Origin: a bacterium
Lineage (GTDB): Bacteria; Patescibacteriota; Gracilibacteria; Peribacterales; Peribacteraceae
Length of the DNA stretch: 45,206 nt
Direction: 5' to 3'
Assembly (NCBI GenBank): GCA_027592135.1
Contig: JAQCIJ010000006.1
Span: forward strand, 1-45,206
Shown here: positions 1 to 45,206 of the stretch, one piece after another
Numbering within the stretch: position 1 is the first letter of the stretch
Layout of the letters: every line of letters begins with the position of its first letter
The notes under the pieces: generated by a model
Seen by the model: only the letters and a program-made list of their open reading frames with translations
What the model was told of the DNA's origin: nothing
Databases searched by the model: none
Made by a program: the position numbers and the translations under genes

Positions 1-56
1 CTCACCCTGGCGTCTCGTATGCCGCTCTCGGTGTCGTCCTCTCTCGGAAGTTCTGA
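1..56 (+). CDS. C-terminal end of a DGR variable protein (VR), truncated by the window edge
   Basis: Only the last 17 codons and the stop (TGA 54-56) are inside the window; the frame starts at base 3 and reads HPGVSYAALGVVLSRKF. The same 51 bases recur at 509-559, where they read HPDNSNANLGVVLSRNF. Of seven base differences, six fall at template adenines (516, 518, 519, 524, 530, 531) and the seventh is a C at the very 3' edge (556). Adenine-specific variation in a protein's last codons is the signature of a diversity-generating retroelement variable region, usually in a C-type-lectin or FGE-sulfatase-like fold. The rest of the target gene lies upstream of the window. Confidence 0.85.
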   Translation, partial: HPGVSYAALGVVLSRKF

Positions 57-429
57 ATCTTGCATTCTTGAGGGCTTGAGTCTTTTGAATCCTTGAACCA
101 TCGCTACTGACGATTTTTGATGGATGGATCCATTTTTCCATCATACGATGGCTTTGCGTGCCGTTCATGAAGGCGGGATTACGGTTCCGTCTCACGAAAC
201 GCCTCCACCCCGGCTTAAGTTTAGCAATCGTCGGAATGTTGTGCGTCTACGGATCACAACAGTGTGCGAACGGGGAGTGAGAAGGAACTTCTTGCTCATT
301 CTCAGACTCGGTATCACATTCGTGGTTACGAGCGAATAAAATGCAGGAGAAAGAGGATATAACTTTGCATTGAGTGCATCTGCATTTGATGCGGAGCGTA
401 AACCTCGATTTCCGGTGGTTACGGACGGG
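57..429. other. Spacer between DGR variable region and template; no secure gene
   Basis: In a canonical DGR an accessory gene (avd) could sit here, but I recognise none. One frame from ATG 167 reads a signal-peptide-like start (MKAGLRFRLTKRLHPGLSLA, then a hydrophobic stretch and CANGE) and meets TGA at 278-280. The same frame runs on past that stop to a second TGA at 371-373 and then into the template repeat. This may be a decayed secreted protein or chance. A small palindrome (GATGGA...TCCATC, about 118-140) lies downstream of the variable region, where DGRs often carry a hairpin. Confidence 0.3.
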
Positions 430-559
430 AATGTGCAAATGGTGCTCGGACGGCAACCTCGTCAACGTCGGGAACTTCGATTCTGAGGGCGTGAACGTCA
501 ACAACGATCACCCTGACAACTCGAATGCCAATCTCGGTGTCGTCCTCTCTCGGAACTTC
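430..559 (+). repeat. DGR template repeat (TR)
   Basis: The segment is rich in AAC/AAT codons: in the frame of the variable region it reads DGNLVNVGNFDSEGVNVNND followed by HPDNSNANLGVVLSRNF. Asn codons are the typical template codons because adenine mutagenesis can convert them to many residues without making stops. The 3' part (509-559) pairs with the variable region at 3-53; the downstream half of that match (533-553, GC-rich and invariant) is where the initiation-of-mutagenic-homology element is expected. The 5' limit is a guess, because the matching part of the variable gene lies outside the window. The repeat ends only 13 bases before the reverse transcriptase remnant. Confidence 0.8.
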
Positions 560-572
560 CTTCCTCCATTGA

Positions 573-884
573 ATTGAATCCTTCCTTCGCGCACATCTTG
601 ATCTCAGTCTGCATCCACGCAAAGTCCACATACGTAAATACGCACAGGGCATAGACTTTCTGGGATACGTGATCCTTCAGCACCATCGGATGCTGCGTAC
701 AAGAACCAAGCGTCGCATGTTTCGTAAACTTCATGAGAGAGTCGTTTCGCATAAATCAGGAGTGTGTTCAGAAGACAGCGCGGAGCAATCCTTGCAGTCG
801 TATTTGGGCGTGCTTTCCCATGCCGATGCCTACGATCTGCAATCAGAACTTCTCAATCGCTACTGGTTCTGGAAGACGGAGTAA
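573..884 (+). pseudogene. DGR reverse transcriptase, C-terminal remnant (about 103 aa)
   Basis: The frame is open from 573, just after an in-frame TGA at 570-572, to TAA 882-884. It reads LDLSLHPRKVHIRKY, then GIDFLGYVILQHHRMLRTRT, then QSLQSYLGVLSHADAYDL. These are the conserved C-terminal 'thumb' features of DGR and group-II-like reverse transcriptases (HPxK...GIDFLGYV...RTxTxxR...QSYLGxLxHA). About 250 N-terminal residues, including the YxDD catalytic motif, are missing, and the template repeat lies directly upstream. The element therefore cannot diversify its target unless an intact RT acts in trans, or unless the junction is an assembly artefact. The ATG at 669 is internal to the domain and is not a real start. 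Confidence 0.8.
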
Positions 885-1030
885 AAGGATGTACTGATGG
901 TTGCCTATCTGTTCATAGCTTGTAGTAAAAAGAGATAAGTTATTTCGCAGTATCCATAGAAAACACGCGAAGAGGGAAAGTAAAGTTCCCTAAACTCTTC
1001 TGACACCAAAAACCGAACGCTTACCGCTTA

Positions 1031-1045
1031 TTGCTCTGGCCAACT
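1031..1045 (-). repeat. 15-nt tRNA-Thr fragment (D-arm piece)
   Basis: TTGCTCTGGCCAACT is identical to 1104-1118 inside tRNA-Thr (D-arm to anticodon stem). It lies 9 bases from the 3' end of that gene. Together with the 5' fragment at 1214-1240 it suggests breakage or partial duplication at this tRNA locus, as seen at old integration sites. Confidence 0.6.
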
Positions 1046-1053
1046 CAAAAAAA

Positions 1054-1130
1054 TGGAGCCACCTCGGGGATTCGAACCCCGGACCCACGCATTACAAGTG
1101 CGTTGCTCTGGCCAACTGAGCTAAGGTGGC
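1054..1130 (-). tRNA. tRNA-Thr (anticodon UGU), CCA encoded
   Basis: Read on the minus strand it begins GCCACCTTAGCTCAGTTGG. It has a 7-bp acceptor stem (GCCACCT/AGGTGGC), an anticodon loop CTTGTAA (UGU, threonine), the T-arm GGGTTCGAATCCC, and an encoded TCCA end at 1054-1057. All arms pair. It is transcribed away from the RNase P RNA gene. Partial copies of it flank it on both sides. Confidence 0.95.
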
Positions 1131-1159
1131 ATGTATTATGACGTCTGCGGAAGGATCAA

Positions 1160-1242
1160 GTGTTATCATTTGGCCAGAGCAATGCTCATTATAGTGCTCG
1201 CCTGCTAGAGCAGGCTCGACCCAACTGAGCTAAGGTGGCAAA
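1160..1242 (-). repeat. Degenerate tRNA-Thr 5' half
   Basis: On the minus strand, bases 1240 down to about 1220 repeat the tRNA-Thr acceptor 5' strand and D-arm (GCCACCTTAGCTCAGTTGG). The sequence then diverges into unrelated small hairpins, and no anticodon arm, T-arm or 3' acceptor strand follows. A second piece, TTGGCCAGAGCAA (1171-1183), is an inverted copy of the D-arm segment. It is not a functional tRNA; it is most simply debris from duplication or element excision at the tRNA. Confidence 0.6.
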
Positions 1243-1291
1243 TTTAACTGCCCTAGCTTAAAGGGTTTAGGTTTTGTTGAGAAGAGATTTA

Positions 1292-1320
1292 TTGTAAAAA
1301 ACCCTGATTTATGCGATAAT
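1292..1320 (+). promoter_or_regulatory. Promoter of the RNase P RNA gene
   Basis: TTGTAA (1292-1297), a 17-bp spacer and GATAAT (1315-1320), the latter preceded by TGC as an extended -10. The predicted start, about 1326-1327, coincides with the first base of helix P1 of the RNA. Confidence 0.75.
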
Positions 1321-1325
1321 GACCG

Positions 1326-1718
1326 TCCGCTCTTTTGGTGATCGCCACGCCTCACATGTGAGGCCGTGGAGGAACGTCCGGGCACCCCTGGAACGCTATG
1401 CGGCTAACAGCCGTCGCGTGCATATAATTCATAAAATGTGCGTAGGACTAGTGCCACAGAGACGAGCCCCTTTATTGGGGAGTGAAACGCCTCGGAGTAC
1501 TGAGGATTCGACTACAGCCTAGCTGTAGGCCAATCGGTAAACTCATGGTGGTGTAAGGAGGATTTGGGTGATTGGAAATTGTGCTGGTTCCGGCACACCA
1601 ATTACTCCTCCGCGCAGTGCCCTGTACCCATCGTGGTACATGGGTCGAGGTCATAGAGCAATCTTGGCCCCAGATAGATGATCACCCTTAGACAGAACCC
1701 GGCGTACAGGAGAGCGGA
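1326..1718 (+). ncRNA. rnpB: RNase P RNA (bacterial class A)
   Basis: This is the catalytic RNA that trims tRNA 5' leaders. Helix P1 is a perfect 8-bp pair (TCCGCTCT 1326-1333 with AGAGCGGA 1711-1718), and P2 pairs GGTGATC (1337-1343) with GATCACC (1680-1686). Conserved cores are visible: GGAGGAACGTCCGGGC near 1368, GTGCCACAGAGACGAGCC near 1451, GTGAAACGCC near 1482, and AGATAGATGATCACCC followed by ACAGAACCCGGC near 1673-1702. The length (about 393 nt) is normal. A promoter lies directly upstream and a terminator directly downstream, so it is an independent unit. Confidence 0.95.
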
Positions 1719-1720
1719 TC

Positions 1721-1746
1721 AAAAAAGCGCGAAAAGCGCTTTTTTG
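1721..1746 (+). terminator. Intrinsic terminator of rnpB
   Basis: AAAAAAGCGC-GAAA-AGCGCTTTTTT-type hairpin with a run of six T. It closes the RNase P RNA unit before the downstream sugar transferase. Confidence 0.85.
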
Positions 1747-1795
1747 CTATAAAATTATAAAGACGTCACAGTGTGATGCCTCTAGAATAGACACG

Positions 1796-3190
1796 ATGAA
1801 GAAATCGGAAGCGATCTTCGGCGTACTGCGTATCCCTATCGATGCATTGGCCGTCTTTGCAGCTCTACTGCTTGCGTATCGCTTGCGTCAGATGAATATC
1901 GACCTGATCCCTGGTGTGCAACTCCTGGACCCTGCGACGACACTCCCCGACCTCGAAGATTACGTATCACTCTTTGTGATCCCTGGGATTCTCGGATTCC
2001 TCTTTTTTGCGGCAACACTCAAAATGTATGTGTTGCTTACGACACGTAGTGCGTGGAATGAAGTAGGTAAATTACTTATCGCCAGTTTCTTGTGGCTTGT
2101 TGCCGTGATTGCTTGGTATTTCCTCGTCAAAAAACAACTGTTTTATTCGCGCATACTTCTCGTGCACTGTGCATTTTTTATCGCAGTGTTTAGCATGATT
2201 GGTCGCTCATCGGTCCTTTTGCTACAGCGTGCATTTTTGCATTGTGGCATCGGAGTGCGCTCGGTGATTTCTATTGGAGGACAGTCGATTGTAAAAGCTG
2301 CTAAGCAGACTCTTGTTGATGACGTTCGCTATAACTATCTCGGACATGTTCAGACGTTGGCAGAAATAAAATCATTACGAGATACCCAACCGATCGACCT
2401 CGTATTACAGACAGATCCAGACCCAAAAAATTCTGTAACGAACGCACTGATCGAGTATTGCAGAAGTGAGCATATTCACTACGCGTTCTTACCACCAGTG
2501 CTTGCAGAAAACCCACACCAATTACGTACAGATCGTATCGGCCTTGTACCGATGTTGTCGTTTAGGCCTACACCACTCGATGGGTGGGGGCGCGTCTTTA
2601 AACGGGCGTTTGATATTGTCGGTAGTCTCATTTTGATTCTACTATTACTCCCAATCCTTTGTATCCTCTGCATCCTCTGCATCCTCTTACAGGGCTTCCC
2701 TATCTTTTACATATCTCGCCGCACAGGTGATTCCTCTCGGAGCACCATTCCCGTCCTCAAATTTCGTACAATGATCCGCGATGCCGATACGAAAAAAGCA
2801 GCGCTTACAGCAAAGAGTCACCGTACAGATGGGCCATTGTTTAAAATAAAAAATGATCCACGTGTGACGCCACTTGGCCGCATGTTCCGTCGGTTCTCTC
2901 TAGATGAATTGCCACAGCTTTTCAATGTCCTTGTCGGACACATGTCGCTTGTGGGGCCGCGTCCACATTTACCAGATGAAGTAGACCGTTACTCCAGTTA
3001 CGAGCGTCGTGTCTTTGCGGTAAAGCCAGGAATAACTGGTCTTGCACAGGTCTCTGGACGCAGTGACTTAGTCTTTAAAGAAGAAGTACGCCTCGACTTA
3101 AAATATATCGAAGAATGGTCACTACGTTTAGATCTCTGGATACTCTGGAGAACGATTTTTGCAGTACTCAGAAAGAATGGAGCAGATTAA
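1796..3190 (+). CDS. Polyprenyl-phosphate sugar-1-phosphate transferase (WbaP/WcaJ type)
   Basis: This integral membrane enzyme starts surface polysaccharide synthesis by moving a sugar-1-phosphate from a UDP-sugar to undecaprenyl phosphate. The 464-aa layout is complete: four N-terminal membrane segments (about 8-140), a Rossmann-like middle (about 150-250), a fifth hydrophobic segment (about 268-295) and the catalytic domain. In the latter, VLKFRTM (about 322), DELPQLFNVL (about 370), SLVGPRP and KPGITGLAQVSGR are the family's signatures. Sugar specificity cannot be read. A TAGAAT -10 box at 1783-1788 is only 7 nt before the ATG, suggesting a leaderless mRNA. The segment ILCILCILCIL (DNA about 2659-2689) is encoded by a 9-nt tandem repeat, probably slippage-made and tolerated because it stays hydrophobic. 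Confidence 0.9.
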   Translation: MKKSEAIFGVLRIPIDALAVFAALLLAYRLRQMNIDLIPGVQLLDPATTLPDLEDYVSLFVIPGILGFLFFAATLKMYVLLTTRSAWNEVGKLLIASFLWLVAVIAWYFLVKKQLFYSRILLVHCAFFIAVFSMIGRSSVLLLQRAFLHCGIGVRSVISIGGQSIVKAAKQTLVDDVRYNYLGHVQTLAEIKSLRDTQPIDLVLQTDPDPKNSVTNALIEYCRSEHIHYAFLPPVLAENPHQLRTDRIGLVPMLSFRPTPLDGWGRVFKRAFDIVGSLILILLLLPILCILCILCILLQGFPIFYISRRTGDSSRSTIPVLKFRTMIRDADTKKAALTAKSHRTDGPLFKIKNDPRVTPLGRMFRRFSLDELPQLFNVLVGHMSLVGPRPHLPDEVDRYSSYERRVFAVKPGITGLAQVSGRSDLVFKEEVRLDLKYIEEWSLRLDLWILWRTIFAVLRKNGAD

Positions 3191-3246
3191 GGTTGAAGGT
3201 TGGAAAACCTTCCAAACTTCACTAACATTTGTTACGATCTTTCTTG

Positions 3247-3588
3247 ATGAACTCAATAGATATCAATACATCGTTCGGCAAGGCAGTAGTTATACTCATC
3301 GTGGCTATCACCGTCGCACTTGCATATGAATCATTCGTTGCGGATAAATCGGGCAGTGAATTTAAGCCGAAAGAAAACCAAGCATGCGAAGGAACACCAA
3401 TCGAAGTCGATTATCCATACCACGGAGGAATGCTAGGACCGCATGCGTGCAATCCACAGTGTGATGACAAGGTGCAACACTACGTGTTGTACACAAATGG
3501 TAAAGCAACACAGTGTCAAAAACTTCCCGGTTGTCTCGACTGGGGAGAAGACCAAGGGGTGACGTGTCTTCCGCCTTTGGCGGAATAG
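3247..3588 (+). CDS. Small membrane-anchored, secreted Cys-containing protein, unknown function
   Basis: The 113-aa product has one N-terminal hydrophobic segment (AVVILIVAITVALAY) followed by an extracytoplasmic part with six cysteines in paired spacing (HACNPQC, QCQKLPGC, VTC), probably disulphide-bonded. I do not recognise a family. I chose ATG 3247 over an upstream TTG at 3229 because a TACGAT -10 box (3233-3238) sits 8 nt before it, as at other genes here, and because it gives a cleaner N-terminus. The last codons (CLPPLAE) lie on a 7-bp perfect hairpin, TTCCGCC-TTT-GGCGGAA, so the C-terminus may have been acquired from a small palindromic repeat. Confidence 0.7.
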   Translation: MNSIDINTSFGKAVVILIVAITVALAYESFVADKSGSEFKPKENQACEGTPIEVDYPYHGGMLGPHACNPQCDDKVQHYVLYTNGKATQCQKLPGCLDWGEDQGVTCLPPLAE

Positions 3589-3622
3589 GATTGCGAGGAG
3601 TGCGATGTTTTCTTCGCAATCC
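3588..3622. terminator. Hairpin between convergent genes
   Basis: GGATTGCGA (3588-3596) pairs perfectly with TCGCAATCC (3614-3622). It starts at the last base of the upstream stop codon and ends directly before the convergent gene's stop, so it probably serves as a two-way transcription end, although there is no long U-tract. Confidence 0.55.
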
Positions 3623-5914
3623 TTAAAAAAGATTCATCTGCCAGTTTTCCGCAAAGTCACTCGATGTTTTTGCCGCCTTTTTCTCTGCGAGTTTCTCGCA
3701 ACAAATCTCCATATATTTACGCACACCTGCACCATACTTCTTTTCGGAGATACGATTGTCGATCACGGTAACATCTGCACTACCCTTGGCGATTCGTCTA
3801 TATGTGCGCAGCAAACGGAAGAGTCTTTGCAGAAGCCGTGGCATGGAGTAGCCGATAAATGCATTAGCAAAATGCTCTGCACGTTTGGAAAACACCGGTT
3901 GTGATGGGTTATCAAATGGCAGTGCATCGATAACAAGATGATCCACCGTACCAGGTGGCAACTCTACTCCTTCGAATGTCCAAGGGGTGAGCACCCACAC
4001 GACAGGTTCCGATGCTGCTAAGAACTCTGCCTGCATGCGGTTTACTCCTCCGCTAAAACTCTGGCAGATCAGTGTAATACCGCGCGCCTCTAAATCTTCG
4101 GTGTACTTTACGAAGTACTCCTCTATCACGCGTCTGCTTCCTGCGAGAACAATTGTTTTTCCATCTGGCGGGTCACTGACTACTGTAGAGCCGCGCATTT
4201 CCTCGGGAAACGAAATCTCAATGGGGTCTTGCGCACGTTCTATCGCAGTATTGAGTGCCATTTTTGTCGCACGATGCACAGCCTCTTGCAAGAGTTGTGC
4301 GTTCTTTGGTGGAACAAGCATTGTAACAGGGTACTTTTCGTAGAGTTGTTCTTTCATAAGTTCGGCAACACTCTCCGGAACGCTGTGCATATACTGATTA
4401 CCATCTTGGCGTGTTTCTAACCACGTGATTCTTGTAAGTGCCTCTTCTTCTAGGCAACGCATAGCAGCCTCTAGGTGCTTATGGGTTTGTGGTAGTAATG
4501 TAGTGTCCTCTAAGAGGCCTGTTAGCATTTTGCGGAGTGCATCTGCATCTGGAGCATGAAGATCGCTGTGGGCCAAGAAACGTATGTCTTGTTCGTTGCG
4601 TGTTTTCTCGATCCAAATTTGTAACAGGTCCGTAAATTTTGTGAGTGCTTCATGGTTATTGGCAGCAGCGCGTACGTCATTAAGGTTACAATAGTGCCCG
4701 TATGCTTTGTTTGCGGTGTCTTCGAGCATCGAAGCATCATCAATAATGATATGTGCGTTCTCGTTTAACGCCCCATGTGCTGCGTGTTCTGGATCTGCAA
4801 CGAATGCAAGTAACTGGCGGTGATCCAGAAGTACGACAGAAGGCAAATCTATGAATTGATCAGTATAGGTTGAACTTGTTTCGAGGCATGTCAGTTTGCC
4901 ATTCCACACAGCGCGCTCATCTCCATGAATCGGTGCATCATCAAATACCTTTGGTGCGTACCAGTCGAGCTTTGTGACAAGCGTTGCCTCGTCTGCACTG
5001 TACAACTCTTGGGAACGCAGTGTTTCTGCAGCCTCTGGGTCAAGCAACAAAAAAGGTGGCTGCAACACACGGACTTCTTTACCAAGCTGCAAACGCTTTG
5101 CCATTGTTGCTACATTCTTTACGGCGATCCAGTGCACAGTTGATGTGTCTTTTGCTGCTGCGTCTATCACGCTCTGTAGCATCATTGGATCTAATGATTC
5201 TTCGATCATATCGACAACGCCCACTGCAGGTTTGTGTAGAGGGATCGAACGTGTCATACCGGGGAATTTTTTTTGCTCGGGCATCTGCATCCACGTAGGC
5301 CTTGTCTTTGCGTCACTCGTTGGTAGTGCATCAAAAAGCATTTTGTAGCCTTCAGAACTTTTGTTCATTGTCGCTTTAATATCCATCACCATATCCTGTG
5401 GAAGCTCGAGAAGGCGCTCCCAACACTTACTCAATAGCTCCAATGTTGCACGTACATCACCAAGTGCCCTGTGCACAGGTGCATGATTAAGTTTCAGTAT
5501 CGCACTCACGTAACTGAGGGAATAACTCTCTAGCTCTGGAAACACGAGTGATGCAAGCATCGAGGTATCGAGGTTTGGTCTTTGCAAGAGATCGATTCCT
5601 TCGCCGTTTAACATACGAATATCAAACTGAATATTCTGCCCAACAATAATCGTGTCTTCTCCAATGCTTTTGACAATATCTGCCTGTTGATCGGCGAATG
5701 TTTTCTTTCCGGTTAATGCATCGGGGCGAATACGTGTGATGATTTGTACAACATCAGGAATCTCCACAGGGACTGCAACGAGTTCATCGTATTCATCTAC
5801 CTGCTTTCCGTCACGATACACGACGTGTGCATACTCAATAATGCGATTAACTTTTGGGACGAAACCAGTTGTTTCTGTGTCGAGGACAACGAAAGGGAGG
5901 TGGGGAAGATTCAT
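3623..5914 (-). CDS. DEDDh 3'-5' exonuclease fused to an ATPase-deficient DinG-like helicase
   Basis: Residues 1-175 are a DnaQ/epsilon-type exonuclease with the full catalytic set: DTETTG (D12, E14), GQNIQFD, and HRALGDVRAT near 150, giving the last His and Asp. The rest follows the DinG/XPD-like helicase plan: a 'VVLLDHRQLLA' segment, IIIDDASMLEDT near 391 where DEAH is expected, QSFSGGVNRMQAEF, LTPWTFEGVELP near 648, and DALPFDNPSQP. However, there is no Walker A P-loop anywhere, DEAH has become DDAS, and the C-terminal QxxGRxIR motif is degraded to QRLFRLLR. The domain probably binds nucleic acid without unwinding it, so the enzyme would be an exonuclease with a helicase-derived clamp. 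Intact relatives of this fusion are usually about 900 aa; this one is 763. TAGTAT lies 6 nt before the ATG. Confidence 0.85.
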   Translation of the reverse strand: MNLPHLPFVVLDTETTGFVPKVNRIIEYAHVVYRDGKQVDEYDELVAVPVEIPDVVQIITRIRPDALTGKKTFADQQADIVKSIGEDTIIVGQNIQFDIRMLNGEGIDLLQRPNLDTSMLASLVFPELESYSLSYVSAILKLNHAPVHRALGDVRATLELLSKCWERLLELPQDMVMDIKATMNKSSEGYKMLFDALPTSDAKTRPTWMQMPEQKKFPGMTRSIPLHKPAVGVVDMIEESLDPMMLQSVIDAAAKDTSTVHWIAVKNVATMAKRLQLGKEVRVLQPPFLLLDPEAAETLRSQELYSADEATLVTKLDWYAPKVFDDAPIHGDERAVWNGKLTCLETSSTYTDQFIDLPSVVLLDHRQLLAFVADPEHAAHGALNENAHIIIDDASMLEDTANKAYGHYCNLNDVRAAANNHEALTKFTDLLQIWIEKTRNEQDIRFLAHSDLHAPDADALRKMLTGLLEDTTLLPQTHKHLEAAMRCLEEEALTRITWLETRQDGNQYMHSVPESVAELMKEQLYEKYPVTMLVPPKNAQLLQEAVHRATKMALNTAIERAQDPIEISFPEEMRGSTVVSDPPDGKTIVLAGSRRVIEEYFVKYTEDLEARGITLICQSFSGGVNRMQAEFLAASEPVVWVLTPWTFEGVELPPGTVDHLVIDALPFDNPSQPVFSKRAEHFANAFIGYSMPRLLQRLFRLLRTYRRIAKGSADVTVIDNRISEKKYGAGVRKYMEICCEKLAEKKAAKTSSDFAENWQMNLF

Positions 5915-5956
5915 GTGCCTATACTAGCGGTTTCCAACCTATCCAACCTATCAAAC

Positions 5957-8900
5957 CTATTTTTTTCTCTTTCTCCTCATCCATCCCATACCTGCTGCCA
6001 TTCCTGATGCGACTACTGCCACCGCTGCAGGCCCTGTATCACCTACGGGTCCGTGTGCCTGAATAAGTGGACGCAGTTGGGCAAGAGGCATAGCTGGGGC
6101 TAGGGGTTGGTAGCTTGGGAATTGGGGGAAGTTCGTTGATGTAGGCCCCTGTTGGTACGGAGATGTTGTAGTAGGGAATTGGGAATTGGGAATATCTAGA
6201 CTTGGGTCTTCTCCAAAGTCGATTTGTGTACCAAGTACAAGTGTTCCAGTTTCATCGCCACACATCCAATCACAACCATCATTATTCAATCTATTCCCGT
6301 CATCACACTCTTCTTCGGTATCCACAATACTGTCTCCACATCGTGCCATGTGACAGTTCGTACGACAGGTGGCGCCAGCTGCATCACTGTTTTTAGTTCC
6401 TTCATCACACGTTTCTCCAGCATCGACGTTGCCATCTCCACAAAAGGTAGAAAAGAACTGGCAATCGCTACACGCATACCCAACAGATACATCATGCAAA
6501 GAAGACTCACACTGTTCTCCAAGAAGCTCTTGGACGATTCCATCACCACAAATACCAATCTCGAGTTGGCAGACCGCATTACATCCATCACCATCACGTC
6601 TATTCGCATCGTCACATTCTTCTGGATCTGCAAGGACTCCATCACCACAAACAGAGGCTGCGGCAAAGAGCACTTCTTCTGAGCTGCATGTGCTACTACA
6701 TCCATCACTATTTTTTGTATTACCGTCATCACACTCTTCTTCGGTATCAATGGTGCCATCACCACAGGAGAAGAGGCGACAGTTGGTGCGGCAGGCATTC
6801 TCTTTGCTGTCAGAGTTGGCAGGTCCATTATCACACTCTTCTCCGTTATCCAGAACAAAATCGCCACAGTGCGCATTGGTACAGTCTGTACGGCAACCAT
6901 TCTTTTCGGTATCAGAATTCTTTTTACCCGTGTCACACTCTTCACCTTCTTCGCGAAGACTATTGCCACACGTAGATCCACTGCGCAGCAGCAGCTGGAG
7001 TTCTCCTTTACAGAGATCGGAACAACCATCGCCATTCACAGCGTTACTGTCATCACATTGTTCACCTTTATCGAGTTCGACTATTCCATTTCCACAGCCG
7101 TTGTTCCGTGCAGCTAATCGCAGGGCTGACTGTCTAGTAGTCGTTATAGATGGTGTTGCAGCGTGTATGTTCTCTATCTCACATGTACTACTACATCCAT
7201 CTCTGCTTCTGTTGTTTCCATCATCACAGGCTTCTCTTCCTTGTTTCAGCCCATCTCCACAACGTAATCGGTCATAGCCACTTCCACCAGTCGTCCCACC
7301 TGTAGACCCTCCACCTGTTGTTCCACCTCCTCCTTGAGATCCTCCAGTAGATACACCTGTAGAACCTCCTCCGGTAGACCCTCCACCTGTTGTTCCTCCA
7401 CCTGTAGAACCTCCTCCTTGAGATCCTCCAGTAGATCCACCTGTAGCACCTCCTCCGGTAGACCCTCCACCTGTTGTTCCTCCACCTGTAGAACCTCCTC
7501 CGGTAGACCCTCCTCCACTCGTCCCACCAGTGTTACTAATTTCTGAACACGTATATTTCGGCGTAAATATCGTAGGGTTACAACTTCCTCTTGGGGTGAC
7601 AATTAAATATTGCACAATGTCTGCTTGGGAAGGTGTGGCATTGTCATATCCTCCAACGAGCCAAAGTGCATCATCAAAGACTACAAGATCTGTTCCACCA
7701 AAGACATTGGTAGTGGGCATCGGTCCTGCCATCCAGGTTTCTCCGCTGTCTTCCGAATAGTAGGTTGTCGGTTCATCATTCGACTTGTTTCCCACAATCC
7801 AAATAGCGTTATTAAATACTGCAGCACTGCGGTTAGAAAAGTCTTTACCTGCCAAGGCATCGGAACCAACTTCGGTCCACGTAATTCCGTCGATAGATTT
7901 CCATACCTTGTTCGATACAGATCCATCTTCGAGTGATCCACCGAGAAGTATTATTGCATCCTTATACACAACAGCTTCTGCATGAGAAAGACCAACAGGA
8001 AGAGTAGCAAGCTGTGTCCATACTGTTCCGTTATCCGAAACGTAGATCGCATCACTTGCGCTGGTATCTCCTTGTGACCCTCCAAGAATCCACATTTTAT
8101 TTTGGAAGACTACAGAAGTATGACGATCTATTTCTGTCGGTAATACATTGCTGTGCTTTTGCCAAATGACTCCATCAGCAGAAGACCATACATCACGTGT
8201 ACGTCTTGGTGCGCCACTGTAATCCGTTCCTCCAATAATCCACTGCTTATTGGCAAACACGACATGGGTAAACTCATCCAAAGACGGTGCTCCTGCAAAT
8301 ATTCCTCCCTCTTCGTTCCATAAGAATCCATTTCCAGACGCAACGTTATTGCTAGAGAAAATAATATCGCGCTCTTGGAACACATCCCAAAGCTTTTCAT
8401 TAAAGACCACAACAGAGTGGCCGATAGTATTACCAAAGACAGAAGGAGTGGGGTCATCTCCAGATGACCAAGAACTGGCAATGCCCATTAAGCTACATGT
8501 TCCATCTACGCATGATTCTGCGGTGCGACAATCGGTGTTACTGCTACAGGTACTACACGCAAATGCAGGATCGATAGCATCACAGGCTTCTGGTGGTGGC
8601 TCTTGTCCTACAGGCCAACAGAGTGTTGCAACGTTCAAGGGGTCTGCAATTTGCTGGCAACAGCGCTGTGTAGATCCTTCTGCACAGCAAACGCTAGAGT
8701 CTTTGCCACACGCATTGATATCAGTAAATTTACATTCACACTCACTGCAGCTGTGTGTCACATTAAGAGGGCATTGATCTACAGAACCACTAATACCATC
8801 ATCACACTCTTCACCGGCATCGAGTGTACCGTTTCCACAGAGAGAAGCAGTTTTTTCACATACAGATCCATTCATTGCACATCCAAAATCTTCAGTTTGT

Positions 8901-10864
8901 TCCGCACACTCCATACAGCTGTTTCCTGGAGTGCAATTATTAGGAGGAAAAATGACGCAATTGTTTCCACAGGCGCTGCAGTCAGGATCAGGTTCATCCT
9001 CTATTTCTGTCAGGCATGTACTAGAACATCCGTCTCCGTTAACAATATTCCCATCATCACATTCTTCGGATCCTTCTTTCGTTCCATTTCCACAAGAGGC
9101 AACTGGCGGTGGTTCTGTGCAATCACGTTCGCACATCATTGTGCATTCACAGTTACCAAATGGAACACCTGACTCATCTATGGCACAGGAAGGACACAGT
9201 ATCTGATCCTCTCCTTGTTCACAGATTCCATTTCCACAAGAGGCAACTGGGGGTGGTTCTGTATCAACCGTACATTCTTCTATCTGCCCGTCATCGTTTA
9301 GAACGTGAGTATTGCTATCTCCACAATAAGTAAAATTCTCTCCACCAGATATTGTACAAGAACCACTACATACACTACCTACTTCCCCATTTTGAGACCC
9401 TAGATCACATTCTTCTGTACCTGCACGAATCTTTCCATCGCCACACACCGCATCCAGACAACCATTCGTACATGCATCAGTTTGCACCGTATTTCCATCA
9501 TCGCATTGCTCACTTATTTGTACTACGCCATCTCCACAACTCTCTGTTGCACATTGTATGTTGCATCCGTCGTTGTTGTTCGTATTACCATCATCACACT
9601 CTTCTGTACCAGCACGAATCTTTCCATCGCCACACACCGCATCCAGACAACCATTCGTACATGCATCAGTTTGCACCGTATTCCCATCATCACATTCTTC
9701 GGATCCTTCTTTCGTTCCATTTCCACAAGAGGCAACTGGCGGTGGTTCTGTGCAATCATTCTTACAAGCATCTGTATCAACCGTATTCCCATCATCACAC
9801 TCTTCTCCTGTCTCTTCTGTGCCATTTCCACACACTGCAGCATTGGCAACACAGGTGCCCGATACATTTCCATTGGTTTCACAGGTAAACCCAGTTCCAC
9901 ATGCTGTACCACTCATTCCTAATTCCCCACCAGAGGTGCAGCACTCCGCAGTGGGGCCACAGGTTGCTCCGGCGCCAACGGTAGTCGTAGTGCACTGTGC
10001 TGTGACATTCCCACAGTTATTATTGGATGATCCTCCACATGTGTCACTACAGCTTTCATCCGCAAAACAGCCCGCATCCGAAAGATTACAATTGGAAGAC
10101 GCGCATTGTTGCCCATTACATGAATAATTATCATTACTGCCTCCACTGCATGTACTAGCACATGCTTGGTCGGATTGTGCATAAAAACCACCCATTGTCA
10201 CACAGCCAGATTCAGTATATGAATCAGTGCACCCTCCATCTAGGCAACATCGACCGCTTCCTCCACTACCACCTCCACCACAAGTATTATTACAGTTCGG
10301 ATCTGAAGTGGGCTGGCTTCCATCGCTACACGTCGTACCTTCATATCCACCGAGACACATTCCATCTTGGCAGCAGTAATCTGCATTCTCCTCTCCACTA
10401 CCACTTGCCGCAGCTTCACACTCTGCCCTTCTACTATAACATGTATACAATCCATCTGATTCGCATAGCGCATTATATGTACATCCAGCGGTCTCAGTTC
10501 CTCCCACGTACCACCCTTTTATGTCACAATCACAACTGCCAGCACCACCACAGACACCGGTCTCATAACAGTCACTATTGCTCGAGCACGCAGTTCCTTC
10601 TGGGGCATAACAGACACTCTCAGTCCCTCCTGGATATGGACAGGGGTCTACATCTGTCAGCATACAACCACCATCAGAATTGGCTACATAACACTCATCT
10701 TGATCTGCATAGCAACCATCGAGTAGTGGCTGGCTCGGGTCACATGAACATGTTGCACAGCCCTCTGACATACAAAAATTCCCAGGTGTAGATTGTCCTT
10801 TTAGTGCACTTCCTCCTTCATTTATACGGAGGAATGCAACACCAATAACTGCAATGCTTAACAC
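5957..10864 (-). CDS. Giant Cys-rich repeat surface protein (DUF4215/Myxococcus-type repeats)
   Basis: About 1635 aa, secreted and probably wall- or membrane-attached. In order: a hydrophobic N-terminus; a Cys-rich region (to about 335); about eight CGNGTxExxEECDDGNTxxxDxC repeats (about 340-640); a Kelch/propeller-like block with repeated 'VVFNNxxWIxGG' strands (about 810-1080); a Gly/Ser/Thr-rich linker (about 1113-1196); nine more CGDG..EECDDGN repeats (about 1200-1535); and a Pro-rich stretch. The C-terminus is GDTGPAAVAVVASGMAAGMG and then WMRRKRKK: a motif, a hydrophobic helix and basic residues, like a sorting or anchor signal. The start is uncertain. GTG 10864 gives a signal peptide without a basic n-region, whereas the same frame is open upstream and reads IGKFIRTHRPLL from an ATA codon (10898-10900). 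It is divergent from the next giant gene, with which it shares Cys modules. Probable role: adhesion or cell-surface structure. Confidence 0.85.
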   Translation of the reverse strand: MLSIAVIGVAFLRINEGGSALKGQSTPGNFCMSEGCATCSCDPSQPLLDGCYADQDECYVANSDGGCMLTDVDPCPYPGGTESVCYAPEGTACSSNSDCYETGVCGGAGSCDCDIKGWYVGGTETAGCTYNALCESDGLYTCYSRRAECEAAASGSGEENADYCCQDGMCLGGYEGTTCSDGSQPTSDPNCNNTCGGGGSGGSGRCCLDGGCTDSYTESGCVTMGGFYAQSDQACASTCSGGSNDNYSCNGQQCASSNCNLSDAGCFADESCSDTCGGSSNNNCGNVTAQCTTTTVGAGATCGPTAECCTSGGELGMSGTACGTGFTCETNGNVSGTCVANAAVCGNGTEETGEECDDGNTVDTDACKNDCTEPPPVASCGNGTKEGSEECDDGNTVQTDACTNGCLDAVCGDGKIRAGTEECDDGNTNNNDGCNIQCATESCGDGVVQISEQCDDGNTVQTDACTNGCLDAVCGDGKIRAGTEECDLGSQNGEVGSVCSGSCTISGGENFTYCGDSNTHVLNDDGQIEECTVDTEPPPVASCGNGICEQGEDQILCPSCAIDESGVPFGNCECTMMCERDCTEPPPVASCGNGTKEGSEECDDGNIVNGDGCSSTCLTEIEDEPDPDCSACGNNCVIFPPNNCTPGNSCMECAEQTEDFGCAMNGSVCEKTASLCGNGTLDAGEECDDGISGSVDQCPLNVTHSCSECECKFTDINACGKDSSVCCAEGSTQRCCQQIADPLNVATLCWPVGQEPPPEACDAIDPAFACSTCSSNTDCRTAESCVDGTCSLMGIASSWSSGDDPTPSVFGNTIGHSVVVFNEKLWDVFQERDIIFSSNNVASGNGFLWNEEGGIFAGAPSLDEFTHVVFANKQWIIGGTDYSGAPRRTRDVWSSADGVIWQKHSNVLPTEIDRHTSVVFQNKMWILGGSQGDTSASDAIYVSDNGTVWTQLATLPVGLSHAEAVVYKDAIILLGGSLEDGSVSNKVWKSIDGITWTEVGSDALAGKDFSNRSAAVFNNAIWIVGNKSNDEPTTYYSEDSGETWMAGPMPTTNVFGGTDLVVFDDALWLVGGYDNATPSQADIVQYLIVTPRGSCNPTIFTPKYTCSEISNTGGTSGGGSTGGGSTGGGTTGGGSTGGGATGGSTGGSQGGGSTGGGTTGGGSTGGGSTGVSTGGSQGGGGTTGGGSTGGTTGGSGYDRLRCGDGLKQGREACDDGNNRSRDGCSSTCEIENIHAATPSITTTRQSALRLAARNNGCGNGIVELDKGEQCDDSNAVNGDGCSDLCKGELQLLLRSGSTCGNSLREEGEECDTGKKNSDTEKNGCRTDCTNAHCGDFVLDNGEECDNGPANSDSKENACRTNCRLFSCGDGTIDTEEECDDGNTKNSDGCSSTCSSEEVLFAAASVCGDGVLADPEECDDANRRDGDGCNAVCQLEIGICGDGIVQELLGEQCESSLHDVSVGYACSDCQFFSTFCGDGNVDAGETCDEGTKNSDAAGATCRTNCHMARCGDSIVDTEEECDDGNRLNNDGCDWMCGDETGTLVLGTQIDFGEDPSLDIPNSQFPTTTSPYQQGPTSTNFPQFPSYQPLAPAMPLAQLRPLIQAHGPVGDTGPAAVAVVASGMAAGMGWMRRKRKK
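7290..7530 (-). repeat. Minisatellite encoding a Gly/Ser/Thr linker
   Basis: Tandem variants of CCTCCACCTGTTGTTCCTCC / CCTCCACCTGTAGAACCTCC encode GGGSTGGGTTGGGSTGG-type sequence between the propeller-like block and the second Cys-repeat array. Units are 9-15 nt with larger blocks repeated, so length variation between strains is likely. Confidence 0.85.
9048..9757 (-). repeat. Near-identical internal duplications in the Cys-repeat array
   Basis: Two overlapping families of long repeats are visible. Bases 9048-9124 recur at 9681-9757 (about 77 nt, apparently exact, offset 633 = 211 codons). Bases 9407-9501 recur at 9596-9690 with only a few mismatches (offset 189 = 63 codons). The offsets are multiples of three, so the frame is kept. 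The high DNA identity points to recent duplication or gene conversion of whole CGDG..EECDDGN units. Confidence 0.85.
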
Positions 10865-11048
10865 AAGAAGAGGCCGATGTGTGCGTATAAATTTCCCTAT
10901 GGTACCAAAATGTTACCAAAGTATTGTGTATTAGCGAAAAAGCTGATGTTGTACTGTATCGAAAATGTATTGTGATCACCTACGCAATAACGCCAATTGG
11001 AAAAATCACCGCATGCACAGTACACTACCCCAAAGAATCTGCGTCTCC

Positions 11049-14000
11049 ATGCGAAAAACTACTGCAATTTACACTGGCTTCATAGCCCTTGCACTCGTCG
11101 CGGGCGCCTCTGTTTCTTCTCAACCACTCGGAAGTTTACTCGCAGATTTTATTACACCGTCGGAGTATGGTGTGGAGTACTATTTCCCTCCAGAGACACA
11201 AGAAGGTGTAGTGCTCAAGCCCAATACCCACAACTATGTATCGTGTACTTTGGATGGAACACCGAGTATTTTACAGTCCGCATTTGCAGACGATTCTAGT
11301 AGAACCTATTGGATACGCGAGGAGCCTCCACTCTATTCTCGTAGTAGTGTGCAGGTGCGTGGAAATGCTCCAACGACACTATTCGAAAATATTGGGGGCA
11401 GATGGAGGTCTCTCTGGACACGAAATAGACAAAGTAGTTCTGCGACACCCGCAGAAACAGTATCTGATGATGAGAAAGTGCATTTCTATTCTTCAAGTGT
11501 TTTAGCATTGCGTCCAGAGCTCGCTGCAAAAAGCACGTTAACAACATTTAAAGGAGGGGTACTGTACTACATCAAAACAGACGAAGACCTCGAGTTTGTC
11601 TGTCCAGAAGGTGTACTTTGTGGTGATGGTCAGTGTGAAGAAGGAGAAAGTGCACTGATCTGCCCAGAAAATCAACCGTGTGTAAAATCGTGTGAAGCAG
11701 ACTGTGGTGCAGCACCTGTCGTACAAGATTTCTGTCTACCATGTGGAGAGACTTGCGAAGCGTGGCACATGGGACAGCCAAGCCTTGGATGCTCTGCGAA
11801 TACACCAGGGATGACCTGTGCTTTTGAGAGTGGGGTGTGTATACAAACGAATGCAGCGTCTTCTGTTGCATCATCGCAAGCTTCACAGGAACCAGCATCA
11901 GTTACATGTACAGACCCTTCTCTTACAATACTTGATGGAACAGTGGATATTGGATACCTTCCATCACGTATTGTCGCTGGAGATTTCAATGGAGACGGAA
12001 ACGGAGACATCGCAAGTTTATTTAATCCGTCTAACATCTCTGTTCATTTTGGCAACGGAAACGATTCGTTTAATGTAGCAGGGGTAATACCAAATTATGA
12101 GTGGACTAACATGACCACTGGAGATTTCAATGGAGATGGAAACACAGATATTGCAGCAATACGAAGAAACCCAAGTCATAATGGTGGATATTATCTACAT
12201 ACGTTTCTTGGTAGCAATAACTCCTTTATCCAGGCAGAAGGTGTACGTATAAATACAAGTAGTCATAGCAATGGCATAGTTAATGCTATGACTACTGGCG
12301 ATCTCAATGGCGATGGAAATCTAGACATTGTCACTGCTAATCGTAGCAACTCTGTCTCCATTTTCATTGGAGACGGAAATGGTTTCTTTGGTGGTTTTCC
12401 TGGCAGCTTTGGTGCTTCCAACAATCCGAACGACATTACTCTCGCCGATTTCAATGACGATGGGAACATAGATATCGCGACAGGGAATTCAACCGATCCA
12501 GAGATTGCCATTCTCTTTGGAGACGGAAATGGTTCTGTGGATTTAAGACAATCCTTTGCTATTGAAACTACTAATCCACCTGCTCCCTTTACTACTAGCG
12601 ACTTCAATGGTGATGGATATGCTGATCTGGCAATGGAAAATGACAGTGTCAGCACCGTCTCCATCCTCTTTAACGATGGTAATGGCACATTTACCAACTC
12701 CTCCGATGTTACTGTGGATGCTGATGATCTTGATGTCAATTTGGAATCTGTCATCAGTGGCGACTTCAACGCTGATGGGCATGCCGATATCGCAACGGCA
12801 AATGGAATATCCGATACGGTTTCTATTGTATTTGGCGACGGAAGTGGCTCTTTTAGTACTCCATCACATTTTACTGTAAGTGGCCCTAATCAAATTATTA
12901 CGTATGACTTTAACGGTGATGGTGTACCAGATATTGCAACATCCAATCGCAACGGTACAGCGACTTTCTTGTTGAGTGAATGCACAAGTAGTATTTCATC
13001 AACATCTTCCACTGCTATAGCGTCATCGCAACCTTCGGCACCTGTTGCATGTAACGATGGCATTGATAATGACGGAGATGGTGATATTGATCTCGAAACA
13101 AAACTACTTGGCAGATTTGATTATGGAAACGATAACCTTCAATCGCCAGACGTGTTAAATCGGTGGGGCACCCGTGCACCATGGATAGATTCCGGTCAAG
13201 TTGGTATTCGCGGAGAGGTGAATGTACTTGATCCGTCGGGTGACTATATGTATCAGGTCAGCTTGGCAGATGATCGTGGAAAGCAACCCCCTGGCGATGT
13301 AGGCTTAATAGCGAGGAGAATTAATGTGAATACAATGAGCCTCGATGGCATCGCTTCTATTGATATTCCTTCAGAGTTTTATGAGGGTGTTGCTTTTAAG
13401 AGTGTCTATTTAGCTTCAATGGATAAGCCTGGCGGAGCTCTTTATATTATTTCAAAGTACGAAAGTGTAACACCAGAGAATGCATTTCAGAAAAATCTAT
13501 TCTCAAAGCTCGATACGAGCACGATGGAATTCGTAGATCAGATAGAGCTGCTTCCAGAAACAACTAATCGCATAGTTGATAGCTTGATTGTCGATACATA
13601 CGATCAGTATGCCTATATAACGTATGTATCACCTAATGGTGAACACAATGCAACGGTGAGAAAAATAGATCTGTTGACAAATGAGGTTATCGAAGAAAAG
13701 GTTTTAAATGACCTTCCTACAAATTCTGCTAATCATTTTGTAATTCACGACTTCAAAACAAAGCAGCTCTATATTCTTTCATCAACATTACTGACAGGGA
13801 CGCCCAAAAAAGTATTGAGAGCAACGCTCTCACGTATTTCTACAGAAGATCTATCTTTCCAAGGAACAGTGACTCTCGGCGAACATGACGAGGAGGCATT
13901 ACAGGCAACACATTGGATAGATGGGAATCGAAAATATGGATATTTCCAATTAGATGAAACACATATCGTCAAAGTAGACCTAGGGAATTTCAGTATAGAA

Positions 14001-17000
14001 AAAATCACTACCATACCAGCAGCAGCAATACTTGCTCATCGTAAGCAGTTATTAGAAGTAGGCAATGGCAATACAGACTTAGGACAGAATTCAGAAATTA
14101 TTAGACATTCCATGCAAGTTGTAGGATTTGCGGAAGACGATGCTATTGGAGCATCGAGCAATGCATGGGAGTCTTCTATTCAAGCAGGACAATTAGCCTT
14201 AGGAGTGAATGCAAACCGAGTATACGATAGTAATATCTATCAGTATTCTCTTGGAGATCGTGGGTGCTTGAATCTACAAGATACATCAGAAGAACATGTA
14301 CCCGCTATTGGCGAGAGTCGCTCTACACGTGTGGCACTACAGCAATCTACAGCAGAACTAATAATAATTGAACCAACAACTACGACACAGTGGCAACCAA
14401 ATACACTTCAAACTCTTCGTTGGACAGCACCGGCAAATCCCAATTCATTTGTTCCGTATTCTGATGAATTCATGTACGAATATTCCCTCGATAACGGAGC
14501 AACATGGATTATGGCGAATGACAGTCAAACAGCATTCCGCAACGGAAATAACGAATACCAAATGTACGCTACGATCTATAACGATGCATCAGAGTGTATT
14601 AGTTCTCCCCATGGTTGTCAGCAGTCACAGTTTGCCATTGGCTTCCCGCAACTTGTTCTGTTCTATGGATTACGCACGCAAACAAATCCACAAGTAGCCG
14701 TAGGACAACAAGCATCCTTCAGATTGCCAGATGATGCACAGTCCGTTCAGTTCCGTGTTATGAATGTTGCCAATACAGCGTTAACAGATACGACGATAAA
14801 TATTACACGTATAGCATCAGTAGGTACGATTGCTTCGTCACAACCCTCCTCTCTTGCTACTGTTGTAGCCACAGAGAATACGACAACATTTACACAGTGC
14901 AGTGTATGTGAGCAGTGTGGAGTAGGAATAGGTCTTTGTAGTGCAAGCAAATGCACAGGGCAGTGTGTGTTCGAGCAAAATTCTGTATGGGGAGTCTCAA
15001 TACTGGGTGGAAGTTGCACGCCAAGCCCACAACTGTGTCAGAGTAACGTACAAAGTCTGCAACCACAGATTTGTAAGCAAAATCCTACAATCAATCCCCT
15101 AGAGGGGCTGGATATCCCTGCACTGTCTGATGTGTATGCCGATTTCGATCCTGTAGGTCGCACAGCGTATTTTATTGGGACACCTGGGACACCGAACGTC
15201 CCTACAACAAGCTCATCGGCAAGTAGATCTCTTTATGCCTTACATATTGATACAAGACAGGTGATAGAATATACATTGCCACATCGATACCATTTACCAC
15301 CCATGGTGGTCTGGAGTCCCGAAGTACAAAAACTCTTCCTCTTTGGTGGGGCAATTTACGAAGGAGATACTCCGACGGCTTCAGCAAATATTTATGCATT
15401 TACTCCAGCAGATACGATCGTTGAATTTGTCGGTGTTATGCCAAAGTCGCGTACAGTGGCAACACCAGTTCGCGTTCCAACGAGCGGAGACATCTACCTA
15501 TTCTTTGGAAATCAGGTGATAAGCACGACACAATCACCGCAATTTCTCACTGACGTTGCCGTCTTTAATCCTCGTACAGGAGTGACAATCATTAAGCCAT
15601 TACGCATAAGCGTCCAAGGTGGTCTTCCACGAATAAAGCCTGTAGTGTTTTGGAACAATGCAACACAGCGTATTGCTTTAAGTACAGCCAAACAGTGGTT
15701 TGAGTTTGATACAAATAGTGCAGAAGTTACACCAGTAGAGACGTACCCAAGTACAGCATTACTCAGCAATAGATATGGTACGTACGTTGTGGCAAACAAT
15801 GAGCTTGTTAACATGAATTACTTTGCGACTGCTCCAGATTTTATTACGAATCTCGCAACAAGAATCCGTACAGATTTTGTGACAGGCTTTGCAGCCATAG
15901 CGACAGAATCTAAGCAGCAGCATGGAGTTGCCTCGTACATTAATAATTCTGGTGAGACATACACGCCAATACGTCAGCAGTATGCATCGGTATATGATGC
16001 AACAACACAACGAATATATAGCATTGGTGGATGTGGGTATGGACAGGATTATATTAAAGGTCGACAAGCATCCAGCTGTCGTACCGTACTGGAGTACTGT
16101 GTCGAAGGATCATGTTGCAGTCCACAGACACCACTTCCTGTACCAGAAAAACAGGTAGTTGCATTACAACTTGGCGTATCAAATCCGGTATTACATGGTG
16201 CAGCACCTATGGAATGTAACGAATGTGAACAGTGTGGCAGCGGTGCAGGAGACTTCTGTGAAATACATGAATGCACAGGAAAATGTGATTATGTCAGAAA
16301 TTCTGTATGGGGTGTTCCTTTACCTGGAGGAACATGCACATCGAAAGCAGAATGTTCACTACCGCCACCAGTCGCATGTGCAGATGGCATCGATAATGAT
16401 AACGATGGTGGTGTCGATGTAAAAAGTGAGCTTATTGGTCGCTATGAAGACTCAAGCGATGTATTCAGGTTGTACGAAAAAGATGCATCTATCAAGTGGC
16501 CGTATGTACGAGAAAATGGGTTCTACAGCGATGGCACTAAAGCATTTGCGATCCTTGATCCATCTGGAGAATATATCTACGAAGGATTCGTCTCAGATAG
16601 CGGAAAAAGCAGACGAAAGCTTACCTTTGTAAAAATAGCAACAGATCCGATGAGGAGAGTGTCTGCTATCGATGTGCCATTAGATGCGTCACTAAAAGCC
16701 ACAGCTGACTTTATTGATTTCAGCAGAGCATCAATGGATCAAGCAAATGGTGCACTCTACATTCTGGGTACATATAAAAACGTTTCTACAGCATCTACAG
16801 CATATGATAAGCAGACACTGACAAAAATACATACGGAAACTATGGAGGTGGAAGAGCAGATTCTTCTTCCTCTTCCAGAGAGGTCAAATGCTACAGGTTT
16901 TGTCGTCGATACACATGAACAGTATGCGTATGTTTTCTTCCAATCGTCACTGAGCTTTAATACAGCTCCATCAATTGCAAAAATAGATCTTGTAACAAAT

Positions 17001-20000
17001 GAACTTGTGCGAATACAGCAATACGAAGATCTCCCAAGCCCATTAACAAATGGTAAATTTATTTTGCAAGATACGGAGAATCAAACATTGTACTTTACTG
17101 CGACTCAGACTGTTCGCAACCAAGGACAACCTCTCTACTCAAACATTCTTATTGGTCGCATTAATACAGAAGACCTATCTCTGGATGGCGACGCATCATT
17201 CCGTCTACCGAATGATGCAATCGGACTAGAACGTAGTAACAATCATTGGCTTGATGCATTGTATCAATATGGATATTTCCAGATATCGCGAAAGCATATT
17301 GCAAAAATACAGCTTGAACCCTTTTCTGCCGCTGGAATTACAACACATTCTAGTAGTGATACGATTGCTGTCTCTGGTATCAATCCGTATAAGGATCAAA
17401 TCCTATCCCTCGCAATTACCGATGGAGCCATGCCAATTAAGCAGATTACTCTTAGCTCGATAGCAGCTGCAGGTGCAAGTGATGGCATTGGTGTACATAG
17501 CAATGCATGGCAATTCCCTATGCCGTTATTAAGCGTATCGATTGATGCAAAGGGGCAGTTTGGATATACCAGAGATTTGTACAAATTTGCTTTGGGTGAC
17601 GCAGGATGCAGTGATGCTGCAGACACGAGTGAGGATAGCGAGGTAGTGCCTACAGATAACCGCCCTATACGCACTACCCCTGTTACTCCACTCGAATGCA
17701 ACGATTGTGCCGCTCTCTCCGAGAGTGAATGCACACGTGATCCTTGTGTATTTGAACCATTTAATGGTGTATGCCAAGCACAACGACAAATCTGTGGAGA
17801 ACCTGCTCCACCAGGGCCAGAACCAGAGCCAGAACCAGAAATTATTCCTCCTCCTGCGAGCTCGTCATCGTCCTCCTCTTCTGCATCGACAACACCCCCT
17901 CCTCCAGTGGCGACTCCTCTTACTGTTTCGACAGAGCTGACATCATCAGTAAATGCGTTTAACACGGTGACATTTACTCTTGAGTACACGTTCACCAATG
18001 CAACAACAGCGGCACAGAACGTCTCTTTTGTACAAGAGATGCCTGCAAACACAACAGCATCAAATCCAGAAAAATGCACCCGCAATACCGTAACACGTGC
18101 ATTAACATGTTCCGTAGGAGCACTCGCTCCTAATGAGACAAAAACACTATCAATATCGCTACAATTCTTTGCGACGATGGAAGGAAGTGTTGGGTGTGGA
18201 GATAGCAGGATGTTGCCACAATCCGTTGTCACAACGACAACAACAGGAATTGTTATTGTCAATAATCAACCACAATCAACAGTAATTTCCCGCAGATGTA
18301 GTGGGGCATCGTCTTCAACCCCTCCACCGCCTCTACCGGGGACATTGACTGTTAACACAACACTCGTTCCAGATACAGGGAACACCAATGATTCAGCATC
18401 TACGCTTACATTCACCATTACCAATGGTACAAGGTCTGCGGAGAACGTAGTACTTGTGCAGCCGATGCATACAGACACGTTCGCGCTTTACAGTGGACCG
18501 TGTGCCTTTTCTAAATCTACAAATCAAGTGATGTGTAATTTCCGTACAATCGCACCAGGTGCAACAGTGACACAATCGTTTTCGGTAAGAGTGAAGAATT
18601 ATGTCACATGTGAAGCATCAACATTGCGCAACTTACCAAGATCAACGGTCACCACAACGACAACTGATATTACTGTGCAAAACAATCAGCCAGACCCAAC
18701 AGTAATTTCCCGCAGATGTAGTGGGGCATCTACTCTTACGGTTAATACAAATCTCGTTCCATCAACCACAAGTGATACAGCATTTACCATGAACTACACA
18801 TTTATCAATGGCTCTAGAGAGGCACGTGATGTGACGTTTAGGCAGCCGCTACTCTCTGATGTTGTTTCGTATTACACCGGACCATGTACTAACGATGGAA
18901 CAGCGGTGAGTTGTAATCTTGGCAGACTTGCACCGGGGGCAACAGTGACACAATCACTCACTATTATCCTCATGAATAGTGTGGCCTGTGGGCAAACACG
19001 CTCATTGCAAAAAACGACTGCAACAACGTCAACGACAACTATCACGGTCACAAATAATCAGCCAAATTCTACAGTGCTGACACGTCGGTGTAGCGGATCT
19101 TCTTCTTCTTCTTCTTCTTCTTCTTCATCTGCAGCACCAAGCGCTAGTGTACGTATTGTTACGCCAACAGTGGGCACAGTGTGGAATGGAAACGTCTCTG
19201 CCAATATCGACTGGGAAACAAGTAATATTACACTTGGTGACGATATCCTTTACGAAGTAGATATTTCCTTAGATAACAAGCAAACATGGACAAATATAGG
19301 CGGTGCAAGTTATTACTATGACCCAGAGGAAGAAGTTGATGTTATCATTCGGCCTTCCATAGAAGATCGTACTGGTAGATGTTCGCTAAGAGGAGGAGAT
19401 TATCCATCAATATCACTGGAGAGAAATGCTCCTAATTCTGAAAAATGCACAGCAGTGCCTCAGATGCGACCTGGACAGATTGCGTATGTGCGTGTGACCG
19501 TAAAGCGCCTCAATCCGAATGGAACCAACACCGCAAATATGCATATCACAATTGTTAGTGCCGAAAGTACACCATTTACTGTTGCATTTGACGAGAGCCC
19601 TCTGCGTGCTTGTGCAGAGGCAGACAACTGGACGACAGTGTCGTCGACTCCATTTAATACGAGTGACACAAAGCTCACGGCAGGAGTATTTGGAAATTCT
19701 ATAATCACATATACTCAAGGGCTCCATCGCTACAGTGCAGATGAAGCGTGGCACACGATAGGAGACAAAGCCTACGTATTAGGAGAAACTCCGAAAGACG
19801 TTCTTGTTGTACGTGGTGACACCATATTTATGGGTAAATTCTATAGCTATGCTAATCAACGAAACTTGAAGTTTGAAACATGGAGTGCAGCAGATGGATT
19901 TAATATGATTCGCATCCCAGGTTCTACTCCAGGGACAACAGCATTTGCCTCTATCGCATTTGAAGAAGGAGACTATATCGAAGGTATATACGAAGATACC

Positions 20001-21530
20001 GATGCGCATTCGTTCTATATCAAACGCTTTAGCGATCGCTATCAGAGATCATTCTTACATCTCATCAATGTTACTACGATTGAAGCAGGACAGTTGTACT
20101 CAGCTACTGGAGTAGTAGAGCAGCGTATGCAACCAATCTCCTACAATACCACAGAGCAAAATCTAGAGCATAACGGTGTGGAATATGAAGTGAGTGATAA
20201 AGGTGCTATTCGTTGCCGTAAAACTCCAGGAGTACACCAAGGAACACGCGGTATCTTCGGAGAATTACCAGTGGATTCTGGACTCATTTGGGACCCGAAT
20301 GCCCCAGCTACTTCACTAGAATTTAGCAATCAGTGCCGAACATCAGATGAGTTACATCGCGTACAAAAAGATATCAATACCGTGCGGGATGCATCCTACG
20401 GATGTGCCAAATTTATCTTTGCGCATGACAAGCTGTATTGCAGTACAATAGTACGTAATAGCAGGGAAAATCCGTTCGCAACATTCTTAAAACATACGTA
20501 TGGATTCTTTGTAATAGAAGGAGGTCAAAATACTGTTCTTGTTAGTCAGGCATTACGTGAGCTTGAAGGGAATTTCCAGCAAAATATCTACCATCAATTC
20601 TTTGTAGCAGACGATCGCGTATTTGTTGGCACATGGCTAGGTGATCAAAATCAAAGGACGACAGAACTGGCACTCTACGAAATGTCAGACAGTGGCATGG
20701 TTGATCTCGGAACGATAACAGCAAGTAGTACAAATGGATTTACAAACTGGACTGATGTCACGGTTGTATCTGGTGTTCCGTACGCTGTGACATCCTATGG
20801 GCAGGTAGTACGGTTTGAGAGCGGGGAGGCAACAACGATGCGCGCTGCAGACGCTGCACACTATAGAGATGCACCACAACTCGAAACGATAGGTAGTACG
20901 TTGTACCTCGGAATTGTCGATACGCTCTTTGCGATCAATGGAAATGTTGCTTCGCCGATCACAATGGAATTCCCACCACTTGTTGCTGATAGGACAGCAT
21001 TAAATGGAAGAAAAATGAAGGATATGATTGCCATTGAAAATATGCTCTACTTCATTATTGGAGATACAGTTATGGCATATGATGCCGCTTCATCTACATG
21101 GTCTGATACAGATCTGACATTAACACGTAGATTTGCCTCTGATCAGTTCCCGTTCTCACTCTTCGACAGACCAATGTTAGACGCACACAGAAAAGGGAAC
21201 GATCTTGTAATCCGCACTGCAGATCGTATCATGCAACTGAAAAATGGCGATTGGTACGAACTGTTTAAGCATCCTAGTGCCTACAGCTCCGTCTATACAT
21301 TTGGCATGACAGATCAGTTTATCTACGAGACAGACAGCAGTAGTCCGAGCCATATTCTCTGTAGAGCGTATCCAAGTGGAACCATAAGCACAGCATCGCG
21401 CTCTTCAGGTAATAGTTTCACAGCATCCCTCCTCAGCACTGTCGGTACATCGAAGCAAACACTACCGATCCTCACACTCTTTGCACTCGTGATGATCGGC
21501 GGATATCTCTACAGTCACAAGCGACAATAA
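11049..21530 (+). CDS. Giant multidomain surface protein with FG-GAP, propeller and DUF11-like modules
   Basis: About 3493 aa, exported. I chose ATG 11049 because it begins a textbook signal peptide (MRKTTAIYTGFIALALVAGA); in-frame ATGs at 10965 and 11010 only add a polar extension. In order: a Cys module (CGDGQCEEGES, about 190); eight or so FG-GAP/VCBS repeats (DFNGDGNxDIA, about 300-645) that resemble Ca-binding loops; CNDGIDNDGDGDIDL followed by a roughly 400-residue propeller-like module (about 670-1070); a CEQCG Cys module; a Kelch-like block (about 1360-1670); a second Cys module; and a second DGIDNDNDGGVDV plus propeller copy (about 1776-2190). Then come a Glu-Pro and Ser linker, three DUF11-like domains of about 140 residues, poly-Ser, a C-terminal propeller (about 2860-3450), and one membrane helix with a basic tail (LPILTLFALVMIGGYLYSHK). 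Probable adhesin or cell-surface scaffold; the ligand is unknown. Confidence 0.85.
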   Translation: MRKTTAIYTGFIALALVAGASVSSQPLGSLLADFITPSEYGVEYYFPPETQEGVVLKPNTHNYVSCTLDGTPSILQSAFADDSSRTYWIREEPPLYSRSSVQVRGNAPTTLFENIGGRWRSLWTRNRQSSSATPAETVSDDEKVHFYSSSVLALRPELAAKSTLTTFKGGVLYYIKTDEDLEFVCPEGVLCGDGQCEEGESALICPENQPCVKSCEADCGAAPVVQDFCLPCGETCEAWHMGQPSLGCSANTPGMTCAFESGVCIQTNAASSVASSQASQEPASVTCTDPSLTILDGTVDIGYLPSRIVAGDFNGDGNGDIASLFNPSNISVHFGNGNDSFNVAGVIPNYEWTNMTTGDFNGDGNTDIAAIRRNPSHNGGYYLHTFLGSNNSFIQAEGVRINTSSHSNGIVNAMTTGDLNGDGNLDIVTANRSNSVSIFIGDGNGFFGGFPGSFGASNNPNDITLADFNDDGNIDIATGNSTDPEIAILFGDGNGSVDLRQSFAIETTNPPAPFTTSDFNGDGYADLAMENDSVSTVSILFNDGNGTFTNSSDVTVDADDLDVNLESVISGDFNADGHADIATANGISDTVSIVFGDGSGSFSTPSHFTVSGPNQIITYDFNGDGVPDIATSNRNGTATFLLSECTSSISSTSSTAIASSQPSAPVACNDGIDNDGDGDIDLETKLLGRFDYGNDNLQSPDVLNRWGTRAPWIDSGQVGIRGEVNVLDPSGDYMYQVSLADDRGKQPPGDVGLIARRINVNTMSLDGIASIDIPSEFYEGVAFKSVYLASMDKPGGALYIISKYESVTPENAFQKNLFSKLDTSTMEFVDQIELLPETTNRIVDSLIVDTYDQYAYITYVSPNGEHNATVRKIDLLTNEVIEEKVLNDLPTNSANHFVIHDFKTKQLYILSSTLLTGTPKKVLRATLSRISTEDLSFQGTVTLGEHDEEALQATHWIDGNRKYGYFQLDETHIVKVDLGNFSIEKITTIPAAAILAHRKQLLEVGNGNTDLGQNSEIIRHSMQVVGFAEDDAIGASSNAWESSIQAGQLALGVNANRVYDSNIYQYSLGDRGCLNLQDTSEEHVPAIGESRSTRVALQQSTAELIIIEPTTTTQWQPNTLQTLRWTAPANPNSFVPYSDEFMYEYSLDNGATWIMANDSQTAFRNGNNEYQMYATIYNDASECISSPHGCQQSQFAIGFPQLVLFYGLRTQTNPQVAVGQQASFRLPDDAQSVQFRVMNVANTALTDTTINITRIASVGTIASSQPSSLATVVATENTTTFTQCSVCEQCGVGIGLCSASKCTGQCVFEQNSVWGVSILGGSCTPSPQLCQSNVQSLQPQICKQNPTINPLEGLDIPALSDVYADFDPVGRTAYFIGTPGTPNVPTTSSSASRSLYALHIDTRQVIEYTLPHRYHLPPMVVWSPEVQKLFLFGGAIYEGDTPTASANIYAFTPADTIVEFVGVMPKSRTVATPVRVPTSGDIYLFFGNQVISTTQSPQFLTDVAVFNPRTGVTIIKPLRISVQGGLPRIKPVVFWNNATQRIALSTAKQWFEFDTNSAEVTPVETYPSTALLSNRYGTYVVANNELVNMNYFATAPDFITNLATRIRTDFVTGFAAIATESKQQHGVASYINNSGETYTPIRQQYASVYDATTQRIYSIGGCGYGQDYIKGRQASSCRTVLEYCVEGSCCSPQTPLPVPEKQVVALQLGVSNPVLHGAAPMECNECEQCGSGAGDFCEIHECTGKCDYVRNSVWGVPLPGGTCTSKAECSLPPPVACADGIDNDNDGGVDVKSELIGRYEDSSDVFRLYEKDASIKWPYVRENGFYSDGTKAFAILDPSGEYIYEGFVSDSGKSRRKLTFVKIATDPMRRVSAIDVPLDASLKATADFIDFSRASMDQANGALYILGTYKNVSTASTAYDKQTLTKIHTETMEVEEQILLPLPERSNATGFVVDTHEQYAYVFFQSSLSFNTAPSIAKIDLVTNELVRIQQYEDLPSPLTNGKFILQDTENQTLYFTATQTVRNQGQPLYSNILIGRINTEDLSLDGDASFRLPNDAIGLERSNNHWLDALYQYGYFQISRKHIAKIQLEPFSAAGITTHSSSDTIAVSGINPYKDQILSLAITDGAMPIKQITLSSIAAAGASDGIGVHSNAWQFPMPLLSVSIDAKGQFGYTRDLYKFALGDAGCSDAADTSEDSEVVPTDNRPIRTTPVTPLECNDCAALSESECTRDPCVFEPFNGVCQAQRQICGEPAPPGPEPEPEPEIIPPPASSSSSSSSASTTPPPPVATPLTVSTELTSSVNAFNTVTFTLEYTFTNATTAAQNVSFVQEMPANTTASNPEKCTRNTVTRALTCSVGALAPNETKTLSISLQFFATMEGSVGCGDSRMLPQSVVTTTTTGIVIVNNQPQSTVISRRCSGASSSTPPPPLPGTLTVNTTLVPDTGNTNDSASTLTFTITNGTRSAENVVLVQPMHTDTFALYSGPCAFSKSTNQVMCNFRTIAPGATVTQSFSVRVKNYVTCEASTLRNLPRSTVTTTTTDITVQNNQPDPTVISRRCSGASTLTVNTNLVPSTTSDTAFTMNYTFINGSREARDVTFRQPLLSDVVSYYTGPCTNDGTAVSCNLGRLAPGATVTQSLTIILMNSVACGQTRSLQKTTATTSTTTITVTNNQPNSTVLTRRCSGSSSSSSSSSSSAAPSASVRIVTPTVGTVWNGNVSANIDWETSNITLGDDILYEVDISLDNKQTWTNIGGASYYYDPEEEVDVIIRPSIEDRTGRCSLRGGDYPSISLERNAPNSEKCTAVPQMRPGQIAYVRVTVKRLNPNGTNTANMHITIVSAESTPFTVAFDESPLRACAEADNWTTVSSTPFNTSDTKLTAGVFGNSIITYTQGLHRYSADEAWHTIGDKAYVLGETPKDVLVVRGDTIFMGKFYSYANQRNLKFETWSAADGFNMIRIPGSTPGTTAFASIAFEEGDYIEGIYEDTDAHSFYIKRFSDRYQRSFLHLINVTTIEAGQLYSATGVVEQRMQPISYNTTEQNLEHNGVEYEVSDKGAIRCRKTPGVHQGTRGIFGELPVDSGLIWDPNAPATSLEFSNQCRTSDELHRVQKDINTVRDASYGCAKFIFAHDKLYCSTIVRNSRENPFATFLKHTYGFFVIEGGQNTVLVSQALRELEGNFQQNIYHQFFVADDRVFVGTWLGDQNQRTTELALYEMSDSGMVDLGTITASSTNGFTNWTDVTVVSGVPYAVTSYGQVVRFESGEATTMRAADAAHYRDAPQLETIGSTLYLGIVDTLFAINGNVASPITMEFPPLVADRTALNGRKMKDMIAIENMLYFIIGDTVMAYDAASSTWSDTDLTLTRRFASDQFPFSLFDRPMLDAHRKGNDLVIRTADRIMQLKNGDWYELFKHPSAYSSVYTFGMTDQFIYETDSSSPSHILCRAYPSGTISTASRSSGNSFTASLLSTVGTSKQTLPILTLFALVMIGGYLYSHKRQ
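18278..18730 (+). repeat. Exact 33-nt repeats at DUF11-like domain ends
   Basis: The 33 bases at 18278-18310 recur exactly at 18698-18730 (core AGTAATTTCCCGCAGATGTA), a spacing of exactly 420 bp = 140 codons, the length of one DUF11-like domain. The third domain end (near 19075-19095) is diverged. This indicates a recent duplication or conversion between the first two domains. Confidence 0.85.
19097..19130 (+). repeat. (TCT)n tract encoding poly-Ser
   Basis: Nine or more consecutive TCT triplets encode a serine run that joins the DUF11-like domains to the next module. A triplet repeat can change length without frameshift, and a similar mixed Ser stretch lies near 17864-17895. Confidence 0.85.
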
Positions 21531-21556
21531 AAAAACCGGAGCATTCAAGCCCCGGT
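21529..21556 (-). terminator. Terminator of nusA (minus strand)
   Basis: Read on the minus strand, ACCGG (21556-21552) and CCGGT (21539-21535) form a stem followed by seven T. It overlaps the stop codon of the convergent giant gene. Confidence 0.7.
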
Positions 21557-21574
21557 AGTATGTAATCACAATGA

Positions 21575-22894
21575 TTATGCAGCCTTCTTCTCTTTTTCTG
21601 TAGGCGCTTCTTCGGATTCCTTTACCTCTGTCACCTCTGTCACCTCTGTCACCTCTGCACCCTCTGATTCCACTGTCCCTGTCCCCTCCTTGTCGGCCGT
21701 AGCCTCGGCGGAGGCTGATGTACCTTCTGCAACCTCTTTTACAACCATCTCACCGTCTTCGTCTGTTTCAAACTCAACAACTTCTACCTCCTCACCACGC
21801 AGCTCTGCAAGCTTTGCCTTAAATGCAGGAAGTTCTTCGTAGTTGTACATATCCAGTTCAAAGTTTGTCAGGTCTGTTGCTAGTCGTATGTTTTGTCCTT
21901 TGCGACCAATAGCCATAGGGCGCTGTGCCTCTTCGACGAATACTGCAGCACGCTTTTTCACCTTGCGACCCTCTTCGTCGAGGTGCTCTGAGCCATTGAC
22001 GATAATCACAGCAGAAATTGCTGCAGGCTGGAGGGCAGTGGAGATCAGCTTAATAGGATCATCACTCCATTCAATCATATCTACTCGCTCACCATTAATT
22101 TCGTCCATTACCGCTTGGATACGTACTCCTTTTTGTCCAACACATGCTCCAATAGGGTCAATTGTTGGTGAGTTACTACTCACCGCAACTTTACTGCGGA
22201 ATCCTGCATCACGAGCGATAGCTTTAATTTCAACATCTTCGTTGCGTACTTCTGGGATTTCAAGCTCCAATAGTTTTTTAACGAGACTTGGGTGTGTTCG
22301 GCTAATGCGAAGCTGTGGACCCTTTCCTGTTTGCTCCACAGTATCAAGGAACACACGGATACGCTTACCCGTGTAGTAGTGCTCTCCAGGGATCTGCTCA
22401 CGCCATGGCATAGAAACGGTCATGCCTTCGATCTCCAGTGTTACCCAGTTTGGTTCGACCTTTGTGACGGTTGCTGTAAGAAGCTCGTGCTCACGATCTT
22501 TAAACATGTCATACAAACTCTGCTTCTCTGCTTCCTGAAGCTTCTGCAAGATCACCTGCTTTGCAGATTGTGCAGCAATACGTCCGTATCCTTCTGGGGT
22601 AACGTCCATCGTAATCTCATCCCCTTCTTCTACAGTACTCTTAATCTTTTTCGCATCTTTTAAGGAGATCTCAAAGTTTTCGTTCTCTACTTCTTCCACA
22701 ACTTCTTTTACCAGTAAGATGACAGGTTCGTCACGACCTTCTTCGAAAGAGACGCGAATTTCCTGCTCTTTATTCCCGTAGTCTTTACGGTATGCAGTAG
22801 CGATAGCCTGTTTAATGGCATCGAGGACTTGGTCTGGTCCGACGTTTTTCTCGGAACAGATCTGGTTAATGGCGGCGATAAAAGATGCTTTCAC
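21575..22894 (-). CDS. nusA: Transcription termination/antitermination factor NusA
   Basis: This RNA-polymerase-binding factor modulates pausing, termination and antitermination. The N-terminal domain (1 to about 125) is followed by an S1 domain (ATVTKVEPNWVTLEIEGM, about 140-200) and two KH domains (DPIGACVGQKGVRIQAVMDE near 250, and RPMAIGRKGQNIRLA near 325). It starts with GTG, and TATCCA lies about 8 nt upstream. From about residue 375 the protein is an acidic low-complexity tail including EVTEVTEVTEV, encoded by a 9-nt tandem repeat; the acidic-repeat domains of proteobacterial NusA are absent. It stands alone here, not in the usual rimP-nusA-infB operon, and is divergent from lspA. Confidence 0.95.
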   Translation of the reverse strand: MKASFIAAINQICSEKNVGPDQVLDAIKQAIATAYRKDYGNKEQEIRVSFEEGRDEPVILLVKEVVEEVENENFEISLKDAKKIKSTVEEGDEITMDVTPEGYGRIAAQSAKQVILQKLQEAEKQSLYDMFKDREHELLTATVTKVEPNWVTLEIEGMTVSMPWREQIPGEHYYTGKRIRVFLDTVEQTGKGPQLRISRTHPSLVKKLLELEIPEVRNEDVEIKAIARDAGFRSKVAVSSNSPTIDPIGACVGQKGVRIQAVMDEINGERVDMIEWSDDPIKLISTALQPAAISAVIIVNGSEHLDEEGRKVKKRAAVFVEEAQRPMAIGRKGQNIRLATDLTNFELDMYNYEELPAFKAKLAELRGEEVEVVEFETDEDGEMVVKEVAEGTSASAEATADKEGTGTVESEGAEVTEVTEVTEVKESEEAPTEKEKKAA

Positions 22895-23052
22895 AATAGA
22901 AGTGGATAGTGGATAAAGGATAGTGGATAACTATCGGTATATTTCAGTAAGCCGACCGTCTAATCCAATTAGACAGTCTTAACTTACCCTTATTGTACAC
23001 CATTCTTGACTCATAGCAAGGATTCTCGCAAGTTATCTGCTATCCTAAGACC

Positions 23053-23496
23053 ATGAAAACCCTCTATATCACCATTGTCATCACCTTTATCCTCAGTGTG
23101 CTTGGGGCGATTGCTGCAGATAGCATGATTGGAGGTCCTATAAGTATAGTCGGTTCGTTCGTTGAGCTTAGATATTCCCTAAATCCGGGGATTGCATGGG
23201 GAATTCGCTTACCTGGAGGGGTTCAGGAGATGCTTATACTTCTTGCACTTGTTGCAGTTGGTTCTATGGCTATACAAGCCAGAAATCGCCTTAGTTATAT
23301 CAGCTTTGGATGCATCATCGGGGGAGGGCTTGCAAATATTATCGATCGTCTCCGGGATGGATATGTCACAGATTTCGTCTCTATAGGCTCGTTTCCTATA
23401 TTTAACGTAGCAGACTCGTTTGTCAGTATAGGTGTAGGGATGCTGTTGGTGGAGGCACTTCTCTTGAAAAGGGGTAAGGGAATCCCGTACCCCTGA
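23053..23496 (+). CDS. lspA: Lipoprotein signal peptidase (signal peptidase II)
   Basis: This membrane aspartyl protease removes signal peptides from lipidated prolipoproteins. The 147-aa product has four hydrophobic segments and both catalytic aspartate motifs: GGGLANIIDRL (Asp near 97) and FNVADSFVSIG (Asp near 121). LNPGIAWGI matches the conserved N-G-A-F/W-G region. A TATCCT box (23041-23046) lies 6 nt before ATG, so the mRNA is probably leaderless. It is divergent from nusA and followed by murA. Confidence 0.92.
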   Translation: MKTLYITIVITFILSVLGAIAADSMIGGPISIVGSFVELRYSLNPGIAWGIRLPGGVQEMLILLALVAVGSMAIQARNRLSYISFGCIIGGGLANIIDRLRDGYVTDFVSIGSFPIFNVADSFVSIGVGMLLVEALLLKRGKGIPYP

Positions 23497-23570
23497 ATAC
23501 GTGCCCCTTACACCTTCTTTCTTATTATATTTTGCTTCCTCCAACCCAATTTTCACTATAATCTCCTCCT

Positions 23571-24926
23571 ATGGATATCCGTTACCGCATCACTGGAGGA
23601 GTACCCCTAAAGGGAGATGTCACCATCAGTGGATCAAAAAACGCAGCCCTTCCATTAATTGCTGCATCTGTTCTTTGCAGTGGCGAAACAGTACTAACGA
23701 ATGTGCCGTTCTTGCGTGATATCAAAGTGATGTTACAGATCCTGAATTACCTTGGTGCCGAAACAAGTTTCGAAGATGGAACCGTGCGTATCCAAACGCA
23801 AAATTTACAAAGCAAACCTATTCCTGCGGAGTTCGTTTCCAAACTTCGTGGATCTATCGTATTGCTCGGGCCGCTTCTTGCACGCTTTGGTGTAGTCGAG
23901 ATGTGTTATCCAGGAGGATGCGTACTAGGAAAGAGGCCAGTGGAAGCTCATATTCGAGCCCTCGAACAGTTGGGAGCGCAAGATATGAGTACGAACGATG
24001 TATTGCATTTACAGGGAACACTAAAACCCGGTCACGTTATTCTCCCAGAGTTCTCGGTGACTGCTACAGAGAATGCGATCCTTGCAGCTGCCCTTACACC
24101 AGGAGAAACACGTATTGATATGGCTGCTGCCGAACCACATGTACAGGCAGTAGAGAAGTTTGTTTGTGCAATGGGTGCAGAGGTAGAAGGTATTGGTACA
24201 CACACGGTTATCGTTCGTGGTCGTACACAACTTGCATGCGCGCAGTATCGTGTGCCATCAGATTATCTCGAGGTAGGAGGTTTAGCGATTGCAGCACTTG
24301 TAACACGTGGAAAAGTACGGCTGCATGACGTGGAATACGATCATCTCATGAACTTCCTTGATGTGCTAAAGCGTATGGGTGCGGAGTGGAAATACGATAG
24401 TGCAGAAAAAATATTGTTTGTTGATGGAGAAATCTCATCACTCAATGCAGCAGAAGTCCGTACGAATATTTTCCCAGGAGTACCAACAGATTTGCAGGCA
24501 CCACTTGGGGTAGCCATGACACAGGCCAAAGGAGTATCTCGTCTTTTCGAACGTTTGTTTGAGGGGCGAATGGCGTATCTCTACGAGCTTGAAAAAATGG
24601 GGGCACATATCGAAATCCTTAATGCACACCAAGCGTTAGTTATTGGTCCTACACGTCTTCGTGGCCATACTGTTGCGAGTAACGACATCCGCGCAGGAGC
24701 GGCAATGGTAATTGCGGGCTTGTGTGCAGAAGGAGAAACCATGATTACTGATGTGCGGTATATCGAGCGTGGATATGAGCGTCTTGACGAGAAGCTTCGA
24801 TCACTCGGAGCAAAGATTGAGAAGATCGAACGCGAAGATCCATCAGAGGTAGCGAAAAACATTACCCAAGCACATGCAAAAAACTCTATAAAACCATCAG
24901 AAGAAGTCATGAGTAATTTGCGGTAA
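23571..24926 (+). CDS. murA: UDP-N-acetylglucosamine 1-carboxyvinyltransferase
   Basis: It catalyses the first committed step of peptidoglycan synthesis, moving enolpyruvate from PEP to UDP-GlcNAc in the cytoplasm. SGSKNAALPLIAASVL near the N-terminus (the catalytic Lys-Asn) and PGGCVLGKRPVEAHI (the active-site Cys near 117, the residue attacked by fosfomycin) are intact. DLQAPLGVAM and the C-terminal RGYERLDEKLRSLGA complete the family pattern. The length of 451 aa is slightly above the usual 420 because of a polar tail. TATAAT (23557-23562) is 8 nt from the ATG, implying its own leaderless promoter. Confidence 0.95.
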   Translation: MDIRYRITGGVPLKGDVTISGSKNAALPLIAASVLCSGETVLTNVPFLRDIKVMLQILNYLGAETSFEDGTVRIQTQNLQSKPIPAEFVSKLRGSIVLLGPLLARFGVVEMCYPGGCVLGKRPVEAHIRALEQLGAQDMSTNDVLHLQGTLKPGHVILPEFSVTATENAILAAALTPGETRIDMAAAEPHVQAVEKFVCAMGAEVEGIGTHTVIVRGRTQLACAQYRVPSDYLEVGGLAIAALVTRGKVRLHDVEYDHLMNFLDVLKRMGAEWKYDSAEKILFVDGEISSLNAAEVRTNIFPGVPTDLQAPLGVAMTQAKGVSRLFERLFEGRMAYLYELEKMGAHIEILNAHQALVIGPTRLRGHTVASNDIRAGAAMVIAGLCAEGETMITDVRYIERGYERLDEKLRSLGAKIEKIEREDPSEVAKNITQAHAKNSIKPSEEVMSNLR

Positions 24927-24980
24927 AACTCATGACTAATGACTAGTAACTATTGACGAATTTCTTTATCATCCCTGCAC

Positions 24981-25520
24981 ATGATAACAGTAAAATCCCT
25001 CGGCGGCGCATCTCTCTGGCTTGATATAAACGGAGTCACTGTTACCGCGTTTCCAAAAGAAGTATCTGGCAAAACAGATATCACCCTCCTTGGTAATCCA
25101 GAGGAAGAAGTAACTACAGGAGTAGTGTCTTGGCCTGGTGAGTATGACATTAAAGGTGTTGCTATTCGTGGAATCGGACATGACGAAGGACAGCGTGTCA
25201 GTTTTGTATTGGATGATAGCAAAGTGCGTATCGCCTTTGTGTCTTCCCCTCTTCACGATTGGCCTGATTACAACTTACAACTTCTTGGAGACATAGATAT
25301 CCTCTGTCTTCCAGCTGATGATGCAAAAATTGCTCACAAGTTTATCGATTCTGTAGATCCTCGGGTTCTTATTCCCCTCCCTACTTCTGACGAAGCAACA
25401 TTTGTAGAGCTTCTGAAGATCGTCGGTGCACAGGACAAAGAAATTGAATCAGAATATAAGCTCAAAGGAGGTCTTCCTGTGGAAGGAAGAGAGGTGGTAA
25501 TTCTTAAGCCAACGAAGTAA
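24981..25520 (+). CDS. MBL-fold (UlaG-like) protein lacking metal ligands
   Basis: The 179-aa product follows the compact beta-lactamase-fold family: GGASLWLDINGVTVTAFP, then WPGEYDIKGVAIRGIG, then DIDILCLPADD, then DPRVLIPLP. The HxHxDH zinc motif is missing: the SLGGASLWL start has no His and the expected strand reads TDITLLGNPEEE. It is thus probably a binding protein or a scaffold rather than a hydrolase. A TATCAT box (24967-24972) is 8 nt before the ATG. It lies between murA and a HAD phosphatase, but separate promoters make a tight operon unlikely. Confidence 0.7.
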   Translation: MITVKSLGGASLWLDINGVTVTAFPKEVSGKTDITLLGNPEEEVTTGVVSWPGEYDIKGVAIRGIGHDEGQRVSFVLDDSKVRIAFVSSPLHDWPDYNLQLLGDIDILCLPADDAKIAHKFIDSVDPRVLIPLPTSDEATFVELLKIVGAQDKEIESEYKLKGGLPVEGREVVILKPTK

Positions 25521-25621
25521 GAAATAGCGTAAATTGGCATGCGGATTACGTTCTTTGTATTTTGTGCTGGTTTTTGTTGTGCCGAAGCTATGGAAACGTA
25601 ATAAAAACGCATGTAATCTGA

Positions 25622-26254
25622 ATGTTAATGAAATATGAACACATTATCTTCGATGTTGATGGAACACTGTGGAATGCATGTGCGGTTTCAGCGGAGGGTA
25701 TTAATAACGCTTTGGAAAAATTAGGCATTTCAAAGAGGTATACTGCTAAAGATATTGAAAAATATTCGGGGGAGCCATGTTCTCAGATTTTTCATTCGTT
25801 GTTTGGTTTTTTAAAAGAAGAATACCCCATTTTACTCGATGAGGCAGATGCTGGTGAGCGTGATGCTATCTTGGCAGAGTGCGGAGTGCTGTATTCAGGT
25901 GTACAAGAGGGATTACAAAAGTTATCCAAGGATGCAAAACTTTATTTGGTTAGCAATTGCCAAGATTGGTACATGGAATGTTTTATTGATTTTGCGGACA
26001 TCCGCTCTTTTCTTTCAGGGTACAACTCCTTTGGGGCTTCAGGTATACCAAAGCAGGAAATGATTACTCAGCTATTGAATGCTAAAGATGTAGATCATGC
26101 TGTATACGTAGGTGACACAAGTAAAGATGCACTTGCCTCCAAGCAAGCTGGTGTCGATTTTATTGGAGCTTCCTATGGCTTTGGAGATGTCAGTGAAGCA
26201 GAGAATTCATGTGAGAACTTTTCAGACATTGTTGCAATGTTGCAGCAGTCATAA
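25622..26254 (+). CDS. HAD-family phosphatase (phosphoglycolate-phosphatase-like)
   Basis: A soluble phosphohydrolase. Motif I is FDVDGTLW (nucleophile Asp near 10), motif II LVSNC, and motif IV VGDTSKDALASKQAG with the paired acidic residues. A helical cap lies between motifs I and II, as in the GPH/PGP group, and the length (210 aa) is typical. The substrate cannot be read; phosphoglycolate repair or a general sugar phosphate is plausible. The start may be ATG 25622 or 25628. The gene is more A/T-rich than its neighbours, which could mean transfer. Confidence 0.8.
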   Translation: MLMKYEHIIFDVDGTLWNACAVSAEGINNALEKLGISKRYTAKDIEKYSGEPCSQIFHSLFGFLKEEYPILLDEADAGERDAILAECGVLYSGVQEGLQKLSKDAKLYLVSNCQDWYMECFIDFADIRSFLSGYNSFGASGIPKQEMITQLLNAKDVDHAVYVGDTSKDALASKQAGVDFIGASYGFGDVSEAENSCENFSDIVAMLQQS

Positions 26255-26566
26255 AACTTAAAAGTTTAAAGGTTCAAAACTTGACGGGGCTCTTCGACTT
26301 CTCGCTACGCTCGTCGCTCAGCATTCGACTCTTCATAGATAAAGAGTGGCCCGTAGCGAAGCGGAGGACCATGAGCGAACGAAGTGAGTCGAATGGTCAG
26401 CTAAATGGTTCGTTTGAGTATATTCTGATGTTCTGGACGACTCGTGGCAAACCCATTGATTCTATTAAGTATTCTTATACTCCAATACGCCCTAATTGCC
26501 AAAGGGGGGCCGATCACAAGGGCTTAAAATCTAGATTGGTAGCTACAAATGGCTAAAACACTGCAA
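26255..26566. other. Intergenic stretch with inverted-repeat element; no gene recognised
   Basis: Bases 26291-26400 hold a composite inverted repeat: CATTCGACTC (26322-26331) pairs with GAGTCGAATG (26386-26395). Around it are CGCTACGCTCGTCGCTC and AGCGAAGCGGAGGACC, resembling the 'agcgaagcgagtcgaag' repeats dispersed in many CPR genomes. An open frame crosses it (26281-26556), but it has low-complexity SERSES-like sequence from the repeat, no promoter and no recognisable domain, so I do not call it a gene. Confidence 0.6.
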
Positions 26567-26594
26567 TTGACATTCCGTCATTACCTGCTACCAT
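26567..26594 (+). promoter_or_regulatory. Promoter of the arginine-attenuator leader
   Basis: TTGACA (26567-26572), a 16-bp spacer and TACCAT (26589-26594). The predicted start lies at or just before ATG 26602, so the first leader peptide would be translated from a leaderless mRNA. Confidence 0.7.
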
Positions 26595-26601
26595 AGCGAC
26601 A

Positions 26602-26664
26602 ATGAAGTTCTTGATTCATCAGATTATTTCTCGTCGCCGCACCTCTTCAGAGGTGACGGGCTAA
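26602..26664 (+). CDS. Arginine-attenuator leader peptide 1 (20 aa, RRR)
   Basis: MKFLIHQIISRRRTSSEVTG and stop TAA. Codons 11-13 are CGT CGC CGC (26632-26640), three consecutive arginines placed directly before hairpin strand 1. The ATG is 7 nt after a -10 box. A ribosome starved of Arg-tRNA would stall at RRR and mask strand 1; a ribosome reaching the stop at 26662-26664 covers strand 2. This is the geometry of trp/his-type leader peptides. The gene downstream is ArgA-like, so the sensed amino acid matches the pathway. Confidence 0.8.
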   Translation: MKFLIHQIISRRRTSSEVTG

Positions 26665-26719
26665 TTCGTATCCAAACTGTAGCGTCTCCTCTGTAAATTA
26701 TTTCCCGCAGGGGATTTTT
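26637..26719 (+). promoter_or_regulatory. Transcription attenuator 1 (alternative hairpins plus terminator)
   Basis: Three exclusive pairings are visible. 1:2, CACCTC-TTCA-GAGGTG (26640-26655). 2:3, CAGAGGTGACG (26648-26658) with CGTCTCCTCTG (26683-26693), 10 of 11 pairs with one U-U mismatch (antiterminator). 3:4, TCCTCTG (26687-26693) with CAGGGGA (26708-26714), including one G-U, followed by TTTTT (26715-26719) as terminator. Stalling at RRR frees strand 2 to pair with strand 3 and prevents termination. Confidence 0.8.
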
Positions 26720-26730
26720 CTTATGTACCC

Positions 26731-26796
26731 ATGATTATTTACCTAAAAAGCACTGTGCGCCGATGCCGTACTTCCTCCACGGAGAGTACAGGCTGA
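26731..26796 (+). CDS. Arginine-attenuator leader peptide 2 (21 aa, RRCR)
   Basis: ATG 26731 to TGA 26794-26796. The peptide ends STVRRCRTSSTESTG, clearly related to the end of leader peptide 1 (RRRTSSEVTG). Arg codons CGC CGA and CGT surround one Cys codon at 26758-26769, directly before strand 1 of a second hairpin set. No Shine-Dalgarno is visible. A weak TTATGT/TATGTA box lies just upstream (26721-26727), so it may be made from the read-through transcript or from its own leaderless start. Confidence 0.75.
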   Translation: MIIYLKSTVRRCRTSSTESTG

Positions 26797-26853
26797 CGTA
26801 TATCGAAAAGCCAGTAGCACACTCTCTGTGGAGGCTCACTCGGAGAGTTTTTT
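26768..26853 (+). promoter_or_regulatory. Transcription attenuator 2 (alternative hairpins plus terminator)
   Basis: 1:2, GTACTTCC with GGAGAGTAC (26768-26789). 2:3, CCTCCACGGAGAGT (26774-26787) with ACTCTCTGTGGAGG (26821-26834), a 14-bp helix with one G-U (antiterminator). 3:4, ACTCTC (26821-26826) with GAGAGT (26843-26848), helped by an inner GTG/CAC pair, then TTTTTT as terminator. The perfect pair GTAGCACA (26814-26821) and TGTGCTAC (26855-26862) encloses the terminator. The order of elements matches attenuator 1. Confidence 0.8.
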
Positions 26854-26890
26854 CTGTGCTACAACAAATGATTTATTCCTACCACCTACT

Positions 26891-28228
26891 ATGACTATCA
26901 CACTTTCATCAACCATCGCACAACACTTCAAGCAAGAGCTTGCGGGACACACCGTAGCGCATAAAGTATCTGGTTCAGCCCTCGAGAATCCTGAGATTCG
27001 TGGAGAAGTACTGAGAGGCATACAGACTCTAATGAAGCACAATGTACAGTGTCTCCTCATCAGCGGTGCCGGTTCGAGTTTGGATCAAGCTCTTGGCACG
27101 AAGCTCTCTCATCCAACAACTAATCTCCGTGTCACACCCAAAAAAGACATTCCACATATCGAGGAAGCTATTACTACCATTGGTAGAATATTTTCAGAAC
27201 ATTGTGAAAGATTAGACATCCCTTACGAGGTTTTACCTCACTCAGTAACTCAGGCTATAAGGTTGCTGGATGGACACAAGGAAACAGGGGGCATTGTCGG
27301 CATGAATGGCAATGCCATTCACCGTGTTCTCAAACAAGGTAAACTTGCTGTACTTCCCTTTGGGGGGACAGACTCTTCTGGAAATACATTGAACGTCAAT
27401 GCAGATGATGTAGCTGCCAGGGCAGCAGCAGAAGTTCATGCTAAGAAATTGATTATGTATACAAATGAAGAAGGCATATTGATGCCCGATGCTAATGGCA
27501 AACTTCAGAAGATAAACTTTCTCGACTTTCATCAATTGTTCCATTTAACACGGGCGATAAATGCCGATGGAGATTTTGTAATTGATGCGGGGATGCTTCC
27601 GAAGGTAAAAGCAATCCTCGAAGCACTGACCTATGGTGTACCTCAGGTACATGTAGTTCAGGCAAAAGCAAAAGCACTATTTGAAGAACTTTTTACCAGA
27701 ACAGGGAGTGGTACGCTTATTGAAAAGGAACCATTCCTAATTCTCGACTATCCAACACGGGAAAAAAGCTTCAATGATATTCTTCAGATAAGAGCAGAAT
27801 GTTCAGAGTTAAGTACTCCATTGGGGGTACCATTCCTCAAGCCTTTGACTCCCGAAGAGTTAAAAAGACTATTGCCATCCACCCTTACCTTACGCCAAAG
27901 AGATTTTCTGGTGGGTACTGTGTATTTTGATGCAGTCAGCAACCATGCAGACACCGCATATATCGGTGGGTTTGCAGTTGGAGAGAATCACCAGGATTCA
28001 GGCTATGGCAAAGTGCTGCTTAGAAGCGCTCTCGAACAAATTGAAGAAGCTGGATTTAGCAAAGCTATCAGTATTACTGCCTCAAATGCAGTAAAACACA
28101 TGTATGAAAATCTTGGCGCAAAAGAAGATTCAAGCAATTGGTCAGATGTTTTGACATCAGCGAAGCAACGCTATGGAATCGACCAAGACCTCGTCAGTCT
28201 CTATACATTCGATGTTCCAACTTCTTAA
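26891..28228 (+). CDS. ArgA-like amino-acid kinase/GNAT protein (N-acetylglutamate synthase or kinase-synthase)
   Basis: This 445-aa protein has an amino-acid-kinase domain (about 15-285) and a C-terminal GNAT acetyltransferase domain (about 330-440), the plan and size of ArgA. It would acetylate glutamate at the start of arginine synthesis. Visible: LLISGAGSSLD where NAGK has HGGG; LNVNADDVAARAA near 170; VIDAGMLPKVKAILEAL; TGSGTLI; and GNAT motif A near 365-375 (QDSGYGKVLL). Catalytic kinase residues cannot be confirmed by eye, so synthase, kinase or both remain possible. I chose ATG 26891; a GTG at 26828 lies inside the terminator hairpin. A short frame (ATG 26868 to TGA 26892-26894) overlaps this start and could couple translation. 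Regulation by arginine attenuation fits the assignment. No other arg gene is in the window. Confidence 0.8.
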   Translation: MTITLSSTIAQHFKQELAGHTVAHKVSGSALENPEIRGEVLRGIQTLMKHNVQCLLISGAGSSLDQALGTKLSHPTTNLRVTPKKDIPHIEEAITTIGRIFSEHCERLDIPYEVLPHSVTQAIRLLDGHKETGGIVGMNGNAIHRVLKQGKLAVLPFGGTDSSGNTLNVNADDVAARAAAEVHAKKLIMYTNEEGILMPDANGKLQKINFLDFHQLFHLTRAINADGDFVIDAGMLPKVKAILEALTYGVPQVHVVQAKAKALFEELFTRTGSGTLIEKEPFLILDYPTREKSFNDILQIRAECSELSTPLGVPFLKPLTPEELKRLLPSTLTLRQRDFLVGTVYFDAVSNHADTAYIGGFAVGENHQDSGYGKVLLRSALEQIEEAGFSKAISITASNAVKHMYENLGAKEDSSNWSDVLTSAKQRYGIDQDLVSLYTFDVPTS

Positions 28229-28253
28229 CTCTCTACGTGTATATCCAAGAAGA

Positions 28254-28285
28254 AACACCTGTGAGTTCCGGCACACAGGTGTTTT
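28254..28285 (+). terminator. Strong intrinsic terminator of the ArgA-like gene
   Basis: AACACCTGTG (28254-28263) pairs perfectly with CACAGGTGTT (28274-28283) around a 10-nt loop, followed by a TTTT run. Confidence 0.9.
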
Positions 28286-28304
28286 CGTAAACGAGCCAAT
28301 TTGA

Positions 28305-28379
28305 TGGTGCCCCCGGTAGGAATCGAACCTACATTTGCCCCTTAGGAGGGGGCCGTTCTATCCATTGAACTACAGGGGC
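28305..28379 (-). tRNA. tRNA-Arg (anticodon CCU), CCA encoded
   Basis: On the minus strand it starts GCCCCTGTAGTTCAATGG. The anticodon loop is CTCCTAA (CCU, arginine AGG), the T-arm is TAGGTTCGATTCCTA, and an encoded ACCA end lies at 28305-28308. It lies close to the arginine-regulated gene and divergent from the SLH gene, whose -10 box is only about 20 bases away. Confidence 0.95.
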
Positions 28380-28414
28380 TTTACTCTTTCTATCTTATGG
28401 TAGAATGCCTCGTA

Positions 28415-30079
28415 ATGAAGAAGGCAGCAATCATCATCGGGCTTATTCTTCCATTGAACGTGGTAGCCTTGGAATATCGCAACCTCAGTTTAATGTATCT
28501 AGATGCCCCTTTTACCCCTGCAGAGTCTGCAGGAATTAGTGTACTGACATCAGTTGGAGCGATTGAAGGAAACCCTGACGGAACATTTCGTCCCAATAGA
28601 ACGCTTAACCGTGCAGAGTTTTTAAAAATTGCACTCGCTAGTTCCCCAAAGGTTCGCGTCAGTTCTTCGGATGCTGCAGATTGCTTCCCTGATGTTTCGA
28701 AAGATGAATGGTTTGCGAAGTATATCTGTCTCGCAAAAAAGCGTGGTATGGTTAGTGGATACCCTGATGGAGAATTTAAACCTGGCAGGTCGGTAAACTA
28801 TGCAGAAGCTCTAAAAATTCTTAGTGAGCTGTACGATTACGTCGCTTTCTCTGCAGATGACGAAGAATGGTATGCGGGATATGTACGTGCTGCACAATTT
28901 AATAAGACAGCTCTTCCGTCATCCATTAAATACGACCGCTCACTAACACGTGGGCAAATGGCTAGGCTCGCAGCTGCGTACCGTGCGCACGAAGAAGGAG
29001 AACTCGAAACGTATCGTCTTGCAGAAAAGAATTTGAATTTAGTTATTGCCAAAGAGATTGCTGCACGTGTTTCGCAAAAAGAGGTAACAGAAAGTGCAAT
29101 TGAGGGTGCAGAGGTCACAGAGGTGACTTTTTCTTCTGCACCTTCTGCACCCTCAATCTTCCCTGCAACCAGCCACTTCCTCCTCCTTGGCTCTCGTAAC
29201 ATCATTTCGAGTGGAAACTTTCAGCCACGATCTGAGTCTGTCGTTGTGCGTAATGTCACCGTGAAGCTTCGCGAAGAATCAAAAAACGTGCGCAGCTTAT
29301 TCCTCGTAGACGAGGAAGGTACACGTATAGCAGAGCTCTCTCCCGATACGTACGATAAATACGATCGCACCTGGAAAGCGCAGGCAGAAGCAGTATCAAG
29401 TTATCAAATTCCATTCACAGGAAAATATCTCGGCATAGAAGCAGTACTGCAGGATGTATCAATAGGGGTTCCAGAAGAGTTGATCCAAGTGAAGTGGATG
29501 TCGATGAATGTCAGTCCTGTGGGACTCGATGAGTCCTATCAATTAATAGCTTCGGATATTGCATATCCTGCTCATCAAACAGCCAATGCTCGCATTACAG
29601 CTGTGCACAATAACCGACCACCGATCATAGATATTGGCGAAGGTGATAGTGTACTTCTTTCTGAGTTTGAAATTACTGGAGAGCATCTCGACGGTAAACA
29701 GTTACAGCTGAATCATCTCACATTTACTATCGCACAAAAAACCGGTGTGCTGATTTCAGAATTCTCTCTGGGTGCTCTGCACTCCACAGCAACTGTGGCG
29801 TGTTCTACAGAAGGCGTACAAATTATTAATTGCCTCAATATTCCTGCAGCTGTAGGTATGATCGAAAATGGATCAGTCACAGTGCAGCTTTGGGGAAAAC
29901 TAGAAATAGATGACACAGTTGCAAACCCAGTACTGCAAATAGACCTGCAAGATCCTGGTCGCATTTCTACGAGTATCGAACCAGGAGAAATGGGACACGT
30001 CAGATGGAACGATGGGCAAGGTTCGTATAACTGGGTAGAGCTTCCAGCGCCTGTAGCGGAGGGGAGCATTTGGAAATGA
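28415..30079 (+). CDS. SLH-domain surface protein
   Basis: This exported protein has a signal peptide (MKKAAIIIGLILPLNVVAL) and three S-layer-homology domains in the first about 200 residues: GNPDGTFRPNRTLNRAEFLK, then SGYPDGEFKPGRSVNYAEAL, then a weaker ALPSSIKYDRSLTRGQMARL. SLH domains hold proteins to cell-wall polymers. The remaining about 350 residues are beta-rich with no family I recognise. I chose ATG 28415: a TAGAAT box (28401-28406) ends 8 nt before it and would lie after the alternative ATG 28397. The linker (DNA 29099-29157) contains a 14-nt perfect inverted repeat and a 26-nt segment nearly identical to the nusA tail, so the linker looks inserted. Confidence 0.85.
   Translation: MKKAAIIIGLILPLNVVALEYRNLSLMYLDAPFTPAESAGISVLTSVGAIEGNPDGTFRPNRTLNRAEFLKIALASSPKVRVSSSDAADCFPDVSKDEWFAKYICLAKKRGMVSGYPDGEFKPGRSVNYAEALKILSELYDYVAFSADDEEWYAGYVRAAQFNKTALPSSIKYDRSLTRGQMARLAAAYRAHEEGELETYRLAEKNLNLVIAKEIAARVSQKEVTESAIEGAEVTEVTFSSAPSAPSIFPATSHFLLLGSRNIISSGNFQPRSESVVVRNVTVKLREESKNVRSLFLVDEEGTRIAELSPDTYDKYDRTWKAQAEAVSSYQIPFTGKYLGIEAVLQDVSIGVPEELIQVKWMSMNVSPVGLDESYQLIASDIAYPAHQTANARITAVHNNRPPIIDIGEGDSVLLSEFEITGEHLDGKQLQLNHLTFTIAQKTGVLISEFSLGALHSTATVACSTEGVQIINCLNIPAAVGMIENGSVTVQLWGKLEIDDTVANPVLQIDLQDPGRISTSIEPGEMGHVRWNDGQGSYNWVELPAPVAEGSIWK
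29099..29157 (+). repeat. Inverted repeat inside the SLH gene linker
   Basis: ATTGAGGGTGCAGA (29099-29112) and TCTGCACCCTCAAT (29144-29157) are perfect inverted copies around a 31-nt centre. The frame is kept (EGAEVTEV...SAPSAPSI). Bases 29102-29127 match the nusA tail (minus strand of 21639-21664) at 25 of 26 positions. Confidence 0.8.
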
Positions 30080-30081
30080 AA

Positions 30082-30107
30082 TAGGGGAAATTTTTCCCAA
30101 GCCCCTA
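30082..30107. terminator. Hairpin between convergent SLH and pyrF genes
   Basis: TAGGGG (30082-30087) pairs with CCCCTA (30102-30107); on the minus strand it is followed by a T-rich stretch. It is a plausible end for pyrF, and perhaps for both genes. Confidence 0.45.
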
Positions 30108-30108
30108 A

Positions 30109-30951
30109 TTACATCAGTGCATTTTTAATATCTTCTGCCATATCAGCAGTCGCTTTTTCTGCTGCTTCTTTCCAGTCTGGTCCGCTACTTGCAAAGATGA
30201 TATCGCGAGAAGAGTTGACTATTGCTCCTGTACCGTCGGGAATAAATCCACCGAGTACATCGGCCGCTCCTCCTCCTTGCGCGCCGTAGCCGGGGATTAA
30301 AATGGGAACATGCGGCATAAGAGTACGAAGATACTTCATCTCTTCTGGGTACGTAGCTCCAACAACCGCACCGATGCAGGAGAGATGAGACTCTGGGCCA
30401 CAATGTTGAGCAGCATGTGCTTCAACCAGTTGTGCTAAGTGTTCGTGTACTGCTTCATCACCACAGGGTAAATCTTGTAGTTCTCCACTGCTTGGGTTGC
30501 TTGTTTTTACGAGGACAAAGATCCCCTTATTATTTTTGTCACACTGTTCTATAAACGGATTGATACCATCAAACCCAAGGTATGGGCTTACTGTTAGAGC
30601 ATCAATAGGACTGAGTTCATTGAGGTAAGCCTGCGCATATGCTTCACAGGTCGAACCAATGTCGTTGCGTTTTCCATCGGCAATTACTAAAAGATTTTGT
30701 TCTTTTGCGTACGAACAGGTTTCCCAGAATACCCGCATTCCTTCCCATCCCAGTTCTTCGAAATAGGCCATCTGTGGCTTTACACAGGCAGCGGTATCCT
30801 TAACAGCATCAATAATACCTTTACAGAATGTCAGCATTCCTTCTGCATCTTGAGAAATACCTTCTGGAAGTTTAGAAACGTTTGGGTCTAATCCTACACA
30901 AACAGGCGATTTCTCCTTTGTTGCGGCCGTTAGAGAATCTCCGAAGTGCAT
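30109..30951 (-). CDS. pyrF: Orotidine 5'-phosphate decarboxylase, type 2
   Basis: It catalyses the last step of UMP synthesis (OMP to UMP plus CO2) in the cytoplasm. VCVGLDPNVSKLP at the start and LLVIADGKRNDIGST (the Lys-Asp catalytic network in the longer type-2 form) are decisive; YLGFDGINPFIEQC and LIPGYGAQGG supply the phosphate-binding part. The 280-aa length fits type 2. I chose ATG 30951, with TATCAT 8 nt upstream on the minus strand; the in-frame extension to 30999 is only translated microrepeat (GGGAACTA units). No other pyr gene is in the window. Confidence 0.92.
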   Translation of the reverse strand: MHFGDSLTAATKEKSPVCVGLDPNVSKLPEGISQDAEGMLTFCKGIIDAVKDTAACVKPQMAYFEELGWEGMRVFWETCSYAKEQNLLVIADGKRNDIGSTCEAYAQAYLNELSPIDALTVSPYLGFDGINPFIEQCDKNNKGIFVLVKTSNPSSGELQDLPCGDEAVHEHLAQLVEAHAAQHCGPESHLSCIGAVVGATYPEEMKYLRTLMPHVPILIPGYGAQGGGAADVLGGFIPDGTGAIVNSSRDIIFASSGPDWKEAAEKATADMAEDIKNALM

Positions 30952-30988
30952 CGAGAGAAATGATAAAGGGAAATTGGGAACTAGGGAA

Positions 30989-31208
30989 CTAGGGAACAAG
31001 AGTTTTTCGATCCTGAGTATAAATTAATCCAGATAGCAGCTTTCCTACTACATGACATCGGTTGATAGCACGATTGATTTCTTCAAAATCCCCTAGCCCT
31101 AATTCAATAGCAACAAGAAGATGGGCTTGTATTTCAGTACATGCACTTCTGCAGATCATATAAATCCTTCGGCAAGATTTGCGGAAATACTTGTAGAAGC
31201 TCTTCTTC
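30989..31208 (-). pseudogene. Four-helix-bundle (S23/IVP-type) gene, frameshifted and internally deleted
   Basis: Two frames carry parts of one family. One reads RRASTSISANLAEGFI and stops; the other continues SACTEIQAHLLVAIELGLGD and ends KLLSGLIYTQDRKTLVP. In intact members, ISANIAEG is followed by about 20 residues ending ISRGSxxEIQxHLxxAxxLGY; here most of that piece is missing and the frame has moved. These proteins are about 120 aa and are known from 23S rRNA intervening sequences and many CPR genomes. The product is almost surely not functional. Confidence 0.7.
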
Positions 31209-31239
31209 ATTGCGGATGTTAATCCAATTTCCCTAATAG

Positions 31240-32745
31240 CTATTTCCCAACAATACTTTGCCGATATTGAAGGGCCTCGGCGATATGCCCTGCTTCTAGA
31301 TTCTCTACATTGGCTAAATCGGCGATGGTTCTCGCTACTTTAATCGTGCGGTGATACGCCCTAGCAGAAAGACCAAGGCGACTAACTGCAGTACGCAATA
31401 GTTGTTTTGAGGTTTCATCGAGAACGCACAGTGTATCAATATGTTTCACATTCATTTCTTTATTCGTTGATATTGGGAGATCTTTAAAGCGAAGTGCTTG
31501 TCGCTGTCTGGCACGGATAACGCGATCAAGAATGATCGAAGTGCGCTCTGCATTTTCATCAGGCTTTTTTTGAAGATCTTCGATGAGCACTGGCTGTACA
31601 TCAATTGTAAGATCAATACGATCGAGCAGTGGTTGACTGATTCGACTTTCAATTTTTTGCTTTGATGCACTGCTGTATTGCGGCGGGTTCATCGCAGCGA
31701 CCATAATAAAGTCTGCAGGGAATTTTACCGAGCCATTAGCACGTGTAATGGTAATGGTTCGGTCCTCGAGCGGCTGACGCAGTACCTCCAGTACTTGTGC
31801 GGGAAATTCTGCAAGTTCATCAAGAAAGAGCACCCCTCTATGCGCTAGGCTAATCTCTCCTGGGCCTGGTGTTTGTCCACCGCCAACAATACTCACCCCC
31901 GAAGCGGTGTGATGCACAACGCGAAATGGACGCTTCGCAACCAATGGGCTATCGCTTGTGAGTAAGTTGGCTATCGAATAAATCTGACTCACTTCGATAG
32001 ATTCCTCTTGTGTCAGTGGCGGCAAAATTCCGCGAAATGCTTTTGCTAGAAGTGTTTTTCCAGAACCGGGTGCTCCACTCATCAGCACATTGTGTCCGCC
32101 TGCTGCGGCAATTTCGAGTGCACGTTTGCAATGATCCTGTCCGCGTACATCTGCAAAATCAATGAGATCAGTATCCTCTTCTTCGCTAGTAGCTGGAGGC
32201 GCGATAGGTTGTGGAGATTTTTCTCCATTTAAAATATCGACAAGTTCTTCGAGGGAATCGACAGCGACAACGGTAATCCCTGGGATAAGAGCTGCTTCTG
32301 CACCATTTGCTGATGGCACGACTATCGTTTCTATCCCCATATTTCTGCAGGCAATTGCCGCAGGAAGTACACCACTGATATGTCGCAAGCTACCATCTAA
32401 TGCAAGCTCCCCAAGAAATGCCATCGTCTCAAGTTTTTTTGTATCAACGATGACTGCTCCGTTAATAATCAGCAGACCCAGTGCTATAGAAAGATCGTAA
32501 CGCGGGCCCGACTTTCGTAAGTTTGCAGGGGCAAGGTTTACCGTAATTGTTTTTCCTGATGCAAGTTTAAAACCACTACTGCGCAGCGCCATATGCACGC
32601 GTCGCTTGCTCTCCTGCACGGCGGTGTCACCCAGCCCTACTATGTAGAACTTCGGTTCTTCACCGCCGCGCACAGCACCGACTTCAACAGTAACCCTTTC
32701 ACTCTTTAACCCGATACTCTGAAACGATGTCAGTTTTGTAAGCAT
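31240..32745 (-). CDS. comM: YifB/ComM-family Mg-chelatase-like AAA+ ATPase
   Basis: A 501-aa hexameric branch-migration helicase that helps integrate incoming DNA during natural transformation (known for ComM). It has the N-terminal Lon-protease-like fold (FYIVGLGDTAVQESKRRVHMAL), Walker A GAPGSGKT near 227, Walker B GVLFLDELAEF, and the C-terminal Mg-chelatase part (LGLSARAYHRTIKVARTIAD). I chose ATG 32745, before MLTKLTSFQSIGL, with TACACT 6 nt upstream; the ten-residue upstream extension lacks family similarity. It is divergent from yraN, a frequent neighbour of this gene in bacteria. Confidence 0.92.
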   Translation of the reverse strand: MLTKLTSFQSIGLKSERVTVEVGAVRGGEEPKFYIVGLGDTAVQESKRRVHMALRSSGFKLASGKTITVNLAPANLRKSGPRYDLSIALGLLIINGAVIVDTKKLETMAFLGELALDGSLRHISGVLPAAIACRNMGIETIVVPSANGAEAALIPGITVVAVDSLEELVDILNGEKSPQPIAPPATSEEEDTDLIDFADVRGQDHCKRALEIAAAGGHNVLMSGAPGSGKTLLAKAFRGILPPLTQEESIEVSQIYSIANLLTSDSPLVAKRPFRVVHHTASGVSIVGGGQTPGPGEISLAHRGVLFLDELAEFPAQVLEVLRQPLEDRTITITRANGSVKFPADFIMVAAMNPPQYSSASKQKIESRISQPLLDRIDLTIDVQPVLIEDLQKKPDENAERTSIILDRVIRARQRQALRFKDLPISTNKEMNVKHIDTLCVLDETSKQLLRTAVSRLGLSARAYHRTIKVARTIADLANVENLEAGHIAEALQYRQSIVGK

Positions 32746-32813
32746 GGGCAGAGTGTACTTGTGTACACCTTTCACTGTCGATACAATCGACTGGACGTTC
32801 GTACACCTTTGTT

Positions 32814-33161
32814 ATGAATCATATTCAAACTGGAACACAGGGGGAATCGCTAGCCGTAGCGTATCTTCAGAAGTATAACTTTAAGATTTACGATCGCAAT
32901 GTGCATCTTGGTCGCGATGAAATAGACATTATTGCCTACGATCAAGAGGCGAGAATGTTGGTATTTGTCGAAGTAAAAACACGGTCTCGGTACGATCCAG
33001 ATTTTTTACCTGCACTCGGGGTTACTCCTCGCAAAAAACGTGCATTGCGCAGGGCTGCGTGGAAGTGGATGCAGCAAAAAGAGTTCGACGCACCGTGGCG
33101 GATCGATGTGGTTTTTGTAATCGGATCACAGGTATTTCAGCATGTTCGACAGATACACTAG
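32814..33161 (+). CDS. yraN: YraN/UPF0102 family putative endonuclease
   Basis: A 115-aa restriction-endonuclease-like fold: GTQGESLAVAYLQKYNF, then GRDEIDIIAYD, then MLVFVEVKTRSR. The D...E-x-K set matches PD-(D/E)XK nucleases. Its role is not settled in any organism; the pairing with comM hints at DNA processing. It starts 68 bases from the divergent comM start. Confidence 0.9.
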   Translation: MNHIQTGTQGESLAVAYLQKYNFKIYDRNVHLGRDEIDIIAYDQEARMLVFVEVKTRSRYDPDFLPALGVTPRKKRALRRAAWKWMQQKEFDAPWRIDVVFVIGSQVFQHVRQIH

Positions 33162-33170
33162 TAAATATAG

Positions 33171-33232
33171 AAGTGTTGAAATTCTGAAATGAAGAAAATT
33201 TTCAACATTGCTTTATTTCAACATTTCTATGG
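33171..33232. repeat. Dispersed palindromic intergenic repeat, copy 1
   Basis: AGAAGTGTTGAAA and TTTCAACATTTCT form a 13-bp inverted repeat (one G-U) around GAAATGAAGAAAATTTTC. It lies between two convergent genes and is closely related to 42621-42683, so it is a repeat family and may serve as a terminator. Confidence 0.7.
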
Positions 33233-33233
33233 T

Positions 33234-33929
33234 TCACCAATGACTCACCACCACCCCACCCCCTAGTTGGAGTGCTGCTTTTGCAGGCCAACGGTCCATA
33301 TCTTCGCTATCTTTCGATTGCATCATCTCGTCCCACACAAACTTTTTATCTTTCCCCTTAAGGAAAAATATTTTTCGATCTGCACTCCCAATAATAACCA
33401 TCGTCGTAGAGATGCGATCACGTACGGCGAAGTCATCCGTCGTAGTGTGAATAACCAGTCTGTCACCGTAGCCTTCTGTAGGCACAGGAGGGAACAGTGA
33501 TGCAATGTGGCCGTCGCTACCAAGTCCGAGTGTGACAATATGAGGAATACCTGCAGATAGCATGCCTGCAAGCTGTAAATCATAATGATGAATACAGTCA
33601 TCCAGAGGTTTTGCAGTATCAGGAAACAGAATGTGATCTTCTGGAATAGATGCATGTTTCAGCAATGTCTCTCGTACAAGTCGTTGGTTACTCTCTTTAT
33701 GAGTCGCAGGGACATAGCGATCATCAACAAGAAAAATAGAAACCTTCTCCCAAGGAATCGCACATTTTCCAAGCCCTTCGTAAATGGGTTTTGGAGTAGA
33801 ACCACCAGAAAGACCAACGATTGCACTGCCAAACTCATCGATACTTTGATGGATGCGTTCAGAAAGTATTCTGACACTTTGTGTGACAAAGTCTTCGTCG
33901 GATGCCGCTTGTATGTGATCGTATTGCAT
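33234..33929 (-). CDS. pgl: 6-phosphogluconolactonase
   Basis: It hydrolyses 6-phosphogluconolactone, the second step of the oxidative pentose phosphate path. AIVGLSGGSTPKPIYEGL, SIFLVDDRYVP and IVTLGLGSDGHIASLFP are the family's signatures, including the catalytic His region. I chose ATG 33929, 7 bases after the zwf stop, giving 231 aa, the usual size; longer starts run into zwf. Co-transcription with zwf, and function in sequence with it, are clear. Confidence 0.92.
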   Translation of the reverse strand: MQYDHIQAASDEDFVTQSVRILSERIHQSIDEFGSAIVGLSGGSTPKPIYEGLGKCAIPWEKVSIFLVDDRYVPATHKESNQRLVRETLLKHASIPEDHILFPDTAKPLDDCIHHYDLQLAGMLSAGIPHIVTLGLGSDGHIASLFPPVPTEGYGDRLVIHTTTDDFAVRDRISTTMVIIGSADRKIFFLKGKDKKFVWDEMMQSKDSEDMDRWPAKAALQLGGGVVVSHW

Positions 33930-33936
33930 AGGAATA

Positions 33937-35364
33937 TTAAAACCATTCAAGCCCATCTTTCTGTATCCATTGCTGCGCAGCATCTGGGCCTTTGGTACCT
34001 TCTTTGTAGGTATGTAGTGGAGTATCAGAAGCATCGAAATATTTCTGTACAGGGTCTATCAGCCTCCAAGCAGTTTTTACTTCATCAAAACGTAAGAACC
34101 AGTGACGCCTTCCGTGGATCGCTTCTAAAATCATCAAGCTGTGTTCCGGTAAACAGTCGCCAACACACACCAGAGGATCCTCTAAAAGCAGTGACCGAAA
34201 TGCCGGTTCCGTTCCTCCCATTTTGGTCTGCAAGTGCATACGCATGCCCGCTTCTCCTTGCAGGATAATATCTAAACGGTTCGGGGAAGACCCTTCGCCT
34301 ACAGGCCTCGGTTCTTGGAACTGAATACTGATACGCGTCTCTTTCTTTGCAAGCTTTTTACCACTGTGCAAATAAAACGGCACACCGTCCCACTTCGAGA
34401 TGCGCGTCATCAGCTTTAGACATGCAAACGTATTTGTGCGAGATCCTTTTTCTACACCGTCTTCATCTTGGTAGCCGCTGTACTGCGCTTGTAAAGCTAT
34501 GTCCCCCATATTCGTTGCAGCAGGGAGATAAAACCGAGAGAGTGCATCTTCGCGACCTGCAGCCAAGTCTTCATCACTTTGAATGCGCATGGTCAGCAGC
34601 GATGCCATCATCAAAAGATGCGATTGGAACATATCGCGGAATGTTCCTGCAGCCTCAAAGTACCCAGCCCTCCCCTCGATCCCTTTGTTTTCCATCGCGG
34701 TTATTTCGACGTGATCAATTAACGTATTTTTTAAGATGCGTTCAAAGATAGGGTTTGCATATCGCAAATAGTAAATATTACGCACTGCTTCTTTGCCGAG
34801 GTAGTGGTCCAGCAGATAAATTTCATCTTCCGCAAAACATCCAACCAATTGTTTTTTAATTTCTTCAAAACTTTCGAGGTCGTTTCCGACAGGTTTTTCG
34901 ACGATACAGCGAAACGGAATTTTTCCATCATGAATGTTCCCTTCACATAAATTATGCGAAATTGTACCAAATACCGTTGGTGGAACTGAGTAATAGGCTA
35001 GACGTACCAAATCCCCACCCCCCACCCCCCATCCCTTCTCAATGCTTGATATCCGTTCATTAAGCTTTATATAATCTTTAACGTTATCGTACTGTCCTTG
35101 GTGGTAGTACACGTGTGACATAAACTCTTCCAATGCCGGTTGCGTCACTTCGATCATATGCTTACGAATGGCTTCTTCTACTAGAGTTCTAAATGCAGCA
35201 TCATCCATGTCACTACGAGCAAAGCCTACAATGGCATAGTCTTTTGGTAGGCGTTTTTTCAGCGCTAACACGTAGAGCGCTGGATACAATTTTATTTTTG
35301 CAAGGTGCCCAGATCCTCCAAAGAGAATAAAGGTAAACGGTTGTGAGGTTGAGATTTGACTCAT
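33937..35364 (-). CDS. zwf: Glucose-6-phosphate 1-dehydrogenase
   Basis: It oxidises glucose-6-phosphate with NADP+ to the lactone. FGGSGHLAKIKLYPAL is the dinucleotide-binding loop (the usual GASGDLA is GGSGHLA), IVEKPVG the second conserved site, and LLDHYLGKE (near 184) the catalytic His region. 475 aa is normal. TACAAT lies 6 nt upstream of ATG on the minus strand, so a leaderless start of the zwf-pgl operon is likely. The Asp-to-His change in the fingerprint may affect cofactor choice. Confidence 0.95.
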   Translation of the reverse strand: MSQISTSQPFTFILFGGSGHLAKIKLYPALYVLALKKRLPKDYAIVGFARSDMDDAAFRTLVEEAIRKHMIEVTQPALEEFMSHVYYHQGQYDNVKDYIKLNERISSIEKGWGVGGGDLVRLAYYSVPPTVFGTISHNLCEGNIHDGKIPFRCIVEKPVGNDLESFEEIKKQLVGCFAEDEIYLLDHYLGKEAVRNIYYLRYANPIFERILKNTLIDHVEITAMENKGIEGRAGYFEAAGTFRDMFQSHLLMMASLLTMRIQSDEDLAAGREDALSRFYLPAATNMGDIALQAQYSGYQDEDGVEKGSRTNTFACLKLMTRISKWDGVPFYLHSGKKLAKKETRISIQFQEPRPVGEGSSPNRLDIILQGEAGMRMHLQTKMGGTEPAFRSLLLEDPLVCVGDCLPEHSLMILEAIHGRRHWFLRFDEVKTAWRLIDPVQKYFDASDTPLHTYKEGTKGPDAAQQWIQKDGLEWF

Positions 35365-35458
35365 GTCTAGATTGTAGAGGAAAAAGAGCTAAGAGCTAAG
35401 AGCGAAGAGCAAAGATATATAAAATATAGTATATTGTGGCTAATTTCCCCTCAATACT

Positions 35459-35704
35459 ATGAAACTCGACGTCAAAGCATTCGGTCTCGCCCTCGGTATC
35501 CTTTGGGCAGCTGCGTACACAATTCTTGCAGTACTTACCATGGTAAATGGTTACGGTGTGGACATTGTTACGTGGATGAGTAAGTACTACGTTGGTTCTG
35601 GTGCTACTCCTGTAGGGATTGTTGTTGGTGCTGTTTGGTCATTCGTAGACGCTGGAGTTGGCGGCGCTATTTTGGCGTGGCTCTACAACAAGTTCGCTAA
35701 ATAG
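35459..35704 (+). CDS. Small holin-like membrane protein
   Basis: The 81-aa protein has two hydrophobic segments (ALGILWAAAYTILAVLTMV and GIVVGAVWSFVDAGVGGAIL) with a short basic C-terminus (LYNKFAK). Similar small proteins are annotated 'bacteriophage holin' in CPR genomes, but nothing here shows lytic function. An AT-rich promoter region (TATAAAATATAGTATATT, about 35416-35433) lies upstream. Confidence 0.75.
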   Translation: MKLDVKAFGLALGILWAAAYTILAVLTMVNGYGVDIVTWMSKYYVGSGATPVGIVVGAVWSFVDAGVGGAILAWLYNKFAK

Positions 35705-35744
35705 GACTGCTTGAATTTCACTGCAAAAAGAGTATGTTTGGCGT

Positions 35745-36020
35745 ATGTCTTTTGAGGTTCCACACAGAGATATACCCCTTGGAGATAATGGAAGATCAAT
35801 TATTAAGCAATTACGAGGTTCAGGGGCGCATGCAAATGATGGTATGCAGCCAAAAGATCTACTGGAGCATATATGTCGTACGGATGGAGAAGTTTCCAAT
35901 AAGCCAGAAGCATGCCCAGGCATAGATGTTGCTTTATGTGCAGGAGGATTAGCGTTTAGCAATGAAGTATGCGGTAAATGTAGAACTCTCTTTCTGGAAA
36001 ATATGAGAAGAACAGGGTGA
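35745..36020 (+). CDS. Small hypothetical protein with C-terminal Cys cluster
   Basis: 91 aa; HICRTDG, CPGIDVALCAGG and CGKC give five cysteines in the C-terminal half, perhaps a metal or redox site. There is no signal peptide and no family I recognise. The start is backed by TTGAAT (35711-35716), a 16-bp spacer and TATGTT (35733-35738), 6 nt from the ATG. The IS element begins 8 bases after the stop, so the native downstream context is lost. Confidence 0.55.
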   Translation: MSFEVPHRDIPLGDNGRSIIKQLRGSGAHANDGMQPKDLLEHICRTDGEVSNKPEACPGIDVALCAGGLAFSNEVCGKCRTLFLENMRRTG

Positions 36021-36028
36021 TCATTTTC

Positions 36029-36958
36029 CGTAATAAGTTCAGGAGCTTGGCAACACTTGGGAAGGAACTAAGAAGTCTAAACTCAAATGTTCACGTTCAT
36101 TGTTGTAGTATGGTAACCAATCGTCAATAGATTGCTGATATTCTTGTGGTTCCTGTTTTATGTAATACAGACATTCTTCTTTAATTGTACGATTAAACCG
36201 TTCTAAATGAGCATTGTCATTGGGTTTTCGTACACGACTATGACGATGGGGTATTCCTGCATGAGATGTAAACCATTTGGAGAACTCTGGTCCATGATCT
36301 GTCTGGAGCATAGTGAATTCAAATGTTGATTGTATTTGTGCCTGACGAAGAAAAGAGACAGTTATACCTGCAGATAGCTTCTCAGACACCCATGCATGAG
36401 CCCATCTGGAGTACACGTCAATTAATGTGTAGATATAGAAACGCTCTTTTGTTTGAAATGGTTGAATGTGAATCGTATCTAATTGCACTAGTGCTCCTGG
36501 ATATGCTGCAACTGGGCGTGGGATGGGATGGTGATATTTCTTCCATTTGCTCTTTTCTCGTAATACACCTGCTCGTTTCAGAACTCGTTTGACACTACTC
36601 AAACTAACAGAAATGCCCATCTGATTTATTTGATAATGTACAACTTCTGCACATCGATGGCGTTTGAGACGTAATTCTAGAATCAAATCAATGGTTGATT
36701 GTGGTAGTGCATTTGGCTGTGTATGTGGACGTGAGGATTGTGTTGGAATGGTCATTCTTCCATCATCTGGGGCTCTTGTAACCCATTTACTAATGGTAGA
36801 GACGTTATAACCGAAATGAAGGGCAACAGAACGCATAGAATGACCTTTTCTGACCATTTTTACTGCATCCATACGTACTTGTGGCATATGGGGATTTGAT
36901 GTGTAGGGCATGTACCTCATGATATAGCGAGGTGTTGCCAAGGTGTTGAACCATTACG
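36029..36958 (-). mobile_element. IS481-like insertion sequence
   Basis: About 930 bp with one transposase gene, bounded by imperfect inverted repeats: CGTAATAAGTTCAGGAGCTT continuing to GGCAACAC at 36029-36056, and GTGTTGCCAAGGTGTTGAAC continuing to CATTACG at 36932-36958 (about 21 of 27 positions match). No clear target duplication is visible. The transposase appears intact, so the element may be recent. Confidence 0.8.
36039..36920 (-). CDS. IS481-family DDE transposase
   Basis: About 293 aa. An N-terminal helix-turn-helix (MRSVALHFGYNVSTISKWV), a linker, then the rve integrase core with all catalytic acids: QLDTIHI, QTDHGPEF and NAHLERFNRTIKEECLY. I chose ATG 36920 because longer starts lie in the terminal repeat. 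It moves the surrounding IS by cut/copy and paste. Confidence 0.9.
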   Translation of the reverse strand: MRYMPYTSNPHMPQVRMDAVKMVRKGHSMRSVALHFGYNVSTISKWVTRAPDDGRMTIPTQSSRPHTQPNALPQSTIDLILELRLKRHRCAEVVHYQINQMGISVSLSSVKRVLKRAGVLREKSKWKKYHHPIPRPVAAYPGALVQLDTIHIQPFQTKERFYIYTLIDVYSRWAHAWVSEKLSAGITVSFLRQAQIQSTFEFTMLQTDHGPEFSKWFTSHAGIPHRHSRVRKPNDNAHLERFNRTIKEECLYYIKQEPQEYQQSIDDWLPYYNNEREHLSLDFLVPSQVLPSS

Positions 36959-37033
36959 ACCACATTGACAAATGTATAATTGTATTATAAAATATAAAAT
37001 AGGTTTTTGGTCTTTTTAAGAAAGGAGGGCAAC

Positions 37034-37201
37034 ATGCTCTCGAGAGTAATCGAGACGTACCTGATCCTCTATGCGATCGGGTACATGATTTACGTCCGAC
37101 CCACGTTGGGTCGAAGGATGGAGTCCACTCGATGGGTGGACAACGCATTCTACATGAGCCTTTTCGTTTTGGCGACGATAAGGTTCGTCGCCGCCTCGTG
37201 A
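37034..37201 (+). CDS. 55-aa two-helix membrane peptide with a strong Shine-Dalgarno
   Basis: MLSRVIETYLILYAIGYMIY and a second hydrophobic stretch (NAFYMSLFVLATIRFVAA) flank a basic loop. An AAAGGAGGGC Shine-Dalgarno sits at the correct distance before ATG 37034, unusual here, where most genes have none. The G+C content and codon choice (GTC, CTC, CGA) also differ from neighbours. A 14-bp GNRA hairpin follows directly. It looks like a small acquired cassette next to the IS. Function unknown. Confidence 0.6.
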   Translation: MLSRVIETYLILYAIGYMIYVRPTLGRRMESTRWVDNAFYMSLFVLATIRFVAAS

Positions 37202-37210
37202 CAAAACCTA

Positions 37211-37242
37211 AACGCGTCAGCACAGCAATGTGTTGGCGCGTT
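37211..37242 (+). terminator. 14-bp hairpin with GCAA tetraloop
   Basis: AACGCGTCAGCACA (37211-37224) pairs along its whole length (two G-U) with TGTGTTGGCGCGTT (37229-37242) around GCAA. It follows the small peptide gene by 9 bases. It acts as terminator or mRNA stabiliser; the U-tract is short. Confidence 0.7.
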
Positions 37243-37494
37243 TGCATGTCGATCCGGCATCATCGGCGTGTTGTTCGAGGATGTCATCGCCGAAACATTT
37301 CGATCATCGCACAGGGTGGCGGTTTCGTTTTTGGTCATCAAACATAATAGTCATGGGAAGAATGTACGTCTCATGACTCAGTTCAGGCTCATCTTGCGTT
37401 AGAAATCGAGAGGTATTTTAGGCTCATCTTGCATTGGATAAGTCATTTTCTTGATTTTAGCAAGAAAGTACGTATAATCCCCATTACATCATCG
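37243..37494. other. Intergenic stretch before the metK riboswitch
   Basis: There is no gene I can support. A 13-nt direct repeat AGGCTCATCTTGC occurs at 37385-37397 and 37420-37432. A possible promoter for the metK leader is TTGATT...TATAAT-like sequence at about 37451-37478 (GTATAAT near 37472). Confidence 0.45.
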
Positions 37495-37627
37495 TTTCTA
37501 TCCTGAGTAGCACAGAGGGAACCAGCCCGTTGAAGTGCTCCCCAACCCCCGATTTTATGGCTTGCCCTGAGTGAGCGCAGCGAATCGAAGGGTGGGAAAT
37601 CTGGCCCCTTACGGGGGAAGATAGCTT
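37495..37627 (+). promoter_or_regulatory. SAM-I (S-box) riboswitch of metK
   Basis: It senses S-adenosylmethionine, the product of the gene below. Core elements are in order: P1 CTATC (37498-37502) with GATAG (37620-37624); GAGTAGCACAGAGGGA; GCCCGTTGAAGTGCT (P2 AGCAC/GTGCT); CCCCAACC; P3 with CGATT/AATCG; AAGGGTGGGAAATCTGG; P4 GCCCC-TTAC-GGGGG; and GGAAGATAG. This matches the S-box consensus GAGGGA...GCCC..UGAA...AACC...AAAUC. The P3 loop carries CCCTGAGTGAGCGCAGCGAA, a sequence type dispersed in CPR genomes. Confidence 0.85.
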
Positions 37628-37637
37628 TAGATCTACA

Positions 37638-37656
37638 CTTCTCTCTACAAGGGAGG
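37638..37656 (+). promoter_or_regulatory. Shine-Dalgarno-sequestering hairpin before metK
   Basis: CTTCTCT (37638-37644) pairs with AGGGAGG (37650-37656), hiding the Shine-Dalgarno core of AAGGGAGGTGAT. It probably links the riboswitch to translation. The Shine-Dalgarno is about 30 nt from the ATG, much farther than normal, because a microrepeat (TTTCCCTAATCCCTAACCCC) lies between. Confidence 0.55.
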
Positions 37657-37688
37657 TGATGTTTCCCTAATCCCTAACCCCTCATCTC

Positions 37689-38861
37689 ATGTCCTACTTC
37701 TTCACTTCAGAATCCGTAACCGAAGGTCACCCAGATAAGATCTGTGACCAAATCTCCGACGCTATGCTTGATGCCGTCTTAAAAGACGACCCTACAGGAG
37801 CATGTTGTTGCGAGTGTTTCACCACAACAGGACTTATCGTTGTTGGTGGAGAAATTACGACTTCAACCTATGTTGATGTGCAGCAAGTAGCACGCGATGT
37901 TCTTAAAGACATTGGATACGATAACGCAGACTACGGAATCGACTACAAGAGTTGTAGTGTCTTAAATGTCATTCACGAACAGAGCACGCAGATAGCCCAA
38001 GGAGAAGATGAGGCAGATGGTACACACAAAGCGCAGGGTGCAGGAGACCAAGGACTGATGTTTGGGTATGCGTGTAACGAAACCGAAGAACGTATGCCAC
38101 TCCCTATAACTCTAGCCCATGCATTAGCACGTCGTCTTGCTGAAGTACGCAAAAACGGTACACTTTTGTACTTGCGTCCAGATGGTAAGAGTCAGGTAAC
38201 AATCGAATACGATGAAAACGATAAACCATTGCGCGTCGACACGGTAGTGCTTGCCGCACAGCACGATGAAGGAATCTCTCAAGAAGAAATTAAGGCAGAT
38301 CTCCTAGAGCATGTTATCAAGCCGGTATGCGGAGAGTATCTTGATGCAAATACAAAAATTCTCGTCAATGAAACAGGTGCATTTATTATTGGTGGACCAC
38401 ACGGAGATACAGGACTTACAGGTCGTAAGATTATTGTCGATACCTACGGTGGTATGGGTCGCCATGGTGGAGGGGCTTTCAGTGGAAAAGTACCAAACAA
38501 GCAAGACCGTTCTGGTGCATACATGGCACGCTACATTGCCAAGAATATCGTGGCCGCAGACCTTGCAGAAAAGTGTGAAGTACAACTGGCGTATGCTATC
38601 GGTTATCCAGAGCCTGTGTCTGTGCACGTCACAACATTTGGTACGGGAACAGTAGAAGATAAAGTTATCGAGACGGCAGTAAAGTCTGTATTTGATATGA
38701 CGCCTGCAGGCATCATCAAAAATCTTGATCTTCGTCGCCCAATCTACCGTGCAACTGCAGCTTATGGTCACTTCGGTCGTCCAGAATTTAGCTGGGAGAA
38801 TACCGATAAAGTAGCAGCTCTTAAAAGTGCTGTTGCCGAGAGTAGTGCTGTAACCTCTTAA
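37689..38861 (+). CDS. metK: S-adenosylmethionine synthetase
   Basis: It makes SAM from methionine and [61 protein letters not shown] and GGGAFSGK are the three-domain family's substrate and Mg/K sites. The usual KDPTKVDRSAAY is [12 protein letters not shown] here, with the loop Asp missing but the DRS kept. 390 aa is normal. It is regulated by the SAM-I riboswitch upstream, a direct product feedback. Confidence 0.95.
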
Positions 38862-38866
38862 TCCTT

Positions 38867-39304
38867 ATGGATTTTCGTGAGACTCCTTCCATCAAAGGCT
38901 TACAGCAAATTGTGCAGCAAAGGCACTTGCCTGATACACATGGAGCTCGACGATACTTTCTCTTTCTGTCACAAGGTCATTCCACTACTCATCAGTTCGT
39001 ACAGGAGTTAGGAGTCTCAGTAGAGCAACCGTATCTTGATGATTATGTAGGTGTCGATAGGTGGCTAGCAATGATGGATTCGTTATTTGGAAACATGCCA
39101 TCAAACCTAAATACAACAATGACAATTGGATGGGTAACGAGACGGTTCATTGCATTAGGTCTCACTGAGGCTGTCGTAGAAGAATCACAAGTGCATGGTG
39201 GTAATATTTCTTCAGAAGTTGCTGCAATTGTAGGGAGAAAATCATCAGGTCATCATGGGATGCAGGGAGGTTCAGGACTTTCGTACCATCCGAATACTCC
39301 TTAA
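38867..39304 (+). CDS. Hypothetical protein downstream of metK
   Basis: 145 aa, soluble, with no signal peptide or membrane segment. RRYFLFLSQGHSTTHQFVQE and a Gly/His-rich end (GRKSSGHHGMQGGSGLSYHP) stand out, but I recognise no family. It begins 5 bases after the metK stop, so it is probably in the SAM-regulated transcript. Its stop overlaps the stop of the convergent amidase gene by four bases. Confidence 0.7.
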   Translation: MDFRETPSIKGLQQIVQQRHLPDTHGARRYFLFLSQGHSTTHQFVQELGVSVEQPYLDDYVGVDRWLAMMDSLFGNMPSNLNTTMTIGWVTRRFIALGLTEAVVEESQVHGGNISSEVAAIVGRKSSGHHGMQGGSGLSYHPNTP

Positions 39305-41529
39305 TAATCTGCGGGTGAGAACACCCGTTCTATCTCCGTTCCCGGATAATAGTACTCCAAAATCTCTGTATACTTCTTCCCTTGATTTGCTTGCCCCTCT
39401 GCACCACAGCCGCTCATTCCTACTCCGTGTCCACGTAACGTCATACCTTTACACCACGGGTCTGGTTTAGACACGAATACTTCGGCAAATGGAAAGTTCT
39501 TCCACCCGTTTTGTGCAGGGCTTCGTGTGTGTCCATCATCACTGCTAAAGTATGCAGCCTTCACAATCTTGTTGTCTTTCATAAGGACATTGTTCTTTGT
39601 ATCTAAGACAGACTGCACCCATTTGGCATTATCTTCTTCGTACATCACACCGCTATAACTCTGAAAACTCGCACCCGTGTCACTACCGTGATACGGCTTG
39701 CCGGGGAACTTGATATTACCCGGTTGCATGTAGTGCGCGGCATAACTGCGTGCGGCAATGGTGAATGCTTTCTGTTTCTCTCTTGGCTCTGTATCGGGCT
39801 GTTCGGAAAGTCCGGCCATGTATTGTTCCAGTGGAAGATCATTAATCAACACGATTTGCCCATCGACAATTGCACATTCAATCACACCACGAAATTTGTT
39901 CCACTTCGTCTTCCAGCTTTGTACGGTAAGTATGCCGTTTCCTGGGTCCATACGTACTATTCCCTCTCCCAATGTTTGTGATCCCGAAACAGCGACACAT
40001 TGATTGCCGTCTTTGCCAAATCGAACAATTTTTGCACTGTTGCCGTTTACATTCGCCACAGTATCCGAAGAAATTTCTGCGGTGTTTCCCGTGTAACTTA
40101 AGCGGATGCGAATGTTTCCCTCGTCAGTTCTATGCAATGTCGTGGGTGCTTGGTTGTTTCTTGCAGGCCGATAGAGCGTACCAGTTGGTCGCATAGGTTT
40201 TTGTGAGGGGCTGCGTTTGCGTTGAATGTTTGATGATGTGGCAAGTTGTTCTTGGTATTGCGCGACGCGAGGATTATCGAGACGCTCCGCCGTACGAATC
40301 TGCCGCTTTGTTCTGTAAAACCTACGCGATAGCTCTTGACCTGCTTGCTCTAAGCGCGTTGTGAGACGTTTTTCAGACTGATCTTTGTAGTCCTGCTTTT
40401 TGGCAATCTTTGGAAACGTTACTCCCTTGGTAAAGTCCCCAGCAATCACATTACTTCGTACTTGCGCGATAGCATTGCTCATATAAAACCCAGGACACTC
40501 TGTAGATATCAGATCTTTATGGCGCAAAATCGTACGGACATTCTTGCCGTGATACGACACATTGCGATTGAGGTTAATATCATACATGTCTCCCAGGTGC
40601 CCGAGTAGCCATTGTAATGATTGAATCTGTTGCTGTGTTGGTTGCTCTTCTTCGAAGTTGCCCATGAGGGCAACCCCTACAGTACCAACGTTTCCACAGT
40701 ACACGTGTCCACCGACTACATTCTTTCCGCCGTTACGCCCTTCGTAGATGCCTCCCTGCTCATCAACAATATAATGGTACCCAATGTCTCCCCAGCCACG
40801 ACTGTTTGCGTGGTAGTCGTATAGTGCGCGCATACGCTCGACAGCAGGCCGAGCATCTCCTATAACCTTTTGTGCTGTGTGATGCACGACAAGTAAATTC
40901 ACAGTCGGAGAATACCGTTGTGCCCATCGGTATTTTTCACCAGAGGCATCATGCGTAATGGTTTTACTTGTTATAAAGTCATTTGGATAGTTCACCTGAT
41001 TCATCTCACAATCATCTTTACGGTTGCTACTAGAGCTGCCACTCGTTGCGGCTGTATCCGTACTGCTGCTTGGTATATCACTGCGTGCTATTTGCGAACC
41101 AGCTATAAGAAAATGCTCATCCGCTCCCCAGTCTGTTCGGCTGAGTATCCTCGGAGACCGGTAAAATTGCACCGCTGCCAGTTTATACGTTGCCGGTTCT
41201 GTGCTGACACGAATAGGGTGCAGACGTATGTTCGCTAGTTGTCCGCGCAATACGACAGATGATGTGGGCTCGGCAAACATTACGAGGTCACTTTCCATCA
41301 GTATCGGATCAAATTCTTTTTCGATCGCAAAGCGATGCCATCCGTCACCTGTATCAATCATCACTACTGCGTTATCATGCGGAAGTCGAACGCTGAGTGC
41401 ATCGATAGGCTCATCAAAGTGAATCGTTTTCTGTGAGGCAATAGACCCTGAAAGTAATAAACATACAAATACCAGCGCGGATATTCTTACCCACAGACGT
41501 GCCAGTACAGATCCAATATATTTTTTCAC
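39301..41529 (-). CDS. Exported PGRP-type amidase fused to a SpoIID/LytB domain
   Basis: 742 aa: signal peptide (to about 32); a zinc amidase/PGRP domain (about 130-350) with NLLVVHHTAQ near 215 and RHKDLISTECPG near 338 (the zinc His, His, Cys); a basic linker; then a SpoIID domain (about 500-740) with LPLEQYMAGLSEQP, FTIAARSYAAHY, AAYFSSDDGHTRS and LRGHGVGMSGCGAEGQA. Amidases cut the peptide from MurNAc, and SpoIID-type enzymes cut glycan at peptide-free MurNAc, so one protein seems to do both steps in series. It follows the glycosyltransferase gene by 9 bases (operon). Confidence 0.9.
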   Translation of the reverse strand: MKKYIGSVLARLWVRISALVFVCLLLSGSIASQKTIHFDEPIDALSVRLPHDNAVVMIDTGDGWHRFAIEKEFDPILMESDLVMFAEPTSSVVLRGQLANIRLHPIRVSTEPATYKLAAVQFYRSPRILSRTDWGADEHFLIAGSQIARSDIPSSSTDTAATSGSSSSNRKDDCEMNQVNYPNDFITSKTITHDASGEKYRWAQRYSPTVNLLVVHHTAQKVIGDARPAVERMRALYDYHANSRGWGDIGYHYIVDEQGGIYEGRNGGKNVVGGHVYCGNVGTVGVALMGNFEEEQPTQQQIQSLQWLLGHLGDMYDINLNRNVSYHGKNVRTILRHKDLISTECPGFYMSNAIAQVRSNVIAGDFTKGVTFPKIAKKQDYKDQSEKRLTTRLEQAGQELSRRFYRTKRQIRTAERLDNPRVAQYQEQLATSSNIQRKRSPSQKPMRPTGTLYRPARNNQAPTTLHRTDEGNIRIRLSYTGNTAEISSDTVANVNGNSAKIVRFGKDGNQCVAVSGSQTLGEGIVRMDPGNGILTVQSWKTKWNKFRGVIECAIVDGQIVLINDLPLEQYMAGLSEQPDTEPREKQKAFTIAARSYAAHYMQPGNIKFPGKPYHGSDTGASFQSYSGVMYEEDNAKWVQSVLDTKNNVLMKDNKIVKAAYFSSDDGHTRSPAQNGWKNFPFAEVFVSKPDPWCKGMTLRGHGVGMSGCGAEGQANQGKKYTEILEYYYPGTEIERVFSPADY

Positions 41530-41538
41530 AGAGACATT

Positions 41539-42594
41539 CTACATGCTTAGAACCTTCTCGTAATGCTCAACCATTTTCTCAAGCGTAAACATCTCTAGTG
41601 CTGCCTTCTCTCCAGCAAACCCCATCTTTGCTCTTGTCTCTGTATCCTGTAAGTGATGCAAAGCCTTTGCGAGGGCTGCACTGTCTCCTGCAGGAACGAT
41701 GAAAGCATTCAATCCATCATCGAGGTAGCCTGCTATACCGCAAGTATCTGTACAAATAACAGGAATGGCACGGAGCATCGCTTCGGCTACGACCAAACCA
41801 AACGGATCCTCTTTGCGTGACGGTAATACCAATACATCGATCTCTTTATAGATAGTATTTATATCAGGAACTTCTGCTTTTACCGTGACGTTTCTTGATT
41901 GCTGAATATATTGGTCGCCTTTTCCATTAATCAGCAGCGTTACATCATCCACATTGCCTATCGCCTCAACAAGCACATCAATTCCCTTCTCTTCGGAGAG
42001 CCTTGCAATACATCCGACGCGAAGTGTTTCATCAAACGTGTGTTTTACAAAGTCTGTAGGTGGTAGCTCCACACCATTGGGAATCGCGATGACATTTTTA
42101 TACGCAAGGTTACGAAAAATATCTGCACTAAGATCAGACACACAAATAGTAGTGACGTGTTCACTCATCTTTTGTAGGTGTCCAAGAGAAGGGTTTTTGG
42201 CAAGCCAATCGTCAACAGTATCGTGCTCTATCCAGAATACTTTGATCCCTTTTTTAAGAGCCAACGGTGTCATCAATATCTTTTCACTTAAACTCAGCAT
42301 GCAGATCGCATCGACGTTTCCAATGTTCTTTAGTGCTTTATGTAATTTCTGTTTCATCGCCACTTTTCTCCAATAGAAACTTATGGCATCCCATTTGGTC
42401 ACCGGAGGATTTCCTATCACCAATTCCCTATTCCCTATTCCCAACTTCTTGCATCGTGTAAGAAGTTCTGGGCAACTTCCCAAGAGCTGCACTTTGTGCC
42501 CACGCTCGACCAATCCCTGCATCAGACTGGTCGTCTGATTTTCTGCTCCACCATTGGCGGAGGTGTAGGGGAAACGGGTAAACAAGATTTTCAT
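41539..42594 (-). CDS. Family-4 glycosyltransferase
   Basis: 351 aa, GT-B fold. FPYTSANGGAENQTTSLMQG is the acceptor-side Gly loop, VGCIARLSEEKGIDVLVEA opens the nucleotide-sugar domain, and PSRKEDPFGLVVAEAMLRAIPV is the E-x7-E motif. It probably adds a sugar to cell-surface polysaccharide; donor and acceptor unknown. TAAAAT lies 6 nt before the ATG on the minus strand. The segment LGIGNRELVIGN is encoded by a 7-nt microrepeat (42421-42443), an in-frame insertion absent from the family. Confidence 0.9.
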   Translation of the reverse strand: MKILFTRFPYTSANGGAENQTTSLMQGLVERGHKVQLLGSCPELLTRCKKLGIGNRELVIGNPPVTKWDAISFYWRKVAMKQKLHKALKNIGNVDAICMLSLSEKILMTPLALKKGIKVFWIEHDTVDDWLAKNPSLGHLQKMSEHVTTICVSDLSADIFRNLAYKNVIAIPNGVELPPTDFVKHTFDETLRVGCIARLSEEKGIDVLVEAIGNVDDVTLLINGKGDQYIQQSRNVTVKAEVPDINTIYKEIDVLVLPSRKEDPFGLVVAEAMLRAIPVICTDTCGIAGYLDDGLNAFIVPAGDSAALAKALHHLQDTETRAKMGFAGEKAALEMFTLEKMVEHYEKVLSM

Positions 42595-42620
42595 GCTTGT
42601 ATTTTAACCTAGATCAATTC

Positions 42621-42683
42621 AGAAATGTTGAAATGTTGAAATAAAGAAAATTTTCAGGATTTCAGGATTGCAACATTGCTTCA
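42621..42683. repeat. Dispersed palindromic intergenic repeat, copy 2
   Basis: AGAAATGTTGAAAT, AAGAAAATTTTCA and AACATTGCTT.ATT match 33171-33232 in order, with about 15 extra bases (GGATTTCAGGATTGC) in the middle. It lies between the coiled-coil protein and the glycosyltransferase. About 45 positions are shared. Confidence 0.65.
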
Positions 42684-42923
42684 TTACTTTTGCTCCAAAT
42701 TCTTTATCAGATCTTCAAGCTTCTCCATCTGCATCCGCATCTTCTCAATTTCCTCTTCCATACGTTCCTTTTCTGCATTAGCAGAATCTACAGTAATAGA
42801 GCTACCGATAGCTTTGTGCACAGAGCCAAACATGCCATGCCACGATGTAGCGACAGGAAGCATAAGCGCAACGCCAATAGTGAGTGCGATAGCCTTTGGT
42901 ACGGAATCTCTGTTGTGAGCCAT
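42684..42923 (-). CDS. Small membrane-anchored coiled-coil protein
   Basis: 79 aa: one N-terminal hydrophobic segment (AIALTIGVALMLPVATSW) and a C-terminal heptad-rich helix (KERMEEEIEKMRMQMEKLED). The family is unknown; the plan suggests an anchored oligomerisation element. TATAAT lies about 25 nt upstream on the minus strand, so this mRNA has a short leader. Confidence 0.75.
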   Translation of the reverse strand: MAHNRDSVPKAIALTIGVALMLPVATSWHGMFGSVHKAIGSSITVDSANAEKERMEEEIEKMRMQMEKLEDLIKNLEQK

Positions 42924-43005
42924 GAGGATATTTTTGTGTACGAGTATTATTATAACATATTTTCTAAAAAAAAGAAACCAAGGAATCCGAAGAATCCAGA
43001 GAATC

Positions 43006-43383
43006 CTAGGAATTTTGCCACTCTAAGAGTGTATGCATCACGGATGTTACGACTTCCTCTTCTGCCAAAGACGTACAAATATACGCATCAGAGCCTGCCT
43101 CCTGTGCTTCTGCCTGATATCTATCGGAATTACTCGAACTCGCCATGGCAATCTTTGCTTGGGGTACCTTTTCGCGTAGATAGGCGATAACAGCAGGGCC
43201 ATTCTCTGAGGGCATTTCGTAGTCGATAAATGCGGCTTCTGGCAGGTGCTCATCAATCAATTCTTTCGCATCATCCGTGTTTCTTGCGCGCATCACCGTA
43301 CCTGCAAAACCAGACTTCTTTACCATAGCTTCCAGCCACAGAGCTTTGGCATCGGAGTCGTCGGCTATTAAAAAAATTTTCAT
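43006..43383 (-). CDS. Stand-alone CheY-like receiver protein with altered active site
   Basis: 125 aa, a single receiver domain. The acidic pair (IADDSD), phospho-acceptor Asp (AFIDYEMPSENGP near 54) and the Ser/Thr switch (MASSS) are present. The invariant Lys of the KP motif is replaced (GSDAYICTS instead of DAYLxKP). Without it, normal phosphorylation-dependent switching is unlikely, so it may be a pseudo-receiver. No kinase or output gene is adjacent. TAATAC lies close to the ATG. Confidence 0.82.
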   Translation of the reverse strand: MKIFLIADDSDAKALWLEAMVKKSGFAGTVMRARNTDDAKELIDEHLPEAAFIDYEMPSENGPAVIAYLREKVPQAKIAMASSSNSDRYQAEAQEAGSDAYICTSLAEEEVVTSVMHTLLEWQNS

Positions 43384-43407
43384 AGTTCAAATGTATTACC
43401 CACTCTG

Positions 43408-43827
43408 CTAAGCCGGTGTGGACTGAATGATTTCATTTAAAAACGTACACACTTCGACCATAGATTTCTCGCTGCCATTGATCACATGGTCAAAGCCATC
43501 TGCATCCTCTTCTGTTCCTAAGAATACACTAATAATTGGCTCTTCTATCTCATGATAAATCCCTTCAAGCATATCGCTTTCTGGGCAGGTAATGATAATT
43601 CTATGGCCTTGTTGCCTCGCTTCTTTGGCACATTCACAGGCAACCATTGTCATAAATGCCATCTGAAAACCAAAGATATCATCATCGCTCATATCTTCCT
43701 CTTCTTCAAATTCCTGGTCTTGAATATCCTCGAGAGCCAAGTGGCGCCAGTCGTCATGGGCCCCAAGGAACTCATCGACAATGAGTGCTCTGGCCATTTC
43801 GGTGGATCCTGCAAGAAGTAAGAACAT
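43408..43827 (-). CDS. Hypothetical protein, acidic, possibly nucleotide-kinase-derived
   Basis: 139 aa. MFLLLAGSTEMARALIVDEF followed by WRHLALEDIQD recalls the start of small nucleotide/adenylylsulfate kinases, but the P-loop GxxGxGKS/T is absent (AGSTEMAR). A strongly acidic patch (EFEEEEDMSDDD) follows. RIIITCPESDMLEGIYHEI could be a central strand. I assign no function. The promoter is clear: TGCTATAAT, with TATAAT (43841-43836) 8 nt before ATG, so the mRNA is leaderless. Confidence 0.7.
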   Translation of the reverse strand: MFLLLAGSTEMARALIVDEFLGAHDDWRHLALEDIQDQEFEEEEDMSDDDIFGFQMAFMTMVACECAKEARQQGHRIIITCPESDMLEGIYHEIEEPIISVFLGTEEDADGFDHVINGSEKSMVEVCTFLNEIIQSTPA

Positions 43828-43843
43828 ATCACTATATTATAGC

Positions 43844-43870
43844 AAAAAAGACCCTTCCTGTGGAGGGTCT
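43844..43870 (-). terminator. Intrinsic terminator of the coiled-coil hypothetical gene
   Basis: On the minus strand AGACCCT (43870-43864) pairs with AGGGTCT (43855-43849), followed by six T. The next gene's -10 box overlaps its T-tract. Confidence 0.88.
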
Positions 43871-43893
43871 GATTGTGGCTTAATCTTGCGAAT

Positions 43894-44112
43894 CTAGTGA
43901 TCGTATCTGGTATCAATAAACACTGCTCTCTCTCGTTCAAACAGCGTTTCAAGTGCTGTGCGTGCTTCAGCAAGAATAACAGCTTCTTGCGCCTGAAGAT
44001 TGTCTAAGGCTTCTTGAACTTCCAGTTCTTCGATAATTTCTTTCAATTGATCCTCTTCTTCTGGAGATTTTACTTCTGGCAAGGTGAAAGATTTAGGTGT
44101 TTGAGTACTCAT
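43894..44112 (-). CDS. Small acidic coiled-coil hypothetical protein
   Basis: 72 aa, almost entirely helical and charged (EEEDQLKEIIEELEVQEALD, LETLFERERAVFIDTRYD). No signal peptide or membrane segment and no family I recognise. It ends in its own terminator, supporting a real transcript. It lies between serS and the acidic hypothetical gene. Confidence 0.65.
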   Translation of the reverse strand: MSTQTPKSFTLPEVKSPEEEDQLKEIIEELEVQEALDNLQAQEAVILAEARTALETLFERERAVFIDTRYDH

Positions 44113-44216
44113 AAAGTGTGATGGGTAGGAAAAAGTGCGCCTATACTAAAGAGGTTGCTGCGCTAGTGCAATAACGTTCAACAGGATTGATTTTATGGCT
44201 TTCTGAAGAGCAAAAC

Positions 44217-45206
44217 CTATCTTTCAATCACTTCTTGCCCATTCATATAGGGCCGAAGTACTTCCGGTATGGTAATCGTGCCGTTTGCATTTTGGTAGAT
44301 CTCGATCAGAGGGATCAAAATACGTGGAGAGGCAATACAGGTGTTATTGAGCGTATGGACAAACTTCTTTTCGCCACCGTCGTCGTAACGAATGTTTAAG
44401 CGACGAGATTGAAACTCCCCAAGATAGCTACAGCTATGGGTTTCTCCGTAAGCATTGCGGCTGGGCATCCACGTTTCGATATCCTGCATAAATACCTTGC
44501 CCTTGCCCATGTCTCCCGTGCACACATCAATCACACGGTACGGCAATTTAAGTGCTTGCAATACCTCTTCGGCATTATTGCGTATCTCTTCAAAGAGGTT
44601 CAGCGCTTCGTCCTGGTCTGCTTTGCAGAGAATGACCTGCTCTACTTTTTCAAACTGATGTACCCGATACAAACCTTTTGTATCTTTCCCGTACGTTCCT
44701 GCTTCGCGTCGAAAACACGCACTGTATCCTGCGTAGCGCATCGGTAGTGCTTCACACTCTACGATTTCATCTTTGTGGTAACTGCAGACCGTTACTTCTG
44801 ATGTTCCGATCAAATGCAGGTTGTCACTTTCCATATCGCCATCCTCGTTTTTTCCACCGACGTTATAGATCTGATTCTCATCTGCACCCGGGAAGAATCC
44901 TGTTCCCATAAAGCAGTCGTAGGTTGCCATGAGTGGTGGGCAAAACAATGTGAATCCTTTAGCATGGAGATGGTCCATCGTGTAGCGCATGACAGCTTGC
45001 TGCAGTCTTGCACCGTCACCTTTAAGGTAATAGTTTCGCGCTCCTGAAACTTTCGCTCCACGAGGGATATCAATAATGTCGAGTGCTTCACCTAGGGCAA
45101 CATGGTCCTTTGGTTCAAAATCAAATGTTGGCAGCTCTCCCTCTTTGCGCACTTCGACATTTTCTTTATCGTCTTTTCCAACTGGAACACTGTCGAGTGG
45201 AACAGA
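44217..45206 (-). CDS. serS: Seryl-tRNA synthetase, C-terminal part (5' end beyond window)
   Basis: It charges tRNA-Ser. The visible 329 residues start SVPLDSVPVGKDDKENVEVR, the linker after the N-terminal coiled-coil arm, and include class II motif 2 (RYAGYSACFRREAGTYGKDT, then GLYRVHQFEKVE) and motif 3 (NTCIASPRILIPLIEIYQ). The frame is open to the window edge. The missing part should be about 95-100 residues. Its downstream neighbour has a separate promoter. Confidence 0.95.
   Translation of the reverse strand, partial: SVPLDSVPVGKDDKENVEVRKEGELPTFDFEPKDHVALGEALDIIDIPRGAKVSGARNYYLKGDGARLQQAVMRYTMDHLHAKGFTLFCPPLMATYDCFMGTGFFPGADENQIYNVGGKNEDGDMESDNLHLIGTSEVTVCSYHKDEIVECEALPMRYAGYSACFRREAGTYGKDTKGLYRVHQFEKVEQVILCKADQDEALNLFEEIRNNAEEVLQALKLPYRVIDVCTGDMGKGKVFMQDIETWMPSRNAYGETHSCSYLGEFQSRRLNIRYDDGGEKKFVHTLNNTCIASPRILIPLIEIYQNANGTITIPEVLRPYMNGQEVIER

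Follow-up and report, generated by a model that had tools for sequence, protein, structure and literature searches.

The window (the whole stretch of DNA that was analysed, 45,206 nucleotides from an ultra-small, uncultured bacterium with a genome of the Candidatus Peribacteraceae type, UBA11694 and STB_179 being related MAGs) very probably contains, at 26567-26862, two ribosome-mediated, arginine-responsive transcription attenuators in series. A promoter is followed by a first leader peptide, a terminator, a second leader peptide and a second terminator-like hairpin, upstream of a gene that encodes a kinase-acetyltransferase (Table 1). The anatomy of this region, the spacing of its promoter, the conservation of its Arg codons and pairings, its arginine-gene neighbourhood and the absence of Rho were established; from them we infer that the leaders are translated, that ribosomes stall on them and that transcription terminates behind them, as well as the direction and sharpness of the response. 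The promoter (TTGACA-16-TACCAT), the RRR leader of 20 codons and the U-tract terminator on which the original prediction was founded are present base for base, and its second leader of 21 codons (RRCR), with a second terminator-like hairpin, is present as stated. A T-box or known riboswitch at 26567-26862 was ruled out, there being no Rfam match within 26450-27000 up to E = 1. Two other features of the window were recorded: an imperfect 16-nt inverted repeat upstream of the promoter (26316-26401, GCTCAGCATTCGACTC / GAGTCGAATGGTCAGC, copies 54 nt apart) and a single open reading frame of 3521 codons (10965-21530).

Table 1. Coordinates of the tandem arginine leader and of the gene downstream of it in the window.
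Feature	Position	Strand	Evidence
Promoter TTGACA-16-TACCAT, drives the leader	26567..26594	+	Layout kept in relatives
Leader peptide 1, MKFLIHQIISRRRTSSEVTG, 20 codons, RRR	26602-26664	+	Arg run kept in homologues
Element 1 strands 1 and 2, ACCTC TTCA GAGGTGACGG, within the peptide coding sequence	26641..26659	+	Folding energies
Element 1 strands 3 and 4: antiterminator 3' arm GCGTCTCCTCTG and intrinsic terminator TCCTCTGT...GCAGGGGA-TTTTT	26681..26720	+	Masked folding, arm-swap
Leader peptide 2, MIIYLKSTVRRCRTSSTESTG, 21 codons, RRCR	26731-26796	+	Model R3
Element 2 antiterminator hairpin (strands 2:3), CCTCCACGGAGAGTAC..GGCT....AGCC..CTCTCTGTGGAGG	26774..26835	+	Covariation
Element 2 terminator-like hairpin (strands 3:4), inner helix and TTTTTTC, within outer helix GTAGCACA/TGTGCTAC	26813..26862	+	Arm-swap, masked folding
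Putatively regulated gene, amino-acid kinase and GNAT fusion, N-acetylglutamate synthase/kinase-like	26891..28228	+	PF00696 4.1e-21, PF00583 4.9e-9

Strict promoters of the form TTGACN-15/17-TANNNT occur just twice in the 45-kb window (26567 and 36965), and only at the former does a start codon coincide with the predicted start of transcription, the ATG at 26602 being 7 nt past the -10 box TACCAT. The arrangement TTGAC(A)-16-TAnnnT was found upstream of nearly all of 21 Peribacteraceae leaders, the exceptions being a spacer of 18 nt (G064) and a TTGCAT box (G022 and G080). A GTG or ATG start codon is located 6-9 nt past the -10 box in 20 of the 21 first elements as scored; the remaining one (G015), re-read by eye, fits with a GTG downstream of the ATG that had first been chosen. 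Thus, with a start codon where transcription is expected to begin, the sensor mRNA of leader 1 is, judging from promoter spacing, probably leaderless. A rho gene was found in none of the 74 Peribacteraceae genomes (search at E up to 1e-20), and termination in the lineage should therefore be intrinsic, presumably in every case.

Strand 2 of element 1, inside which the stop codon of leader 1 (26664) is located, has two alternative partners: strand 1 (-7.3 kcal/mol in the window) and strand 3 (-17.6 kcal/mol, TCAGAGGTGACGGGCTAA with GTAGCGTCTCCTCTGT). Transcription would begin on the leader 1 start codon or no more than a few bases from it, so that the ribosome would load at the 5' end of the RNA. 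When charged Arg-tRNA is ample, the ribosome would reach the stop codon and cover strand 2, strands 3 and 4 would pair, and RNA polymerase would terminate; when it is scarce, the ribosome would stall on the CGY run and cover strand 1, strands 2 and 3 would pair, and transcription would go on. The TTTTT of terminator 1 ends at about 26720 and the open reading frame of leader 2 begins some ten nt further, at 26731, where a transcript that had read through would meet a second leader peptide, and with it a repeat of the same test, before the kinase-acetyltransferase gene. Thus, when arginine is plentiful, two terminators would have to fail before the gene is transcribed. In three genomes (G093, G087 and G031; loci L062, L069 and L073), leader 1 has an early stop (RRRTS or RRRAS) that lies in the loop of the 1:2 hairpin and not past strand 2.

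The element was sought in other genomes with a covariance model (R1) that was trained only on six first elements, all from leaders of argA-like genes, and was run over the 74 genomes of the family. Nearly all of the new matches that were inspected contain 3-4 Arg codons, and some matches precede genes unrelated to the training set, namely argG (G093) and a dimethylargininase-like gene (G002 and G015) and, tentatively, an argF-like gene that is cut off after 23 codons by the end of its contig (G095). With a second model (R2), 353 genomes of the class were searched, which brought in G084 (argB-like gene), G028 (argF) and, from a second family, three genomes whose leaders (e.g., MTYPKLYLHNRRRRYRRR) are upstream of argS, argG and argF; an even draw of 380 genomes of the phylum yielded nothing further that was strong. 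In total, the element was found in 25 genomes, 11 of which have it in tandem, and in two (G015 and G028) the leader is single at one gene but tandem at another. The closest orthologues of the window gene (G016 and G096, 66-68% identical) are preceded by the full tandem, orthologues at 30-46% identity (G015, G064, G067 and G078) by a single leader, and a match to its GNAT domain only (G008) likewise by a single leader. Five model matches were judged false, one being inside a tRNA region (L117) and four having no Arg leader (L118, L119, L121 and L123). Contigs of Planctomycetota MAGs (L018 and L019, match at 3001) encode orthologues of the window gene (56-58% identical) without an Arg leader; horizontal transfer or mis-binning is possible. 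In the second family, a protein of 141-144 amino acids with no family match is encoded between the leader and argF or argG (L120 1009-1443, minus strand; L122 1809-2234, plus strand).

Across the relatives, the genes behind the leaders are argA/B-like genes, argC (as a second gene, following the kinase-acetyltransferase gene in G016), argG, argF, argS and a gene for a dimethylargininase-like enzyme. The window protein itself, which begins with the ATG at 26891, matches PRK05279 (1.2e-24, yet under the cut-off of that model), and among solved structures it is closest to acetylglutamate kinases and a synthase, but it falls short of every curated cut-off and is only ArgA/ArgB-like. The genome of the window (98% complete) has no detected argB, argC, argG or argH. 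Thus, the predicted agreement between the amino acid sensed and the pathway controlled holds for the arginine genes of relatives, whereas for the window's own gene it rests on those relatives and on the shared leader. A conserved protein of 375-417 amino acids (MKNHC.YIISEPPQTPWWGHG) is found behind tandem leaders (L061 206-1459, minus strand; L067 1803-2930, plus strand) and is only weakly dimethylargininase-like (NF045659, 2.8e-5); it is perhaps an unrecognised enzyme that modifies guanidine groups. Highly diverged members of the kinase-acetyltransferase group also occur behind a leader (L064 1627-2658; L071 509-1492, minus strand; L068 1626-2615), with no Pfam or NCBIfam match.

Conservation in homologous leaders had been set beforehand as the test of the original prediction, and the homologues were found to keep their Arg codons through synonymous changes (CGT 60, CGC 47) and their pairings through compensatory ones. 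When pairing arms were exchanged between species and the energies of native and swapped combinations were compared, the 2:3 pairing of element 1 was stronger in its native form (mean -22.2 versus -16.7 kcal/mol, z -6.5), as was the 3:4 pairing (mean -12.9 versus -10.5 kcal/mol, z -4.3 to -5.0), with permutation p <= 5e-5 for both in the non-redundant set. Of the mutually exclusive pairings that had been proposed, 2:3 and 3:4 therefore covary, but 1:2 showed no significant covariation in the arm-swap comparison. The corresponding values for 2:3 and 3:4 of element 2 are z -2.6 to -3.1 (3:4, z -3.1), and compensatory changes are present in 5 of the 15 consensus pairs of its antiterminator hairpin (10 sequences). 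The 14-bp antiterminator described earlier for element 2 is part of a longer conserved hairpin.

The RNA was also folded with the bases under the ribosome masked, each state being scored by how probable the terminator pairs themselves are; an earlier score, any pairing of strand 4, was dropped because strand 4 is able to fold into small local hairpins, which makes that score uninformative. For element 1 of the window the terminator has a probability of 0.95 with no ribosome, of 0.00 when a ribosome is stalled at the first Arg codon and of 0.94 when it has reached the stop codon; the inner helix of element 2 gives 0.00, 0.00 and 0.90, respectively. Both elements of the window are thus predicted to switch between stall and stop, as had been anticipated, and the values obtained without a ribosome point to a default state of off for the first switch and of on for the second. 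The switch was predicted in 20 of 27 first elements, static folding of the other 7 giving no clear switch, and in all six second elements that have a candidate inner terminator. Because dinucleotide shuffles switch as well (29 of 500 for leader 1 and 45 of 500 for leader 2, i.e., 6-9%), the fold by itself is no proof, and the decisive evidence is comparative.

The original prediction held that the whole design of element 1 is repeated in element 2. A second Arg leader and a second hairpin are indeed present, but element 2 is not a plain copy. In the tandem genomes its 3:4 hairpin (-22.6 kcal/mol in the window) consists of an inner helix (arms ACTCTCTGTG...CTCGGAGAGT in the window), usually followed by a U-rich stretch of 7-9 nt, and an outer GCAGCAC/GTGCTGC helix, which closes the structure and is separated from the gene start by 16-30 nt (27-30 nt in most cases). 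The window, G002, G093 and G031 have a good inner U-tract and G010 and G087 a weaker one; the tandem genomes G016, G096 and G015 have none but retain the outer helix. A covariance model of element 2 (R3) has strong matches (E below 1e-15) solely beside element 1 in tandem genomes, and the second element is, by this sequence criterion, a conserved module of its own, distinct from the first. The models of elements 1 and 2 detect each other, which suggests an old duplication; global alignment of the two elements gave moderate support only (z 3.3, 1.1 and 1.5), and the cross-matches of the models appear to be the better evidence. A third small open reading frame, overlapping the gene start in the window, was rejected as its frame is not conserved across relatives. 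In G016 (L016 2830), leader 2 has ATA where relatives have ATG, and either its start codon is non-standard or the second sensor has been lost.

Since the family has no Rho, copies of element 2 that have no U-tract are either defective or act differently, and Rho-dependent control of them was ruled out. It is conceivable, though on balance doubtful, that element 1 is a true arginine attenuator and that element 2 acts at another step, either on mRNA stability or as a hairpin that can do without a U-tract, with the outer helix as its working part. The outer helix is kept by compensatory changes in the copies that have no inner U-tract (G016, G096 and G015b), at its short distance from the gene start, which fits such a role; against it, the inner helix of the window, G002, G093 and G031 has a U-rich tract immediately behind it, and in masked folding element 2 responds to a stalled ribosome and to one at the stop codon by the logic of element 1. 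There is no support for sequestration of the start codon, the start region of the gene being mostly unpaired in every simulated state. A broader proposal is likewise tentative: the Rho-less CPR lineage might run its arginine regulon via a leaderless attenuator cassette whose two successive ribosome sensors, both for one amino acid, have become specialised, the first as a terminator switch of the ordinary kind, off in the absence of translation, and the second, on in that state, having a conserved output hairpin (outer GCAGCAC/GTGCTGC clamp, U-tract bulged or missing) that works by an undescribed step.

Two attenuators in series that respond to the charging of Arg-tRNA remain the preferred reading. 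The peptides might instead arrest the ribosome as nascent chains at high concentrations of arginine or a related metabolite, in the manner of speFL or the fungal arginine attenuator peptide, and residues past the Arg run are alike between species (TSSEVTG, ASAEVTV); however, the codons past the Arg run double as RNA strands 1 and 2, and these residues are conserved because their codons form those strands. The residues before the run, where a would-be exit-tunnel sequence would be expected, are highly variable (MKFLIHQIIS, VSSLVIRNV, MILALSLSL), leaders of the second family read RRRRYRRR, and it would be surprising if argG, argF and argS were induced when arginine is high, all of which makes arrest peptides very unlikely. 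Leader-peptide attenuators that respond to ribosome-targeting drugs exist, some with Arg-containing peptides, and the Peribacteraceae leaders might accordingly sense ribosome-acting drugs or starvation, i.e., translation in general, instead of arginine; this too is highly improbable, as the genes downstream are arginine genes of several unrelated families and not ribosome-protection genes. A chance arrangement in a hairpin-rich intergenic region, to which single features such as the folding switch (in 6-9% of shuffles) could be attributed, is refuted by the homologues, which are conserved across species, covary in their pairings and were recovered blindly upstream of arginine genes, and may practically be dismissed. 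An RRR or RRxR motif, for its part, is more than chance would give, its probability in a random 20-codon open reading frame at the window's Arg frequency being 0.0026.

The classical ribosome-mediated transcription attenuators are the trp, his, leu, ilv, thr and phe leaders of Proteobacteria. Like the trp and his attenuators, the Peribacteraceae elements have a short peptide rich in the regulated amino acid, with a codon run kept in homologues; mutually exclusive pause, antiterminator and terminator helices (strands 1-4), with strand 1 or 2 inside the open reading frame; an intrinsic terminator; and downstream genes of the same amino-acid pathway (across relatives; argA/B-like only in the window genome). 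Unlike them, the Peribacteraceae elements respond to a putative arginine signal, are probably leaderless, belong to a Rho-less CPR lineage, form a serial pair in 11 genomes and recur before several separate arginine genes. The mgtCBR leader of Salmonella has tandem attenuators, mgtM and mgtP, which respond additively to ATP and proline (PMC3641672); it resembles the Peribacteraceae tandem in having two short open reading frames in one leader, each with its own attenuator, but its two signals are different, whereas both Peribacteraceae peptides have Arg runs and the RNA elements cross-detect, suggesting duplication. Consecutive Arg codons in a short upstream open reading frame are also found in orf34 of the Salmonella speF leader, which senses arginine via ribosome pausing, works via Rho, sequestration of the ribosome-binding site and RNase G, and controls ornithine decarboxylase (PMC6386406); the Peribacteraceae, in contrast, have no Rho and place intrinsic terminators before arginine genes. 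Attenuation has been proposed for leaderless, cysteine-rich upstream open reading frames of mycobacteria (PMC4633059), which are leaderless, as the Peribacteraceae leader 1 probably is, and likewise small and rich in the amino acid to whose pathway the downstream genes belong, but differ in that the amino acid is cysteine, the hosts are actinobacteria and, as far as the available part of that source extends, no tandem strand 1-4 terminator architecture is described there.

A search of the open-access literature found no leader-peptide attenuator in CPR bacteria, in agreement with the original prediction, nor any case in which arginine as the signal is combined with a leaderless sensor, a duplication in series and a CPR host devoid of Rho. 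The Peribacteraceae element is a new form of ribosome-mediated attenuation, the working principle of which is already known from trp and his. To our knowledge, little is known of gene regulation in the CPR (Patescibacteria), which have reduced genomes and a presumed dependence on hosts. Comparative genomics here backs a regulon for which the signal can be named, the proposed mechanism is complete and natural variants are numerous; because the element is doubled in 11 genomes, and single and doubled forms occur within the same genome, the idea that serial attenuators would sharpen the response is directly testable. These findings suggest that Peribacteraceae gauge how much arginine they have by means of the ribosome itself, apparently via leaderless sensor mRNAs, and do so without Rho.
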